Source of the DNA: Porphyromonadaceae bacterium
Lineage (GTDB): Bacteria; Bacteroidota; Bacteroidia; Bacteroidales; UBA12481
Length of the DNA stretch: 64,000 nucleotides
Direction: 5' to 3'
NCBI GenBank assembly: GCA_007280905.1
Contig: QYQM01000061.1
Location: forward strand, 62,001 to 126,000
Part shown: piece after piece, positions 1 through 64,000 of the stretch
Layout: every line of letters begins with the position of its first letter
Numbering within the stretch: the first letter of the stretch is position 1
The notes under the pieces: generated by a model
What the model was told of the DNA's origin: nothing
The model's database searches: none
Seen by the model: only the letters and a program-made list of their open reading frames with translations
Position numbers and translations under genes: made by a program

Positions 1-4
1 CCCG

Positions 5-1213
5 ATGGCCGCTTTCTTTTTTACATTCCTCCTGCCTGTTGTTCTGATGGCCCAGGAAGGTGATTATACCGTCAGGATCAAACAGCCTGCAGTCGATACA
101 CTGAAATCCTGCCCGGGTAAAAGTATTATATTTATGGCTGAAGGGCTTAATGCAGATTTTTCTTCCTTCGATCCAAACCAGGTGACATTCACCTGGGATT
201 TCGGTTATAACGGTCTGGTCCGGACCGGTCAGAACGTTACATTTTCATATCCGGAAGGCGGTCACTATACCGTTCGGCTCTATGTCACAAGCAGAACAGG
301 AGGACCAGCAGCTAAAAATGTACCCGATATGAATGTTTTCATCGGAATGCGCCCTTCTTTTTCGGGAACCCGTTCTGATCAAACTTCGATTTGCAGCGGC
401 AATGAAATTGGTTTAACTGGTTTTGTTACATCAATTCCCTGGACAAAGGACACATTCCAGTTTGAAAATACCCATCCTCAGGCTGATTTTACGTGGGATG
501 GGGTAGGGATTCAGTCCGACCGTAATGGGATAGCCAGGATTAAGCCACCGCTCAATAAGGGTAATCTGAATTATATTTTTAGGGTTACCGACAATTTTGG
601 TTGTTATCATGACACCACCCTCACCTTATATGGAGTTTATGCTTCCTTTACCGTGGCTCCGAAAAACGGAGAGGCTCCTCTTGAAGTTTCCATGGTGATT
701 GATTCTGCTTCCAATGGGGGTTCTGAAACAAGCATTACTTATAATTGGGAGTTTTACGAAAATACCGATACATCGAATCTGCTGACCACTACTGAAAAAA
801 AATTTTCCCTGGAGCGCCCGGGTGAATATACCAGCCGTGTTGTCGCGAAATATCTTCAATGCCGTAATGTTTTTACTTCTGAAGATTATATACGCGTGGA
901 CTCTTCCCTTTTAGAAATTCCCAATGTTTTTACTCCGAATGAAGATGGTGCCAATGACTATTTCCAGGTAAAAGCTCTCTCCTTAAGAAGTTTCTCAGGC
1001 AGGATCATGAACCGCTGGGGACGAGTCGTTTATGAATGGACCGACCCCAAAACGCTCGAGAAAGGATGGAACGGCAGATATATGACTGATGGCCAGCCTG
1101 CACCTTCCGGAACTTACTATTATATCATCTCGGCAACCGGTTATGATGATGTGATTTATAAGGGAAAAGTCAACGATAAAGTCTATTATGGATTTCTAAC
1201 CTTGATCAGATAA
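5..1213 (+). CDS. Secreted PKD-domain protein with CHU_C / type IX sorting C-terminal domain (N-terminus probably outside window)
   Basis: A predicted extracellular protein of at least 402 residues. A hydrophobic segment ending in VLMAQ resembles the end of a signal peptide. Two PKD-like beta-sandwich stretches follow, near residues 60-95 (TWDFGYNG) and 243-283 (YNWEFYEN). The last ~100 residues begin at IPNVFTPNEDGANDYF and run through RIMNRWGRVVYEW and a WNGR/PSGTYYY segment; this is the gliding-motility-associated CHU_C domain, a C-terminal signal for export by the type IX system. The first ATG lies four bases from the window edge and the visible N-terminus lacks the usual basic residues, so the true start is probably upstream. 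Binding partner or substrate cannot be read from the sequence. Confidence 0.85.
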   Translation: MAAFFFTFLLPVVLMAQEGDYTVRIKQPAVDTLKSCPGKSIIFMAEGLNADFSSFDPNQVTFTWDFGYNGLVRTGQNVTFSYPEGGHYTVRLYVTSRTGGPAAKNVPDMNVFIGMRPSFSGTRSDQTSICSGNEIGLTGFVTSIPWTKDTFQFENTHPQADFTWDGVGIQSDRNGIARIKPPLNKGNLNYIFRVTDNFGCYHDTTLTLYGVYASFTVAPKNGEAPLEVSMVIDSASNGGSETSITYNWEFYENTDTSNLLTTTEKKFSLERPGEYTSRVVAKYLQCRNVFTSEDYIRVDSSLLEIPNVFTPNEDGANDYFQVKALSLRSFSGRIMNRWGRVVYEWTDPKTLEKGWNGRYMTDGQPAPSGTYYYIISATGYDDVIYKGKVNDKVYYGFLTLIR

Positions 1214-1253
1214 AAAAAAGAAGATGTCAATTCTTCAGTGAGTTGACATCTTC
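1212..1253 (-). terminator. Rho-independent terminator of the EF-G-like gene
   Basis: An 11-bp perfect inverted repeat (1220-1230 with 1243-1253, loop of 12) is followed on the minus strand by eight T (1219-1212). It lies 27 bases beyond the stop of the minus-strand EF-G-like gene. A further copy of TTGACATCTT sits at 1261-1270, so the 3' arm is directly repeated. Confidence 0.85.
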
Positions 1254-1279
1254 CCTTGAATTGACATCTTTAATTAAGC

Positions 1280-3430
1280 CTATTCGTCGTCGTCAGCTAT
1301 ATAGGCAGCCTGGAGTTTTTCCTGAACATCCGGCGGACATAAGGCATAGTCACTGAATTTCATGGTGTAGGTAGCCCGGCCATTGGTGAGCGAACTTAAC
1401 GTAGTCGAATACTTATTCAGTTCAGCCAGCGGAACCCTTACCCTAAGGTGTTCATAACGTCCCTCTGAATTCATTCCCAGAATCATGGCACGCCTTCCCT
1501 GAAGGTCACTCATCACATCACCCATGCGGTCACCCGGAACCAAAACTTCTAAATCGTAAATCGGTTCCATAATTTTCGGACCAGCCTTACGGAAGGCTTC
1601 TGCGAAAGCTTTTGCACCAGCCAACCGGAATGAAATTTCGTTGGAATCAACCGGGTGCATCTTACCGTCGTAAACGAATACCCGGATATCCCGGGCATAA
1701 GATCCGGTAAGGGGACCATTCTCCAGTTTTTCCATCAGACCTTTCTGAATGGCCGGCAAGAAACGGGCCTCAATGGAACCGCCAACGATACAATTGTAGA
1801 ATACCAGCTTACCACCCCAATCCAGAGGAATCTCTTCCTTACCGCGGATTGAAAGTTGCATATCCTTACCTTCTATTTTAAACAGGGTTTTTTCAGGGAC
1901 CCCTTCTTCATGAGGTTCAATAATCATATGTACCTCACCAAATTGGCCGGATCCGCCCGACTGCTTCTTGTGACGATAAGAAGCCTGAGCAACTTTCGTA
2001 ATAGTTTCCCGGTATGGGATTTTTGGCGAAAGATATTCAGTAGGAATCTTAAAGGTATTATCAAGAAGCCATTTAACAATATTCAGGTGGTATTCACCCT
2101 GGCCATGTAAAATGATTTGTTTGAGTTCTTTTGAATATTCAACACGAAGTGAAGGATCTTCCTCGTGGAGACGGTGAAGGGCTTCACCCAATTTTTCATC
2201 ATCCGACTCCTCTTTAGCTTTAATAGCAGCACGGAATTTGGGTTCCGGCATCTCAATCGGGACTATAGGAGAATCAACACTTTTATCGGCCAAAGTTGTG
2301 AAAGTTCTCGTGTCCTTCAGCTTAACCGTACCTCCGATATCGCCGGGAAACATCGTGTCAACCTTTTGACGTCCTTTTCCGGCAACTACAAATAATTGAG
2401 AAACCCTTTCCTTAGCGTTTGTGTTAAGGTTCAATAGGTCAATACTTTCAGTAAGTTTCCCGGATATAACTTTAAAAAAGTTGATTTCTCCCAGATGCTG
2501 TTCGGTAAAAGTTTTAAAAACAAAGGCAACATTTGGCCCGGATTGGCCAACTTTGATTTCAGTGCCATTTTTGAATTTGTATACGCTCTGATCCGGAGTT
2601 GGAGCATAATTAACAACGAAATCACAAAGGGGCTGAGTTCCCTGAACATTTTTAGCCGATGTGCAAAGAACCGGAAAAATCCCGCGTTCAACGATACCTT
2701 TTTTGAGCCCATCACGCAACTCTTCGTCAGTTAGCGTATCATTTGCGAAGAATATTTCCATCAGGTTTTCATCAGCTTCTGCGGCCAATTCGACCAGACG
2801 TGCCAAATAATCACCGGCCTTTTTGGTTTCACTTGCAGGAATTTCGCTTTCAACCGGAGCGCCTCCGCCAACCGGATATTTTATTGCTTTTTTCCGGATA
2901 ACATCAATAACCGTATCAAATCCAATACCCTCATTCATCGGATATTGAACAACCACCACCTTTTGCCCGAACGCCTCACGTGCACTCTCAACAGCCTTAT
3001 CGAAATGCGACTTTTCATGATCCAGCTGATTCACAACCATAATAACAGGCTTTTTATGCTTGCTGGTATATCTCATTAATGATTCAGTCCCCGTTTCAAC
3101 CCCATTCTGAGCATTGATGAGAAGCAGTGCAAAATCTACTGCGCTCAGTGCAGCTATTGCAGCTCCAACAAAATCATCTGCACCAGGGGTGTCAATGATA
3201 TTGATTTTATAATCTTTGTATTCAGTGTACAGTACAGTTGCATAAACCGAATTGCCACGCTCGTGTTCAATTTCCTGGCAATCCGATACTGTGTTTTTGC
3301 TGCCAACATCCCCGCGCCGGCTGATCACACCTCCGTCAAACAATAGCGATTCGGCCAAGGTTGTTTTTCCTGACCCTGAATTGCCCAGAAGTGCAAGGTT
3401 CCGTATCTGATTCGTCTGGTAAACTTTCAT
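1280..3430 (-). CDS. Elongation factor G-like translational GTPase (EF-G paralogue)
   Basis: This 716-residue protein has full EF-G architecture: a GTPase domain, domain II near 290-390, and domains III-V to the C-terminus (HPVDSNEISF and PGDRMGDVMSDLQGRRA are recognisable domain IV/V stretches). The P-loop is GNSGSGKT (16-23). The G3 motif is DTPGADD (80-86) instead of DTPGHVD, so the His used for GTP hydrolysis in EF-G is replaced by Ala. G4 is NQLD (134-137) instead of NKxD. The canonical fusA is present at 8064, so this is a second, divergent copy of the EF-G-2 / 'elongation factor G-like' type. It could act in ribosome recycling, stress or a conditional translation step; the exact role is unknown. 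It is monocistronic, with its own promoter and terminator. Confidence 0.9.
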   Translation of the reverse strand: MKVYQTNQIRNLALLGNSGSGKTTLAESLLFDGGVISRRGDVGSKNTVSDCQEIEHERGNSVYATVLYTEYKDYKINIIDTPGADDFVGAAIAALSAVDFALLLINAQNGVETGTESLMRYTSKHKKPVIMVVNQLDHEKSHFDKAVESAREAFGQKVVVVQYPMNEGIGFDTVIDVIRKKAIKYPVGGGAPVESEIPASETKKAGDYLARLVELAAEADENLMEIFFANDTLTDEELRDGLKKGIVERGIFPVLCTSAKNVQGTQPLCDFVVNYAPTPDQSVYKFKNGTEIKVGQSGPNVAFVFKTFTEQHLGEINFFKVISGKLTESIDLLNLNTNAKERVSQLFVVAGKGRQKVDTMFPGDIGGTVKLKDTRTFTTLADKSVDSPIVPIEMPEPKFRAAIKAKEESDDEKLGEALHRLHEEDPSLRVEYSKELKQIILHGQGEYHLNIVKWLLDNTFKIPTEYLSPKIPYRETITKVAQASYRHKKQSGGSGQFGEVHMIIEPHEEGVPEKTLFKIEGKDMQLSIRGKEEIPLDWGGKLVFYNCIVGGSIEARFLPAIQKGLMEKLENGPLTGSYARDIRVFVYDGKMHPVDSNEISFRLAGAKAFAEAFRKAGPKIMEPIYDLEVLVPGDRMGDVMSDLQGRRAMILGMNSEGRYEHLRVRVPLAELNKYSTTLSSLTNGRATYTMKFSDYALCPPDVQEKLQAAYIADDDE

Positions 3431-3488
3431 AACTCCCTTAATTACTGGTAAAATGATGAGAAAACTTTCTTGCTAAAATTTTGGTCAG

Positions 3489-3518
3489 CAAAGCTAAGTT
3501 TTTTTTTTTAGATTCAAG
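3489..3518 (-). promoter_or_regulatory. Promoter of the EF-G-like gene
   Basis: On the minus strand TAGCTTTG (3496-3489) matches the Bacteroidota -7 consensus TAnnTTTG exactly. CTTG lies 18 bases further upstream (3518-3515), near the expected -33 TTTG. The motif is about 60 bases before the start codon. Confidence 0.6.
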
Positions 3519-3535
3519 AGCCAGCAATCATTACC

Positions 3536-6400
3536 TCACTTTTTATAAAATACCAATAAGGAAGTAAGGATTACAGCAACCAGAATTAATGAAATCACTA
3601 TTAACAAGGGATTTATCCGGTGATGGATTGAGATGCTTCCGGTATTGCCGATGAGAACCTGTCCGGCCCAGAAATAGGGAGCACCGGTTGCCTTGGTGGC
3701 TTGATCGATATAGGTGTTTCGGGCTTTCATAAGTGCCTCACGCTGATCCATCCCTTCATATAGATTCCGGAAAAAGAATTTCATAATGGTTGCCGAGGAT
3801 TGATCATCAATCGTCCACAAAGTTGTAATCACGGAGGGTACACCAGCGAATTGAAAACCTCTCGCCATACTCATAATTCCTTCACCAACCTGTAATTTTC
3901 CCGTTCCGGTATTACAGGCATTTAATATGACCAGCGAGGATTTGATTTTTAGCGACATCATTTCGAAAAGATAAAGACTCCAATCGGGTTCAGAGGGGTT
4001 TAAGAGAAGTCTTGATTGCATGGGATGGTTAGGATTCATGATGCCGTGCGTGGAAAGGGTTATCACTGATTCCCGCTGAAATGCACGTCGAAGGGATTGC
4101 TCTCCGGCTTTTTCGTTTTTAAAGATCCTGGTCCTGAAGTATTTGGAAACAGAATTTATTTCCTTGCCTGAATTCTCGAGGGCCAATAAATTAAGAGTAT
4201 CCAATCTGGCTCCTTTGCTAATAAAGGGTGCGAACGCATAAACAGTTGACTTTCCTCTTTTTCCCGGGTTACTTCTGAACTGGTAAAGTTGTTCATGCGA
4301 AGAAATGTAAGATATCTGATATTTTCGGTTGAGGTAACTTAATTTCCTGAAATCAGAACCTTTGGGTCTTAGGGTATCGGAGACGAAAACCTCGAAAGGA
4401 AGAAAGCCCAGTTCCTCATCCGGAAGAATAATCAGCTGGTTAATTCCACTGAACTTTTCAATCGGAGCAAAAAAGTATTGATACATTAAGTTCGACAATC
4501 TGCTGAATTCCTGAAAAACCCTGGTATCAATATATGATGTTATAGAGGCATGAAAAGCGGTTATATCTTTCCTAAACTGATTTGGCAAAGTATTGCGGTA
4601 GGTAAACAGGGTATCACGAGTCAAAACCATGACGATCATGTAATCCTGTGATAACCTGTTGTCCCGCACCACTGTATAATCAACCAGGGCTTCACCCGGA
4701 TTAATCAATTTCTGAATGTCTTCGGTAAAATAACCATGGTTGGAGTATACCATTTTAAAATACTCCGGATTCTCCCTTCTGGCTGTTATCCCGATGTTTT
4801 TTAATTTATCGGTAAGGTCCGATAGTCGGGTTTGTAACGAAATAATACTGTCAGTCTGAGAATTTGTTCCGGCAGAAATGCTGATAAGCCTCGACTCGAT
4901 CTTATTGATTGACTGTTTGATACTATCTTCAAGGGTTATCCAGGGAGCTACATTTCCCATATATTCGCGAGCCTGGTTAGTTCGGAGGAATTCATTCAAA
5001 GTCGCCGATTTGTTCCGTTCAGATAACTGAAACGCTTGTTCAAGATATTTTTTTTCTCCCGTTAGCTTATATAGATCCAAGGCCATGTCCAGCGCATTGA
5101 AAAAATGGATTTTGGCTTCCGAGGCTAGATAAGGTTTGCTTTCAAATGAATACATGAATCGAAGTGTATCCATCATTTCAAGAGCAACCATAAAGGTTTT
5201 CAAACCATTGACAAGATCGTCAGGGTTATGTAGCTGATTATACCTTCTATGGTAGGTGTGAGCTTTATAGGCAGTGAATTCAGCGAGTTGAGGAGTGACT
5301 TTGTTAATGCGGGGATTTGTCGAAAGATCAGTCTGGGAGCAGGTTGGATCAAGCCAGAATAAGGCTTTCTGGAAATATTCCAATGCCTTGGTGTACTCTT
5401 CTTTCCCCCCATAACTGGCACCAAGGTTAGCGTAATATGGAGCAGGGTTTCTGCCCGACAGGATAGCATATTCTATTGCTTTGGAGAAACATAACCTGGC
5501 GCTGTCAGTGTTGTCCAAATATTGGTAACAATGACCGATATTGTTAATCACCACGATAAATTCCTGTTTGCTCAGGCCTGGTATTTTTGATTTTACCTTG
5601 AGCGATTGATTAAAATAATTTAGAGATTCCCTGAAGTTTCCCCGTCGGTTGAACAATACGCCCAGTTCATTTAAAACCTGTGCTACAGCCGGTAAACTAT
5701 CAAGATCCCTATATATTGAAAGGGATTCAATGAGTACAGAATCGGCCGTCTGGTTAGAGCTATTCATGGTAGATAAAATCGAGCTTAAATCGCTTAAGTC
5801 CTCAGCCAGAATAACAATTCGGCCAATTTTGCGGTTTAAACTGATCGACCGCTCGAAATTTCTGGCTGATTCAAACAGGTCGCCTGTTTTTTTATATAAT
5901 CTGGCCAGTTCTCCATAGGAATCAGCGAGCAGGATACGGTTTAATGTCCCGTTAACCGGTCGGATCGCAATAGAGGCTAAAAGACTGTCGGCCGCCTGGT
6001 TATTAGAGGTTGCTGACGAAAGAATAAGTGAATGGTACAGTAAGCGGTTTGCCCGTATACCTGGCTTGTCGTTATGATCATCGCTGAATTTAAGATAGTT
6101 ATTGTAGGCAATATGGGAGGATGTTAAGTTGTCTGACCAGGCACTGAAAATGGCAGCTTCAAGCCATATTTCGGCAAGATCGGAAGTGTTCTGGGTTTGC
6201 ATATTGGCCATGGATTGATAGATATACTTGGCGGCTTCCCTTCGTTTTCCTTCAAACGCCAACTGGTTGAGCCTGGTTGTGTCGATAAAACCGGCTGGTT
6301 CCTGAATGGCTGCACTAACAGGATCATGCCGGACCAGGACCAACGTAATTGTTATAATAATCAGTATTTTAGTAACTTTTATCATCAAGATCTTTTCCAT
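3536..6400 (-). CDS. TPR-repeat CHAT-domain (caspase-like) membrane protein
   Basis: A 954-residue protein with an N-terminal hydrophobic signal or anchor, a long helical region with tetratricopeptide repeats (for example YFNQSLKVK and ALEYFQKALFWLD, roughly residues 170-360), a coiled linker, and a C-terminal CHAT domain. The CHAT catalytic pair is visible: His785 in STHG and Cys829 in LNACNTG, followed by GEGIMSMARGFQFAG and TTLWTIDD, typical of the fold. A final transmembrane helix (about 931-951) ends in YKK. CHAT proteins are cysteine peptidases of the caspase/separase clan. The TPR part would bind a target or regulator. With a signal segment at one end and a C-terminal helix, most of the chain would lie in the periplasm if both insert. 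The start codon could be this ATG or an ATG six codons in. Confidence 0.88.
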   Translation of the reverse strand: MEKILMIKVTKILIIITITLVLVRHDPVSAAIQEPAGFIDTTRLNQLAFEGKRREAAKYIYQSMANMQTQNTSDLAEIWLEAAIFSAWSDNLTSSHIAYNNYLKFSDDHNDKPGIRANRLLYHSLILSSATSNNQAADSLLASIAIRPVNGTLNRILLADSYGELARLYKKTGDLFESARNFERSISLNRKIGRIVILAEDLSDLSSILSTMNSSNQTADSVLIESLSIYRDLDSLPAVAQVLNELGVLFNRRGNFRESLNYFNQSLKVKSKIPGLSKQEFIVVINNIGHCYQYLDNTDSARLCFSKAIEYAILSGRNPAPYYANLGASYGGKEEYTKALEYFQKALFWLDPTCSQTDLSTNPRINKVTPQLAEFTAYKAHTYHRRYNQLHNPDDLVNGLKTFMVALEMMDTLRFMYSFESKPYLASEAKIHFFNALDMALDLYKLTGEKKYLEQAFQLSERNKSATLNEFLRTNQAREYMGNVAPWITLEDSIKQSINKIESRLISISAGTNSQTDSIISLQTRLSDLTDKLKNIGITARRENPEYFKMVYSNHGYFTEDIQKLINPGEALVDYTVVRDNRLSQDYMIVMVLTRDTLFTYRNTLPNQFRKDITAFHASITSYIDTRVFQEFSRLSNLMYQYFFAPIEKFSGINQLIILPDEELGFLPFEVFVSDTLRPKGSDFRKLSYLNRKYQISYISSHEQLYQFRSNPGKRGKSTVYAFAPFISKGARLDTLNLLALENSGKEINSVSKYFRTRIFKNEKAGEQSLRRAFQRESVITLSTHGIMNPNHPMQSRLLLNPSEPDWSLYLFEMMSLKIKSSLVILNACNTGTGKLQVGEGIMSMARGFQFAGVPSVITTLWTIDDQSSATIMKFFFRNLYEGMDQREALMKARNTYIDQATKATGAPYFWAGQVLIGNTGSISIHHRINPLLIVISLILVAVILTSLLVFYKK

Positions 6401-6411
6401 GACAATCCCAA

Positions 6412-6419
6412 CAAATATA
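6412..6419 (-). promoter_or_regulatory. -7 promoter element of the CHAT gene
   Basis: TATATTTG on the minus strand matches TAnnTTTG exactly, 12 bases before the CHAT start codon. A possible -33 element (TTCG, 6445-6442) is 22 bases further upstream, a little far. The leader would be very short. Confidence 0.45.
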
Positions 6420-6574
6420 TTATATTATATGTAGGTCCTTTCGAAATTGCCATGCAGTAATTGTTAAAAAAGATAGAATTGCAAAAAAAATTCAAAAAGA
6501 TGGGTTACCTTTATACCCAAATCGGCATTAAGTTAAGCCAAAGTAAATCTTTGATAAATCGAAAGGAAGATATT

Positions 6575-7012
6575 ATGAGGAAAAACATAATGAGCATAAT
6601 CTTGACAGGGGTATTTGCATGGATGGCAATGGGTACCCAGGCTCAAAATTTCCGCATCGAAATTGTTAAGGGACAGGTTGTGGACCTTAACCAGGATCAT
6701 CACTGGGATTTCGTAACTTTTGGATTAACTGGTCCGGCTTCATTTAGTGTTACTTATGTCGAAATTCTGAATGAGAACGGAACATCTTGTGGTATCGTTT
6801 ATAATCCAATGCGGATTTCCAGGGATCGGATTTCCTGGTTTCTCATCAACCTTGAAGAATTTAACACGCAACGGGTTTTCTATTTGAAGGTTCATGTTGT
6901 AAAGAATAATGGATCCACTTCCGATAGTATTAGTTTGATGACCACACCACAAAATGCAGGAACCAGCCCGATTGTTCCTGATGAGACCATCTTAATTGTT
7001 AAGTATCCGTAA
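6575..7012 (+). CDS. Small secreted protein of unknown function
   Basis: The start chosen is the ATG at 6575, preceded by the purine-rich GAAAGGAAGA. It gives a clean signal peptide (MRKNIMSIILTG to AQ) and a mature protein of about 120 residues; the reading frame is open back to 6461, but that extension is lysine-rich and not signal-like. The mature part is beta-rich (FRIEIVKGQVVDLN, WDFVTFGLTG, ILIVKYP) and has no motif I recognise. It is followed by a strong terminator and probably forms its own transcript. Confidence 0.65.
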   Translation: MRKNIMSIILTGVFAWMAMGTQAQNFRIEIVKGQVVDLNQDHHWDFVTFGLTGPASFSVTYVEILNENGTSCGIVYNPMRISRDRISWFLINLEEFNTQRVFYLKVHVVKNNGSTSDSISLMTTPQNAGTSPIVPDETILIVKYP

Positions 7013-7040
7013 ACCGGATCCAATCAGGTCAATGATATAC

Positions 7041-7067
7041 AGTCCCGGTCATCCGGGACTTTTTTTT
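7041..7067 (+). terminator. Rho-independent terminator before the ribosomal superoperon
   Basis: Perfect 8-bp stem AGTCCCGG / CCGGGACT (7041-7048 and 7053-7060), four-base loop, then a run of T to 7067. It closes the small secreted gene and isolates the promoter just downstream. Confidence 0.9.
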
Positions 7068-7084
7068 GAAATTTTGCATTGGCG

Positions 7085-7115
7085 TTCGTTTTTCTGAAAA
7101 AAACTTTTACCTTTG
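7085..7115 (+). promoter_or_regulatory. Promoter of the rpsL superoperon
   Basis: TACCTTTG (7108-7115) matches the Bacteroidota -7 consensus, with TTCG (7085-7088) 19 bases upstream at the -33 position. It lies between the terminator and rpsL and leaves a leader of about 35-40 bases. No other convincing promoter is seen up to the terminator at 24974, so it may drive the whole 17.8-kb block. Confidence 0.7.
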
Positions 7116-7158
7116 CGAACCATTTTGTTAAAAACAAGCGGGTTAAAAAAAGCTCATA

Positions 7159-7533
7159 ATGCCTACGATACAGCAATTAGTAAGAAAAGGTAGAATCAGT
7201 AAGAATGATAAGAGCAAAGCTCCGGCTCTTGATTCTTGTCCTCAGCGCCGCGGAGTTTGTGTGAGGGTTTATACGACCACACCTAAGAAGCCAAACTCTG
7301 CCATGCGGAAAGTTGCCAGGGTACGATTGACGAACCAGAAGGAAGTCAATGTGTATATACCAGGTGAAGGTCATAATCTTCAGGAGCACTCCATTGTACT
7401 GGTACGCGGTGGAAGGGTTAAAGATCTTCCGGGTGTTCGCTACCATATGGTAAGGGGTACATTAGATGCTGCCGGTGTTGATGGCAGAAAACAGAGAAGA
7501 TCAAAATACGGTGCCAAAAGGCCTAAAAAATAG
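7159..7533 (+). CDS. rpsL: 30S ribosomal protein S12 (uS12)
   Basis: S12 of 124 residues, part of the decoding centre of the small subunit. The conserved loop [13 protein letters not shown] (40-51) and [12 protein letters not shown] are intact. The lysines that change in streptomycin-resistant mutants (equivalents of E. coli K42 and K87) are present, so a drug-sensitive form is predicted. First gene of the superoperon; rpsG follows after 25 bases. Confidence 0.98.
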
Positions 7534-7558
7534 TCTGTTACAGTAAGCAATTTTTTCT

Positions 7559-8035
7559 ATGAGAAAAGCGAGAGCCAAAAAGAATATAGTACTTCCGGAT
7601 CCCAAATTTGGTGATGCCCGGGTCACCCGCTTCGTAAATGACCTGATGTACAGCGGGAAGAAAAGTATTGCTTTTGCCAATTTCTACGATGCTTTGGAAT
7701 TGGTGGGAAAGAAAACACAGGACAGCGGATTATCCGCTCTTGATGTATGGAAGAAGGCACTTGAAAACATTACTCCTGCAGTGGAAGTAAAAAGCCGCAG
7801 GGTTGGTGGTGCTACCTTCCAGGTTCCTATGGAAATTCGGCCCGACCGGAAAATATCCATCGGAAACAAGAACCTGATCGCCTTTGCACGTAAACGTGCC
7901 GGTCGGTCGATGAGTGAGAAATTAGCTGCAGAAATTGTAGCTGCATTTAACGAAGAAGGCGCAGCTTTCAAGAAAAAGGAAGATACGCACCGGATGGCCG
8001 AAGCAAACCGGGCATTCGCGCATTTCCGGTTTTAA
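7559..8035 (+). CDS. rpsG: 30S ribosomal protein S7 (uS7)
   Basis: S7 of 158 residues, the primary assembly protein of the 30S head, which contacts the 3' domain of 16S rRNA. Recognised by [16 protein letters not shown] near the N-terminus, [17 protein letters not shown] in the centre and the [20 protein letters not shown] end. Length is normal for the family. Lies between rpsL and fusA in the str block. Confidence 0.98.
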
Positions 8036-8063
8036 CCGGAGCAAAGTTCTTTGACACGTTGGG

Positions 8064-10169
8064 ATGGCACTAGATCTCTCTTATACCAGAAACATCGGTA
8101 TTATGGCGCATATTGATGCGGGAAAAACCACTACTACCGAGCGCATTCTGTTTTATACCGGAATTAATCACCGGATGGGAGAAGTTCATGACGGTGCTGC
8201 AACTATGGATTGGATGATACAGGAGCAGGAACGGGGGATTACAATAACCTCTGCCGCAACCACTACCTGGTGGAAATATGACGGGCAGAACTACAAATTT
8301 AATATTATAGATACGCCCGGCCATGTTGATTTCACTGTTGAAGTGGAAAGATCTCTTCGCGTGCTCGATGGAGCAATAGCCGTTTTTTGCGGTGTTAGCG
8401 GGGTAGAACCACAATCTGAAACTGTCTGGCATCAAGCTGATAAATACAAGGTTCCCCGAATCGCTTTTGTTAACAAGATGGACAGACCCGGCTCCGATTT
8501 TATTGGCGTCCTGAATGAAATGAAGGAAAAACTGGGGGCTAAACCCCTTGCAATCCAAATTCCAATCGGAATAGAAGATAAGTTTATCGGAGTAGTCGAC
8601 CTGATACAAAACAAAGCCCTAATTTGGCCGGAAGAAGATTTTCTCGGATCACACCCTGAGATTCATCCCATACCGGCGGATATGCGGGAACAGGCTGAAG
8701 AATGGCGAAACTTGCTGATTGAATCAGTTTGTGAAACCGATGACCTGCTTCTGGAAAGGTTTTTTGCAGATAAAGATAGCATCCAAGCCAATGACCTGTT
8801 GACTGCAATTCGGACTGCAACCCTTAACAGGGTTCTAATTCCGGTTCTTTGCGGATCAGCATTTAAAAATAAAGGCGTGCAGCCTCTGCTTAATGCAATT
8901 GCTGCTTTCTTACCTGGCCCACTTGATGTTGGAGCGGTTCAGGGTTTAGATCCTGTAACTAACCAAATCGTGAGCAGGGATTCTGATCCAAACGCGCCTT
9001 TCGCAGCACTCGCTTTTAAAATTGCTACTGACCCATTTGTTGGCCGTTTGGCTTACTTGAGGGTTTACTCCGGGACAATCCATTCGGGAGCCACTGTTTT
9101 TAACATGCGTACCGAAAAAAGAGAAAGGATTACCCGACTATATCAAATGCATGCAAACAAGCAGAATCCGCGTGATCAGGTGGAGGCAGGTGATATTTGT
9201 GCAGCCGTCGGATTTAAAGACATAAAGACCGGCGATACTCTGTGTGAAGAAAACCATAAAATCCTGCTCGAATCTATCAGTTTTCCTGAACCCGTTCTTG
9301 GTATGGCCGTTGAGGCAAGAACCCAGGATGATATGGCAAGACTGACTGATGCTCTTCAAAAACTGGTAGAGGAGGATCCAACTTTTAGGGTTAAAATCGA
9401 TGAGGAATCTGGTCAGACAGTTTTAAGCGGGATGGGTGAACTGCATCTTGAAATTATACTGGACCGACTCAAAAGGGAATTCAAACTCGAAATTAATCGC
9501 GGACTTCCACAGGTAGCCTATAAGGAATCAATCCGGCAGGAAGCTGAAATGCATACCATTTTCAGAAAAAACACCGGAGGACGGAATCTTTTTGCTGACA
9601 TACACGTGAAGATTTCTCCTGAAACCGCACAGAAGGGCCTTGAATTTATTTCAGAATTAAAACCGGACGAACTTCCCAAATCATACATCGCAGCTGTTGA
9701 ACGAGGCTTTAAAAATGCCATGAACAGCGGTGTATTAGCCGGGTTTCCATTAAATCGATTGAAAGTGACATTAACCGGTGGATCTTTTCACCCCGTTGAT
9801 TCTGATGATCTTTCTTTCGAAATCGCAGCACAAAAAGCTTTTCGTGAAGGTTGTGAGAAATCGCAACCGGTTCTATTGGAACCAATCATGAGCCTTGAAG
9901 TTGTTTCTCCGGAAGAATTCGTGGGAGATGTAATTGCCGATCTCAACAAAAGGCGTGGACAAGTTACCGGGATGGAAAATAAACCCGGCGGACGTGTGGT
10001 TAAAGCTACAGTACCCCTTTCCGAACAGTTCGGATATGTAACGGTACTCAGGACATTAACCTCCGGACGAGCCAGTTCAACCATGGAAGTATCTCATTAT
10101 GATGAAGTACCTCGTGAAATAGCCATCGCCGTGTTACAAAAAGTATTTGGAAGAGTGGATTTATTGTAG
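8064..10169 (+). CDS. fusA: Elongation factor G
   Basis: Canonical EF-G of 701 residues, which drives ribosomal translocation and, with RRF, recycling. All GTPase motifs are standard: AHIDAGKT (15-22), [10 protein letters not shown] (58-67), DTPGHVD (83-89) and NKMD (137-140). Domain IV/V signatures ([28 protein letters not shown]) are present. tuf does not follow: rpsJ comes next after 16 bases, joining the str and S10 blocks. The paralogue at 1280-3430 differs in G3 and G4. Confidence 0.98.
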
Positions 10170-10185
10170 ATAAATATATATAGGA

Positions 10186-10491
10186 ATGAGTCAGAAAATT
10201 AGAATTAAGTTGAAGTCTTACGATCACAACCTGGCGGACAAGTCTGCCGAGAAAATCGTAAAAACGGTAAAAAGTACCGGAGCCGTTGTTAGCGGTCCGA
10301 TACCACTTCCTACCCATACCAGGGTGTTTACTGTTCTGAGATCAACTTTCGTAAACAAAAAGTCGAGAGAACAATTTCAGCTGTGCTCATACAAAAGGCT
10401 GATTGACATCTACGGCTCAACAGCAAAAACGATCGATGCACTGATGAAACTGGAGCTGCCCAGCGGAGTTGAAGTTGAAATAAAAGTATAA
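10186..10491 (+). CDS. rpsJ: 30S ribosomal protein S10 (uS10)
   Basis: S10 of 101 residues, a head protein of the 30S subunit that in other bacteria also binds NusB/NusG in antitermination. Recognised by [37 protein letters not shown] and SGVEVEIKV at the end. First gene of the S10 block. Confidence 0.98.
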
Positions 10492-10508
10492 TTCTAAGAG
10501 CTAATAAA

Positions 10509-11129
10509 ATGCAAGGCTTAATCGGGAAAAAGATCGGGATGACTTCAGTTTTCGCTGCTGATGGGAAAAATGTTCCATGCACCGTAATTGAAGTGGGTCC
10601 TTGTGTGGTTACCCAGATCAAAACTCACGAAATTGATGGGTATGAGGCTGTGCAGGTGGCCTTTGACGATAAAAAGGATAAGAACACCCCAAAACCGATG
10701 TTGGGTCATTTCAAAAAGGCCAACACCACACCAAAACGTGAAGTTGCCGAGTTCAAAAAGGACACCGGCGAAGTTCTGAAACTCGGGGACGTTATAACAG
10801 TGGATACCTTTAGTAATGATCGCTGGGTTGACGTCACAGGAGTAACAAAAGGAAAAGGATTTCAGGGTGTTATTAAACGTCATGGTTTCTCCGGAGTAGG
10901 GGATAGCACTCATGGCCAGCATAATCGCTTGCGTGCACCGGGTTCACTCGGAGCTTCATCTTATCCTAGCCGCGTTTTTAAAGGGATGAGGATGGCCGGC
11001 CACGATGGCGTTACTAACGTTAAGTTGCTTAGTCTTCAAGTCCTGAAAATTGTTCCGGAACATAACTTGATGATTGTGAAAGGTTCGGTTCCTGGTGCGA
11101 AAGGTTCATACGTAATAATTGAGAAGTGA
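10509..11129 (+). CDS. rplC: 50S ribosomal protein L3 (uL3)
   Basis: L3 of 206 residues, an early 50S assembly protein whose extension reaches the peptidyl transferase centre. It starts [15 protein letters not shown] and carries the family block [22 protein letters not shown] followed by [11 protein letters not shown]. The Gln in THGQHN is the usual methylation site of the family. Its TGA stop overlaps the ATG of rplD by one base. Confidence 0.98.
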
Positions 11130-11758
11130 TGAAATTAGCAGTATACAAGACTTCCGGCGAAGAGACCGGGCGAACCGTGGAGCTGCGCGACGATGTTTTT
11201 GCCATCAGTCCGAATGATCATGCTATTTATCTGGATGTAAAGCAATTCATGGCGAATAAACGCCAGGGAACGCACAAATCCAAAGAACGTAACGAGATTC
11301 GCGGAAGTTCCAAGAAGATCAAAAAGCAAAAAGGTACCGGCGGAGCTCGCGCAGGTAATATTAAGTCGCCACTGTTTCGGGGAGGTGGACGGGTTTTCGG
11401 ACCCGTACCACGTGATTACAGTTTTAAACTGAATAAAAAAGTAAAGATTCTTGCCCGTAAATCTGCATTGACTTATAAGGCGCAAGGATCACAGATCGTG
11501 GTGGTTGAGGATTTCATCATGGATGAACCAAAGACCCGGACAATGGTTGAGATCCAGCAAAACCTCAAATCAGAGAACAAAAAATTGTTATTGGTTTTAA
11601 ATCAACCGAATAAAAACATATATTTGTCCTCTCGAAATTTGCAGGGTATCAAAGTCATAATGGTCTCGGATCTAAATACTTATGATATATTAAATGCTTC
11701 ATCTGTAGCCTTCCTGGAGAGTTCGATTGAAGCTTTGAATGGAAATTTCGGACAATAA
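11129..11758 (+). CDS. rplD: 50S ribosomal protein L4 (uL4)
   Basis: L4 of 209 residues from the ATG at 11129, which shares its A with the rplC stop (TGATG); the GTG three bases earlier is also in frame, but the ATG fits the family start MKLAVYK. The long tunnel-lining loop is visible as [25 protein letters not shown]. In enterobacteria L4 represses its own S10 operon; whether that holds here is not known. Confidence 0.97.
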
Positions 11759-11770
11759 GAACTGGTAACA

Positions 11771-12061
11771 ATGGATATTCTGATCAAGCCGATTGTAACG
11801 GAGAAAATGACAGGGCAGACCGAAGACCTTAAGTGTTACGGTTTTATCGTAGACAAAAGGGCCAATAAAAATCAGATTAAGAAGGCCGTACAGGATATGT
11901 ACGGGGTTTCAGTTGTTTCCGTTAACACGATGCGTTACGGCGGCAAAGAAAAATCGAGATTTTCACGCACTGGAGTGGTACGTGGACGGAGCAGCGCCTT
12001 TAAGAAAGCGATTGTTTCCCTGATTGATGGAGAGGTCATAGATTTTTACAGCAATATTTAA
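11771..12061 (+). CDS. rplW: 50S ribosomal protein L23 (uL23)
   Basis: L23 of 96 residues, which lies at the exit of the peptide tunnel and forms the docking site for trigger factor and SRP. Recognised by the start MDILIKPIVTEKMT and by KNQIKKAVQDMYGVSVVSVNT. It lies 12 bases after rplD and 7 bases before rplB. Confidence 0.97.
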   Translation: MDILIKPIVTEKMTGQTEDLKCYGFIVDKRANKNQIKKAVQDMYGVSVVSVNTMRYGGKEKSRFSRTGVVRGRSSAFKKAIVSLIDGEVIDFYSNI

Positions 12062-12068
12062 CTAAGCA

Positions 12069-12893
12069 ATGGCAGTTCGCAGTTTTAATCCCGTAACACC
12101 GGGGCAGAGAAAAAAGGTTATCGGAACGTACGAGGAAATTACTCAGACGACACCCGAAAAATCTTTATTGAAGCCAGCTAGAAAATCTGGTGGACGGAAC
12201 AATAGCGGCCGGATGACCATGAGGTATCTGGGTGGCGGTCATAAACAAATGTATCGTGTTATCGACTTTAAAAGAGATAAAGACGGTATCCCGGCTAAAG
12301 TTTCGACCATTGAATACGATCCAAACCGTACAGCACGTATTGCTTTATTGGTTTACGCCGACGGAGAAAAAAAGTATATCATCGCCCCTAACGGGTTGAG
12401 CATTGGCCAGGAATTAATGTCGGGAGCCGGAATAGCTCCTGAGATTGGCAATAGCCTTCCTTTGGGTGAAATACCGCTGGGTACAATTGTTCACAATATC
12501 GAACTTCGCCCCGGACAGGGTGGAGCTATGGCCAGAGGTGCCGGAACTTATGCCCAGGTCGTCTCCAGGGAAGGACGATATGCCATTGTTAAATTGCCAT
12601 CAGGCGAAACCAGACTGGTTCTTGTTGCTTGTCGTGCTACTATCGGAACAGTTTCAAATTCCGATCATGGACTGGAAAGCGATGGGAAAGCCGGTCGGGT
12701 AAGATGGCAGGGACGCCGTCCAAGAGTTAGAGGTGTGGTTATGAACCCGGTGGATCATCCAATGGGTGGCGGAGAAGGCCGTGCTTCTGGCGGACATCCG
12801 CGTTCCAGAAAGGGTTTGTTGGCTAAAGGATACAAAACCCGGCATCCTAAGAAATCATCGTCTAAGTTTATCCTTGAAAGACGTAAAAAGTAA
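12069..12893 (+). CDS. rplB: 50S ribosomal protein L2 (uL2)
   Basis: L2 of 274 residues, required for subunit association and peptidyl transferase assembly. The signature region [20 protein letters not shown] contains the conserved His (DHPMGGG) implicated in activity, and the basic tail ends in [14 protein letters not shown]. Usual length. Confidence 0.98.
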
Positions 12894-12911
12894 CTGATAA
12901 TAAACTACTGT

Positions 12912-13181
12912 ATGAGCCGATCATTAAAAAAAGGTCCTTTTATCGAATTTAGCCTGGAAAAGAAAATTCTGGCCTTAAATGCAGCCGCAAAAAAATCGGT
13001 TGTTAAAACATGGGCAAGAAGAAGTATCATCTCACCTGATTTTGTTGGACATACTGTTGCCGTTCATAATGGGAATAAGTTTATTCCGGTTTACATCACA
13101 GAAAATATGGTAGGGCATAAACTGGGAGAATTCGCACCAACACGAATTTTCAGAGGACATGCCGGAAACCGGAAGAGATAG
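12912..13181 (+). CDS. rpsS: 30S ribosomal protein S19 (uS19)
   Basis: S19 of 89 residues, a 30S head protein near the A-site finger. Recognised by [11 protein letters not shown] at the start, [22 protein letters not shown] in the middle and [14 protein letters not shown] at the end. Confidence 0.97.
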
Positions 13182-13220
13182 TAGAATATTGCATTAGCGA
13201 GAAGATAAAAACTCAGAAAA

Positions 13221-13637
13221 ATGGGATCCAGAAAGCAAGCAGCAGCAAATCGGACTAAAGAAGAGCGGAAATCATTATTTCTGGCTGCTTTGAATAACAA
13301 TCCGACCTCCCCACGCAAAATGAGGTTGGTTGCCGATATGATCCGGGGGATGGAAGTAAAACGGGCATTGGATGTATTGCGATATAACCCGAAAGAAGCC
13401 TCCCGGAAATTAGAAAAACTCCTGATGTCAGCCATATCAAACTGGCAGGCAAAAAATGACGGGGTTCGGATTGAAGATAGTCATTTATATGTTAAACAAG
13501 TATTTGTGGACTCGGCACGAATCCTGAAAAGATTGCGCCCTGCACCACAGGGTCGCGGGCACAGGATCAAGAAACGTTCCAACCACGTGACAATTTATCT
13601 GGACAGTCATAAACAAGTCGAAAAAACGGACGCATAA
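13221..13637 (+). CDS. rplV: 50S ribosomal protein L22 (uL22)
   Basis: L22 of 138 residues, longer than the ~110 of enterobacteria because of extra residues at both ends. Core motifs [15 protein letters not shown] and RAQGRG-type [19 protein letters not shown] are present; the loop between them lines the exit tunnel where macrolides bind. The stop is directly followed by the rpsC start with no spacer. Confidence 0.97.
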
Positions 13638-14330
13638 ATGGGACAAAAAGTAAACCCTATTAGCAATCGCCTGGGCATTATAAAAGGTTGGGATTCCAAT
13701 TGGTACGGAGGCAATGACTTTTCGGAAAAACTGGTTGAGGATTATAAAATCCGTGAATATCTGAACGCTCGTCTGGCCAAAGCCAGCGTGTCTAAAATCG
13801 TGATTGAGCGTACCTTAAAGCTTATTACCATTACGGTAAATACTGCCCGACCGGGTATTATTATCGGTAAAGGAGGCCAGGAGGTTGATAAGCTGAAGGA
13901 AGAGCTAAAAAAAATTACCAATAAAGAGGTCCAGATCAATATTTTTGAGATCAAAAGACCTGAAATGGATGCAGTGATTGTAGCTGCTAACGTTGCCCGT
14001 CAGCTTGAAGGTAAGATTGCTTACCGCCGGGCTATCAAGATGGCAATTGCTTCTACCATCCGAATGGGTGCAGAAGGGATAAAAATTCAAATCTCAGGCA
14101 GATTGAATGGCGCAGAAATGGCTCGTTCAGAAACCTATAAAGAGGGAAGAATTCCATTGCATACCCTTCGCGCTGATATCGATTATGCATTGGCGGAAGC
14201 CCATACTAAAATTGGTACTACCGGGATAAAAGTATGGATTTGCAAAGGTGAAATCTTTGGCAAACGCGATTTATCGCCAAATATCGGTGCAAAAGCTCCG
14301 AGAAAAGGGTTTAAGAAAAGAAGAGGTTAA
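13638..14330 (+). CDS. rpsC: 30S ribosomal protein S3 (uS3)
   Basis: S3 of 230 residues at the mRNA entry site. It begins [13 protein letters not shown] and has a type II KH domain with the GxxG loop in [16 protein letters not shown]. The C-terminal half ([19 protein letters not shown]) is typical. The start codon abuts the rplV stop, consistent with translational coupling. Confidence 0.98.
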
Positions 14331-14356
14331 TATCGTCTGAATAATCACAGATTGTC

Positions 14357-14791
14357 ATGTTACAACCGAAAAAGACTAAGTACAGAAAGCAACAGAAGGG
14401 GAAGATGAAGGGTAACTCCCAGCGGGGTAACCAACTAGCCTTTGGATCATTTGGAATCAAAGCTTTGGAAACATGCTGGATGACCGGACGTCAACTTGAA
14501 GCAGCCCGTGTTGCCGTGACTCGTCATATGCAGCGCCAGGGACAGATTTGGATAAGGGTTTTTCCTGATAAACCGATAACAAAGAAACCGGCTGAAGTAC
14601 GTATGGGTAAAGGTAAAGGTGCTCCGGAAGGTTTTGTTGCCAGGGTTACCCCAGGCAGAATTCTATTCGAAGCCGAGGGTGTTTCACTGGAACTCGCTAA
14701 GGAAGCATTGCGGCTTGCCGCTCAAAAACTGCCGGTGAAAACTAAGTTTATTATCAGGCGTGATTTTGTTGAAGACTCAAATTCTGAATAA
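14357..14791 (+). CDS. rplP: 50S ribosomal protein L16 (uL16)
   Basis: L16 of 144 residues, which contacts the A-site tRNA. It begins [19 protein letters not shown] and carries [20 protein letters not shown]. The arginine of the RMGKGKG block, hydroxylated in some bacteria, is present. The stop overlaps the rpmC start by one base (TAATG). Confidence 0.98.
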
Positions 14792-15000
14792 TGAAAAACG
14801 TAGAGATTCGCGAACTGACGGCTAAGGAACTGACCGAAAGGATCGATACCGAAAAAGGTAATTTGGTTCGGATGCAGATAAACCATACGATTTCTCCGCT
14901 TGACCACCCCCATCATATCCGCGAGACCAGACGAATGGTCGCACAGCTGAGGACCGAATTGCGCAAGCGGCAAGTAATTAAAAACAAGAAAAGCCAATAA
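14791..15000 (+). CDS. rpmC: 50S ribosomal protein L29 (uL29)
   Basis: L29 of 69 residues, a two-helix protein by the tunnel exit. Recognised by EIRELTAKELTERIDTEKGN and the TRRMVAQLRTELRKR block. Overlaps rplP by one base; rpsQ follows after 3 bases. Confidence 0.96.
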   Translation: MKNVEIRELTAKELTERIDTEKGNLVRMQINHTISPLDHPHHIRETRRMVAQLRTELRKRQVIKNKKSQ

Positions 15001-15003
15001 TCT

Positions 15004-15264
15004 ATGGAAGGTAACAGAAACTTGCGTAAGGAACGTACCGGTGCAGTCGTCAGCAATAAGATGAAAAAAACTATTGTTGTTGCGGTTAAAAGAAAAGTTA
15101 AACATCCTATATACGGGAAGTTTGTTAACAAGACTACCAAATTCGTTGCTCATGACGAAGAGAACACCTGTAAAGAAGGAGATCTCGTCCGGATCATGGA
15201 AACCCGGCCTCTGAGCAAACGGAAAAATTGGAGATTAGTGGAAATTATAGAAAGAGCCAAGTAA
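15004..15264 (+). CDS. rpsQ: 30S ribosomal protein S17 (uS17)
   Basis: S17 of 86 residues, an OB-fold primary binder of 16S rRNA. Recognised by [26 protein letters not shown] and the [16 protein letters not shown] motif close to the end. Confidence 0.97.
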
Positions 15265-15266
15265 CC

Positions 15267-15632
15267 ATGATACAGCAAGAGAGTAGAATGACCGTTGCCG
15301 ATAACAGCGGTGCCAAAGAAGTTTTATGCATCCGGGTTTTAGGCGGGACAGGCAAAAAATACGCCACTGTTGGCGATAAAGTGGTTGTTACTGTAAAATC
15401 TGCTTTACCTGGTGGAGAACTAAAAAAAGGTACTGTTTCTAAAGCGGTAATTGTTCGTACAACCAAGGAAATAAGGAGAAACGACGGATCCTATATCCGT
15501 TTTGACGATAACGCATGCGTTCTTTTGAATCCTACCGGAGAAATCCGCGGAACACGTATTTTCGGACCGGTAGCGAGAGAACTTCGCGAAAATTACATGA
15601 AGATCGTTTCACTGGCCCCTGAAGTGTTATAA
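15267..15632 (+). CDS. rplN: 50S ribosomal protein L14 (uL14)
   Basis: L14 of 121 residues, which forms part of the inter-subunit bridge. The start is the ATG at 15267, giving [18 protein letters not shown] as in the family; an in-frame ATG at 15228 lies inside rpsQ and would add 13 non-conserved residues. [14 protein letters not shown] near the end is the conserved block. Confidence 0.97.
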
Positions 15633-15648
15633 TCAAAAAGCACAGACC

Positions 15649-15972
15649 ATGCAGAAAAAAATGAATATTAAAAAAGGAGATACCGTTATTGTGATTGCAG
15701 GTAACTCTAAAGGTCAACAGGGCCGTGTGCTGGAAATAATCCGGAAAAATGACAGGGCTATAGTGGAAGGTGTGAATATGCTTTCCAAGCACACTAAAGC
15801 GGACAAAAACGCACCACAAGGTGGTATCATCAAAAGAGAAGGTCCAATACATGTATCAAACTTGATGCTGCTGGATCCTACTACCGGAAAACCGACTCGT
15901 ATCGGACGCCGTCTTGATGATAATGGTAAATTGGTACGTTATGCCAAAAAATCTGGAGAGGAGATCAAGTAA
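15649..15972 (+). CDS. rplX: 50S ribosomal protein L24 (uL24)
   Basis: L24 of 107 residues, an assembly initiator of the 50S. The KOW motif is [22 protein letters not shown] and the block [14 protein letters not shown] follows. The TAA stop overlaps the ATG of rplE by one base. Confidence 0.97.
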
Positions 15973-16529
15973 TGAAATACACACCAAGCCTGAAGGTAAA
16001 ATACCAGGAAGAAATTATTCCTGCCCTGACAAAAGAGTTTGATTATAAAACTGTTATGCAAGTACCGCGTTTGGAAAAAATCGTGGTGAACCGTGGAGTG
16101 GGAAAAGCTGTTGCTGATAAAAAGCTGATTGAAGTTGCTCAGGAAGAACTTACTGCAATTACTGGTCAGAAGGCAGTGCAAACGCTCTCTAAAAGAGACA
16201 TATCAAACTTTAAGCTCAGGCAGAAGATGCCGATCGGGGTAAAAGTAACCCTTCGACGTGAAAAAATGTACGAATTTCTGGAAAGACTTATAGCTGTAGC
16301 CCTTCCACGTATAAGAGACTTTAACGGTGTAGGCGCCAAATTTGATGGACGCGGCAATTATACGCTCGGAATTACTGAACAGATTATTTTCCCGGAAATT
16401 GAAATAGATAAAATACATTCAATGATCGGTATGGAAATCAGTTTTGTTACAACCGCCAAAACCGATGAGGAAGGTCTTGCCCTGCTCAAAGAATTTGGAA
16501 TACCTTTTAAATCAACTAATAAGAAATAG
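15972..16529 (+). CDS. rplE: 50S ribosomal protein L5 (uL5)
   Basis: L5 of 185 residues, which binds 5S rRNA in the central protuberance. Recognised by [37 protein letters not shown] and the [19 protein letters not shown] end. Coupled to rplX by a one-base overlap. Confidence 0.98.
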
Positions 16530-16531
16530 GG

Positions 16532-16801
16532 ATGGCAAAAGAATCCATGAAGGCTCGCGAAGTTAAGCGGCAGAAAATGGTTGAGAAATATGCTGAAAAG
16601 CGTGCCAAACTTAAGGCCGAGGGTGATTTTATTGGCTTAAGTAAACTTCCAAAGAATTCTTCAAAAGTAAGATTGCATAACCGGTGTAAACTGACCGGTA
16701 GGCCAAAAGGATATATGCGTCAATTTGGGATTAGCCGTATTTCATTCCGTGAAATGGCTTCCAATGGGCTGATACCGGGTATTAAAAAAGCAAGTTGGTA
16801 A
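16532..16801 (+). CDS. rpsN: 30S ribosomal protein S14, zinc-free form (uS14)
   Basis: S14 of 89 residues. It is the long form without the two CxxC pairs of the zinc-binding type; only one Cys is found in [19 protein letters not shown]. That form does not need zinc, which matches the zinc-less L36 at 21759. Starts 2 bases after the rplE stop. Confidence 0.97.
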
Positions 16802-16819
16802 TTTAATTATTAGATAAAA

Positions 16820-17215
16820 ATGACTGATCCTATTGCAGATTACCTGACGCGTGTGCGTAATGCGATTATGGCCAAACATAAAGTGGTTGAGATCCCAGCT
16901 TCAAACCTGAAAAAAGAGATGACTAAAATCCTTTTTGAAAAAGGTTATATCCTCAGCTATAAATTCGAAGAGGATGATAAACAGGGAATTATTAAAATCG
17001 CTCTGAAATACCATCCGATTTCGAAGGTTTCGGCAATAAAAAGCCTGAAACGTATAAGCAAACCAGGACTTCGCAAATATAGCGATGTCGACAATCTACC
17101 CAGGGTATTGAATGGTATGGGTATTGCCATACTATCTACCTCAAGGGGTTTGATGACGGAAAAAGAAGCCCGCAAGGAAAATGTTGGCGGTGAGGTTATT
17201 TGTTACGTTTATTAA
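16820..17215 (+). CDS. rpsH: 30S ribosomal protein S8 (uS8)
   Basis: S8 of 131 residues, a primary binder of the central domain of 16S rRNA and, in E. coli, repressor of the spc operon. It begins [16 protein letters not shown] and ends with [20 protein letters not shown] and GEVICYVY. Confidence 0.98.
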
Positions 17216-17228
17216 AAAGCATTCCACG

Positions 17229-17783
17229 ATGTCACGAATTGGAAAATTACCCATAGCATTACCTTCAGGTGTAACTGTAAAGGTTCACGATGATAATCTG
17301 GTAGAAGTTGTCGGTCCGCTGGGTTCTTTAAAACAGCAGGTTGATCCGGATATCCAGGTCAAGGTTGAAAATGGAATTGTAAATGTGATCCGGCCTACTG
17401 AACAGAAAAGGCACCGTGCACTGCATGGCCTTTACAGATCTCTCATTCAGAACATGGTTACCGGTGTATCAACAGGATATGAAATAAAGCAGGAACTGGT
17501 TGGCGTTGGATATAAAGCAACAGCCGAAGGTCAGATGCTTGAACTGCATCTTGGTTTTTCACATCCCTTTGTGATACAGTTACCTCCGGAAGTGAAGGTT
17601 GATGCTGTGACCGAACGACGCAGTAATCCAATCATTACACTTAAGAGTATTGATAAACAGCTGATTGGACAAATCGCTGCAAAAATTCGTTCCTTTAGGC
17701 CACCCGAACCATATAAAGGCAAAGGGGTAAAATTTGTAAACGAAATGCTTCGCAGGAAATCTGGTAAAACAGCTGGTAGCTGA
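17229..17783 (+). CDS. rplF: 50S ribosomal protein L6 (uL6)
   Basis: L6 of 184 residues. The start used is the ATG at 17229, giving MSRIGKLPIALPSGV as in the family; the earlier in-frame start at 17181 lies inside rpsH. The C-terminal block RSFRPPEPYKGKGVKFVNE is diagnostic. A 44-base spacer separates it from rplR. Confidence 0.97.
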   Translation: MSRIGKLPIALPSGVTVKVHDDNLVEVVGPLGSLKQQVDPDIQVKVENGIVNVIRPTEQKRHRALHGLYRSLIQNMVTGVSTGYEIKQELVGVGYKATAEGQMLELHLGFSHPFVIQLPPEVKVDAVTERRSNPIITLKSIDKQLIGQIAAKIRSFRPPEPYKGKGVKFVNEMLRRKSGKTAGS

Positions 17784-17827
17784 TGCTGGTTAATTATCGA
17801 AAAAATAAAAGATAAAATTTATAAGAA

Positions 17828-18187
17828 ATGGCTTTTTCAAAGCGTGAACGCAGACTGAAGATCAAGAACAGGATACGGAAGGATATGTCCGGTTCAACGG
17901 AAGTTCCCAGACTGTCCGTTTTTCGCAGCAATCGACAGATTTCTGTGCAGGTGATTAATGATCTAACCGGACGGACACTGGTTTCGGCCTCTTCCTTAGA
18001 GAAGGAGATTGCCCAGAAAGAAAGTATTAAAAAAACTGATCAGGCAAAACTCGTTGGTAAACTAATTGCCGAAAAGGCCCTTGCCAACGGAATCAGCAAA
18101 GTCGTTTTCGACCGGAACGGGTATTTATATCATGGTAGAATAAAATCGTTGGCAGATGCAGCCCGTGAAGGTGGGCTTAAATTCTAA
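17828..18187 (+). CDS. rplR: 50S ribosomal protein L18 (uL18)
   Basis: L18 of 119 residues, which binds 5S rRNA. Recognised by [38 protein letters not shown] and [19 protein letters not shown] at the end. Confidence 0.97.
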
Positions 18188-18192
18188 GAAAT

Positions 18193-18708
18193 ATGACTAC
18201 TAGTGTACGTAAGGTAAAAACAAGTGATCTTGAACTGAAGGACCGGCTGGTTGCAATTAACAGGGTAACGAAAGTAACCAAAGGGGGGCGAAATTTCAGC
18301 TTCTCTGCAATAGTTGTGGTGGGGAATGAAGATGGAGTTGTCGGATGTGGTTTGGGTAAGGCTAATGAAGTTACTACGGCTATCGCCAAAGGGGTAGAAG
18401 CAGCCAAGAAAAACCTGATCAAAGTTCCGATCATTAATGGCACTATCCCTCATGAACAGATTGCAAAGTTTGGTGGAGCGACTGTTTGGCTTAAACCAGC
18501 CTCCGGTGGTACAGGAGTAAAGGCAGGTGGTGCTATGCGCGCTGTCCTTGAAAGCGTGGGAATACATAATGTGCTCGCCAAATCGAAAGGTTCTTCTAAT
18601 CCTCATAACCTCGTGAAAGCCACGATGAAGGCCCTGGTTGAAATGAGAGATGCCCTTACGGTAGCTCAGCATCGGGGTGTAAGCCTTGATAAAGTTTTTA
18701 ATGGATAA
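18193..18708 (+). CDS. rpsE: 30S ribosomal protein S5 (uS5)
   Basis: S5 of 171 residues, a fidelity (ram) protein at the mRNA entry. Has the S5 double-stranded RNA-binding stretch ([20 protein letters not shown]) and the C-terminal APASGGTGV-like block [20 protein letters not shown]. Starts 5 bases after rplR. Confidence 0.98.
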
Positions 18709-18728
18709 TCCGGTATTATTTTGAAATC

Positions 18729-18911
18729 ATGGCTAAGATTAAAATAACTCAAACAATAAGTAAGATCCATACAACCGAAAGGCAGAAAAGAACCCTTGAG
18801 GCACTTGGATTGAAGCGAATGCATGCCACTGTAATTGTGGAGGCCACTCCCCAGATTTTGGGAATGGTTGGAAAAGTAAAACACCTGGTGTCAACCGAGA
18901 CAACTAAGTAA
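18729..18911 (+). CDS. rpmD: 50S ribosomal protein L30 (uL30)
   Basis: L30 of 60 residues: KIKITQTISKIHTTERQKRT, then LEALGLKRMHATVIVEATP. Usual length and place between rpsE and rplO. Confidence 0.96.
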   Translation: MAKIKITQTISKIHTTERQKRTLEALGLKRMHATVIVEATPQILGMVGKVKHLVSTETTK

Positions 18912-18934
18912 TTAATTTGTAAGACTTAAATCCG

Positions 18935-19381
18935 ATGGAATTACATAATCTGAAACCAGCTGAAGGATCAGTACACCGGGAAAAGAGAATTGGTCGCGGT
19001 CAAGGCTCAGGCCATGGCGGAACTTCTACACGTGGTCATAAAGGCGCAAAATCACGGTCTGGTTACTCTAAAAAAGTAGGTTTCGAAGGAGGGCAGATGC
19101 CTATTCAGCGCCGCCTGCCGAAATTTGGCTTTACCAATATCAACCGTAAGGAATTTAAGGGTATTAACGTGGGAACGCTCCAGATGGTTGCTGAAAAAAT
19201 GAATCTTTCCCTTATCGATGTTGAAACTTTGATCTCGGTAGGTTTAGCCCACAAGAATGATAAGGTGAAAATTCTGGGTAATGGTACCCTTACCACCAAG
19301 CTTGAAGTTAAAGCACATGCATTTTCGGAGTCTGCGGTGAAAGCAATAGAAGCTCAACAAGGAACCGTAGTAAAATTATAA
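18935..19381 (+). CDS. rplO: 50S ribosomal protein L15 (uL15)
   Basis: L15 of 148 residues, a late 50S assembly protein. The glycine-rich N-terminus (KRIGRGQGSGHGGTSTRGHK) and GGQMPIQRRLPKFGF are diagnostic. secY starts 4 bases after the stop. Confidence 0.97.
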   Translation: MELHNLKPAEGSVHREKRIGRGQGSGHGGTSTRGHKGAKSRSGYSKKVGFEGGQMPIQRRLPKFGFTNINRKEFKGINVGTLQMVAEKMNLSLIDVETLISVGLAHKNDKVKILGNGTLTTKLEVKAHAFSESAVKAIEAQQGTVVKL

Positions 19382-19385
19382 CCGG

Positions 19386-20723
19386 ATGAAGAGATTTATC
19401 GAAACACTGAAGAACATCTGGAGGATTGAAGACCTCCGTGCACGGATCCTGACAACCTTGGGTCTGGTACTTGTTTATCGGCTCGGTAGTTTTGTGGTTT
19501 TACCTGGCATTGATCCTACCCAGCTTGACGCCCTTAAGCGCCAAACTGCTGGTGGACTCGAAGGTTTGCTGGATATGTTTTCAGGAGGTGCATTTTCTAA
19601 TGCTTCGATCTTTGCTTTAGGGATCATGCCCTATATTTCCGCATCGATCGTAGTACAGTTGCTCACCATCGCGATCCCTTATTTTCAGCGTTTGCAGAAG
19701 GAGGGCGAGAGCGGAAGGAAGAAAATGAACCAGATTACGCGCTGGTTGACGGTTTTGATTACAGCCGCACAGGGACCAAGTTATATTTATAACCTGCATG
19801 TTCAGTTGCCGGAAACAGCCTTCATCATTAAAGGAGCATTCTTTACTTTTTCATCCGTAACAATTCTTACTGCCGGGACGCTTTTTGTAATGTGGCTGGG
19901 AGAAAGGATAACGGACAAGGGTGTTGGTAATGGAATCTCATTAATTATCATGATCGGAATTATTGCCCGGTTGCCATTTGCGCTTATGGGAGAAGTTGCT
20001 ACCAAACTTGAACAGAAAGGGGGCGGATTGGTCATGATTCTGGTTGAGATTATTCTGCTGGTTATCGTGATCATGGGTGCCATCGCGCTGGTGCAGGCAA
20101 CAAGGAGAGTGCCGGTTCAATATGCTAAACGTATCGTGGGCAATAAGCAATATGGTGGCGTTCGACAATATATACCATTGAAAATTAACGCTGCCGGTGT
20201 TATGCCGATCATCTTTGCACAAGCTTTCATGTTTATTCCAATGATGGTGGGAAGGTTTAATACTGAAGCTGCAGGCAAATTTGTACAGGCATTCGGTAAT
20301 TACGGCGGATTCTGGTACAACGCTACATTTGCGTTCCTGATTATTGCTTTTACGTACTTTTATACGGCCGTTACAGTTAATCCAACACAAATGGCTGAAG
20401 ATATGAAACGAAACGGCGGGTTCATTCCAGGTGTTAAACCAGGGAGGAAAACCGTTGATTTTCTTGATACAGTAATGTCGAGAATTACGCTTCCCGGCTC
20501 CATTTTTCTGGCTTTCATTGCCATCCTTCCAGCATTTGCAAGGTTGATTGGTGTGAATAGCCAGTTTGCGGCGTTTTTCGGGGGGACTTCCCTCCTGATT
20601 TTGGTTGGTGTGGTTCTGGATACATTGCAACAGGTTGAAAGTCATTTGCTCATGCGTCACTATGATGGACTGATGAAATCAGGCCGGATAAAAGGTCGCG
20701 CGGGTAGTACGGCTTCCATTTAG
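19386..20723 (+). CDS. secY: Protein translocase subunit SecY
   Basis: SecY of 445 residues, the pore subunit of the Sec translocon in the inner membrane. About ten hydrophobic helices are visible. Landmarks are GLEGLLDMFSGGAFSNASIF (plug region), ALGIMPYISASIVVQLL, the cytoplasmic RRVPVQYAKR loop and the NPTQMAEDMKRNGGFIPGVK loop. Every exported protein in the window that carries a signal peptide would pass through it. Confidence 0.98.
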   Translation: MKRFIETLKNIWRIEDLRARILTTLGLVLVYRLGSFVVLPGIDPTQLDALKRQTAGGLEGLLDMFSGGAFSNASIFALGIMPYISASIVVQLLTIAIPYFQRLQKEGESGRKKMNQITRWLTVLITAAQGPSYIYNLHVQLPETAFIIKGAFFTFSSVTILTAGTLFVMWLGERITDKGVGNGISLIIMIGIIARLPFALMGEVATKLEQKGGGLVMILVEIILLVIVIMGAIALVQATRRVPVQYAKRIVGNKQYGGVRQYIPLKINAAGVMPIIFAQAFMFIPMMVGRFNTEAAGKFVQAFGNYGGFWYNATFAFLIIAFTYFYTAVTVNPTQMAEDMKRNGGFIPGVKPGRKTVDFLDTVMSRITLPGSIFLAFIAILPAFARLIGVNSQFAAFFGGTSLLILVGVVLDTLQQVESHLLMRHYDGLMKSGRIKGRAGSTASI

Positions 20724-20743
20724 TTGCGTTTTGCGTTCTTTGT

Positions 20744-21520
20744 ATGTTTCAATTAAGGACAGACGAAGAGGTTGAGTTGCTTCGGCAAAGCAACCTGCTC
20801 GTATCTGCTACTCTGGCTGCTGTTGCTTCTTTGATGAAACCCGGGGTTTCAACTATGGAAATCGACCAAAGGGCTGAAGGGTTTATCCGTGATCATGGGG
20901 GAGTGCCGGGATTTAAAGGTTATCAGGGTTATCCTGCTACGCTTTGTGTCTCGATCAATGATGAGGTAGTTCACGGAATTCCTTCCCGGAGAGTTCTCAA
21001 AGATGGCGATATAGTGTCTGTGGATTGCGGAGTTTTGATGAATGGATTCCATGGTGATTCTGCTTTTACGTTTACCATCGGGGTTGTAAAACCAGAAGTG
21101 TTAAAACTGATCAGGGTAACCAAAGAATGTTTGAAACTGGGAATATCTCAGGCAGTCACAGGAAAACGAATCGGCGATATTGGTCATGCCATTCAAAAGC
21201 ACGCAGAGATAAACGGGTTCTCGGTTGTAAGAGAAATGGTCGGACACGGTGTTGGACGTCATCTTCACGAACCACCAGAAGTTCCTAATTATGGGAAGCC
21301 CGGAACCGGAGAGGTTCTGCAAAAAGGGCTAACCATTGCGATAGAACCGATGATTAACCTGGGCAAAAGGCACATTCATCAAGATCAGGACGGGTGGACT
21401 ATCCGGACTGCTGACCGAAAGCCATCAGCCCATTTTGAACATTCGATAGTGGTAAAGGATCAAATAGCAGATGTATTGTCTGATTTTAATATAATTGAAG
21501 AAGCAGTTTCTAAAGTTTAA
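20744..21520 (+). CDS. map: Type I methionine aminopeptidase
   Basis: Removes the initiator Met from new proteins. The 258-residue chain has the pita-bread fold motifs: SVDCGVLMNGFHGDSAFTF (two metal-binding Asp), MVGHGVGRHLHEPPEVPNY (metal His), IEPMINL and the FEHSIVV Glu. Located between secY and infA, its standard place in the spc-alpha junction. Confidence 0.97.
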   Translation: MFQLRTDEEVELLRQSNLLVSATLAAVASLMKPGVSTMEIDQRAEGFIRDHGGVPGFKGYQGYPATLCVSINDEVVHGIPSRRVLKDGDIVSVDCGVLMNGFHGDSAFTFTIGVVKPEVLKLIRVTKECLKLGISQAVTGKRIGDIGHAIQKHAEINGFSVVREMVGHGVGRHLHEPPEVPNYGKPGTGEVLQKGLTIAIEPMINLGKRHIHQDQDGWTIRTADRKPSAHFEHSIVVKDQIADVLSDFNIIEEAVSKV

Positions 21521-21523
21521 TAT

Positions 21524-21745
21524 ATGCCAAAGCAGCCTTCTATCGAACAGGATGGTACAATTATCGAAGCTCTGTCCAATGCTATGTTCCGCGTAGAATT
21601 GGAGAATGGGCACGTTATAACCGCCCATATCTCCGGCAAAATGCGTATGCATTATATTAAAATACTGCCGGGAGACAAGGTGAGAGTCGAAATGTCTCCA
21701 TACGATCTGACAAAAGGACGAATTGCATACCGATACAAAAATTGA
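21524..21745 (+). CDS. infA: Translation initiation factor IF-1
   Basis: A 73-residue OB-fold protein that binds the ribosomal A site during initiation. [20 protein letters not shown] and [20 protein letters not shown] are family motifs; the end [10 protein letters not shown] is typical. It starts 3 bases after the map stop. Confidence 0.97.
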
Positions 21746-21758
21746 TAAAATAGCGACC

Positions 21759-21875
21759 ATGAAGGTAAGAGCATCCGTTAAGAAGCGTTCCGCCGAGTGC
21801 AAAATTGTACGTCGGAAAGGACGATTATATGTAATTAATAAGAAAAATCCCAAGTTCAAGCAACGTCAGGGATAA
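21759..21875 (+). CDS. rpmJ: 50S ribosomal protein L36, zinc-less form (bL36)
   Basis: A short gene of 38 residues read directly from the sequence: it begins [20 protein letters not shown] and ends NPKFKQRQG. In zinc-binding L36 three Cys and one His hold the metal; here only Cys14 remains, and the other positions are Ser11, Asn27 and Phe33, so zinc cannot be bound. It stands between infA and rpsM, as in other bacteria. Confidence 0.96.
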
Positions 21876-21911
21876 TTGGTATTTTGAAACAACTCATAAG
21901 GAATATCTTTT

Positions 21912-22289
21912 ATGGCACGTATCGTTGGTGTTGATATACCAAACAACAAGAGGGGCGAAATCGCACTCACTTATATCTATGGAATCGGCAGAAGCACATC
22001 CCGTAGAATTCTGGACCAAGCCGGTGTTGATAAAGATCGAAAAGTTCAGGATTGGACTGATGATCAAAGCACCGCCATCCGTAATTTCATCAATGAGAAT
22101 TTCAAAATCGAAGGTGAACTTCGGTCTGAAACTCAGATTAATATCAAACGTCTAATGGACATAGGTTCCTATAGGGGTATCCGCCATCGTCTCGGCTTGC
22201 CGGTGCGTGGACAAAGTACCAAGAACAATGCCCGTACCCGAAAAGGAAGACGGAAAACTGTAGCGAACAAAAAGAAAGCGACTAAATAA
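21912..22289 (+). CDS. rpsM: 30S ribosomal protein S13 (uS13)
   Basis: S13 of 125 residues, a head protein that forms bridges with the 50S. Starts [19 protein letters not shown], with the helix-two-turn-helix [13 protein letters not shown] and the tail block [20 protein letters not shown]. Confidence 0.98.
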
Positions 22290-22299
22290 CCGTTAGACT

Positions 22300-22692
22300 A
22301 TGGCAAAGAAGAAAGTTAAAGCAGCAAAGAAACGGATTGTGCAGGTTGAAGCACTTGGACAGGCACACATCCATTCTTCATTTAACAATATTATTGTTTC
22401 CCTGACCAACAATTCCGGACAGGTTATTGCTTGGTCTTCAAGCGGGAAAAACGGTTTCCGGGGGTCGAAAAAGAATACCCCGTATGCAGCCCAAATTGCA
22501 GCTCAGGATGCGTCTAAAGTAGCATACGACCTGGGCCTGAGGAAAGTGAAAGTTTTCGTAAAAGGACCTGGTAATGGCAGGGAATCTGCAATCCGTACGA
22601 TTCATAACAGCGGTATCGAAGTTGTCGAGATCGTTGACGTAACACCGCTGCCGCATAATGGCTGCCGCCCTCCTAAACGCAGGAGAGTATAA
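22300..22692 (+). CDS. rpsK: 30S ribosomal protein S11 (uS11)
   Basis: S11 of 130 residues, on the 30S platform by the E site. Recognised by [37 protein letters not shown] and the end [17 protein letters not shown]. Confidence 0.98.
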
Positions 22693-22727
22693 GAAATTCG
22701 AATTAACAAACGATAAATCAGAGTTAG

Positions 22728-23336
22728 ATGGCTAAGTATACTGGACCAAAGACCAGAATCGCAAGAAAATTTGGAGAACCGATTTACGGACCGGATAAGT
22801 ATTTTGATAAAAGGAATTATCCGCCGGGATTTCATGGTCCTTCAAGAAGAAGAAGAAAGCTTTCAGAATATGGCACTCAGTTGAAAGAGAAGCAGAAAGC
22901 TAAATATACCTATGGGGTACTTGAGAAACAGTTTGCTAATCTGTTTCATAAAGCCCAAAGGACAAAAGGTATTACCGGTGAAGTTTTATTGCAGCTTCTC
23001 GAGACACGTTTGGATAACGTTGTATTCCGACTTGGAATTTCCAATACGCGTGCAGCTGCCCGGCAATTGGTTAACCACAGACATATCGTGATTAATGGAA
23101 AGGTTGTTGATATAGCTTCTTATCTGGTTAAACCTGGTGACGTCATCGGTGTCCGTGAAAAATCGAAATCATTGGAAGTCATATTGAACTCTCTCGCCTC
23201 AGCTTCCAGATCCAGGTATTCCTGGCTGGAATGGGACCACACCATGATGTCCGGTAAATTTCTGAACGTTCCTGAAAGGACGGAAATTCCCGAAAACATT
23301 AAAGAACAACTTATCGTTGAATTATATTCCAAGTAA
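22728..23336 (+). CDS. rpsD: 30S ribosomal protein S4 (uS4)
   Basis: S4 of 202 residues, a primary 16S binder and accuracy protein. It begins [20 protein letters not shown] and has the S4 RNA-binding domain ([33 protein letters not shown]). No N-terminal zinc Cys cluster is present. Confidence 0.98.
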
Positions 23337-23353
23337 ACGTAAAATCCTGATCA

Positions 23354-24346
23354 ATGGCCATATTATCATTTCAGAAACCTGACAAGGTTATCCTGCTTGA
23401 ATCGGACCCCAGTTATGGAAAGTTCGAATTCCGGCCACTTGAACCGGGCTATGGGATTACTATTGGTAACTCCCTTCGCCGTATCCTACTGAGCTCACTC
23501 GAAGGATTCGCTATCACCACCGTGAAAATTGAAGGAGTGGACCACGAATTCTCAACCATTAAGGGAGTATTGGAGGACGTATCCGAAATTATTCTGAATC
23601 TAAAACAAGTTCGGTTTAAACAACAAATCGAAGGAGTTGAAGATGAGCGGGTTACTATAAACGTGACTGGTCAGGATCAGCTTAAAGCCGCAGATTTGAA
23701 TAATTTCTTAAGCGGTTTTAAAATCCTGAATCCTGATTTAGTGATCTGTCGGATGGATCCGGCAGTAAAACTGCAAATGACTATCACCATCAGCAAAGGC
23801 CGTGGTTATGTGCCTTCTGATGAAAACAAATCAGAAGATGCTGAGATCGGAATAATTGCTCTTGATTCAGTTTTTACTCCAATCAGGAACGTTAAGTATA
23901 TGGTTGAAAATTTCAGGGTCGAGCAAAAAACTGACTATGAAAAACTGATCCTTGAAATCAAAACCGATGGCTCCATTAACCCGAAAGACGCATTAAAAGA
24001 AGCTGCAAAAATACTGATCCATCATTTCATGCTGTTTTCGGATGACAAGATCACCCTGGAATCTGATGAGAAAATGGATAGTGAGGAGTTTGATGAGGAA
24101 GTTTTGCATATGAGACAACAACTCAAGACTAAGTTAACCGATTTAGACCTTTCAGTTCGGGCTTTGAATTGTCTTAAAGCTGCCGATGTCGAAACTTTGG
24201 GTGATTTGGTTGCCTACAATAAAAATGACCTGTTGAAATTCAGAAATTTCGGTAAAAAATCCCTCACTGAGCTGGAAGACCTGCTGAAAATAATGAATTT
24301 GAACTTTGGAATGGATGTAGTTAAATACAAGTTAGATAAGGAATAG
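23354..24346 (+). CDS. rpoA: DNA-directed RNA polymerase subunit alpha
   Basis: Alpha subunit of 330 residues. The N-terminal dimerisation domain shows [20 protein letters not shown]; the C-terminal domain that contacts UP elements and activators shows [20 protein letters not shown] and [16 protein letters not shown]. Lies between rpsD and rplQ, the standard alpha operon order. Confidence 0.98.
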
Positions 24347-24350
24347 TACA

Positions 24351-24947
24351 ATGAGACACGGAGATAAACAGAATAATTTAGGGAGAAAGAGTGCTCATCG
24401 CGAAGCTATGTTGGGCAATATGGCTTGTGCCCTGATCAAACACAAACGGATTAGTACGACAGTTGCCAAGGCAAAAGCTCTAAGGAAATATGTTGAGCCT
24501 CTGATAACAAAAGCTAAAGACGATACCACCCATTCACGTAGGATCATTTTTAGTTATTTGAGTGATAAAGAGGCTGTTACTGAGCTTTTCCGTGATGTGA
24601 CACAAAAAATCAGCGACAGACCAGGTGGTTATACCCGCATTCTGAAAACCGGAACCCGCCTTGGAGATAGTGCTGAAATGTGCATTATCGAACTGGTAGA
24701 CTTTAATGAGAACATGCTTTCTGCTAAAGCTGACGTAAAAGCTAAAACAACTCGCCGGTCCAGGAAGTCTCCGAAAACGGCTGCTGATGAAGCAACTACG
24801 ACCGTCGAAAAGAAGCCGGCCGCTAAAACAGCAAAGAAAAAGGTTGAAGGAGCTGAAAAAGCCAAGACAAAAGCTAAAACAGAGGAAGTAATCGAACCTG
24901 TTACTGAAGAAGAGGTTAGCGAAGACTTGCAAAAAGAGAAAGAATAG
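24351..24947 (+). CDS. rplQ: 50S ribosomal protein L17 with long charged C-terminal tail (bL17)
   Basis: The first ~120 residues are ordinary L17 ([56 protein letters not shown]). After [10 protein letters not shown] come about 75 further residues rich in Lys, Ala, Thr and Glu, first basic ([10 protein letters not shown]) and then acidic at the end ([21 protein letters not shown] region). The tail is low-complexity and probably disordered on the ribosome surface near the tunnel exit. Last gene of the superoperon, followed by a terminator. Confidence 0.96.
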
Positions 24948-24973
24948 AGCATATCTACGCTTACAGTATATAG

Positions 24974-25002
24974 CCCGGGTAAACATTACCTGGGTTTTTT
25001 TT
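24974..25002 (+). terminator. Terminator of the ribosomal superoperon
   Basis: A 9-bp stem (24974-24982 with 24986-24994, one G-U pair), three-base loop and eight T. It lies 27 bases after the rplQ stop and ends the 17.8-kb run. Confidence 0.88.
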
Positions 25003-25032
25003 ATCTTGTAAGAAAAAAGGAGAAGGGATCAG

Positions 25033-26931
25033 ATGAATCTGTCGACTTATATCAAAAAGTTGGAACAAGCTGGTGAAATTATCAGGATACAGGAGGAAGT
25101 CTCCCCCCGTCTTGAAATAACTGAAATCACAGATCGTTTTTCAAAGCAGATGGGGGGCGGTAAAGCTCTTCTTTTTGAAATGACCGGAACCGAATACCCT
25201 GTTCTGATTAACTCACTGGGATCGGAAAAACGAATCAGGATTGCTTTAGGTGGCCGGTCACCCGATGAGCTTGCCGGTGAAATCCATAAGATGATCAGTC
25301 TTCTTACCGGCGGTGATTCAGGTTTTGCCGGTAAAGTCAGGAAGATACCTCTCTTAGGTAAAGCGGCCCGGTGGATTCCCAAACGAAGAAGAGGTAGGGG
25401 AGCCTCTCAGGAAGTTATCAATCTGGAGCCTGATCTCGGTAAATTGCCTGTCTTAACTTGCTGGCCTTTTGATGGAGGACCGTTTATTACTTTACCGCTG
25501 GTCCACACGGTTGATCCTGTTACCGGATCTTCAAACCTCGGGATGTACCGGATGCAGGTTTTCGGGCCCAACTCAACCGGAATGCACTGGCACATGCATA
25601 AAACCGGAGCCCGTCATTATCGGGAATATCAGAAAATGGGTAAAAAGATGCCAGTAGCGGTAGCTTTGGGTGGAGATCCGGTTTACACTTACTGTGCAAC
25701 GGCCCCATTGCCCGACGGCATTGATGAGTACCTTCTGGCTGGTTTTATCCGGAATAAGCCGGTAACTCTGGTCAAATGTGTAACACAGGAATTGTGGGTG
25801 CCGGAGGATTGTGATTTTATTTTAGAGGGATACGTAAACCCGGCTGAGCCGTTAAAGACCGAAGGGCCATTTGGTGATCATACTGGTTTTTATTCCCTTG
25901 AAGATCAGTTTCCTGTTTTTCACCTGACGGCAATCACCCACCGGCGAAAAGCTATTTATCCTGCAACAATTGTCGGAATTCCTCCTCAGGAAGATGCCTG
26001 GCTGGCGTGGGTTACTGAAAGACTTTTTAAACCACTGATCAAAATGGCGTTGGTTCCTGAGTTGACCGATTTTCATTTACCTATTGAAGGAGTGGCTCAT
26101 AACCTTGTTCTGGCCCGAATTACTCCGTCTTATCCCGGACAAGGCCGCAAAGTTTTGCATACTTTATGGGGTGCTGGCCAGATGATGTTTACTAAGTTTA
26201 CTGTGATAACCGGAGATGGGCCGGAGTTAAGGGACTATTTCCATCTGGCGCGGTATATTTCAGGCCGTGTGGATCCTTCGCTGCATTTGGAAAAAGCTTC
26301 GGGACCATTGGATATTCTAGATCACTCATCGAGAGAACCAGCCTTCGGAGGGAAATTGGGGCTCGACGCTACCGGACCGGAAATATTCATTGACGATCAA
26401 ACAAGCAGAAATATTGATGAACAAGTTGTTATAGCCTTTCGCTCACAGCATCCGCAGATTATGGACATGAATCTGGAATGGATAAAGGAGGGTATATCTA
26501 TCGGTTTAATTTCTTTGCGTAAAACTTATTCCGGAGTGGTGAGTGAAATGGCAGATGAGATCCGGTTGTTCGATTCTTTTAATGATATCAGGTTTTGGAT
26601 TGTTTTTGATGACTGGGTCGATCTGTCAGATCCTCATGAAATTGTTTGGCTTACCGGAAGTAACGTGGAAGTACTTTCTGACGTCCGGATTTTTCCTGCA
26701 GCCAATGGAAAAGCAGCCGGCATGATGTTCATTGACGCTACTGTCAAGACACTCAATTTGGATGGTTTTCTCCGTCCATGGCCAAACCCAACTCTCATGG
26801 ACACGGAAACTATCAGAATGGTTGATGAAAAATGGCCAAAGTATGGAGTTGGAGCATTGATCTCATCTCCTACGTCGAAATATTCAAAATTCTACCAGGA
26901 AGGCGCTGTCAGGAAGACTTTAAGACAATAA
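25033..26931 (+). CDS. UbiD-family decarboxylase
   Basis: A 632-residue prenylated-FMN-dependent (de)carboxylase. The family region is EGPFGDHTGFYSLEDQFPVF, preceded by DPVTGSSNLGMYRMQVF and followed by IVGIPPQEDAW. The length and an N-terminal block of ~110 residues match the long Bacteroidota members often linked to menaquinone (futalosine-type) or aromatic acid decarboxylation; the substrate cannot be told from sequence. No ubiX-like flavin prenyltransferase gene is nearby. A strong purine-rich site (AAAAAAGGAGAAGGG) precedes the ATG. The final codons and the stop lie inside a tandem octamer repeat. Confidence 0.9.
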   Translation: MNLSTYIKKLEQAGEIIRIQEEVSPRLEITEITDRFSKQMGGGKALLFEMTGTEYPVLINSLGSEKRIRIALGGRSPDELAGEIHKMISLLTGGDSGFAGKVRKIPLLGKAARWIPKRRRGRGASQEVINLEPDLGKLPVLTCWPFDGGPFITLPLVHTVDPVTGSSNLGMYRMQVFGPNSTGMHWHMHKTGARHYREYQKMGKKMPVAVALGGDPVYTYCATAPLPDGIDEYLLAGFIRNKPVTLVKCVTQELWVPEDCDFILEGYVNPAEPLKTEGPFGDHTGFYSLEDQFPVFHLTAITHRRKAIYPATIVGIPPQEDAWLAWVTERLFKPLIKMALVPELTDFHLPIEGVAHNLVLARITPSYPGQGRKVLHTLWGAGQMMFTKFTVITGDGPELRDYFHLARYISGRVDPSLHLEKASGPLDILDHSSREPAFGGKLGLDATGPEIFIDDQTSRNIDEQVVIAFRSQHPQIMDMNLEWIKEGISIGLISLRKTYSGVVSEMADEIRLFDSFNDIRFWIVFDDWVDLSDPHEIVWLTGSNVEVLSDVRIFPAANGKAAGMMFIDATVKTLNLDGFLRPWPNPTLMDTETIRMVDEKWPKYGVGALISSPTSKYSKFYQEGAVRKTLRQ

Positions 26932-26966
26932 GACTGTTAGACAATATGACAAAAAGACTGTAAGCC
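26914..26966 (+). repeat. Degenerate tandem octamer repeat, TAAGACNN type
   Basis: Six copies of a degenerate AAGAC core occur at exact 8-base spacing (26914, 26922, 26930, 26938, 26946, 26954), with a decayed copy at 26962. The array covers the last codons and stop of the UbiD gene and runs to 8 bases before the dsbD stop on the other strand. The same unit, on the minus strand, appears at 46286-46341. Confidence 0.8.
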
Positions 26967-26973
26967 AGGAGGC

Positions 26974-28998
26974 TTAATTACTTTTTTGCCGGCTGTTGAA
27001 TTCCCTGAGTCCTTTATCCAGAAAATCGATAAAGGAATCCACGTTGAGATCATAGGATCGTGTGGGAATCAGTAATTTGCCATTAGTGTCGAGCAGAGCA
27101 TATTGCGGTTGAGTGTTTTGACCAAAGCGGGTGATCTGGAAATCCTGGTACTTTTTCCCCAAAGTCTTTTTCACTTTGCCGTCATAGGTCGATATAATCC
27201 ACTCCGATTCAGGAAGTTTTATAACCTTATCATCTACGTATAGGGCAACCACTACATATTTTTCCCGCAATCTTTGTAACACTCGCGGGTCCACCCATAC
27301 TCTGGCTTCCATTTCGCGGCAGTTGACGCAGCCGTGCCCGGTAAAGTCGATAAAAACCGGTTTATTCCGAGATTTGGCACACGATAAAGCCTGATCATAG
27401 TCGAAATAACCTTTCAGATCATGAGGTAGTTTGAGTTTGTCAGCGTATTTAGGTTTCTCGCAAATGATCAGGTCTGACAGAGGGGTATTGAGAGAAGCTC
27501 CAGAATTTTCCCTGATGATATGTTTTAAATCAAAATCGCTGGTTGTTTCAGGCGGAAGATAACCGGCCAGTGCTTTCAGCGGAGCACCGATCATCCCGGG
27601 TATCATATATACTACAAAAGTAAATGTGATGATGGAGAGAAATAGTCGTGGAACACCAATATGGGTTACTTCACTGTCATGCTTAAATTTGATTTTACCC
27701 AGAAGATAGAAGCCCATTAAGGTGAAGATGACAATCCAAAAGGCCAGGTAAACTTCACGGTCAAGAATTCCCCAATGATAGGTTTGATCTGCAATACTCA
27801 GGAATTTAAGTCCGAGTGCAAGTTCAATAAAGCCAAGAATAACTTTCACGGAGTTTAACCACCCCCCGGATTTCGGCAATGAGCTCAACCAGGACGGGAA
27901 AATGGCAAACAAAGTAAAGGGGAGAGCAAATGCAATTCCAAAACCAAGCATTCCTACGATTGGTTGAAGAATTTGTCCCCCGGCTGATTGAACCAGAACG
28001 GTGCCAACGATTGGGCCAGTACAGGAAAATGAGACTAATACCGTGGTGAATGCCATAAAGAAAGGACCTCCCAAACCACCTTTATCAGCTCGTTGGTCAG
28101 ATTTGCTGATCATCCAGTTTGGCAGATTGATCTCAAACATTCCGAAAAACCATGCGGCAAAGAAGAGGAATATCAGAAAGAATAAAACATTGGGGATCCA
28201 GTGGGTACTCATGAAATTGGCTATGCCGGGACCAAAAGTTATCGCAACAACAGTTCCAATGACTGCGAAAATCGCCACAATTGAAATACCGAAGAACATT
28301 GACTCGAACAGGGATTTCCGGCGTGATTTTTTTCCATGCATAAAGAAAGAGACGGTCATCGGTATCATAGGAAAAACGCAAGGGGTCAGCAATGCGATCA
28401 AACCACTTCCGAAAGCGATCCAAAAAAGCTTCCAAAGGTTTTTAGTGGATCTTGATGCCGGAGTGGAGCTATCGGGTGTTGCTGGTTTGACAGTGGCGGA
28501 TTCACTTTTTTCTGCTCTGGATTGTTCTATGTTGAAATCAAAATCAGTACTGCCAAGGGAGCATTTACTGTCATCACATATCTGATAATCAATGGTTCCG
28601 ATGATTTTAAAGGATTCTTTTTTAAGGACTTTGATTTTTTGTATGAAATGGGCTTCCATGGCGAAATAGGCCACCTTCATATTGAACATCTTGTCGAATT
28701 CTTCTTCGGCTTTGGTAACCTCTGAAACGCTGTCGATCCGTTGAAAATTGGGAGACGGTTCAAAGGTAAAAACGGCCGGTTGAGGTCCGCCAATGGGAAC
28801 GAACTGGCTGTACATATGCCAGGTTGGTTCAATGGCAGCAGAAAAAAGCAACTCATAGATACTGTCCCTGACCGGTTTCACTGAATAGGACCAGCTCACC
28901 GGGTCAACCATTTGTGACTTGCATGACATAAAGGAACCGGTTAACAGGCATAATGTTAACAAGAGATAGAGAGAATTCTTCTGCTTGAACATAATCAA
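26974..28998 (-). CDS. dsbD: Thiol:disulfide interchange protein DsbD
   Basis: A 674-residue protein that carries electrons from cytoplasmic thioredoxin to the periplasm. It has an N-terminal signal, then an alpha domain with the Cys pair in YQICDDSKC; a central eight-helix CcdA-like part (TPCVFPMIPMTVSFFMHG and FSCTGPIVGTVLVQSAGG hold the two membrane Cys); and a C-terminal thioredoxin domain with GCVNC (Cys557/Cys560). All six redox Cys are present. A Cys at residue 26 (GSFMSCKS) gives a possible, imperfect lipobox. Lies 16 bases downstream of the RNase E/G gene and is probably co-transcribed with it. Confidence 0.93.
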   Translation of the reverse strand: MIMFKQKNSLYLLLTLCLLTGSFMSCKSQMVDPVSWSYSVKPVRDSIYELLFSAAIEPTWHMYSQFVPIGGPQPAVFTFEPSPNFQRIDSVSEVTKAEEEFDKMFNMKVAYFAMEAHFIQKIKVLKKESFKIIGTIDYQICDDSKCSLGSTDFDFNIEQSRAEKSESATVKPATPDSSTPASRSTKNLWKLFWIAFGSGLIALLTPCVFPMIPMTVSFFMHGKKSRRKSLFESMFFGISIVAIFAVIGTVVAITFGPGIANFMSTHWIPNVLFFLIFLFFAAWFFGMFEINLPNWMISKSDQRADKGGLGGPFFMAFTTVLVSFSCTGPIVGTVLVQSAGGQILQPIVGMLGFGIAFALPFTLFAIFPSWLSSLPKSGGWLNSVKVILGFIELALGLKFLSIADQTYHWGILDREVYLAFWIVIFTLMGFYLLGKIKFKHDSEVTHIGVPRLFLSIITFTFVVYMIPGMIGAPLKALAGYLPPETTSDFDLKHIIRENSGASLNTPLSDLIICEKPKYADKLKLPHDLKGYFDYDQALSCAKSRNKPVFIDFTGHGCVNCREMEARVWVDPRVLQRLREKYVVVALYVDDKVIKLPESEWIISTYDGKVKKTLGKKYQDFQITRFGQNTQPQYALLDTNGKLLIPTRSYDLNVDSFIDFLDKGLREFNSRQKSN

Positions 28999-29014
28999 AA
29001 GAGTAAACAGTTAA

Positions 29015-30565
29015 TTAGATAACGAATTTCTCGCCATTCTGATCAAGAAACTCATAATTCAGAATCCCCAGGTTTGGATCTGATATGATTTTGAGCCAAT
29101 TATGATTTTTGTACGACCATTTCATCCGGATCGACGGGAACCCATAGCGCAGATAGGCTGCCAGGTAAGGATGAGCTTTTAGTGTCAATTTTGGCTTCGG
29201 GTATTTGTCTAAAATATAGAGAAATTGATTTAACACCTGATCCAGAATGAGGATGCTAGGTGTAACTTCGCCTGTTCCACTGCAGGTTGAACAGGACTCC
29301 ATGATCTGAACATCCATCTCGGGCCTGACTCTCTGGCGCGTGATCTGGATCAGACCGAATTTACTTACGGGAAGGATATGGTGCTTGGCCCTGTCAGCTT
29401 TCATGGCCTCTTTCATCCGGTCGAAAACCTTTTGGCGGTTATCCGCCTTGACCATATCAATAAAGTCAACCACGATAATTCCGCCCATATCTCTCAGCCT
29501 GAGTTGCCTTGCGATTTCATCGGCTGCAGAAAGGTTTACATCAAGGGCATTGGTTTCCTGATCGCTGGCTGATTGAGAGCGGTTACCGCTGTTAACATCA
29601 ATAACATGCAGGGCTTCAGTATGCTCAATAATCAAATAGGCCCCGCTTTTGTAGGAAACGGTTTTTCCAAAAAGGGTCTTTATTTGTTTATCGATCCCGA
29701 AATGTTCAAATATTGGAGTGTTAGCCGAATAGTACTTTACAATTTTTTGTTTTTCGGGGGCGATTGTGATGATAAAGTCACGGATTTCCCGATAGAGGGC
29801 CTGATCATTAACAGAAATACTATTGAAAGAGGGATTCAAAATGTCCCTCAAAATGGCGGAGGTTCGGTTCAGTTCACCTAAAACCAGGGTTGGCGGTTCT
29901 ACTGATTTGATATCCTGAAAAATAGACTCCCATCTTTCCACAAGCGATTTCAATTCTGCATCCAAAACGGCCACTTTGCGTTCTTTGGCAACCGTTCTGA
30001 CGATAACACCGTAATTCTTCGGTTTAATAGATAGGATCAGTCGCTTAAGCCTGTCGCGCTCTTCTTCGGATTTTATTTTTGTGGAAACCGAAACTTTATC
30101 GGAAAATGGTAAAAGAACCAGATTCCGACCTGCTAAGGATATCTCACTGGTGAGGCGGGGGCCTTTAGACGCTATCGGTTCCTTAGCTACCTGGACAAGA
30201 ATTACCTGTCCGGCCTTCATCAGGTTAGTAATCTTACCGTGTTTATCAATATCCGGATCAGTCCTAAACTTATCCAGGATCGGAATCTTGGTTTTCCGGT
30301 TAAGAGCCTGATTAAGGTATTTGTTCAGTGACCGAAATTGCGGCCCAAGATCGAGGTAATGCAGGAAGGCGTCTTTTTCATATCCGACATCAACGAAAGC
30401 TGCATTCAATCCCGGCATGATTTTCTTTACCTTGCCAAGATAGATGTCACCTACTGAAAACTGAATATTTGATTTTTCCTTGTTGAGTTCAACCAGCTTT
30501 TTTTCCTCAAGAAGAGCTATCGCTATTTCGCTTGTGCTGGCATCGATAATCAGTTCATTACTCAC
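29015..30565 (-). CDS. rng: Ribonuclease E/G family protein
   Basis: A 516-residue single-strand endoribonuclease of the short (RNase G-like) form, acting in rRNA processing and mRNA decay. It has an S1 RNA-binding domain near residues 38-130 (GDIYLGKVKKIMPGLNAAFV), the 5'-sensor region and the DNase I-like catalytic part with HVIDVNSG and IVVDFIDM (catalytic Asp residues). The zinc-link equivalent near the end is SCSTCSGTG, providing two Cys. There is no long C-terminal scaffold, so no degradosome platform is predicted. A 5'-terminal hairpin is predicted upstream. Confidence 0.95.
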   Translation of the reverse strand: MSNELIIDASTSEIAIALLEEKKLVELNKEKSNIQFSVGDIYLGKVKKIMPGLNAAFVDVGYEKDAFLHYLDLGPQFRSLNKYLNQALNRKTKIPILDKFRTDPDIDKHGKITNLMKAGQVILVQVAKEPIASKGPRLTSEISLAGRNLVLLPFSDKVSVSTKIKSEEERDRLKRLILSIKPKNYGVIVRTVAKERKVAVLDAELKSLVERWESIFQDIKSVEPPTLVLGELNRTSAILRDILNPSFNSISVNDQALYREIRDFIITIAPEKQKIVKYYSANTPIFEHFGIDKQIKTLFGKTVSYKSGAYLIIEHTEALHVIDVNSGNRSQSASDQETNALDVNLSAADEIARQLRLRDMGGIIVVDFIDMVKADNRQKVFDRMKEAMKADRAKHHILPVSKFGLIQITRQRVRPEMDVQIMESCSTCSGTGEVTPSILILDQVLNQFLYILDKYPKPKLTLKAHPYLAAYLRYGFPSIRMKWSYKNHNWLKIISDPNLGILNYEFLDQNGEKFVI

Positions 30566-30624
30566 AACTCGTTATGTCTTTGGGGAGAAGAGTAAATGGA
30601 GGTAATGCCTTTCCAATAAACAGG

Positions 30625-30655
30625 ATAAACCTAAAGAGAAACTCCTTAGGTTTAT
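30625..30655 (-). promoter_or_regulatory. Perfect 10-bp hairpin at the predicted 5' end of the rng mRNA
   Basis: ATAAACCTAA (30625-30634) and TTAGGTTTAT (30646-30655) form a perfect 10-bp stem with an 11-base loop. There is no T-run on the minus strand, so it is not a simple terminator. The TAAATTTG element at 30669-30662 would place transcription start right at the stem. Confidence 0.6.
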
Positions 30656-30661
30656 GCTGAG

Positions 30662-30669
30662 CAAATTTA
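30662..30669 (-). promoter_or_regulatory. -7 promoter element for rng-dsbD
   Basis: TAAATTTG on the minus strand matches TAnnTTTG exactly. It lies 8 bases after the stop of the 30-residue gene and about 97 bases before the rng start. No clear -33 element is seen. Confidence 0.45.
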
Positions 30670-30677
30670 TCGAAAGA

Positions 30678-30770
30678 CTATTTCTTTTTCTTATGGCGAT
30701 TTTTCCGCAGGCGTTTTTTTCGCTTGTGGGTAGCCATTTTATGTCTTTTGCGTTTTTTTCCGCTTGGCAT
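30678..30770 (-). CDS. 30-residue highly basic protein, COX24/AURKAIP1 (mS38)-like
   Basis: Reading the minus strand from the ATG at 30770 gives a 30-residue product that begins MPSGKKRKRHKMATHKRKKR and ends in KKKK: more than half Lys/Arg, with four His. It matches my memory of a small protein conserved across Bacteroidota next to HU and rng and carrying the COX24_C domain found in the mitochondrial ribosomal protein mS38. It is probably a ribosome-associated or rRNA-binding peptide. It lies 26 bases after the HU stop, so it is likely co-transcribed with HU. A longer reading frame over the same bases in another frame is not conserved-looking. Confidence 0.8.
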   Translation of the reverse strand: MPSGKKRKRHKMATHKRKKRLRKNRHKKKK

Positions 30771-30796
30771 GTCAAATACAATTTATTAATACAGAA

Positions 30797-31090
30797 CTAC
30801 TTCTTCTTTCTAACCTGATCTTTAACCTTGGCTACGAAAGTTTTTGCCGGTTTAAACGCAGGGATGAAATGCTGTGGAATGATAATGGTTGTATTCTTCG
30901 AGATATTCCGGGCAGTTTTTTCGGCTCTTTTCTTAACGATAAAACTCCCAAATCCCCTCAGGTATACATTATTACCATTTACCAACGAGGTTTTTACGGT
31001 ACCCATGAAGGCTTCAACCGTTTTCTGTACAGCAACTTTCTCAATTCCAGTGTTCTTGCTGATTTCGTTTACAATGTCTGCTTTAGTCAT
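30797..31090 (-). CDS. hup: DNA-binding protein HU (HU/IHF family)
   Basis: A 97-residue nucleoid protein that bends DNA. Start is the ATG at 31090 (MTKADIVNEISKNTGIEK), as in the family; an upstream in-frame ATG at 31114 adds eight unrelated residues. Recognised by VQKTVEAFM, VYLRGFGSFIVKKRAEKTAR with the conserved GFGxF, and IPAFKPAKTF in the DNA-binding arm region. Confidence 0.95.
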   Translation of the reverse strand: MTKADIVNEISKNTGIEKVAVQKTVEAFMGTVKTSLVNGNNVYLRGFGSFIVKKRAEKTARNISKNTTIIIPQHFIPAFKPAKTFVAKVKDQVRKKK

Positions 31091-31132
31091 CGCTATAAAA
31101 ACTTTAATTATCAACTAATTACAATCGGTCTG

Positions 31133-31140
31133 CAAATATA
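31133..31140 (-). promoter_or_regulatory. -7 promoter element for hup
   Basis: TATATTTG on the minus strand matches TAnnTTTG exactly, 42 bases before the HU start codon. The DNA further upstream is very AT-rich (long T tracts at 31174-31191). Confidence 0.5.
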
Positions 31141-31262
31141 TATCTTTTTCTGAAATATTCTTTCGATTGAAAATTTTTTTTTCTTTTTTTTCCATTTGGC
31201 TGGTAAACATGCATATATATAGGGTGAGTATTGATCCGGCCGGTCAGTAAGCGTATTAAAGT

Positions 31263-31292
31263 TTTGAAACTTGGGAATAGTTCGTATTTTTA
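31263..31292 (+). promoter_or_regulatory. Probable promoter of ssb-gldE-gldD
   Basis: TTTG (31263-31266), 18 bases, then TATTTTTA (31285-31292), which differs from TAnnTTTG at the last base. It lies 23 bases before the ssb start. The 225-base stretch between hup and ssb otherwise holds only AT-rich DNA. Confidence 0.4.
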
Positions 31293-31315
31293 ATCAACAA
31301 TTAATTTTTATCCAA

Positions 31316-31762
31316 ATGTCTGTAAATAAAGCAATTCTAGTTGGGAATGTTGGTAAGGACCCTGAGGTCCGGCACCTTGAAGGAGGTACTTCGGTAGCCC
31401 GGTTTACCCTGGCAACATCTGAAACCTACAAAAATAAGTCTGGTGAGCAGGTGAAAAACACTGAATGGCACAATATTGTGGTCTGGCGTCAGCTTGCAGA
31501 TGTCGCCGAGAAGTATATCCACAAAGGAAGCCAGATTTACGTCGAAGGGAAAATAACCAACCGGCAGTATGATGATAAGGATGGCAACAAGCGTTACATT
31601 AGCGAAATCGTTGCAGATAATATCCGTCTTCTGGGCCGGAAGGAAGATTCGTTTGTTACGCCTGCTGCAAATGGTCCAGGACGGCCTCAATCTGATCCGA
31701 TGCCTGTTAATCCACCTGAAGAGCAGGATCAATCTGCGGAAGGTGATGATTTGCCATTTTAA
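31316..31762 (+). CDS. ssb: Single-stranded DNA-binding protein
   Basis: SSB of 148 residues. The start at 31316 gives MSVNKAILVGNVGKDPEV, the family N-terminus; 15 residues upstream in frame are not conserved. The OB fold runs to about residue 105 (FTLATSETYKNKSGE, GKITNRQYDDKDGNKRY), followed by a proline-rich linker and the acidic tip DDLPF that recruits repair and replication partners. First gene of the ssb-gldE-gldD group. Confidence 0.96.
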   Translation: MSVNKAILVGNVGKDPEVRHLEGGTSVARFTLATSETYKNKSGEQVKNTEWHNIVVWRQLADVAEKYIHKGSQIYVEGKITNRQYDDKDGNKRYISEIVADNIRLLGRKEDSFVTPAANGPGRPQSDPMPVNPPEEQDQSAEGDDLPF

Positions 31763-31780
31763 ACCTGAAAAAGTTTTAAT

Positions 31781-33037
31781 TTGAATCTCGGTCTGATCAT
31801 AGAATTGATAGTCATTCTGTTGTTATTGGCAGCTTCTGCTTTGATTTCCGGGGCAGAAGTTGCCTTTTTTTCGATTGGACCCAATGAACGCAACCAGCTT
31901 AATCTGAAAACCAACAAAAAAGCCAAGAGAGTACTAACCCTCTTGGTTAAACCAGAGGATCTACTGGCTACCTTATTGGTTACTAATAATTTGGTTAACA
32001 TGGGAATTGTGATTCTTTCCACTTGGGTAACTGATTCGCTTTTAAGCTTTATGGGCTATCCTGTGTTAAAATTCATTATCCAGATTGTGCTCATCACCTT
32101 TGTGATTTTATTAATTGGAGAGGTTTTGCCGAAAATCTATGCTACACGGCATTCACTTCGGCTTGCCCAACTGATGTCAATTCCTGTATTAACCCTTGAA
32201 CGTATGCTGCGGCCGGTCAACAGGGTACTAATCGGTTCCACTTCGCTGGTCAGGAAACGACTTAAAGACCAAAGTGCTCCTTTAACCATGGATGAGCTTT
32301 CTGAGGCATTGGTACTTACAGGACAGGAACTGGTTGAAGAGGAGAAAATACTTAAAGGTATTGTAAGGTTTGGCAACATTGAGGTTGGGGAAATCATGAG
32401 ACCAAGGGTTGATATTTTTTCCCTGGACATCAGGGAACCTTTTCGTGCCGTTTTTGACCGGATGATTGAATTGGGATATTCCAGGTTTCCTGTTTATCAG
32501 AAAGACCTCGACGATATTCGGGGTATATTGTACGTAAAGGATTTATTATCCCATGTTCAGAAAACCAATTCGTTCAGATGGCAATCCTTGATCAGGCCAG
32601 CCTTTTTTGTTCCGGATAACAAACGAATCAATGATCTCCTCCAGGAATTCAGACAGAACAAAATGCATATGGCTATTGTGGTGGATGAATATGGTGGTAC
32701 CTCAGGATTGATAACTCTCGAGGATATCCTGGAGGAAATTGTTGGAGAAATCCGCGATGAATCTGATGAAGAAGATACCATGATTCAGAAAATCGGAGAG
32801 AAATCCTACTTGTGTAATGGCAAAACATCCTTACATGATTTGGTTAAGGTTCTTGAGTTGGATGAAGACTATTTTGAACAGGTAAAAGGAGGATCTGAAA
32901 CCCTGGCCGGGTTAATACTCGAACTTAAAGGAGAAATCCCTGAACCAGGTGCAAGGATTCAATTGAATTATCTTACGTTTGTGATCAAGAGTCGTGATGA
33001 TCGGAGAATCAAGGAAATAGAAATCAGAATCGCATAG
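31781..33037 (+). CDS. gldE: GldE, CNNM/CBS-domain gliding-associated membrane protein
   Basis: A 418-residue inner-membrane protein: DUF21/CNNM region with about four helices (residues 1-150, ALISGAEVAFFSIGPNERN), two CBS domains (about 200-320, including EIMRPRVDIFSLD and GLITLEDILEEIVGEI), and a CorC/HlyC domain at the end. It resembles magnesium/cobalt efflux proteins; the gldE name follows from the position directly before gldD, as in Flavobacterium. Start appears to be TTG at 31781: an in-frame stop lies just upstream and a later start would remove the first helix. Confidence 0.9.
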   Translation: MNLGLIIELIVILLLLAASALISGAEVAFFSIGPNERNQLNLKTNKKAKRVLTLLVKPEDLLATLLVTNNLVNMGIVILSTWVTDSLLSFMGYPVLKFIIQIVLITFVILLIGEVLPKIYATRHSLRLAQLMSIPVLTLERMLRPVNRVLIGSTSLVRKRLKDQSAPLTMDELSEALVLTGQELVEEEKILKGIVRFGNIEVGEIMRPRVDIFSLDIREPFRAVFDRMIELGYSRFPVYQKDLDDIRGILYVKDLLSHVQKTNSFRWQSLIRPAFFVPDNKRINDLLQEFRQNKMHMAIVVDEYGGTSGLITLEDILEEIVGEIRDESDEEDTMIQKIGEKSYLCNGKTSLHDLVKVLELDEDYFEQVKGGSETLAGLILELKGEIPEPGARIQLNYLTFVIKSRDDRRIKEIEIRIA

Positions 33038-33043
33038 GGAATT

Positions 33044-33649
33044 ATGAAGTCCAGTCCTGTTGAATATTTGATTTTGTTTGCGATGGCGCTTGTGATATTG
33101 GGATGCAGGCAGGATTATACCCCCAAACCAAGAGCCTATTATCGCATTGATCTTCCGAACAAGGAGTATCAGCTGTTATCTGGTGATTATCCGTATAGAT
33201 TCGAATATCCTTCATATGCGCGCATCCATGCTTATCAGGGAAAATGGAAAGATACCGATACAGCCGATTATTGGATCGATGTTGAATTTCCGCAATTCAA
33301 CAGCCGTGTTCATTTAACTTACAAAACGGTAAAAAACAATCTGGCAAATTTGATAGAAGATGCACATACCTATGCCTATAAGCATAGCATCAAGGCAGAT
33401 GCCATTATTCAATCAGAATATGTCGATAGCCTCACTAAAGTATATAGTGTTCTGTTTGACATAAAAGGCAATACAGCATCGTCTGTTCAGTTCTATGCGA
33501 CTGACAGTGTGCGTCATTTTCTCAGGGGCGCCCTCTATTTTGACTGTGAACCCAATAAGGATTCATTAGCTCCCGTAAGGGAATTTCTGCGCGTCGACCT
33601 TATAAAGATGATTGAATCACTTACCTGGAGAAATTTGCCCGTAAAATGA
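33044..33649 (+). CDS. gldD: GldD gliding-motility lipoprotein
   Basis: A 201-residue lipoprotein with lipobox VILGC (Cys21). Typical GldD features: PKPRAYYRIDLPNKEYQ and YPYRFEYPSYARI near the start and DSVRHFLRGALYFDCEPNKDS near the end. GldD is required for gliding and normal type IX secretion in Flavobacterium; its molecular role is unclear. The stop overlaps the next gene by 4 bases (ATGA). Confidence 0.93.
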   Translation: MKSSPVEYLILFAMALVILGCRQDYTPKPRAYYRIDLPNKEYQLLSGDYPYRFEYPSYARIHAYQGKWKDTDTADYWIDVEFPQFNSRVHLTYKTVKNNLANLIEDAHTYAYKHSIKADAIIQSEYVDSLTKVYSVLFDIKGNTASSVQFYATDSVRHFLRGALYFDCEPNKDSLAPVREFLRVDLIKMIESLTWRNLPVK

Positions 33650-34380
33650 TTCTACCCTACCTAAAAAGCCTGAAAGGCCATAAGAAAGCATTTGCCTGGC
33701 TGATTGACCCGGACAAATGCAATGATGAGCACATCAGCTCTCAACTGGCTGTTGCCAGAGATAGAGGAGTCGATTTGATTTTTGTAGGAGGAAGCCTGAT
33801 TTTTAATCATGTTGATCGGCTGATTACTAAGATAAAGTCACTGTCCCGGATACCTGTCATTCTATTTCCCGGATCACCACTTCAGCTAAGTTCGCAGGCG
33901 GATGCTGTTTTGCTGCTATCGCTGATTTCCGGGAGAAATCCTGAATATCTGATAGGAAATCATGTAGTAGCGGCTCCGTTTCTGCGGGAATCCGGATTAG
34001 AGATTATTCCAACCGGATACATGTTGATCCATGGAGGTCAGCAAACTTCAGTTTCCTATATGAGTAATACTCAGCCCATTCCGGCCGATAAGCCGGATAT
34101 TGCCCTTGCAACGGCTATGGCTGGGGAAATGCTTGGACTAAAAGTCATTTATCTTGATGCCGGGAGTGGCGCACTTAATCCTGTGCCATTGAACATGATT
34201 GCTTCGGTTGCTTCAGAGATCGATCTGCCGCTTATGATAGGAGGTGGAATCCGGACTCCGGCTGATGTTAGGATTGCTTATGAATCCGGAGCCGATGTAG
34301 TGATAGTGGGAAATGCCATTGAGAATAGCCGGAATCGTCTGGGCGAACTGATTATCGAACGCGATCGGTTCAATATCTGA
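33646..34380 (+). CDS. Geranylgeranylglyceryl / heptaprenylglyceryl phosphate synthase family protein
   Basis: A 244-residue TIM-barrel prenyltransferase that joins sn-glycerol-1-phosphate to a polyprenyl diphosphate by an ether bond. Recognised by FAWLIDPDK at the start, VGGSLI, VILFPGSPLQLS, YLDAGSGA, GGGIRTPADV and VVIVGNAIE. It belongs to the group found in archaea and also in Bacteroidota, where it is not thought to make bulk membrane lipids. Translationally coupled to gldD by a 4-base overlap; its 3' end overlaps the minus-strand gene by 11 bases. Confidence 0.92.
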   Translation: MILPYLKSLKGHKKAFAWLIDPDKCNDEHISSQLAVARDRGVDLIFVGGSLIFNHVDRLITKIKSLSRIPVILFPGSPLQLSSQADAVLLLSLISGRNPEYLIGNHVVAAPFLRESGLEIIPTGYMLIHGGQQTSVSYMSNTQPIPADKPDIALATAMAGEMLGLKVIYLDAGSGALNPVPLNMIASVASEIDLPLMIGGGIRTPADVRIAYESGADVVIVGNAIENSRNRLGELIIERDRFNI

Positions 34381-35104
34381 CAGGCGAAATCTCAAAACCG
34401 ATTTCCAAATCCGGTAAGTCTTTCAAAGATGATGTATTTACCAACCGGGATAAGCGGTAAGATGCGATAAGACTGAACCTGTCGAAGCCAAACCGCACGT
34501 ATGCCTTATAGGTAAGAGTGTTAATATTTTTCAAACCGGATACAGTGGTTTTTTCAATCAGATAGGGTTTCGGACCAGCTGAATTAAACACATCTTTTGT
34601 CACCAGGTGATTGATAATGGAAGCCTGGGCCGTTATTCCAAGATCAATATATTTACTAAGGTAATCTCCCCGCTGCCCCAGCCTGACCCTCAGGAATATC
34701 CCGCTAAACAGACCGGATGTAATTATTGATTGAGATTGATGTATTAATGTATCAGGAAAGTTTCTTCCGGGAGACTGGTTAATTCTAAAAAAATTGCGAT
34801 TGATGCCACATTCGGAAACTATCGCAAAAGGCTTTGTCACTTTAAGTTTATAACGGAACCCCACGGTGATCTGACCTGTAAATGGTTGATCTGTATTGAT
34901 TGTTAATGTACCAGAAGTTGGAATGGTTAAGGATGTTGAGAGAAAGGCATGATAGAAATGCCTGCGGTTAGGGCCGAAATTCGGATGATCCGGCGAATGA
35001 TCGAGCCACTTTTCAAAAATCAGATCCTGGGCTTTGACGTTTGCCTGGACTATGCTCAGCAAGAAAAGTAAAATGATCCCTGCTGCTATCTTTTTTCTTT
35101 CCAT
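34370..35104 (-). CDS. Secreted, probable outer-membrane beta-barrel protein
   Basis: 244 residues with a signal peptide (MERKKIAAGIILLF to VKAQ). The mature part has many alternating beta-strand-like segments (GQITVGFRYKLKV, KAYVRFGFDRFSLIASYRLS) and ends in a strand closing with a Tyr, in keeping with an outer-membrane barrel. I do not recognise the family. Its start lies inside the end of the subtilisin-like gene (19-base overlap), so it is the last gene of a coupled minus-strand operon. Confidence 0.7.
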   Translation of the reverse strand: MERKKIAAGIILLFLLSIVQANVKAQDLIFEKWLDHSPDHPNFGPNRRHFYHAFLSTSLTIPTSGTLTINTDQPFTGQITVGFRYKLKVTKPFAIVSECGINRNFFRINQSPGRNFPDTLIHQSQSIITSGLFSGIFLRVRLGQRGDYLSKYIDLGITAQASIINHLVTKDVFNSAGPKPYLIEKTTVSGLKNINTLTYKAYVRFGFDRFSLIASYRLSRLVNTSSLKDLPDLEIGFEISPVRY

Positions 35105-36336
35105 ACAGTGGTTGCTCCATTAAAACTGCAACGAAATACGTCTCCTGGTCCAAATCCCGATTTGCTGATCACAACAGGTTTGTCGCCATTGACCCGGTAA
35201 ACTCCATATCTTATAAGGTATCCGGAGGTATTGCTGATATGATAATAGAGGTATCTTCCGGGTATTATCGATGTGGTGATCAGGCTAGTTTCCGGAATGC
35301 TTACACTAAAACTCTCATTGTCGACAGATAGGCTAATCGCTTCAGAATCCTTTTTTTGGTTTGGGTTTATAATCCGGGAAGCCTGAGGGATGCCATATCC
35401 GTGGGAGTAATCGTAATAGGGGAACAAATGTCCCGACTGTTCAATCAAAGAAATAATTTCCTGTGCTGAGAGTGAACGGTTCATTTGCCAGGTGCACGCT
35501 GCGAAGCCCGTTATCAAGGGTGCTGAAAAAGAGGTTCCCTCCATGATGCGTGTGCCGCCTGTCGGGTTGAGAGTAACCACTTTGCCAGGGGCGCAAACAT
35601 TGGGTTTCAATCGTTTGTCGGCTGTGGGGCCAATGGAGCTGTAACCGGCGACCAATCCCGTCACGGGATCGATGGCGCCCACACTGAGTATCGAATCAGC
35701 ATCGGCAGGTGTTCCCATTGTTTGCCACCTGGTCTGTCCTTCGTTGCCGTTGGAAGTAATGATCAGAATTCCCTTACGGGCAGCCCTGGCGGCGGCTTTG
35801 GCAGAGATGCTGTGACGACCATCCATTTCGGAGGTAAAATATCGTTGATAAGTATAACCCAATGAAGATTGTATGATGTCTGCTCCATGATCTATTGCCC
35901 AATCAACAGCTGAAGCCCAATTCAATTCCTCCTGACGGGGTTCTCCGCTTTTTTCAGTCAGGGCCAGGAGAAACTCGGCATCCGGGGCAAGGCCAAGTGG
36001 CCGGCCGTCGCTAATACCGGCTATGCAGGAAAGAACCTCTGTTCCATGAGGGACACCTCTATAAACATTTTCGCGGTTTTTTACAAAATCCCAGGTGGCA
36101 ACAATCTGTTTTCCGTCTATCAAATGTTTCAAGGCAGGATGGGTATTGGTACCGGGGAATCCACCATCCAGAATGGCTATGCGAATCCCCCGACCCGTGA
36201 TCCCTTTTTGTATGAATTCTTCTCCCTGAAGATATTTGATTTGCGCAGTCCATATTTTATTGACTTCATTGTCGCGCCCATCCTGAAAGGAGAATGCAAA
36301 TAAAATACAGGGAATCAGGAACAGAAATTTTCTCAT
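35086..36336 (-). CDS. Subtilisin-like serine peptidase (S8 family), secreted
   Basis: 416 residues with a short signal peptide. The catalytic triad is intact: Asp57 (AILDGG), His97 (PHGTEV) and Ser269 (EGTSFSAPLI), with the oxyanion Asn in SNGNEG near 198. There is little propeptide between signal and catalytic domain. About 100 residues after the catalytic domain form a beta-rich extension with no type IX sorting motif. The gene overlaps its upstream neighbour by 4 bases and its downstream one by 19, so three exported proteins (phosphatase-like, protease, barrel) are made together. Confidence 0.92.
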   Translation of the reverse strand: MRKFLFLIPCILFAFSFQDGRDNEVNKIWTAQIKYLQGEEFIQKGITGRGIRIAILDGGFPGTNTHPALKHLIDGKQIVATWDFVKNRENVYRGVPHGTEVLSCIAGISDGRPLGLAPDAEFLLALTEKSGEPRQEELNWASAVDWAIDHGADIIQSSLGYTYQRYFTSEMDGRHSISAKAAARAARKGILIITSNGNEGQTRWQTMGTPADADSILSVGAIDPVTGLVAGYSSIGPTADKRLKPNVCAPGKVVTLNPTGGTRIMEGTSFSAPLITGFAACTWQMNRSLSAQEIISLIEQSGHLFPYYDYSHGYGIPQASRIINPNQKKDSEAISLSVDNESFSVSIPETSLITTSIIPGRYLYYHISNTSGYLIRYGVYRVNGDKPVVISKSGFGPGDVFRCSFNGATTVWKEKR

Positions 36337-37982
36337 TTAACCAAATCATAAAGGATTTTGCCAGTTGCGCCGGCCGGAGAAGAAATATTGAGCACATGGG
36401 ATAGGGTTGGGGCAATGTCGAGCAGGGTAACCGGACGGTTGATCGTTTGTTTTGATACTTTCCAACCATACCAGGTTAGAGGAACATGAGTATCATAGGA
36501 GTAAGGGGAGCGGGAATCGCTATCTGTGTTTTCTTCTTCAATCCAACCAGGCTGCAAAATCAGGAAAATATCGCCGGTACGATCGGGGCTGTATGAGTTC
36601 TGTACCAAATCTCCCCATGGACTAGTCACTTCGCCTGTAAGGAGCCGATCTGCGGGAATGGCTCTTGCCACACCATCGAAATGGGTCAGGAATCTGGAAG
36701 CCTGATCCTGAATAATAGTGAAAGAGAGGTTTTTCTGATCTATAAGGGTTTCATTCAGGTATATCTGGTGATTGACATAATATTCTATCCAGTTACCTTC
36801 TCCATATATTACGCTCAGGTATGAGTTCAGCAAAGCGACTGCATTACGGTACCGGAAGAATCTTCCAGGGAGGTTCAATGCACGGCTATAATCAGGATCC
36901 ATGGAGGAGCCATGGGTTGATGTGAGAAATATCAGAGTTTTGTCTTTCCCAATCGTCTCCTCTATCTGATAAAGGAGCCGTTGTATATCCATGTCAAGCC
37001 GCAGAAGAGCATCCGCAACTTCTCTTGAATCCGGGCCGAACAATTTGGTTATCTGGTTAATTGCAGTATAACTGACCCAAAGAAGGTCAGTTGTCTGGTC
37101 TTTCCCGAGTCCCTCTTCCAGAAGAGCTGTAATGGCAAAGTCGGTAGTTAGAGTGTTCCCGAACGGCATCATTCCAAGGATTTCGTTATCCTGGCCGAGG
37201 CTTTCACGGCGTATGCGGCTCAATTTGTAAGGGAAAGTTTTGAATTGGTTATAGTAGCCGGTTTCAAGGTCGTTATCATCGGGCGGACAGCCTGAGTATA
37301 AATTATCAGCCAATAGAAGGTCCCAGTCCCTGGTCATATAGTGGGCGGCCGAATTGCGGGCATTGAAGTTGTTTACCCACTCGGGGAGCGTGTTAGCGTA
37401 TTGTGAACTGGTAATCCAATTACCTGATGGCGTATCGAACCAATAAGCAGAGCCCGGAATGTGACCCTCTAAAAGAATTGCAGGTTCCGCTCTGAAAGAA
37501 ACTGAAACTACTTTCCCCTTGTAGTCCGACGACAGGATGATCTGGTCACCTATCGTATTGGCCAAAAGCTGATTGGCTGAATGTTTGCCATTAATGCTAT
37601 TACCGCCGATAGATCTGGCCAAATAATCATTTGTGCAATTCTCCTGCTCGCGGCGGAGCCGGTTATACCAATTTTCGGACACAATTCCATGAATGGCCGG
37701 AGGGGCACCGGTGGAGATCGAAGCGCTTGAGGATCCAGCATCAGCTAATAAGAACGGAACCGAAGTATCTGTATAATTGGTGCCTTGTTTAATCAATTTT
37801 TTGATTCCTCCTTCACCGAAAAGATTCCAGTAGCGTTCAATCCAATCGTACTTCATGCCATCCACCACAATGCCAACAATGAAAGCAGGCCTGTCAGCAG
37901 GTATCTGGGCATAAGAGTTATAACAAGCCAAGGATCCGGAAAGGACCATAAGAGCAAGCAAGAATCTGAGTTTTATGTGCAT
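36333..37982 (-). CDS. Alkaline-phosphatase-superfamily protein with degenerate active site
   Basis: 549 residues with a signal peptide. The overall family is clear: VGIVVDGMKYDW, PPAIHGIVSENWYNR, KVVSVSFRAEPAILLEGH, FGPDSREVADALLRLD and YDTHVPLTWYG match PafA-type phosphatases. Several catalytic positions are changed. The nucleophile region (normally T-x-x-G-H-A) reads ADAGSSSA (80-87), so Thr becomes Ala82 and His becomes Ser86. The DYxGH motif reads NQITK (309-313), replacing the metal Asp and His. The ADHG motif reads STHG (355-358), replacing the Asp. Asp41 and His499 remain. Metal-dependent phosphatase activity is therefore unlikely; a binding or chaperone role is inferred. Lies 15 bases after ychF. 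Confidence 0.85.
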   Translation of the reverse strand: MHIKLRFLLALMVLSGSLACYNSYAQIPADRPAFIVGIVVDGMKYDWIERYWNLFGEGGIKKLIKQGTNYTDTSVPFLLADAGSSSASISTGAPPAIHGIVSENWYNRLRREQENCTNDYLARSIGGNSINGKHSANQLLANTIGDQIILSSDYKGKVVSVSFRAEPAILLEGHIPGSAYWFDTPSGNWITSSQYANTLPEWVNNFNARNSAAHYMTRDWDLLLADNLYSGCPPDDNDLETGYYNQFKTFPYKLSRIRRESLGQDNEILGMMPFGNTLTTDFAITALLEEGLGKDQTTDLLWVSYTAINQITKLFGPDSREVADALLRLDMDIQRLLYQIEETIGKDKTLIFLTSTHGSSMDPDYSRALNLPGRFFRYRNAVALLNSYLSVIYGEGNWIEYYVNHQIYLNETLIDQKNLSFTIIQDQASRFLTHFDGVARAIPADRLLTGEVTSPWGDLVQNSYSPDRTGDIFLILQPGWIEEENTDSDSRSPYSYDTHVPLTWYGWKVSKQTINRPVTLLDIAPTLSHVLNISSPAGATGKILYDLVK

Positions 37983-37997
37983 TTGGTATACGTTTTA

Positions 37998-39095
37998 TCA
38001 GACATTAAAACGTATGTGCAGGATATCTCCGTCTTCGACAATGTAATTTTTCCCTTCAATAAGTAGTTTTCCTGCTTCCCGGCATGCAGCCTCAGTTTTA
38101 CATATTATATAATCTTTGTATTTAATTACCTCTGCTCTGATAAAGCCTCTCTGGAGATCAGAGTGGATAACTCCGGCAGCTTCGGGGGCTGTTGCTCCCT
38201 TCCGGATGGTCCAGGCCCTCACTTCCTTAGGCCCGGCGGTGAAAAAAACCTCAAGATTCAGGATGGAGAAAGCCGATCGGATCAATTTATTAACGCCGGG
38301 TTCATCAAGTTTTAATTCTGACAGAAAGGCCAGCCGGTCTTCCGGGTCTTCCAGTTCAGCGATTTCGGACTCTGCTTTTGCAGCAATGATCAGTGTTTCG
38401 GTTTTCTCACCCCGGATAGATTCAATGAACCGGTTTGAGTACATATTCCCGGTAACAGCCGATTTCTCATCAACATTACAAACGTAAATGACTGGTTTTG
38501 CGGTCAGCAGGCACAGTTCTGCAATATGTTCCTCATCCTCGCGCGAAAGATGCAGTGTCCGGACATTTTTGAAATCCTCAAGATGTGCCTTAATACGGTT
38601 TACAACCTCCAATCCATGCTTTGATGTCTTGTCACCTGCTTTTACACTTCTTTCGAGTTTGAGAATTCTTTTATCTATTGCATCCAGATCCTTCATCTGC
38701 AACTCCAGGTCGATTATTTCACGATCCCGTACCGGGTCGATCGTAGTATCGATATGAACAAGATTCGGGTCATCAAAGCAACGCACCACATGTACGAGTG
38801 CATCACAGTTCCGGATATCAGCAAGGAAGCTGTTTCCAACACCTTCACCTTTTGAAGAACCTTTGGTTAAACCCGGGATGTCCACTACATCCACCGTAGT
38901 AGGCATTACCCGTGCGGAATGGATCAGGGAGTCAAGTTTCAGGAGTCTTTCGTCAGGTACTTTTACCTGGCCCAGATTCGATTTGTTGGTGCTAAAAGCG
39001 AAATTGCTGGTAGCTACTTTAGTTTCTGAGATACAGTTAAACAGGGTGGTTTTCCCGGTATTTGTAATCCCGATAATGCCGCATTTTAGTCCCAT
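37998..39095 (-). CDS. ychF: Redox-regulated ATPase YchF (Obg-family)
   Basis: A 365-residue OLA1/YchF protein. The P-loop is GITNTGKTT (9-17), a variant of the usual GLPNVGKST; the remaining motifs DIPGLTKGSSKGEGVGN and NVDE (G4, Glu in place of Asp, which favours ATP) are present. The C-terminal TGS-like domain ends YIVEDGDILHIRFNV. Universally conserved, ribosome-associated and linked to stress response. First gene of the minus-strand run to 34370. Confidence 0.96.
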   Translation of the reverse strand: MGLKCGIIGITNTGKTTLFNCISETKVATSNFAFSTNKSNLGQVKVPDERLLKLDSLIHSARVMPTTVDVVDIPGLTKGSSKGEGVGNSFLADIRNCDALVHVVRCFDDPNLVHIDTTIDPVRDREIIDLELQMKDLDAIDKRILKLERSVKAGDKTSKHGLEVVNRIKAHLEDFKNVRTLHLSREDEEHIAELCLLTAKPVIYVCNVDEKSAVTGNMYSNRFIESIRGEKTETLIIAAKAESEIAELEDPEDRLAFLSELKLDEPGVNKLIRSAFSILNLEVFFTAGPKEVRAWTIRKGATAPEAAGVIHSDLQRGFIRAEVIKYKDYIICKTEAACREAGKLLIEGKNYIVEDGDILHIRFNV

Positions 39096-39114
39096 TGAAG
39101 TTATTGTTAATTAG

Positions 39115-39122
39115 CAAAGGTA
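39115..39122 (-). promoter_or_regulatory. -7 promoter element for ychF and following genes
   Basis: TACCTTTG on the minus strand is an exact TAnnTTTG match, 19 bases before the ychF start. On the opposite strand TATTTTCG (39133-39140) is a one-mismatch candidate for the divergent transketolase gene. Confidence 0.5.
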
Positions 39123-39173
39123 AAAAAAATGCTATTTTCGCTCAGTTCCTTATAAACCTTGGTAAAGATATCT

Positions 39174-41231
39174 ATGAACAAACAAGTAATTGATCGGGCG
39201 GCGGATAACATTCGCATATTATCAGCTTCAATGGTAGAGAAGGCAAAATCGGGTCATCCTGGTGGTGCGATGGGTGGGGCTGACTTCATTAATCTACTTT
39301 TTTCGGAATTTTTAACTTTTGATCCTGATGATAGGTTATGGCCCTTTCGTGATCGGTTCTTTTTGGATCCGGGACATATGTCGCCGATGTTGTATTCGGC
39401 TTTGTCGCTTTGCGGATCTTATTCCATGGAAGACCTCAGGAATTTCAGACAGTGGAAGAGCCACACTCCAGGTCATCCTGAAGTTGATCCACAACGAGGG
39501 ATTGAAAACACAAGCGGTCCTCTGGGACAAGGACATACCATAGCGGTTGGAGCTGCTATTGCGGAACGGATATTTGCTGACCGGTTTGGTGATTGGACCT
39601 CACATAAGATTTATACCTATATATCCGACGGAGGAATTCAGGAGGAGATTTCACAGGGAGCGGGGCGTATTGCCGGATACCTGGGGCTTAAAAACCTGAT
39701 CATGTTTTTTGATTCCAATCATATTCAGCTTTCTACGGAAACGGCTGCTGTTACCCGTGAAGATACCGGTATGAAATATCAGGCCTGGGGCTGGCGTGTT
39801 CTTACCATAAACGGAAATAATCAGGATGAGATTCGGCAGGCTCTTGGAGAAGCTGTTACAGAAACTGAAAAGCCCGTGCTGATTATCGGGAAAACCATAA
39901 TGGGAAAAGGTTGTCTGGATGCGAAGGGTAATCTTTTTGAAGGTAAAACCACCACTCATGGCCAACCGATTAGTAAAGCGGGTGCATCATTTGAATCTAC
40001 CATCCGGAATCTCGGTGGGGATCCATCGAGTCCTTTCCGCATATTCCCGGAGGTAGAGGATTATTATCAAAAGGCGCTTATTGCAAAGCGTGACAAAGTT
40101 GCTGAGCGCAAAGCCGCCGAAAAGGATTGGGCTGCCCGGAATCCCAACCTGAATAAGCGTTTGAATAATTGGCTGAAAAAGAAAATGCCGGCCATCAGGT
40201 GGGAAAAGATACAGATCAAACCTAATTTATCCACCAGGGAAGCTTCCGGTATGGTATTGTCTCAACTGGGCGGACAGATTGAAAATCTGGTTGTGATGTC
40301 GGCAGACCTGGCCAATTCAGATAAAACGGATTTGTTTTTAAAGAACACAAAAGCATTTGGTTACCATAATTTTGGGGGTTCGTTCCTACAAGCCGGTGTG
40401 TCGGAATTGACTATGGCCGCCATTGCAAACGGGATGGCTCTCCATGGCGGAATCATCCCGGTTTGCGGAACATTCTTCGTATTCTCGGATTACATGAAAC
40501 CGGCGGTCCGCCTGGCCGCTCTGATGGAACTTCAGGTTGTATATGTTTGGACACATGATGCCTTTCGTGTAGGGGAAGACGGGCCTACTCATCAGCCGGT
40601 TGAGCAGGAGGCGCAGATCAGATTGCTTGAGAAACTGAAGAATCATTCAGGTAAACCATCGATGCTGGTTTTACGACCTGCAGACTCAGCTGAATCGATC
40701 ATTTCCTGGAAATTGGCATTGGGGAATAAACGTACGCCCACAGCTTTGCTTTTGTCGAGGCAAAACATAACGGATCTTCCTGCATCAGAGGGTTGTATAC
40801 GTATTGAATCAGCCCGGAAAGTATCATGCGGGGCTTATATTCTACTTAAAACCGGGTCAAATCCTAAGGTAGTACTGCTTGGTAATGGATCAGAGGTAGC
40901 TACCCTCGTTGAAGCTTCAGAAATTTTAAAGAAAAAATATCATTTAGATGTTCAGATTGTGTCGGTTCCATCAGAGGGCTTGTTTCGTCAGCAAAATGTT
41001 GATTACCAAAGAGAGGTTATTCCACCTTTTACCCAGGTTTTTGGCCTGACAGCCGGACTACCGGGTACCTTGCAAGGTTTGGTTGGCTCAGATGGTCTTG
41101 TTTGGGGTTTGGACCACTTTGGATATTCGGCACCCGCTGAAGTTCTGGATGAAAAGTTCGGATTTACCCCGAAAAATGTAATCAATCAGGTTTTACATCT
41201 TGTTGGAGGGTTGAATGGATCGTACCCATGA
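39174..41231 (+). CDS. tkt: Transketolase
   Basis: A 685-residue thiamine-diphosphate enzyme that moves two-carbon units in the non-oxidative pentose phosphate pathway. The ATG at 39174 is preferred over an upstream TTG. ThDP domain: SGHPGGAMGGADF, GPLGQGHTIAVG and SDGGIQEEIS (normally GDG). Pyrimidine domain: the catalytic-Glu region GVSELTMAAIANG, then THDAFRVGEDGPTHQPVEQ. C-terminal domain: VVLLGNGSEVATLVEA. It is a full-length, undivided enzyme. Its last 17 bases overlap the sigma factor start. Confidence 0.95.
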   Translation: MNKQVIDRAADNIRILSASMVEKAKSGHPGGAMGGADFINLLFSEFLTFDPDDRLWPFRDRFFLDPGHMSPMLYSALSLCGSYSMEDLRNFRQWKSHTPGHPEVDPQRGIENTSGPLGQGHTIAVGAAIAERIFADRFGDWTSHKIYTYISDGGIQEEISQGAGRIAGYLGLKNLIMFFDSNHIQLSTETAAVTREDTGMKYQAWGWRVLTINGNNQDEIRQALGEAVTETEKPVLIIGKTIMGKGCLDAKGNLFEGKTTTHGQPISKAGASFESTIRNLGGDPSSPFRIFPEVEDYYQKALIAKRDKVAERKAAEKDWAARNPNLNKRLNNWLKKKMPAIRWEKIQIKPNLSTREASGMVLSQLGGQIENLVVMSADLANSDKTDLFLKNTKAFGYHNFGGSFLQAGVSELTMAAIANGMALHGGIIPVCGTFFVFSDYMKPAVRLAALMELQVVYVWTHDAFRVGEDGPTHQPVEQEAQIRLLEKLKNHSGKPSMLVLRPADSAESIISWKLALGNKRTPTALLLSRQNITDLPASEGCIRIESARKVSCGAYILLKTGSNPKVVLLGNGSEVATLVEASEILKKKYHLDVQIVSVPSEGLFRQQNVDYQREVIPPFTQVFGLTAGLPGTLQGLVGSDGLVWGLDHFGYSAPAEVLDEKFGFTPKNVINQVLHLVGGLNGSYP

Positions 41232-41766
41232 TGCCGAGCTAATCGATCAATTCCGGGATCCGGCACAGAGAGACCTCGCATTCCGGATGATACTGGCGAA
41301 ATACCAGGAAAAACTGTATTGGCACATCAGGAGAATGATATTAGTGCATGAGGACACCGATGATGTGTTGCAGAATACTTTTATCAAAATTTGGAAAGGA
41401 TTGCCGGGATTTCGCGAAACCTCCGGACTATTCACCTGGATGTACCGTATAGCTACGAATGAAGCTATTACTTTTCTGAAGGCGCGCCAGCGTGAAAGGG
41501 CCATGATTGCTGATGACCCCGATGATATCATCAAAGGGCGACTGAAATCTGATCCTTATTTTGATGGTGATGAATTGTTTCGGAAACTTCAGATCGCAAT
41601 AGATAATTTACCTCCTAAGCAAAAAAAGGTTTTTCAGATGAAATACTTTGATGAGATGACCTACGGGGATATGGCAAATATCCTTGGAACTTCCGTTGGT
41701 GCTTTAAAAGCCTCCTATTTTCATGCAGTTCGAAAGATCCAGACTGCCTTTGAAACATCAGATTAA
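41215..41766 (+). CDS. ECF-family RNA polymerase sigma factor
   Basis: 183 residues with the two ECF domains: sigma-2 (HEDTDDVLQNTFIKIWKGLP, about residues 45-64, then FTWMYRIATNEAITFLK) and sigma-4 (LPPKQKKVFQMKYFDEMTYG, then DMANILGTSVGALKASYFHA, the -35 reading helix-turn-helix). It begins inside the tkt gene. The two genes downstream, a one-helix membrane protein and a Spy-like secreted protein, look like its anti-sigma/sensor partners. Confidence 0.95.
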   Translation: MDRTHDAELIDQFRDPAQRDLAFRMILAKYQEKLYWHIRRMILVHEDTDDVLQNTFIKIWKGLPGFRETSGLFTWMYRIATNEAITFLKARQRERAMIADDPDDIIKGRLKSDPYFDGDELFRKLQIAIDNLPPKQKKVFQMKYFDEMTYGDMANILGTSVGALKASYFHAVRKIQTAFETSD

Positions 41767-41807
41767 ACCGCGGAGCATATAACCCGTCTAATTAACCGGA
41801 GAACAAA

Positions 41808-42248
41808 ATGATGAATAAAGAGAAATATATATGGGAGGATGACCGGTTTCGGAAAGACCCGTACAAAGTGCCGGAAGGCTATTTTGCCGGTTTTCCGGAT
41901 CGGATGATGGAACGGCTGAATCAGATTGTTACGGTCAAGGCGATGGAAAAACGGAGCATGATGAGACCTTGGATGGCTTGGGTTTCCGGTATCGCAGCTG
42001 TTTTGGTTATCGGATGGTTTGGGATCCGGAACTATTACTGGAAACCTCTTCAGGAGGTCAGGTTTCAGGAGAATATTACACTATTTGTCGATTTCTATGG
42101 AGAAGAATTGCATGAAGGACAATTGGCCGGCTTTTTTGAAGACAATAAAATCGATATAAACAAGCAGGCCACAACAGAGGTGAATGAGTTAATACAGATT
42201 GATCCGGATTTAGCCGAAGAATATATTTATGAATCGGTAGGTTTTTAA
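41808..42248 (+). CDS. Single-pass membrane protein, candidate anti-sigma factor
   Basis: 146 residues. The N-terminal ~55 residues are charged (YIWEDDRFRKDPYKVPEGYF), followed by one transmembrane helix (WMAWVSGIAAVLVIGWFGI) and an acidic periplasmic tail (FVDFYGEELHEGQLAGFFED). I do not recognise a named family. The arrangement, cytoplasmic segment plus one helix directly after an ECF sigma gene, suggests an anti-sigma factor. Start may be either of two adjacent ATG codons. Confidence 0.75.
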   Translation: MMNKEKYIWEDDRFRKDPYKVPEGYFAGFPDRMMERLNQIVTVKAMEKRSMMRPWMAWVSGIAAVLVIGWFGIRNYYWKPLQEVRFQENITLFVDFYGEELHEGQLAGFFEDNKIDINKQATTEVNELIQIDPDLAEEYIYESVGF

Positions 42249-42259
42249 AAATTGTGATT

Positions 42260-42760
42260 ATGAAAATTCAAGGATGGATAATGATGTGCATGCTCCTGAT
42301 TTCAGGGGCCGCATTGGGACAGAATGAGCCGACACGTTTTCAGGCAGCAATGGCAAAAATGAAAGCCGAGAGGGTATCATTTTTAACCGACAAGCTTCAG
42401 CTGACTGTTGAAGAAGCCGAGAAGTTCTGGCCAGTTTATAATGAATATCTGACAAAAAGAGAAGAAATGATGTGGGGGAAACGCCAAAAAATGCACCGGG
42501 ATTTCGCCCCGAGTCAGTTATCTGATGAAGAAATGAACAAGATGCTTAATGATATTCTGGATCAGGAGGTTCAATTAGCTCAGTTGAAAAAGGATTATTT
42601 CGTCAGGTTGAAGGCCATTCTTCCCATCCGGAAAGTTTTAACATTACATCGTGTTGAGCAGGAATTTATGAATCATATGCTTAATCAGATCCGGGAAAAC
42701 CGGAGTCCGGGAAATTCAAGAAGCGGTGGCAGGGGAAATTTTAAAAATCCTCTGGATTAA
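42260..42760 (+). CDS. Periplasmic Spy/CpxP-like protein
   Basis: About 166 residues from the ATG at 42260 (a GTG at 42254 is also in frame). Signal peptide to LGQ, then a mainly helical, Met/Lys/Glu-rich protein: MAKMKAERVSFLTDKLQLTV and EEAEKFWPVYNEYLTKREEM resemble the LTxxQ/Spy group of periplasmic chaperones and CnrX-like sensors. The C-terminus is Arg/Gly/Asn-rich. As third gene after the ECF sigma factor it is a likely signal sensor. Its 3' end overlaps hutH, on the other strand, by 20 bases. Confidence 0.75.
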   Translation: MKIQGWIMMCMLLISGAALGQNEPTRFQAAMAKMKAERVSFLTDKLQLTVEEAEKFWPVYNEYLTKREEMMWGKRQKMHRDFAPSQLSDEEMNKMLNDILDQEVQLAQLKKDYFVRLKAILPIRKVLTLHRVEQEFMNHMLNQIRENRSPGNSRSGGRGNFKNPLD

Positions 42761-44237
42761 TATTTCTGATGAAATCTGCAGAATTGCTAATGTGTGGATA
42801 GAGAATTTGGTCCTGCCTGATAAAAGGAACTTTCTTGCGGTATTTTTCCAATAATCTTTCAATCTTGGCTGAAGAATGCGCCGGGCGGCGGAATTCAATG
42901 GCCTGAGCTGCATTCATCAGTTCAATTCCCAAAATTGTTTCCAGATTTGTGATGATGCGGTACGTTTTTGTTGCAGCATTTGCACCCATGCTTACATGAT
43001 CTTCCTGACCGTTTGATGATTCGATGGAATCCACTGAGGCAGGAGTGGCGAGTTGTTTGTTCTGGCTAACAAGTGAGGCAGCGGTATATTGTGGAATCAT
43101 CATGCCGGAATTCAGTCCGGGTTCAGCGACCAGAAAAGGCGGCAGATTTCGTGCCCCGGACAGCAACTGATAAGTTCTTCTTTCTGAAATGTTTCCTAAT
43201 TCTGCCAATGCAATTCCCATCAGATCAAAAGCAATGGCCAATGGTTGCCCGTGAAAATTCCCGGCCGAAATAACCATATCCTGTTCCGGGAAAATGGTGG
43301 GATTATCTGTAACAGCATTTATTTCTCTTGAAAATACCGAAGCAGTAAAATCGAGGGCATCCTTTGTGGCACCATGAACCTGCGGGATACATCTGAATGA
43401 ATATGGATCCTGTACCTGAGTTTTCTTTCTGTGAATTAATTCGCTATCATTCAAATAGTTCTTTATTTCCCGAGCGGTATCAATCTGACCAGGGTGTGGA
43501 CGGATTTCCTGGATCATAGGATTGAATGGTTCAATAAGTCCGTCAAAAGCATCCAGTGATAAGGCACCGATGAGGTTAGCCCATGAACAAAGATGAAATC
43601 CTTTTATTAGGTTCCACACCCCGTAAGCACTCATAAACTGAGTGCCATTAAGCAGAGCCAGGCCCTCCTTCGCCTGCAGTTCAACCGGATCGAGGCCGAA
43701 TTTTTTTAGCAAGTCTCCGGCAGGAACCTTTGTGTCATTCATCCATACTTCACCTTCTCCAATCAATGGCAGGGAAAGATGTGCCAGTGGAGCCAGATCA
43801 CCGGAGGCACCCAATGAGCCTTGCTGGTAGATAACCGGAAGAATATCATAATTGAATAAATCAATGAGGCGCATGACGGTCAATAGCTGAACTCCCGAAT
43901 GTCCATAGGAAAGGGACTGAATTTTAAGCAACAACATGATCTTAACAATCTCCTTGGGAACAGGTTCCCCGGTACCGCAGGCGTGAGATCTCACCAGGTT
44001 GAGCTGAAGGGTGTGCAGATCCTTAACCGGGATAATTTTGTTGTGAAGAGCTCCGAAACCGGTGGTCACCCCATAAATCGGTTCAGAATCGAAGGCTATC
44101 TTACGGTCGAGGTATTCCCTGCACCGTACAATTTGCTTCCGGGCTTCCTCAGACAAAACCAGTTGGGTCGGTTCGTTGATTATTTCCTGGATAATCCCCA
44201 AACTTAGTCTCTTAGGGCTGATCAGATGTGTTCTCAT
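42741..44237 (-). CDS. hutH: Histidine ammonia-lyase
   Basis: 498 residues from the ATG at 44237. Converts histidine to urocanate and ammonia, the first step of histidine degradation. The cofactor-forming Ala-Ser-Gly (144-146 in GSLGASGDLAPLAH) that cyclises to MIO is intact, as are YGVTTGFG at the start and QEDHVSMGANA near the end. It starts 4 bases after the hisS stop, so the two form an operon. No other hut genes are in the window. Confidence 0.95.
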   Translation of the reverse strand: MRTHLISPKRLSLGIIQEIINEPTQLVLSEEARKQIVRCREYLDRKIAFDSEPIYGVTTGFGALHNKIIPVKDLHTLQLNLVRSHACGTGEPVPKEIVKIMLLLKIQSLSYGHSGVQLLTVMRLIDLFNYDILPVIYQQGSLGASGDLAPLAHLSLPLIGEGEVWMNDTKVPAGDLLKKFGLDPVELQAKEGLALLNGTQFMSAYGVWNLIKGFHLCSWANLIGALSLDAFDGLIEPFNPMIQEIRPHPGQIDTAREIKNYLNDSELIHRKKTQVQDPYSFRCIPQVHGATKDALDFTASVFSREINAVTDNPTIFPEQDMVISAGNFHGQPLAIAFDLMGIALAELGNISERRTYQLLSGARNLPPFLVAEPGLNSGMMIPQYTAASLVSQNKQLATPASVDSIESSNGQEDHVSMGANAATKTYRIITNLETILGIELMNAAQAIEFRRPAHSSAKIERLLEKYRKKVPFIRQDQILYPHISNSADFIRNINPEDF

Positions 44238-44241
44238 GAAT

Positions 44242-45639
44242 TTAGATGATTTTCCGGATTTCACTCGTCAGATCGGGAAAAGCCACATTTATCTGCTCAC
44301 CTGACGACATGATTTTTACTGCAGCTTTTCCGGCATTCCGTTCAGTTTCTCCAATCATCACCACAATCGGGATATGGTTTTGGTCAGCATACTGAAGCTG
44401 TTTTTTGATTTTTAACGGATCAGGATACAATTCACACCGTATTCCGGCAGCCCGGATCTGGCCGGCTAATGGCTGGCATACTGTTGCCTCATCAAAGCCG
44501 AAATTGAGGAATAAAACCTGTGTACCGGATTGTGCCAGGGCTGGAAATCCATTAATTTGCTCCATGACATCATAAATTCGATCGGCTCCGAAAGAAACCC
44601 CGACACCCGATACTCCGGGCATTCCAAAAATACCGGTAAGGTCATCATAGCGACCCCCCCCGCATATTGAACCGATATGAATATCAAGTGATTTAACTTC
44701 AATGATGGCGCCAGTATAATAATTTAATCCACGAGCCAGTGTGAGATCAATTTCAACGGATGAATTAAGATTGAACCTGTTAATAATGGTCAAAAGGGTT
44801 TCAACCTCTTCGAGGCCTTTCATTCCGGCAGTGGAAGATTTCAGGAAATCTTTGAGGCCTGAGATTTTGTCGGTATTGGAGCCCATATGGCCAATGATCG
44901 GAGTGAGTTTAATGATCGACTCCCCGGAAATACCTTTCGAGATCCATTCTTTGCTAACATGTTCTATCCCTATTTTGTCTAGTTTATCAAGAGCTACTGT
45001 GAAATCCGTAAGGTTGTCACCCAATCCCGACGCTTCGGCAAGTCCAGCCAGAATTTTCCTGTTGTTAATCTTTATAACGATGTTAAGTCCCAGCTTGCTG
45101 AAAACATCGTCAATTATCTTGATCAGTTCGGCTTCATTGAGCAGGGAATCGCTTCCGATCACATCCACATCGCACTGGTAGAACTCACGGTACCGGCCTT
45201 TCTGCGGGCGATCAGCCCGCCAGACCGGTTGAATCTGATACCGTTTAAACGGAAAGCTTATTTCATCCCTGTGCTGAACCACAAACCGGGCAAAAGGAAC
45301 AGTCAGATCATAGCGCAAGGCTTTTTCGGAAACCTGGGATGTCATAGTACGGCTAACCAGGGCGGAATTATCAGGATCCTGAATAAGCTTTTGAAGCAGT
45401 TCTGTATTAATTCCACTGGCAAAATCACCCGAGTTCAGGATATTAAATACCAGCTTATCGCCTTCTTCGCCATATTTTCCCATCAGTGTATCAAGAGTTT
45501 CCATTGCTGGTGTCTCAATGGGAAGATATCCATACAGTTGAAATACGGAGCGGATCGTATTGAAAAGATAATTCCGGCGCATCATCGGTACTGGCCCGAA
45601 ATCGCGCGTTCCTTTAGGTATTGAGGGTTTCTGATTCAT
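44242..45639 (-). CDS. hisS: Histidyl-tRNA synthetase
   Basis: Class II synthetase of 465 residues. It starts [16 protein letters not shown]. Motif 2 lies in [20 protein letters not shown]; the histidine-specific signatures are [15 protein letters not shown] and [13 protein letters not shown]; the C-terminal anticodon-binding domain ends the protein. Directly upstream of hutH on the same transcript. Confidence 0.97.
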
Positions 45640-45658
45640 AACAAGTCCCGGTTGCTGG

Positions 45659-45666
45659 CAAAAATA
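45659..45666 (-). promoter_or_regulatory. -7 promoter element for hisS-hutH
   Basis: TATTTTTG on the minus strand matches TAnnTTTG exactly, 19 bases before the hisS start. Confidence 0.45.
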
Positions 45667-45708
45667 GCATAAAAAAGGGACTCGTGGAAGTAGTTAGCCC
45701 AATGGTTG

Positions 45709-46287
45709 CTATCTCGAGAACAGATTGAGGTAATCTGAGATATGGGTACCCATTCGATCTTTTAAATTCTTCTCACCGAATGAATCCAGGAATTCTTTAA
45801 CATTCGCAGGACCAGCCAGATGAGCGGCAGCCAGAATACCCAGCCGGGTTATACGAATCGAATCGAGCATAATCAGGCCAACGTATTTGTTGATCGACTT
45901 TAGCATGACTGATTCGTTGATCTTCAATAGGATATCCATAGCTTTTTCTTGTTCCTGCTCAGAAAAAGAAGCCGGGTTTAATTTGAACGACTGCAAAGTA
46001 ATGTAACCATAGCCAGTGGCATCCAGAGCACTTTTTCCAAACTGGTATTTACCAATGAACCCAAACCGGTTATATTCTTTCCAATTATTGTTGGATTCAT
46101 ATTTGGCCAATGTTTTTTTGAAGCGGTTGTATTTGAGATGGAACTGGGCTTTGTCATTTTTGTTGATTTCATTTCTCATCTTTTCCAGCAGTAAAAAGGA
46201 ATTACCGCCGGGAGGCAGACCGGGTGCCGGCAGAAAGCCCGGAATGACCAGTATACTCAATAATATTATATAATGTCTTAATTTCAT
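45709..46287 (-). CDS. Secreted lysozyme/transglycosylase-like protein
   Basis: 192 residues with a signal peptide. The stretch TLAKYESNNNW (Glu64) followed by FGFIGKYQFGKSAL resembles the catalytic-Glu and G-x-YQ-G elements of lytic transglycosylases and phage-type lysozymes. The C-terminal half is helical (LGILAAAHLAGPANVKEF), again as in that fold. Peptidoglycan cleavage is therefore inferred, not certain. The gene is preceded directly by an array of octamer repeats whose last, degenerate unit contains the ATG. Confidence 0.65.
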   Translation of the reverse strand: MKLRHYIILLSILVIPGFLPAPGLPPGGNSFLLLEKMRNEINKNDKAQFHLKYNRFKKTLAKYESNNNWKEYNRFGFIGKYQFGKSALDATGYGYITLQSFKLNPASFSEQEQEKAMDILLKINESVMLKSINKYVGLIMLDSIRITRLGILAAAHLAGPANVKEFLDSFGEKNLKDRMGTHISDYLNLFSR

Positions 46288-46341
46288 CTTAAAGTCTTAA
46301 AGTCTTAAAGTCTTATCGTCTTATCGTCTTATAGTCTTATA
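46286..46341 (-). repeat. Tandem octamer repeat TAAGACNN before a start codon
   Basis: Six contiguous 8-base units (46294-46341; on the minus strand TAAGACTA, TAAGACGA and TTTAAGAC-type variants) plus a decayed seventh that runs into the ATG of the lysozyme-like gene. The consensus is the same as at 26914-26966. The array fills the position where the leader and ribosome-binding site should be. Confidence 0.85.
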
Positions 46342-46464
46342 ACATAGTAACGCCCTGAAGCCTGTTTTGTTGCAAGAGAATCAGGCTTGTGGGGCAAAGA
46401 TACAGATAATCTGACTATTACGGTGATAGTGCGATGTAAAAATTTGTAAATGAGCGGTTTGAAT

Positions 46465-47154
46465 TCACCGAACCGGAATCATCACCGGATATTTTTCATT
46501 CAATTTCCTGAGGAAGAAGAAAAGAAGATCGTTTTGCTGGCGCTTTTTAACTTTCATAAATTCATCATAAAGTATCGGATCCTGCATCAACATCACCTGA
46601 ACCGATTCCCGATCGAAATTCAGAACCTTTCCAGTCTCAAAATCAAGCAGGTATTGCCTCATCTCACGGGTTTTGGTGGTTCTGTTATACGATCTTGAAT
46701 AATAGGGATTGTAATAATAGGGATTGTAATAATCGGAATAGTAAGGATCGTAGTGAGTATCGATAACGGTTACGTCAGCAATAAAATGGCATACACGGCC
46801 AATAATAGGCACCCGGTTAAATTCACCATTATACTGGATATAAATCTTTCCGTCCTGGCAGTATCCCCAGATATTTGCAGTACTGATTTCCTGTTGGGCA
46901 CCGAACTCATCAAAATATCCGATCTTTTTATTTTTTACCAGATTGCGGTAGAAGTTAAAGTCGAGGGGGGCATCATTGGAAATAATCCGGACTGATGGGA
47001 TTGGATTATTTTCGCGTACCTGATTGAAATCCAGGTATAATCCAGGAGAAAACTGAAATTCAGGAGTGTACTTGACCCGTTTGACGGAGTCGTTTTGAGC
47101 GAATCCGGCTGTAAAACAGAACAAGGACAGGATAGCTATAGTTGTATAACGCAT
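46465..47154 (-). CDS. Secreted protein with Tyr-rich YNPYY repeats
   Basis: 229 residues with a signal peptide (MRYTTIAILSLFCFTAGFAQ). No family recognised. The central region has a tyrosine-rich tandem segment (DPYYSDYYNPYYYNPYYSR) followed by a charged C-terminal part (MKVKKRQQNDLLFFFLRKLN). The sequence before it (ANIWGYCQDGKIYIQYNG) looks beta-rich. Envelope location is inferred. Expressed alone, or with the next minus-strand gene. Confidence 0.7.
   Translation of the reverse strand: MRYTTIAILSLFCFTAGFAQNDSVKRVKYTPEFQFSPGLYLDFNQVRENNPIPSVRIISNDAPLDFNFYRNLVKNKKIGYFDEFGAQQEISTANIWGYCQDGKIYIQYNGEFNRVPIIGRVCHFIADVTVIDTHYDPYYSDYYNPYYYNPYYSRSYNRTTKTREMRQYLLDFETGKVLNFDRESVQVMLMQDPILYDEFMKVKKRQQNDLLFFFLRKLNEKYPVMIPVR
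46698..46742 (-). repeat. 15-base direct repeats encoding YNPYY units
   Basis: AATAATAGGGATTGT occurs twice in a row (46698-46712, 46713-46727) with a diverged third copy at 46728-46742. On the minus strand they encode the Tyr-Asn-Pro-Tyr-Tyr repeats of the surrounding gene. The repeats are in frame and could expand or contract. Confidence 0.8.
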
Positions 47155-47201
47155 AAATTCAAAATTACTTTTTTTACTTTTATCAACACTCCTTTTACAG
47201 T

Positions 47202-48620
47202 ATGGAAAAGTACAAAATCTATGCCGCAGGTCAGTTTGTTGATACTCCGGGTACCCTCGAAGTAAGGAACCCTTATGATAGCCAATTGCTGGCTACTACT
47301 GGTTTGGCCGATTCTGACCTCTTGGGCAAAGTGATAGTTCAGGCCAAAAAGGCGGAAGAGAAAATGAAATCTTTGACTGCTTACCAGAGAAGCAATATCC
47401 TCGCAAAGATCGCTGAAGGGATGATGGAACGGAAAACGTTACTGTCAGAGACTCTTTGTCAGGAAGCCGGAAAACCGGTAAAATATGCTTTAGCGGAAGT
47501 TGACCGGGCTATCCAGGTATTTAAAATTGCCTCAGAAGAAACCAAACGCATTCCGGGTGAGTATTTATCGATCGACTGGACTCCGGCTGGTGAAGGTAAG
47601 GAAGGGTGGGTGAAATACTTCCCGGTAGGGCTTATCGGCGCCATTTCACCCTTTAATTTTCCGCTTAACCTATCGGTCCATAAATTGGCTCCGGCAATTG
47701 CAACGGGCAATCCAATCATTCTTAAACCGGCATCTCAAACCCCGGTAACCGTTCTTGAACTGGCTAAGATTATTCACGAATGCGGTTTGCCTGAAGGGGC
47801 AATCTCGATATTACCAATGACCCATGAAACCGGCAGTCTTCTGATTACCAACCCTGGAATCCGGATGATTACGTTTACTGGTTCCCCCGAGGTGGGTTGG
47901 AAAATCAAGGAGCAATCCGGACGTAAAAAAGTGGTACTTGAGCTGGGAGGCAATGCTGGTGTTCTGGTTACAGAAACTGCTGATTTCCAATTGGCAGTGC
48001 AAAAATGTGTTTCCGGAGGTTTTGCCTATTCCGGACAGGTTTGTATCCATGTTCAACGGATATTTGTGGTGGATAACCTGTTTCAGGAATTTGTAAGCTG
48101 TTTTATCGAGGCCGCAGCCAGATTGAAAACCGGTGATCCGCTTGATCCTTCTACAGATATCTCCTCGATGATTGATGAATCCAATGCCTGCCGGGTTGAG
48201 AAATGGATCGGAGAAGCTGTCAATCAGGGTGCAGTGGTATTGCTTGGTGGCAAAAGGACCGGCTCTTTTTTCCAACCGACGGTGATTACCGGAACTCATT
48301 CCGGAATGAAAGTGTGCGATTTGGAAATATTCGGGCCGGTTGTATGCATTGAACGAGTCGGAAGTTTTTCTGAAGGAATTTCCCGGATCAACGAGTCGGA
48401 TTACGGCCTTCAGGCCGGGATATTCACCAATCGGATCGATGAAATGAACCTGGCTTTTGACAAACTCGAAGTTGGAGGGGTCATCATCAATGACGTGCCT
48501 ACATTCAGGGTGGACCACATGCCTTACGGAGGAGTTAAAGAATCGGGATTTGGACGGGAAGGTGTTAAATACGCCATGCTTGATATGATGGAACCTCGAC
48601 TACTGGTAAAAAACAAATAA
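47202..48620 (+). CDS. Aldehyde dehydrogenase (NAD(P)-dependent)
   Basis: 472 residues of the ALDH superfamily. Catalytic residues are all visible: Asn152 (SPFNFP), Lys175 (ILKPAS), Glu247 (LELGGN) and the nucleophile Cys281 (YSGQVCIHVQRI). The YSGQVCIHVQR form of the Cys motif is that of the lactaldehyde / non-phosphorylating glyceraldehyde-3-phosphate subgroup; the substrate remains open. Monocistronic, followed by the S9 pseudogene after 24 bases. Confidence 0.93.
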   Translation: MEKYKIYAAGQFVDTPGTLEVRNPYDSQLLATTGLADSDLLGKVIVQAKKAEEKMKSLTAYQRSNILAKIAEGMMERKTLLSETLCQEAGKPVKYALAEVDRAIQVFKIASEETKRIPGEYLSIDWTPAGEGKEGWVKYFPVGLIGAISPFNFPLNLSVHKLAPAIATGNPIILKPASQTPVTVLELAKIIHECGLPEGAISILPMTHETGSLLITNPGIRMITFTGSPEVGWKIKEQSGRKKVVLELGGNAGVLVTETADFQLAVQKCVSGGFAYSGQVCIHVQRIFVVDNLFQEFVSCFIEAAARLKTGDPLDPSTDISSMIDESNACRVEKWIGEAVNQGAVVLLGGKRTGSFFQPTVITGTHSGMKVCDLEIFGPVVCIERVGSFSEGISRINESDYGLQAGIFTNRIDEMNLAFDKLEVGGVIINDVPTFRVDHMPYGGVKESGFGREGVKYAMLDMMEPRLLVKNK

Positions 48621-48644
48621 TGAATTCATTGTAAAACTTTCTTC

Positions 48645-49542
48645 ATGAAAAAGCTATTATTCCTGCTGGTAATGGCCATTTGCCTGGTTGACACAAGTTT
48701 TGCTCAGGGAACCAAGAAACCTGTTGATTTCACTTTGTATGACAGTTGGAAAAGTCTTTCATCACAGCAGATATCGGACGACGGTTATTGGGTGGCCTGG
48801 AACATTAATCCGCAAAAAGGTGATGGACAGCTGTATCTAAGAGGGTGGGGGGATTCTGCGGACAAAAGAGTTTTCAACCGAGCCACTCAGCCTAACTTTT
48901 CTCCCAATTCTGATTTTCTGGCCTTCAAGATTGTACCTCAGGCTTATACAGTTCGCAAAGCCAAAATCAATAAAGTTAAAACAGAAAAAATGCCGAAGGA
49001 TTCCCTGGGCATTTACTTATTGACCGGGGATCAGCTGATTACTTACCCAAACCGGGATCTTTGCGGCTGCATCTCCCGGAGCACCGGTCAGCAATATGAC
49101 ACCGGCTTATGGAGGAATTCGTAACGAGAGTGGTATGGTACGACAATTCCAGTATGAAAAAACACAGAGCAGGATAGGGGGCACCTTATGGGATAAGCCC
49201 GAGTACTTCATTGAGAATAGTCCACTGTTTTTTGCAGACAGGATTACTACACCGTGCCTGATCCGGCATGATGATGGCGATGGGGCAGTACCTTTCTCGG
49301 AGGGGGTTCAGCTTTTTGTAGCTCTCCGCCGTCTGCAGAAACCGGCCTGGCTGATCAATTATAATAATGCCCCGCATAACCTATCGCGCGATGCTGATAA
49401 GAAAGACTGGTCGGTATGGATGATGCAATTCTTTGATCATTATCTGAAAGATGCACCTGCGCCGGAGTGGATGACGAAAGGAGTGAATGCCTTGTATAAA
49501 AAAGGCAATGAAACCTACTACTGGAAGTATACAGAAAAATAG
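48645..49542 (+). pseudogene. Remnant of an S9 prolyl-oligopeptidase-family peptidase (internal deletion and frameshift)
   Basis: Two pieces of one gene remain. The left piece (from 48645) has a signal peptide and the start of the N-terminal beta-propeller (SQQISDDGYWVAWNINPQKG). It then enters a wrong frame and stops at 49124. In the +1 frame the right piece reads FAAASPGAPVSNMTPAYGGI, QFQYEKTQSRIGG and RHDDGDGAVPFSEG, and contains APHNLS, the end of the S9 catalytic domain with its Asp and His. The catalytic Ser (normally just before APVSNMT) and most of the propeller are missing. Family members run to about 900 residues, so roughly 600 residues are gone. No active peptidase can be made. 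Confidence 0.88.
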
Positions 49543-49560
49543 GTAATTGGTTTTATTCAA

Positions 49561-50298
49561 ATGTGCGTATTTCTCTCCCTTCGTGCTGATAAAGCCAACC
49601 TCACGAAGAGGTTTGATTCCACCTTTGTGGAGGAGGAAAGCTTTGGGCCAAAGTATGTGCAAAATGCGTTTGAATTTCCGAAGTGGCCGGTTATCAGTTC
49701 GGAGAGGTCGCAGGAAATCCGATTGATGAACTGGGGGCTGATTCCATCCTGGATAAAAGATCAGGAATCAGCCCTGAAATTCAGGGTAAATACAGTTAAT
49801 GCGCGTGCCGAAACCATTTTTGCGAAACCTGCTTTTCGCAGAGCTGCTGCCAATAAACACTGTCTGGTTCTTGCCGATGGTTTTTTTGAGTTCAGGGAGC
49901 TTAATGGGAAAAAGTATCCGTATTATATCAGGGTTCATAACGGCCGGCTATTTGCCATGGCCGGTCTTTATGAATACTGGGCCCATCCTGAAACCGGGGA
50001 GATGATTCCGGGTTTTTCCGTTATTACAACGATTGCAAACCCCCTTATGGAGATGATTCACAACCGCAAAAAGAGAATGCCGGTTATTTTGTTTGAAAAC
50101 CAGGAACGGAATTGGCTGAATCCCGGCACGCAATTTTCCGGTTTGTTGAGGCCTTATCCTGAGGAGGATATGGAAGCCTGGCCCGTTTCAAGGAAGATTT
50201 CGGAACGGGGGGGTGGCAAAAATATCGCAGAAGTGCTGGATCCTTATGATTATCTGGAGCTTTCAGATCAGAAGCCATCACAGGGATCGCTGTTCTGA
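49561..50298 (+). CDS. SRAP-domain protein (YedK/HMCES-like)
   Basis: 245 residues of the SOS-response-associated peptidase family, which crosslinks to abasic sites in single-stranded DNA through its N-terminal Cys. Cys2 (MCVFLS), the NARAE motif, the Glu in DGFFEF and the His in MIHNRKKRMPVIL are all present. A strong family match at normal length. Located alone after the S9 remnant; no lexA or recA nearby. Confidence 0.93.
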   Translation: MCVFLSLRADKANLTKRFDSTFVEEESFGPKYVQNAFEFPKWPVISSERSQEIRLMNWGLIPSWIKDQESALKFRVNTVNARAETIFAKPAFRRAAANKHCLVLADGFFEFRELNGKKYPYYIRVHNGRLFAMAGLYEYWAHPETGEMIPGFSVITTIANPLMEMIHNRKKRMPVILFENQERNWLNPGTQFSGLLRPYPEEDMEAWPVSRKISERGGGKNIAEVLDPYDYLELSDQKPSQGSLF

Positions 50299-50301
50299 TG
50301 G

Positions 50302-50847
50302 TCAGAGATCAATCATCCCTTCTTCGAAATCCTTGAACTTTTGCGACAGCAGGGCAACCAGAATCCTGATAGTTTCAATTGCCTTAGAGGTATCCTCAGA
50401 TATGGTCCTTTTCTTCATCTTCATCAGCATAAATCCATAGAGGACGGTGAGGCAAACCTCCATATCGCTGATTTTCTCCTTTACGGTCATTTTTTTTCTG
50501 AAATCGCCGATATTGTAGATGGCATCCACATAAAGGACCTGGTAGTCAGAATGATGAGGGCTATCGATCAGCCTGAAATGGAAATCATTCAGGTCCTCAA
50601 CCAGTCCGACCAGGAAAGCCAGGTGACCTGAGTTGGTGATCTGTTCTGATTTCATGGAATCAATTAATCCTTCATACCATAGTTGGATATCTTTTTTAAC
50701 TGAAGGATCCACCTGGTATTGATCGGCCAGTTCATGTTTAATCAGTTCATAATTAAAATCATAGGCTCTGATCAGATCCTCGATCTGCCACATGTATAAA
50801 ATATACTCGGCAATGTTTTCAGCTCTCTTTTGTTGCGAAATAATCAT
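50302..50847 (-). CDS. DUF4924 family protein
   Basis: 181 residues from the ATG at 50847 (MIISQQKRAENIAEYILYMW); the frame extends further upstream but into the hslR gene. It is all-helical with no signal peptide (QIEDLIRAYDFNYE, FLVGLVEDLNDFHFRLIDSP). This resembles the uncharacterised Bacteroidota family DUF4924. Last gene of a minus-strand run, 10 bases after hslR. Function unknown. Confidence 0.8.
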   Translation of the reverse strand: MIISQQKRAENIAEYILYMWQIEDLIRAYDFNYELIKHELADQYQVDPSVKKDIQLWYEGLIDSMKSEQITNSGHLAFLVGLVEDLNDFHFRLIDSPHHSDYQVLYVDAIYNIGDFRKKMTVKEKISDMEVCLTVLYGFMLMKMKKRTISEDTSKAIETIRILVALLSQKFKDFEEGMIDL

Positions 50848-50857
50848 TGGATCAAGT

Positions 50858-51232
50858 CTAAATATCCATCTTATTGAGATTCCGCCGATCTTTTTTTGTT
50901 GGCCTGCCCGTACCGCGGTCGCGGACGTAAAAAGCACTTTCGTGTGCCTGGTGGGCCCGGTCGAGTTCTTCCTGCGGGGTTAGGTTGATTACATTTTCGG
51001 CAGCAAGAGTTGCAGACCCTCTTTTTGCAATCAATCCGGTAACCTGGTAAGTCAGTATGAGTGGTGGCTTTCGTACCACAATAATATCGCCGATATGGAT
51101 ATTGCGACTGGGTTTTACGGCTTCATCCCCGATCAGTATTCTACCGTGTTTACAAAAGTCGGTTGCCAGGCTTCGGGATTTAAAAATCCGGACGGCCCAC
51201 AACCATTTATCTATCCTGACCCCTTCTCCCAC
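50858..51232 (-). CDS. hslR: S4-domain RNA-binding protein (Hsp15-like)
   Basis: 124 residues with an S4 RNA-binding domain: VRIDKWLWAVRIFKSRSLAT, then KHGRILIGDEAVKPSRNIHI, and a basic tail (TGRPTKKDRRNLNK). Hsp15 binds 50S subunits carrying stalled nascent chains. In other Bacteroidota I recall it directly after pth; here a two-component system lies between. The start codon overlaps the response-regulator stop by one base. Confidence 0.92.
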   Translation of the reverse strand: MGEGVRIDKWLWAVRIFKSRSLATDFCKHGRILIGDEAVKPSRNIHIGDIIVVRKPPLILTYQVTGLIAKRGSATLAAENVINLTPQEELDRAHQAHESAFYVRDRGTGRPTKKDRRNLNKMDI

Positions 51233-51930
51233 TATGATCTGATTTCCAGTTTAAAACCGGTACCATGAATGTTCACAATATTAATCGCCGGGTCGGATTT
51301 TAAGTAGCTGCGCAGTTTAGCGATGTAAACATCCATGCTTCTTCCCATGAAGTAATCGTCAGATCCCCAGATATTTACCAACAGATGCTCTCGTCGCACC
51401 AATTCATTTACATTTTGGCACAGCATACGCAGTACCATCGCTTCTTTTTTGGTGAGGCGTCGTTCTTCTCCATGCAATTGCAGCAACTGGTTCGGGAAAT
51501 CGAATATGACTGAGCCTATTGTAAAGACGTCCTTCTTAATTGAATCAGATTCTTTACCCAGGCGACGGAGGATAATATCTATTCTCAGTTTAAGCTCCTC
51601 GGTACTGAATGGCTTGGTGATATAATCATCTGCCCCCATTTTCAGCCCCTTGATGCGGTCGGCTTCCAGACCTCTGGCGGTAAGAAACAGGAATGGTGTG
51701 CCGGGTTTGATTTGCTGAATATTTTCAGCCAGTGTGAAACCATCCTTGATCGGAAGCATTACATCAAGAATGCAAAGGTCGAACGGTTGGGATTTAAAGG
51801 TATTCAGGCCGGTCAATCCGTTTTTCTCCCAGGTTACCTTAAACCCTTCCAGACCGAGAAAATCCTGAAGCATGTAGCCCAGGTTTTGATCGTCCTCTAC
51901 GAGCAGGATTTCTGCTTTTACTGCTTTCAT
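51232..51930 (-). CDS. OmpR/PhoB-family response regulator (RprY-like)
   Basis: 232 residues. Receiver domain with the acidic pair (VEDD), phospho-acceptor Asp56 (CILDVMLP), the Thr of FLTARG and Lys106 (ITKPF). The C-terminal winged-helix DNA-binding domain follows (LTKKEAMVLRMLCQNVNELV, YIAKLRSYLKSD). Overlaps the kinase gene by 4 bases, so the pair is coupled. Resembles the RprY regulators of Bacteroides. Confidence 0.94.
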   Translation of the reverse strand: MKAVKAEILLVEDDQNLGYMLQDFLGLEGFKVTWEKNGLTGLNTFKSQPFDLCILDVMLPIKDGFTLAENIQQIKPGTPFLFLTARGLEADRIKGLKMGADDYITKPFSTEELKLRIDIILRRLGKESDSIKKDVFTIGSVIFDFPNQLLQLHGEERRLTKKEAMVLRMLCQNVNELVRREHLLVNIWGSDDYFMGRSMDVYIAKLRSYLKSDPAINIVNIHGTGFKLEIRS

Positions 51931-53195
51931 GCTGGTAAAGTTATGATAAACCTTGAACCATTTCCGATTTCACTCTTAACGGTAATGGTACCACCGTGAG
52001 CCTCAATCATCGTTTTTACATAATAAAGGCCTATACCGGTGCCTTTTACGTTGTGGAGGTTACCGGTTGGAACCCGATAGAATTTTTCAAAAATGTGTTT
52101 TTGTGCTTCCTGGCTAATGCCCATACCGTTATCCTTAAATTCAAGGATAAAATTATTATCCCGAAGATCCGTACTTATCCCTATTTTGGGATCTGATGCG
52201 GAGTATTTCTGTGCATTATCGATCAGGTTGTGAATAATATTCGTAAAGTGAACCGGGTCAATAAAGAGTTCTGATTTGGTTGCCCGGAAATCAAGATCAA
52301 TCATTGCACCATCGCGGCAGTCTTCGAGGCAGATAGTATCTACTGCATCGCGTATGAGTTCATGAATATCGGTTGTTTGGCGGCTGATATCCAGATCCTC
52401 ACGGTTTCGGACAGCCACCTGAAGAATCCGGTCGACCTGTGATCGCATTCGCCTGTTTTCCTGGCTGATAATATCGATATAGCGGGTTAACCTTTCAGGG
52501 GATTCGTTGATGTTTGGCCGCTTAAGCACCTCGCAGGCCAGTGAAATATTGGAGATCGGAGTTTTGAATTCGTGCGTCATGTTATTTATGAAATCGTTGC
52601 GCATTTCTGTGATCTTTTTTTGACGAACGATTGTGAGCACGATATAGGCAAAGCTAATGATTACGATCAGAAGAAAGAGGGTGGAGGCTGCCAGCCAAAT
52701 GAGCATATCCTTGATAATTAATTGCTTGGGTTGGTTAAAGCGTACTTCCATGCGATGACTTTCCTGATGGTGCAGACAGGAAAGGCTGATTTTATGGAGT
52801 GAACTGCGGTTATTATGTTTCAGTTTTCCGGACTTTTCGAAGAGAACCTTGCCGGTGGTACAATTTACCACCCTGAATTCAAAGATCGTATCCAGGCCAT
52901 GATAATCGAAATGGACTCTCAGCAATGAGTCCATCTCTGCCGGTACAAGGTTGATGAACAGACTATCGGCCTGACTGGGCACGCTAAGGCAGCCGCAGGT
53001 TATATCGCAGGGTTTTCCCTTGTGGTTCTGCACGTATTCATCAAGAGCTCCCTGAAGGGCAATAGTTACCCGGCTATTGAATTGTTCTTCCCCGAGCCGA
53101 AGGGCATTATTTATCCAAAAAAGCTGGGTAATAATAAGCCCTGCCAGGGAGATGGATGAAGCTATGATAATCCAACGGATCGTAATCCTTTTCAT
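51927..53195 (-). CDS. Sensor histidine kinase (RprX-like) with Cys/His-rich sensor domain
   Basis: 422 residues: transmembrane helix 1 (8-30), periplasmic sensor (30-160), helix 2 (about 164-190), HisKA with His208 (NMTHEFKTPISN), and HATPase with N box (NLIDNAQKY), DNGMGIS and GTGIGLYYVK. The sensor holds a tight Cys cluster, Cys63/67/69 (PCDITCGC), plus Cys112 and Cys140, and His135/142/143/147, which suggests metal or redox sensing. Its own promoter element lies 17 bases upstream. Confidence 0.93.
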   Translation of the reverse strand: MKRITIRWIIIASSISLAGLIITQLFWINNALRLGEEQFNSRVTIALQGALDEYVQNHKGKPCDITCGCLSVPSQADSLFINLVPAEMDSLLRVHFDYHGLDTIFEFRVVNCTTGKVLFEKSGKLKHNNRSSLHKISLSCLHHQESHRMEVRFNQPKQLIIKDMLIWLAASTLFLLIVIISFAYIVLTIVRQKKITEMRNDFINNMTHEFKTPISNISLACEVLKRPNINESPERLTRYIDIISQENRRMRSQVDRILQVAVRNREDLDISRQTTDIHELIRDAVDTICLEDCRDGAMIDLDFRATKSELFIDPVHFTNIIHNLIDNAQKYSASDPKIGISTDLRDNNFILEFKDNGMGISQEAQKHIFEKFYRVPTGNLHNVKGTGIGLYYVKTMIEAHGGTITVKSEIGNGSRFIITLPA

Positions 53196-53211
53196 TTATC
53201 CGAATTTTGGG

Positions 53212-53219
53212 CAAAGATA
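53212..53219 (-). promoter_or_regulatory. -7 promoter element for the two-component genes
   Basis: TATCTTTG on the minus strand is an exact TAnnTTTG match 17 bases before the kinase ATG. It lets the two-component pair be transcribed independently of pth. Confidence 0.55.
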
Positions 53220-53273
53220 GGGTAACGGAGGAAGCGGAAAGCGTGGTTAACAAGAATTTAACAGTGACAAATA

Positions 53274-53294
53274 ATAACCGACAACCGACAACCG
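53274..53294 (-). repeat. Tandem heptamer repeat, CGGTTGT type
   Basis: Three 7-base units on the minus strand: CGGTTGT, CGGTTGT and CGGTTAT. The array abuts the pth stop codon (53295). The unit matches the array at 59042-59105 (shared TTGTCGGTTG). Confidence 0.65.
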
Positions 53295-53861
53295 TCACGG
53301 CCGCGTATTATATAAATTCATTGTCCGATCGATACCCGTGAAAGAATAACTCAGGATAATTTCGCAGGCTGTCTTTATTTTTTCAGGGAGCTGGGCTTTT
53401 TCTTCAGGCGACCATTCACCCAGAACATAATCGATTGTGTTAAAGAGCTTTTCTTGACTGCCGATTCCAAAACGCAGTCGTGCATAATCCTCATGACCAA
53501 GGATCTGTGTGATATGTTTCAGTCCATTATGACCGCCGTCGCTGCCTTTTTTTCGAAGGCGGAGTTGACCGAATGGCAAGGCCAGATCATCTACTACAAC
53601 GAGGAGGTTTTGTTCTTCTATTTCCGATTTCTGAAGCCAGTAGCGTATTGCATTGCCACTCAGGTTCATATAAGTAGAGGGTTTTAATAATACAAAATCC
53701 CGGGATTTATAGCGGTAATCGGCAACATCTCCATACCGGCGAGGGGTAAAAATGATATTGGACGCCTCGGCAAAGGCGTCCAATATTGTAAATCCTATAT
53801 TATGCCGGGTGTTGGCGTATTCCTTACCGAAATTACCCAATCCTGCGATCAGACATTTCAC
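53295..53861 (-). CDS. pth: Peptidyl-tRNA hydrolase
   Basis: 188 residues. Recycles peptidyl-tRNA released from stalled ribosomes. Asn10 (GLGNFGKEY) and catalytic His20 (NTRHNIGF), the Asp in VVVDDLALPFGQLRLR, and GSDGGHNGLKHI are intact. Follows rplY after 18 bases, the usual Bacteroidota pairing. Confidence 0.96.
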   Translation of the reverse strand: MKCLIAGLGNFGKEYANTRHNIGFTILDAFAEASNIIFTPRRYGDVADYRYKSRDFVLLKPSTYMNLSGNAIRYWLQKSEIEEQNLLVVVDDLALPFGQLRLRKKGSDGGHNGLKHITQILGHEDYARLRFGIGSQEKLFNTIDYVLGEWSPEEKAQLPEKIKTACEIILSYSFTGIDRTMNLYNTRP

Positions 53862-53879
53862 CTGACAATTTTTAATTAG

Positions 53880-54485
53880 TTAATCGGGCTTAGCTTTGGG
53901 TTCCGTTACTTCTTCAACAGGGGTTTCGGCAGCGACTTTGGCTACGCGGACAGTTTTAACGGAAGCGATTACTGCATTTTTCGGATCCAGAATTTCGAAT
54001 TCAGGATAAGAAAGATCGCGAACTTTAATCGATTGTCCTACTTCGACATTGGTGACATCGAGCAGCAATTCATCCGGAATGGATTTAATCATTCCGCTAA
54101 CGGTTACTCTCCGCATTTCAAGTTTCAGTTTTCCACCCTGCTGAATTCCTTTGGCAAAACCTTCAAGGCGCACAGGAATGCTGACACTAACGGGTTTCCC
54201 ATCAGCTATTCTCATAAAGTCGATGTGAAGAATCTTGTCCGAAACCGGATGAAACTGGATGGCCTTTATGATGGCCGGATAAATGGTTCCTTCAATATCC
54301 AGGTTGATCTGGAAAGTGCTCGGGGTATAGATAACCTGACCGTATTCCTTCTCGATGGCTACAAAATGGACGGGATCACCGTTGCCATAAAGAACACAAG
54401 GAATTTTTTCTTCTTTGCGAACCTGTTTGGTTGCTTTTTTACCTAGCTCCTTCCGGAGCGAACCTTTTAAATCAAATGTTTTCAT
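53880..54485 (-). CDS. rplY: 50S ribosomal protein L25/Ctc (bL25)
   Basis: 201 residues, the long Ctc/TL5 form. The N-terminal 5S rRNA-binding domain (LKGSLRKELGKKATKQVRKE, IPCVLYG) and the C-terminal beta domain (VSIPVRLEGFAKGIQQGGKL) are present. Preceded by a structured leader and a -7 promoter element. Confidence 0.95.
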   Translation of the reverse strand: MKTFDLKGSLRKELGKKATKQVRKEEKIPCVLYGNGDPVHFVAIEKEYGQVIYTPSTFQINLDIEGTIYPAIIKAIQFHPVSDKILHIDFMRIADGKPVSVSIPVRLEGFAKGIQQGGKLKLEMRRVTVSGMIKSIPDELLLDVTNVEVGQSIKVRDLSYPEFEILDPKNAVIASVKTVRVAKVAAETPVEEVTEPKAKPD

Positions 54486-54498
54486 TGCATTAAATTGT

Positions 54499-54577
54499 GC
54501 TACTCAGGGCCGAACTGCGTTTAGCCGGTTAATCGCAGTAGCAGCCCCCCATTACACTTAAATTACTATCCGGCTAA
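54499..54577 (-). promoter_or_regulatory. Structured leader upstream of rplY
   Basis: Three inverted repeats overlap in this stretch: TTAGCCGG / CCGGCTAA (54521-54528 with 54570-54577), ACTGCG / CGCAGT (54514-54519 with 54534-54539) and GCTACT / AGTAGC (54499-54504 with 54537-54542). The first pairing excludes the second's loop from being free, so alternative folds are possible. It lies wholly within the predicted rplY leader (transcription start near 54580). Confidence 0.5.
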
Positions 54578-54587
54578 AAAGAGGGTG

Positions 54588-54595
54588 CAAATGTA
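54588..54595 (-). promoter_or_regulatory. -7 promoter element for rplY-pth
   Basis: TACATTTG on the minus strand matches TAnnTTTG exactly, about 100 bases before the rplY start and just past the prs stop. Confidence 0.5.
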
Positions 54596-54599
54596 GCAA

Positions 54600-55538
54600 T
54601 TAAAAGAGGAAAGTACTACTGATTGATTGATTATTATACGCTTTTTTGATGATATCCGCAAACAGGTCTGCAATGGAGATCACTTTGATTTTCGGGCTTG
54701 GCTTACGCAAGGGGATTGAATCGGTGACCACAACTTCAAGTAAAGCAGACTGTTCAATTCTTTCGAAAGCCGGTCCGGTAAGCAGCGGATGAGTAGCGAC
54801 GCATCTCACGGATTTTGCTCCCTTGTCCATAATCAGGTTTGCGGCGGTGGTTATGGTACCAGCGGTATCGATCATATCATCTACCAGAACAACGTTTTTA
54901 TCCTTCACTTCGCCGATTATAGTCATTTCTCCGATCATATTTGCGCCCTTCCGGGTTTTATGGCAGATAACCATGGGACAGTCGAGATATTTTGAGTAGG
55001 AATTTGCCCGTTTGGTTCCGCCGGTGTCAGGAGAGGCAATAACGAGCTCTTCTAGTTGAAGTTTGCGGATATAATCAATAAAAACAAATGAAGCATAGAG
55101 GTGATCCACCGGCACATCGAAAAAGCCCTGGATCTGGTCAGCATGCAGGTCCATGGTGATTACGCGGCTGACGCCGGCTGCTGCCAATAGATTTGACATC
55201 AGTTTGGCAGCTATCGATACCCTTGGCCGGTCCTTACGATCTTGCCTGGCAAAACCAAAATACGGGATAACGGCAACAATTTTATAGGCTGAGGCACGAC
55301 TGGCTGCATCAATCATCATCAAAAGTTCAAGCAGGTTTTCAGCCGGGGCAAAGGTGGATTGAATGATAAAAACAAAATCACCGCGGACCGTTTCTTCATA
55401 GCAAGGCTGAAATTCTCCATCGCTGAATCTTAATACAGAAACTTTTCCCAACTCGGTGCCGTAGGCGGCTGCAATCTTCTCAGACAGGTATTTTGATGCG
55501 GTTCCTGAGAAGATTTTAATCGGATTATTTGGCTGCAT
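54600..55538 (-). CDS. prs: Ribose-phosphate pyrophosphokinase
   Basis: 312 residues; makes PRPP from ribose 5-phosphate and ATP for nucleotide, His and Trp synthesis. Family marks: FSDGEFQPCYEETVRG, YFGFARQDRKDRPR, the DLHADQIQGFFDVPVDHL block, and the PRPP loop VVLVDDMIDTAGT. Own promoter at 55582-55589. Confidence 0.97.
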   Translation of the reverse strand: MQPNNPIKIFSGTASKYLSEKIAAAYGTELGKVSVLRFSDGEFQPCYEETVRGDFVFIIQSTFAPAENLLELLMMIDAASRASAYKIVAVIPYFGFARQDRKDRPRVSIAAKLMSNLLAAAGVSRVITMDLHADQIQGFFDVPVDHLYASFVFIDYIRKLQLEELVIASPDTGGTKRANSYSKYLDCPMVICHKTRKGANMIGEMTIIGEVKDKNVVLVDDMIDTAGTITTAANLIMDKGAKSVRCVATHPLLTGPAFERIEQSALLEVVVTDSIPLRKPSPKIKVISIADLFADIIKKAYNNQSISSTFLF

Positions 55539-55581
55539 AGAATCTATTTTTTTGTAAAAGAGAGCAAAAGGGATACCTCGC

Positions 55582-55589
55582 CAAAGTTA
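55582..55589 (-). promoter_or_regulatory. -7 promoter element for prs
   Basis: TAACTTTG on the minus strand matches TAnnTTTG exactly, 44 bases before the prs ATG. Confidence 0.45.
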
Positions 55590-55597
55590 AATAATTA

Positions 55598-56227
55598 TTA
55601 AGGGTTCATACCTTGCCGGTTGAAAAGAAGGTTGGTTTGTTGAATAAACTCAAGAAGCTCCTCCCTTCCTTTTTTGTTTTGAGATGATGTAATGAATTGA
55701 CGGGGAAGCTGTTCCCATGTTTTCGACATCTCTTTGCAATAAGCCGCTCTATTTTTGTTGAGCATATTGATGGTTACCTTGTCGGATTTGGTAAAAGCCA
55801 ATACAAAAGGAATTTTTTCCTGTCCAAGAAAGTTTGAAAAACTCAGGTCAATTACCTGGGGTTCAATCCTGCTGTCGATTAATTGGAAAAGGCACATCAG
55901 GTTGGGCCGTTCAATCAGGTATTTGTTGATAAAGCCCGTCCATTTTTCGCGCATCGTTTTGGATACCTTGGCATATCCGTAGCCGGGCAAATCAACCAGA
56001 TACCACGAATCATTGACCAGGTAATGATTAATCGTCTGAGTTTTGCCGGGGGATACTGAAATGCGGGCGAGGCTTTTACGGCCTGCAATCATGTTAAGCA
56101 GGCTTGATTTGCCCACATTCGATCGTCCGATAAAAGCGTACTCCGGCCGGTCAGGGCTTGGGCACTTGCCAGGATCAATGCCGGCGCTAATAAAGGTGAC
56201 CGTTTTAATAGTATACTCAGGAATCAC
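55598..56227 (-). CDS. engB: Ribosome-biogenesis GTPase EngB/YsxC
   Basis: 209 residues if the GTG at 56227 is the start, the usual family length; a longer frame back to 56308 would overlap manA and adds unrelated residues. GTPase motifs: FIGRSNVGKSSL, the G2 Thr in PGKTQTIN, DLPGYGYAKV and TKSDK. Needed for 50S assembly. The GTG lies one base past the manA stop, so translation is probably coupled. Confidence 0.9.
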   Translation of the reverse strand: MIPEYTIKTVTFISAGIDPGKCPSPDRPEYAFIGRSNVGKSSLLNMIAGRKSLARISVSPGKTQTINHYLVNDSWYLVDLPGYGYAKVSKTMREKWTGFINKYLIERPNLMCLFQLIDSRIEPQVIDLSFSNFLGQEKIPFVLAFTKSDKVTINMLNKNRAAYCKEMSKTWEQLPRQFITSSQNKKGREELLEFIQQTNLLFNRQGMNP

Positions 56228-56228
56228 T

Positions 56229-57227
56229 TTAAATCGTAGTTGAAGGCTGGCGGTTGTCAATATATACTTCCAGCACCCGCGTATCCCCGCGGGGTTCAAG
56301 GGTAACATCCTTAAAAATAGCAGGTAGCAGAATGGTATGGCCGGTTTTTACCAGCATCGGGTTGTCCTCCCCATAATTCAGCAGGAATGAGCCTTGTATG
56401 CAAATGAAAACGATAAACGAATCAATATCGACATAGTCGCGTTCAACCGGCCGGCAAAACCAAATGAGATTAACTGCAAAATACGGGCAGGTGATTATGG
56501 GTGACGGGCGATTTGTTGAGGCGGGATAATCAGTCCGGTAGCTTGGATAATGCTTGAAATCAATGGCATCAATGGCCAAATCGGTGTGTAAAGTTCTGGG
56601 CCTGCCGTTTTTTTCCAACCGGTTCCAGTCGAATATCCGGTAGGTAATATCACTGGTTTGCTGAATCTCCGCAAAAAGTATCCCGGCACCGGTAGCATGA
56701 ACCCGGCCGGCCGGTATGAAAAAGGCATCTCCGGCTTTTACGGATTCGATATTAAGAACTTCCTGAACTTTCTTCTGTTCCACATGGGTGAGAAAATCCT
56801 CACGGCTGATTTCCCGGTTAAATCCTGTATAAATGACCGACCCGGGGTCAGCCTGGATCACATGCCACATTTCAGTTTTCCCATAAGCGTGATGCCTTTG
56901 GGCAGCCAGGGCATCATCAGGATGAACCTGAACCGATAGAACATCATGAGCATCGATCAGTTTGATCAGCAATGGAAATTCGGTACCATGTTTTTCATAA
57001 ACAGCATCACCAACCAGATCGCCCATGTAAACCTCGATCAGTTCCTGAAGGTCATTTCCCTCCAGAAACCCTTCTTTTACAACAGATTGGTTGTCCTCAA
57101 CTCCGGATATTTCCCAACTTTCCCCAGTCATGTCAGGTGCATCTTTCTTCCCCAGTATATCTCTTAATTTACTTCCACCCCATAATCGGTACTGGTAAAT
57201 TGGCTTAAAGCGTAAAGGATAAAGCAT
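56229..57227 (-). CDS. manA: Mannose-6-phosphate isomerase, class I
   Basis: 332 residues; interconverts mannose 6-phosphate and fructose 6-phosphate. Zinc ligands are seen in VQVHPDD, GKTEMWH and the IPAGRVHATG region. Starts with the family block PIYQYRLWGGSKLRDILGK. The short form is typical of Bacteroidota and Firmicutes. Overlap-coupled with engB. Confidence 0.93.
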   Translation of the reverse strand: MLYPLRFKPIYQYRLWGGSKLRDILGKKDAPDMTGESWEISGVEDNQSVVKEGFLEGNDLQELIEVYMGDLVGDAVYEKHGTEFPLLIKLIDAHDVLSVQVHPDDALAAQRHHAYGKTEMWHVIQADPGSVIYTGFNREISREDFLTHVEQKKVQEVLNIESVKAGDAFFIPAGRVHATGAGILFAEIQQTSDITYRIFDWNRLEKNGRPRTLHTDLAIDAIDFKHYPSYRTDYPASTNRPSPIITCPYFAVNLIWFCRPVERDYVDIDSFIVFICIQGSFLLNYGEDNPMLVKTGHTILLPAIFKDVTLEPRGDTRVLEVYIDNRQPSTTI

Positions 57228-57254
57228 AATTTTTGATTTAGTTAGGGGGTTGAT

Positions 57255-57569
57255 TCAGGTACGGTTTTCGAAGAAATAATCGCCTATGATTTTAGCTTCC
57301 GACCATTGTTTATTCAAAGCTACAGCCTCTAAATGAGCAGGATGTGCCTGGTAGGCTTTCAAATCCTCAGTATTATCAAAAACGCTGTCAATGATCACGT
57401 CATAAGATGAAGGCCCATGAATGCAATCCGGTTCCACCCTGAATTGACGGATTTGTGGAATTTGGCCGATCAATGACCGAAAGGTGACCAAAACATTTTG
57501 TAAGGCTTCGTTTCTTTCGGATTCTGAAGAAAAATCCTTTATTTTGAAGAGAACGATGTGTCTGATCAT
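57255..57569 (-). CDS. Dabb-family (stress-responsive A/B barrel) protein
   Basis: 104 residues from the ATG at 57569 (MIRHIVLFKIKDFSS). A ferredoxin-like dimeric alpha/beta barrel fold: the HIVLFK start and YDVIIDSVFDNTEDLKAYQA followed by HPAHLEAV are the Dabb signature. Small cytosolic protein; the substrate is unknown. Divergent from udk. Confidence 0.9.
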   Translation of the reverse strand: MIRHIVLFKIKDFSSESERNEALQNVLVTFRSLIGQIPQIRQFRVEPDCIHGPSSYDVIIDSVFDNTEDLKAYQAHPAHLEAVALNKQWSEAKIIGDYFFENRT

Positions 57570-57626
57570 TTTTTGGAAAGACTTAATCGGTAAATATACA
57601 ATTACCTCCTGAATCTTCAGCAAAAT

Positions 57627-58238
57627 ATGTTAATCGTAGGTATAGCCGGTGGAACCGGGAGTGGAAAAACAACCGTTGTGAATAAGGTTATGAGCTGCTT
57701 TCTGCCAGGAGAGGTAGCATTTCTTCCGCAAGATTCCTATTATAAAGACAATAGTCATCTTCTTTTGGAAGAGCGGCAAAAACTGAATTTTGATCATCCT
57801 GATTCAATTGAATGGCCATTGCTGATTGAGCATCTGAAGGAGCTCCGGCGCGGAAGACTGATCCACCAGCCGGTTTATTCGTACCTGACGTGCACCCGAT
57901 CAACCGAAACCATACTGATTGAACCGCGAAAAGTCGTAATCGTGGAAGGCATACTGATACTCACCCAGAAGGAAGTGAGGGATCTTCTCGATATTAAAGT
58001 ATTTGTCGATACCGATGCTGATGACAGGCTGGCGAGGGTTATACGGCGCGATATCCAGGAACGGGGCCGGTCGGCCGAGATTGTCCTGAACCGATATGAA
58101 AAGACGGTTAAACCAATGCATCTCGATTTTATCGAACCCTCAAAAAGATATGCTGACCTGATTATACCTCAGGGAGGTGATAATAAGGTTGGAATCAGGG
58201 TACTTAGCTCTCTTATCCGTGAACATTTATCGGAATAG
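57627..58238 (+). CDS. udk: Uridine kinase
   Basis: 203 residues; phosphorylates uridine and cytidine in pyrimidine salvage. P-loop GGTGSGKTT near the start, FLPQDSYYKD, NFDHPDSIEW, VVIVEGILIL and RRDIQERGRS are the family motifs. Starts 57 bases from the divergent Dabb gene; the next gene follows after 3 bases. Confidence 0.95.
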   Translation: MLIVGIAGGTGSGKTTVVNKVMSCFLPGEVAFLPQDSYYKDNSHLLLEERQKLNFDHPDSIEWPLLIEHLKELRRGRLIHQPVYSYLTCTRSTETILIEPRKVVIVEGILILTQKEVRDLLDIKVFVDTDADDRLARVIRRDIQERGRSAEIVLNRYEKTVKPMHLDFIEPSKRYADLIIPQGGDNKVGIRVLSSLIREHLSE

Positions 58239-58241
58239 CCT

Positions 58242-59048
58242 ATGAAACTTTACGTTCAGCGTCTGGGAAAAGGATATCCGGTTATTATTCTGCACGGGCT
58301 GTATGGTTCGGGCGATAATTGGCTTACGATTGCAAAGAATCTTTCAGGCATTTGCGAAGTTTTCCTTGTGGATCAACGAAATCACGGCAGGTCTCCACAT
58401 TCAGATCAGCATAACTACCAGGTGCTCGCAACAGATTTGCTCGAGATGATGGATGACCATGATTTGAGCAAGGCTGTAATTTTGGGCCATTCAATGGGCG
58501 GAAAAGCGGCTATGTGGTTTGCAGCCCAAAATCCATCGAGAATCAGCCGTTTAATTATAGCAGATATCAGTCCAAGAAGTTATCTTGATAACACCTTGGA
58601 TACCAGCCATTCGGTTTTTCATGTCAAGGTGCTGGAATCAATGTTGTCCGTTGATTTTTCTAAAGTTACCGGCTTGGGAGATATGGACCGGCAGCTTGAG
58701 AACCAGCTGCCCGACAAACAGTTCAGACAGTTTTTGCTGAAGAATATTGAAAAAAGGGCCGGATCCGGATATGTTTGGAGATTGAACCTTGAAGCATTGC
58801 TCGGAAATCTTGATAACCTCTCAGCCGGGTTGGAATCATTTTTAGCTGAAGGCAGAGTTTTTGACCAGTTTCCGGTTCTTTTTATTCGCGGTGAAAATTC
58901 CGACTTTATACGGGAACCGGATCTTGTCATGATCCGTAAACTATATCCGAACGCGCAGATAGTCACAATCAAGAATGCCGGGCACTGGCTCCACGCCGAA
59001 CAGCCCGCTGTATTTGTTTCGATCATCAAAAAGCAGCTTCTCAGTTAA
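58242..59048 (+). CDS. Alpha/beta hydrolase (YbfF/acyl-esterase-like)
   Basis: 268 residues with a full serine-hydrolase triad: nucleophile Ser84 in GHSMGGK, an acid in RGENSDFI and His in NAGHWLHAE. The oxyanion loop is LHGLYGSGDNW and DQRNHGRSPHS follows, as in YbfF-type esterases. Substrate unknown. Probably in an operon with udk. The stop codon is contained in the first unit of a heptamer repeat array. Confidence 0.9.
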   Translation: MKLYVQRLGKGYPVIILHGLYGSGDNWLTIAKNLSGICEVFLVDQRNHGRSPHSDQHNYQVLATDLLEMMDDHDLSKAVILGHSMGGKAAMWFAAQNPSRISRLIIADISPRSYLDNTLDTSHSVFHVKVLESMLSVDFSKVTGLGDMDRQLENQLPDKQFRQFLLKNIEKRAGSGYVWRLNLEALLGNLDNLSAGLESFLAEGRVFDQFPVLFIRGENSDFIREPDLVMIRKLYPNAQIVTIKNAGHWLHAEQPAVFVSIIKKQLLS

Positions 59049-59105
59049 TTAGTTATCAGTTAACAGTTATTAGTTGTCGGTTGCAGGTTGCAGGTTTCAG
59101 GTTAA
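59042..59105 (+). repeat. Tandem heptamer repeat (CAGTTAN / CAGGTTN) between two convergent genes
   Basis: About nine degenerate 7-base units (CAGTTAA, CAGTTAT, TAGTTGT, CAGGTTG, CAGGTTT and so on, two of them 6 or 8 bases) fill the whole gap between the stop codons of the hydrolase (+) and pdxJ (-). Both stops lie inside the array. Shares TTGTCGGTTG with the array at 53274-53294. Confidence 0.8.
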
Positions 59106-59818
59106 GATTGAAGCTTTGCGCGGTACATCATGATGGCGTTTTCGAGGCCAAAATAGAGTGCATCGGAAATCAGGGCATGGCCGATACTAACTTCCAGCAA
59201 ACCAGTTATTTTCTTGTTAAAGAATTCCAGGTTTTCAAGGCTTAAATCATGACCGGCATTTATTCCCAGATTGTACCCGGAGGCAACGAGAGCCGCTTCG
59301 ACAAAGGGTTTGATGGCATCATCAGGATTTTTCGGAAACTGCCTGGCATAGGGTTCGGTGTATAGCTCAATTCGCTCTGCACCGATTGCAGCAGCATGCC
59401 TGATCATTTCAGGATTAGCATCAATGAATACCGAAACCCGGATTCCTTTCTCATGAAACCGTGCAACAGCCTCCGTGAGGAAGTTTTGATATCTAACCGT
59501 GTTCCATCCTGCGTTTGAAGTTACTGCATCATGTGCGTCCGGAACCAATGTAACCTGTTCGGGTATTACCTTGGTAACCAGTTGAATGAAGGATTCGGAG
59601 GGATATCCTTCAATATTGAATTCGGTTTTAACCAATGGTCTGAGATCCAATACATCCTGATAACGGATATGGCGTTCATCCGGACGCGGGTGTACTGTAA
59701 TTCCCTGAGCCCCGAAACGTTGGCAATCTACAGCAGCTTTCAGAACATCGGGAACATTACCACCTCTCGCATTCCGGAGTGTGGCAATTTTATTTATATT
59801 TACGCTTAATCTGGTCAT
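59102..59818 (-). CDS. pdxJ: Pyridoxine 5'-phosphate synthase
   Basis: 238 residues; condenses 3-amino-1-phosphohydroxyacetone phosphate with DXP in the last ring-forming step of the DXP-dependent vitamin B6 pathway. Family marks are [48 protein letters not shown] and [10 protein letters not shown]. Divergent from the CBS-nadK operon. Confidence 0.96.
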
Positions 59819-59841
59819 CGTGTCTGGATTAATTATTTGAA

Positions 59842-59849
59842 CAAAATTA
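59842..59849 (-). promoter_or_regulatory. -7 promoter element for pdxJ
   Basis: TAATTTTG on the minus strand matches TAnnTTTG exactly, 24 bases before the pdxJ ATG, within the 47-base gap to the divergent CBS gene. Confidence 0.45.
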
Positions 59850-59865
59850 CGAATTATCCGCCGAA

Positions 59866-60531
59866 ATGCTGGCCCAAGACTTGGTTTCCAACCTTATCTC
59901 TGCTGTAACAGGATCTGATACAGCGAGTCAGGTCCTTGACCGGATGGTGAAATTCAGAGTTTCTCACCTGCCGGTTATTGATCAGACGGAATATCTTGGC
60001 CTGATTTCAGAAAAAGATATCAGGGAGTTTACCGACCCAGGCCAACTCATAGGTACGCAGGTAATCAATTTATTGGCTGTTTCAGTAATTGAAAATCAGC
60101 ATGTTTACGAGGTTATTGATTTGGTGTCGCGTTATGAACTGACGCTTTTGCCGGTACTTACACCAGCGAAAGAGTATGCAGGCAGCATAACTTTGCCGTC
60201 ACTGGTAAGGAACTTCAGCATGCTTACCGCAGCCGGTCAGCCCGGCGCCATACTTGTCCTTAGCCTTGCTCTGCAGGATTACTCTCCAACAATGCTGTCG
60301 AGGATTATCGAGGACAATAACGCAAAGATGATCAGTCTGTACGTGATTCCTGATCCCAATGGCCGGGAACTTACAGTCACTATAAAAGTTAACACTCAGG
60401 AAACCAGTTCATTGATGCGCTCCTTTGATCGTTATGGCTATACCGTAAAGTCTTATTTTCTGGCTAACAGCCAGTTGGATGATTTTTACCGGTCGAGATA
60501 TGAGGAGTTTATGAAATACATGAATATTTGA
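59866..60531 (+). CDS. CBS-pair and ACT-like domain protein
   Basis: 221 residues without signal or membrane segments. Two CBS motifs (about residues 1-60, [10 protein letters not shown] and [11 protein letters not shown]; 70-120, [20 protein letters not shown]) form a likely adenine-nucleotide-binding module. A C-terminal ACT-like region follows ([20 protein letters not shown]). Placed 5 bases before nadK, so it may sense adenylates or NAD(P)-related signals for the kinase; that is inference. Confidence 0.85.
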
Positions 60532-60536
60532 CGGAT

Positions 60537-61439
60537 ATGAAAACTGAGCCGTTTGTGAAGCATATATTCTTATTCGGCAGGGAATTTGATGAGGGGTTCA
60601 GGCTTCCTTTCCGGCTGTTGTTGAATCAGTTACTTGAATATGATGTTAAAGTAATGATTTTCGGTCCGTTAAAGGATTTCATCGATTCATGGAACGATGA
60701 AAAATATCCCTTTGGCGGGATCTTTCAAACCTATAAGGATTTAAAAGGCTTGCAGGGAGTCTTGTTCAGTATCGGTGGCGATGGTACATTCCTTGAGGCG
60801 GTTACCCTGGTAAGGGATCTTCCAATTCCTCTGGCAGGAATCAATAGCGGGCGGCTTGGTTTTCTGGCAGATATCTCGCAGGATGAGATCTCTGTTGCAG
60901 TGGATACGGTCATGCAGAATAAAGCAGAGATTGATGAGCGGGTACTTCTTCAGATGGATAGCGACCAGCCTGTTTTCGGAGATTTTAATTTTGCCTTGAA
61001 TGAAATCACTTTACATAAGCGTGATGATTCATCGATGATCAAAATCATTGCCTTCCTGGATGGGCAATTTTTGAATATATATTGGGCTGATGGGCTGATT
61101 GTTGCCACGCCAACAGGATCAACTGCCTATTCATTGAGCGTTGGTGGCCCGCTGGTTTTACCGGATACACGAAATATCATCCTTGCTCCGATTGCACCGC
61201 ATAATCTGACGGTGAGGCCACTGGTTTTTAACGATTCGATGAAACTTACCCTCCAAATTGAAAGCCGCAGCGGGAACCTTCTTGTTTCGGCCGATTCACG
61301 TTCTGCTGTTATTGAAGACCGGCTTGAGCTCACCATATACAAAGCGCCATTCTGCATAAAGACCATCCGGCTCAGGGGGCATAACTTTTATCATACCCTG
61401 CGAACCAAACTGATGTGGGGAGCAGATAGAAGAAATTAG
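60537..61439 (+). CDS. nadK: NAD kinase
   Basis: 300 residues from the ATG at 60537 (an in-frame TTG at 60528 is less likely). Phosphorylates NAD to NADP. Motifs: GGDGT (80-84), GINSGRLGFLADI, and TPTGSTAYSLSVGGPLV. Normal family length. Confidence 0.96.
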   Translation: MKTEPFVKHIFLFGREFDEGFRLPFRLLLNQLLEYDVKVMIFGPLKDFIDSWNDEKYPFGGIFQTYKDLKGLQGVLFSIGGDGTFLEAVTLVRDLPIPLAGINSGRLGFLADISQDEISVAVDTVMQNKAEIDERVLLQMDSDQPVFGDFNFALNEITLHKRDDSSMIKIIAFLDGQFLNIYWADGLIVATPTGSTAYSLSVGGPLVLPDTRNIILAPIAPHNLTVRPLVFNDSMKLTLQIESRSGNLLVSADSRSAVIEDRLELTIYKAPFCIKTIRLRGHNFYHTLRTKLMWGADRRN

Positions 61440-61508
61440 CAACCGGTGTAACTTTCCATGTCATTCACCCGTCACGTTATGGCTCGAAAAAACCTTTGTA
61501 TTTTATAC

Positions 61509-61516
61509 TATCTTTG
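61509..61516 (+). promoter_or_regulatory. -7 promoter element for porG-uppS-bamA
   Basis: TATCTTTG matches TAnnTTTG exactly in the 123-base gap after nadK, 46 bases before the porG start. No -33 element at the right distance. Confidence 0.5.
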
Positions 61517-61562
61517 CGGTTTGGCAGTTATTGTAAGGGGATTATAAAAAGGTACCACTTGC

Positions 61563-62234
61563 ATGCAACCAGAAATGAGGAAAGCACTTTTAATCATCGG
61601 GTTTATTTCTATCGCGCTCGGAGTGAATGCTCAGAAAAGTTATGACTATGGGTTATTCATGGGAATGACCGAGAAACATATTCATACTATTCTGCCAATC
61701 CCTGATTCAAACGGGTTGGGTTATGCAGCAGGAGGTTACTATCGTTACAGCATGAATGCCCGCTATTCCTTGCGGGGAGGAATTAATGCCGGGTTCGACA
61801 AGGTAACTTTCACTCCAAACATGGTTGATGCATTCGGCCTTTTTGAGTTTAACTTCCATCCTCTCAATCCTAAACTTGCGAAAAAATCAGTCTCATCCTA
61901 TATTGCGGTCGGATTGAGTTATCTTATTGATATACCGCTTTATCAAACCATTTCCCAAACGCCAAATGCCTCCATAGGTAAATACATGGTCAGGAATATC
62001 AGGATACCTTTCCATGTTGGCGTCAGATATAACGCTACTCCCAATCTGACCTTCGGAATAGAATGGGCTTTAAGAAAAGGATTTCAGCAAGATTACGAAA
62101 TTCCCGATGCGCCTGTAAATAACTTCATGATATCAAACTGGCGGTCGCATGTCGGTATTACTATTGGATATCTGGTTAGTAACTATTGCAAAACCTGTCC
62201 GTTTTACGAAAACGAACGCAAGAAAATTAAATGA
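61563..62234 (+). CDS. porG: PorG-like outer-membrane barrel protein (DUF6089)
   Basis: About 220 residues with a signal peptide; the ATG at 61575 (MRKALLIIGFISIALG) may be the real start. The mature protein is a beta-barrel (YDYGLFMGMTEKHI, YAAGGYYRYSMNARYSLRGG, VGVRYNATPNLTFGIEWAL) with a CPFYE motif near the end. PorG is a component of the type IX secretion system. The gene order porG-uppS-bamA is the usual one, and that context supports the name more than any single motif. Overlaps uppS by 4 bases. Confidence 0.8.
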   Translation: MQPEMRKALLIIGFISIALGVNAQKSYDYGLFMGMTEKHIHTILPIPDSNGLGYAAGGYYRYSMNARYSLRGGINAGFDKVTFTPNMVDAFGLFEFNFHPLNPKLAKKSVSSYIAVGLSYLIDIPLYQTISQTPNASIGKYMVRNIRIPFHVGVRYNATPNLTFGIEWALRKGFQQDYEIPDAPVNNFMISNWRSHVGITIGYLVSNYCKTCPFYENERKKIK

Positions 62235-62968
62235 GTCTGAAGGATAAACTAATCAGGGAGAAGTTGCCGAGGCATGTTGCGATCATCATGGATGGTAACG
62301 GCAGATGGGCCATGCGGAAAGGTGCTGCCCGGATTTTCGGGCATCAGAACGGAGTGACGCCGGTTGATGAAGTGGTAAAAGCCAGCGCTGAACTGGGAAT
62401 TGATTACCTGACTCTTTATGCATTCAGCACGGAAAACTGGGGCCGTCCGGTGGAAGAAATTGATGCCCTGATGGGGTTGCTGGTATCTACTATCAAAAAG
62501 GAAACCAAAAAGCTCCTGGATAATAATATTAGATTGCTGACCATTGGTGATCTGACTAAACTTCCCGAAAACACCCGCATGGAACTGGTTCAGCTGATTG
62601 AGGCAACTGCAGCCAATACAGGACTGACGGTTGTTCTTGCACTCTCTTACAGTTCAAGGTATGAAATAATCCTTGCAGCACGCGAAATCATTAAGGATAC
62701 GCTTGAAGGCAAGTTAAGTCCGGATGAGATGAACTGCGATACTTTTGAACGGTACCTGCAAACCGCCGGCATTCCGGATCCTGAACTTCTGATCCGAACC
62801 AGCGGCGAATTCAGGATCAGCAATTTTCTCCTCTATCAATTGGCATATACTGAATTGTATTTCACCTCGAAACTTTGGCCTGATTTCAACACTGAAGATT
62901 ATTATGAGGCCTTATTAGACTATCAGAACCGTGAGCGACGGTTCGGCAAAACAAGCGAGCAATTATAA
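62231..62968 (+). CDS. uppS: Undecaprenyl diphosphate synthase
   Basis: 245 residues; adds isopentenyl units in cis to make the C55 lipid carrier of peptidoglycan synthesis. Catalytic Asp21 is in MDGNGRWAM; GHQNGVTPVDEVV, YAFSTENWGRP and LLIRTSGEFRISNFLLYQLA follow. Coupled to porG by an ATGA overlap; bamA starts 16 bases later. Confidence 0.96.
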   Translation: MSLKDKLIREKLPRHVAIIMDGNGRWAMRKGAARIFGHQNGVTPVDEVVKASAELGIDYLTLYAFSTENWGRPVEEIDALMGLLVSTIKKETKKLLDNNIRLLTIGDLTKLPENTRMELVQLIEATAANTGLTVVLALSYSSRYEIILAAREIIKDTLEGKLSPDEMNCDTFERYLQTAGIPDPELLIRTSGEFRISNFLLYQLAYTELYFTSKLWPDFNTEDYYEALLDYQNRERRFGKTSEQL

Positions 62969-62984
62969 CATCCGAAAAATCAGC

Positions 62985-64000
62985 ATGATAAAAAGATTAG
63001 TACTATCTGTCGTCCTTATTCTTTCCACCCTTGTTGCCTTTAACCAGGAAATCACCACTAAACCGTTACGAATTCTTGATTATTCGAGGACTCCCCGGGA
63101 GTACGAAATCGGAGGGGTAACGGTTTCTGGAGTCAAGTACCTGACGCATAATGTTTTGTTACAGTTTTCGGGACTGGATGTCGGGAAAAAAATTATGATT
63201 CCGGGTGAGGCCATTCCAGCAGCCATCCAGAAATTGTGGGATCAGCAACTCTTTTCAGATGTGAGGATTACTGCCACCAAGATCGAGGGTGATCAGATTT
63301 TTCTTGATATCTACCTGCAGGAAATGCCAAGGCTGGCCCGCTTTTCGTTTACAGGAGTAAATAAGCAGGAAGCCGACGACCTGAAAGAGAAAGTCAAGCT
63401 GGTAAGAGGTAATCTGGTAACTCCATATACTCTTTCGAGAACGGAATTCCTGGTGAAAGAACATTTTATCGACAAAGGCTATTTGAACACAGAAGTTTTT
63501 ATTACTCAAAAAGCTGATACTCTTTTGCAGAACTCAACGGTCCTTGATATTAAGGCCGATAAAAAGAATAAGGTTAAGATCGGGAAGATCACCTTTGAAA
63601 ATGTATCCGTCCTGCCGGAGAAAAAGCTTCGGAAGGCAATGAAGGAAACCAAACAGAAAGCCTGGTATAACATTTTTAAGGCATCAAAGTTTCTTGAAAG
63701 CAACTTCAAGGATGACAAGGAAAAAATTATAGCCAAATACAATACTTTAGGATACAGGGATGCACGGATCGTCAAGGATTCCCTTTACCATAATCCGGAT
63801 GGGACCGTTGGGCTGGTTATACTTATGGAAGAGGGTAAACAGTATTTTTTCAGGAACATCACCTGGGCAGGAAATGTTAAATATACCAGCGAACAACTTT
63901 CGGCAGGACTGAAGATTAAGAAAGGTGCGGTGTATGATCAGGCGATTCTGGAAAATCGTTTGAGGAATGACCCCGATGCTGTTGGTAATGCTTATATGGA
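62985..64000 (+). CDS. bamA: Outer-membrane assembly factor BamA (N-terminal part; runs off window)
   Basis: The frame is open from the ATG at 62985 to the window end (338 codons). A signal peptide (MIKRLVLSVVLILSTLVAF) is followed by POTRA domains: IGGVTVSGVKYLTHNVLLQF with GLDVGKKI is POTRA 1, IGKITFENVSVLPEKKLRKA is POTRA 3, and the FFRNITWAGNVKYTSEQL part begins the next one. The barrel lies outside the window. BamA folds and inserts outer-membrane proteins. Confidence 0.93.
   Translation, partial: MIKRLVLSVVLILSTLVAFNQEITTKPLRILDYSRTPREYEIGGVTVSGVKYLTHNVLLQFSGLDVGKKIMIPGEAIPAAIQKLWDQQLFSDVRITATKIEGDQIFLDIYLQEMPRLARFSFTGVNKQEADDLKEKVKLVRGNLVTPYTLSRTEFLVKEHFIDKGYLNTEVFITQKADTLLQNSTVLDIKADKKNKVKIGKITFENVSVLPEKKLRKAMKETKQKAWYNIFKASKFLESNFKDDKEKIIAKYNTLGYRDARIVKDSLYHNPDGTVGLVILMEEGKQYFFRNITWAGNVKYTSEQLSAGLKIKKGAVYDQAILENRLRNDPDAVGNAYM

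Follow-up and report, generated by a model that had tools for sequence, protein, structure and literature searches.

What does a PafA-type phosphatase homologue do once its catalytic residues are gone, and is it the partner of the protease encoded next to it? PafA is a reference enzyme for how residues outside the active site shape catalysis. The question is raised by a locus in the window (the whole stretch of 64,000 nucleotides that was analysed), in which three open reading frames on the minus strand encode a PafA-like protein of 549 amino acids with an N-terminal signal sequence (36333..37982), an S8 subtilase (35086..36336) and a small predicted outer-membrane β-barrel (34370..35104). Adjacent genes share 4 and 19 bases at their ends, and 15 bases separate the PafA-like gene from the end of the upstream ychF gene, a conserved neighbour encoding a GTPase (37998..39095, minus strand; PF06071, E=1.6e-38); the first-pass annotation of this DNA had given the same distances, and they agree with the coordinates of the open reading frames. 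On the opposite strand lie the genes for SSB, a GldE-like CNNM/CorC protein (31781..33037; PF01595, PF00571, PF03471) and the lipoprotein GldD (33044..33649; PF25593, E=6.2e-65), the last two forming a conserved flank, and that for a convergent PcrB-family protein (33646..34380; PF01884, E=7.9e-39). The 3′ ends of the barrel and PcrB genes share 11 bases (34370-34380), and a comparable short convergent overlap occurs in most loci of the same family.

The order ychF-PafA-S8-barrel-PcrB-GldD-GldE is present in those genomes of the same family that have complete contigs, which indicates that the arrangement is not due to chance. The three-gene order, which the annotation had proposed to look for in relatives, held in these genomes but is split in four congeners, where a gene for about 680 amino acids (DUF4114/DUF4842) is inserted on the opposite strand between PafA and S8. 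This gene, absent from the window, encodes 676-688 amino acids (L034 9876-11906, L035 211-2244, L036 6151-8184, L041 1827-3893); the DUF4114/DUF4842 match was seen in L034.

The PafA-like protein matches Pfam Phosphodiest (3.8e-28) and, with 492.6 bits, NCBIfam alk_phos_PafA (NF042991), below the equivalog cut-off of 650. Its best solved relative is PafA from Elizabethkingia (PDB 5tj3; phmmer E=2.7e-89, residues 30-547), to which it is homologous over the full length at about 31% identity. An AF2 model calculated from the window sequence and those of relatives (pLDDT 89.2, pTM 0.88) superposed on 5tj3 with TM 0.89/0.94 and an rmsd of 2.2 over 527 columns, which indicates that the PafA fold is kept. 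The two proteins differ in the metal site. In the alignment to 5tj3 the nucleophile T79 is replaced by A82, H83 by S86, and the zinc ligands D305, H309, D352 and H486 by N309, K313, T356 and S490, respectively; of the nucleophile and the six zinc ligands (D38, D305, H309, D352, H353, H486) only D41 and H357 remain, five of the seven positions being changed. In addition, N100 is replaced by E103, K162 by R164 and R164 by E166. A fold kept without its chemistry was what the annotation had claimed, and this view is borne out: Ala82, Ser86, Asn309/Lys313 and Thr356 had all been named correctly, whereas the change to S490 had been missed. Alignment and predicted model together show a protein in which metal site, nucleophile and phosphate-binding residues are missing, a loss of chemistry demonstrated as well as sequence can demonstrate it; phosphatase activity would be absent. 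Read from its N-terminal sequence alone, the protein is exported. The window genome (G000) yielded no second strong match to the PafA family and therefore seems to be without an intact PafA.

Among 198 genomes of the order, each at least 90% complete, 139 had profile matches, 120 reaching 250 bits in the count of matches listed; the matching genomes were mostly single-copy, and a few of the 250-bit matches are classic intact PafAs. Classified by the seven catalytic positions, 191 homologues together with the window protein and the PafA reference fall into 63 intact, one truncated and 129 dead sequences, the last having kept five or fewer of the seven. The dead set nevertheless keeps at more than 85% half of the columns that are near-invariant in the intact enzymes (30 of 61). 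Named genomes with dead copies belong to the Bacteroidales or Marinilabiliales wherever an order was assigned, and in named genomes with an assigned order outside these two all copies are intact. Across the order, dead members of the PafA family are common, mostly single-copy and, as described below, slowly evolving.

The enzyme might still be active with an altered chemistry, by way of another metal arrangement or nucleophile. D41 and H357 are kept, some dead relatives retain five of the seven ligands, and there is the precedent of YejM from E. coli, which was initially regarded as inactive but has since been reported to be a Mg-dependent phosphatase (PMC7576196). YejM, however, retained its nucleophile and the window protein did not, and the 129 dead sequences carry 117 distinct seven-letter ligand strings, so that no common alternative site is left. 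We consider an altered chemistry very unlikely. A rebuilt metal site was ruled out, since the dead set shows no His, Asp, Glu or Cys that has become conserved and could form one. YejM (PbgA, LapC), a regulator of LPS synthesis from the same superfamily with an envelope role beyond plain phosphate scavenging, is comparable to the window protein only by a works-like analogy: it has an anchor of five transmembrane segments and a metal-bound site whose nucleophilic Thr is conserved (PMC7576196), whereas the window protein has neither, being predicted to be soluble, with a signal sequence and one N-terminal hydrophobic segment and without the transmembrane bundle. Against the YejM/PbgA family NF038282 it scores 13.9 bits at a cut-off of 825.

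That the catalytic residues drift freely could also mean that the gene is simply decaying. The open reading frames, however, are full-length, and when the window is compared with the congener closest to it, the dN of the dead PafA (0.117) is at the level of transketolase (0.114), whereas the S8 subtilase has roughly twice this value (0.216) and the barrel 0.39; synonymous sites were saturated or nearly so in this comparison and therefore dN alone was compared, and no dN/dS was formed. These constraint data contradict decay, which we regard as hardly credible.

When the dead and intact sets, each thinned to below 60% identity, were compared by column entropy, the catalytic segments proved more variable in the dead than in the intact proteins. 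Residues 376-440 (codons 36663..36857, minus strand) follow the reverse pattern: the segment, which is the most variable region of the classic PafAs, is more conserved in the dead set. Among all 459 windows of 62 residues, 376-437 has the lowest dead-minus-intact entropy, and it keeps this position after the divergence of the two sets has been made more alike. The signature of the segment is LL.SYL.A.YG.G.W...Y...QIYLN..LIE. A consensus of 28 positions, built from dead sequences with the Lnb/SecA clade (see below) held out, was matched to 0.83 by the sequences used in building it, to 0.77 by the held-out clade and to 0.96 by five intact sequences that lie inside the dead clade, as compared to 0.43 for the 58 classic intact PafAs; outside 376-440 the match was 0.80 for the dead, 0.78 for the classic intact and 0.52 for the Lnb/SecA sequences. 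Constraint may thus have moved to 376-440, in a comparison that is unpolarised, so that it may instead be the classic PafAs in which constraint was relaxed. The low dN and the moved constraint together point to a binding function that has been kept.

In a tree calculated with IQ-TREE after removal of the catalytic columns, the five intact sequences (L155, L156, L159, L161, L165) are nested among dead ones with support of 99/92. A Dollo count, which allows no regain, gave seven losses of catalysis (6-8 over 1000 bootstrap trees), and forcing the intact sequences together cost 58 log-likelihood units. A single loss is rejected at a p-AU of 0.039, just below 0.05, in a tree in which some branches are long. 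The catalytic centre was lost about seven separate times. At least two of the intact genes lie in a neighbourhood typical of dead ones, that of L155 downstream of ychF and an M14 carboxypeptidase gene and that of L159 before S8-barrel-PcrB. Because the five intact relatives bear the 376-440 signature, the non-catalytic role probably came first and predates the loss of catalysis, a polarity assigned without an outgroup root.

In relatives the PafA gene recurs in different company. The order Lnb-PafA-SecA, all on the same strand, is found in about 20 genomes (L066, L069-L071, L199, L200, L203, L204, L206-L208, L213 and others). In another recurrent arrangement ychF, the gene of an M14 carboxypeptidase with Por tail and PafA stand against PcrB-PPT-GldD-GldE-SSB. 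The order PafA-S8-barrel recurs in at least five lineages; besides the window family, L046, L083, L159, L182, L196 and L273 have it. In L182 ychF, M14, PafA, S8 and barrel genes are all together, which suggests that a single ancestral cluster existed and was split up later. No partner is constant, Lnb/SecA, M14 and S8 each accompanying only part of the family, and the dead PafA mostly lies elsewhere than S8, namely with Lnb and SecA or with the M14 carboxypeptidase.

The gene of the M14 zinc carboxypeptidase, a cargo of type IX secretion with the corresponding tail, often lies upstream of PafA, for example in L182 (5412-7400) and comparable loci. The window locus lacks this gene, and its PafA-like protein, subtilase and barrel had no match to Por_Secre_tail. 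SprA is present in 188 of the 198 genomes, and 7 of the 10 genomes without SprA keep a strong PafA-family match, which makes a link to the type IX system uninformative to negative; this system was therefore rejected as the partner. In L054 the dead PafA gene lies two genes away from an open reading frame for 2506 amino acids, on a contig that also carries SprA.

Could the dead PafA be a dedicated partner of the adjacent S8 subtilase, an inhibitor, chaperone or presenter that takes over the function of a prodomain in trans? The overlapping or close ends of the genes in the PafA-S8-barrel loci listed above are in agreement with this, as is the S8 protein itself: its orthologues mostly have an N-terminal extension of about 100-130 residues, presumably a prodomain, which is missing in the window genus and in L039, where S8 starts near the catalytic domain. 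In L042-L044 of the same family, however, S8 retains the extension and a dead PafA is present all the same, and in the four congeners PafA and S8 are separated by the inserted gene. L159 has the same order with a fully intact PafA, which indicates that the link to S8 is independent of the lost chemistry. S8-barrel mostly occurs with no PafA nearby. In 15 further loci with a non-fused barrel, S8 is directly upstream in 13 and PafA is adjacent in one (of the remaining two, one runs into the contig end and one has no S8). The tie to a protease asserted in the first-pass annotation therefore exists locally and is not general. Since S8-barrel and PafA travel separately, a protease-specific role is a minority view, and the inhibitor or maturation role that the annotation had suggested for PafA is not favoured; we think a dedicated partnership of PafA with S8 unlikely. 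A general binding role in the envelope (binding had been suggested alongside) is favoured, given the contexts with Lnb and SecA or the M14 carboxypeptidase.

The same contexts raise the question whether the dead PafA works with lipoprotein maturation. Lnb, a lipoprotein N-acyltransferase, adjoins PafA in the large clade with SecA, and in the other clade PcrB is its convergently encoded neighbour. In Bacillus the PcrB product feeds lipoprotein N-acetylation, a phosphatase step having been supplied in vitro (PMC12345273). PcrB is encoded on the opposite strand, however, and the window genome carries Lnb and SecA on contigs other than that of PafA, so that this specific assignment is doubtful.

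In our best reading the protein binds or acts as a scaffold in the periplasm and serves envelope protein biogenesis, a role that we infer because nothing else is shared by all the contexts. The family would have a non-hydrolytic function, for which the subdomain 376-440 is at least partly responsible; this function would have been present while the enzyme was still active, the catalytic centre being lost afterwards. The dead PafA would act by binding, either within the periplasm or on the outer membrane, and the 376-440 region would be the site at which a partner in envelope protein biogenesis, a protein or a lipid, docks. To judge from its neighbourhood in the window, it may also present or shield clients for S8. 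We consider it rather probable that the protein is an exported pseudo-phosphatase with a binding role in the envelope and a Bacteroidales-wide, non-hydrolytic function exerted in part via 376-440, catalysis having been lost about seven times. With over 100 dead relatives, nested intact ones and a measured shift of constraint, the transition from an enzyme to a binding protein becomes testable, and attention is drawn to an unstudied, widely kept envelope protein encoded beside lipoprotein maturation and Sec genes in Bacteroidales. We found no papers on dead PafA relatives, on Lnb neighbours, on subtilase-barrel pairs or on the function of the barrel in the open literature, most subscription journals lying outside the search.

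The S8 subtilase shares fold and triad with subtilisin and its relatives (PF00082, E=3.3e-39). The triad, D57/H97/S269 by alignment, is intact as annotated. The window protein differs from the subtilisin type in a C-terminal extension of about 90 residues, in lacking an N-terminal extension and in being paired with an outer-membrane barrel. The barrel assignment of the annotation is supported by an AF2 model with nine strands (pLDDT 77), whose best Foldseek matches are OmpA (E=1.4e-4), Ail and OmpX at a modest TM of 0.3-0.5, which would make the third protein a small OmpA/OmpX-like outer-membrane barrel. S8-barrel forms an independent unit, mostly found at a distance from PafA, and would act as a module of its own, probably an outer-membrane-tethered protease for processing or quality control. 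In five genomes (G089, G124, G012, G014, G010) subtilase and barrel are one open reading frame of 772, 784, 780, 743 and 504 amino acids (L267-L270 and L039, respectively). These fusions look like an unrecognised class of outer-membrane-tethered subtilases. Whether such a distinct class, paired or fused, exists together with a second function that arose in the active PafA, with 376-440 as its working surface and catalysis dispensable about seven times, we regard as evenly balanced.

The fused proteins resemble the subtilase autotransporters of type V secretion in that the passenger comes first and the barrel last, and translocation of the passenger is a candidate function. Unlike in type V autotransporters, the barrel is small and OmpA/OmpX-like and is normally encoded by a separate gene; this is also the case in the window, where subtilase and barrel do not form the single polypeptide of an autotransporter. 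The barrel orthologue of L159 has a weak match to PF13568.
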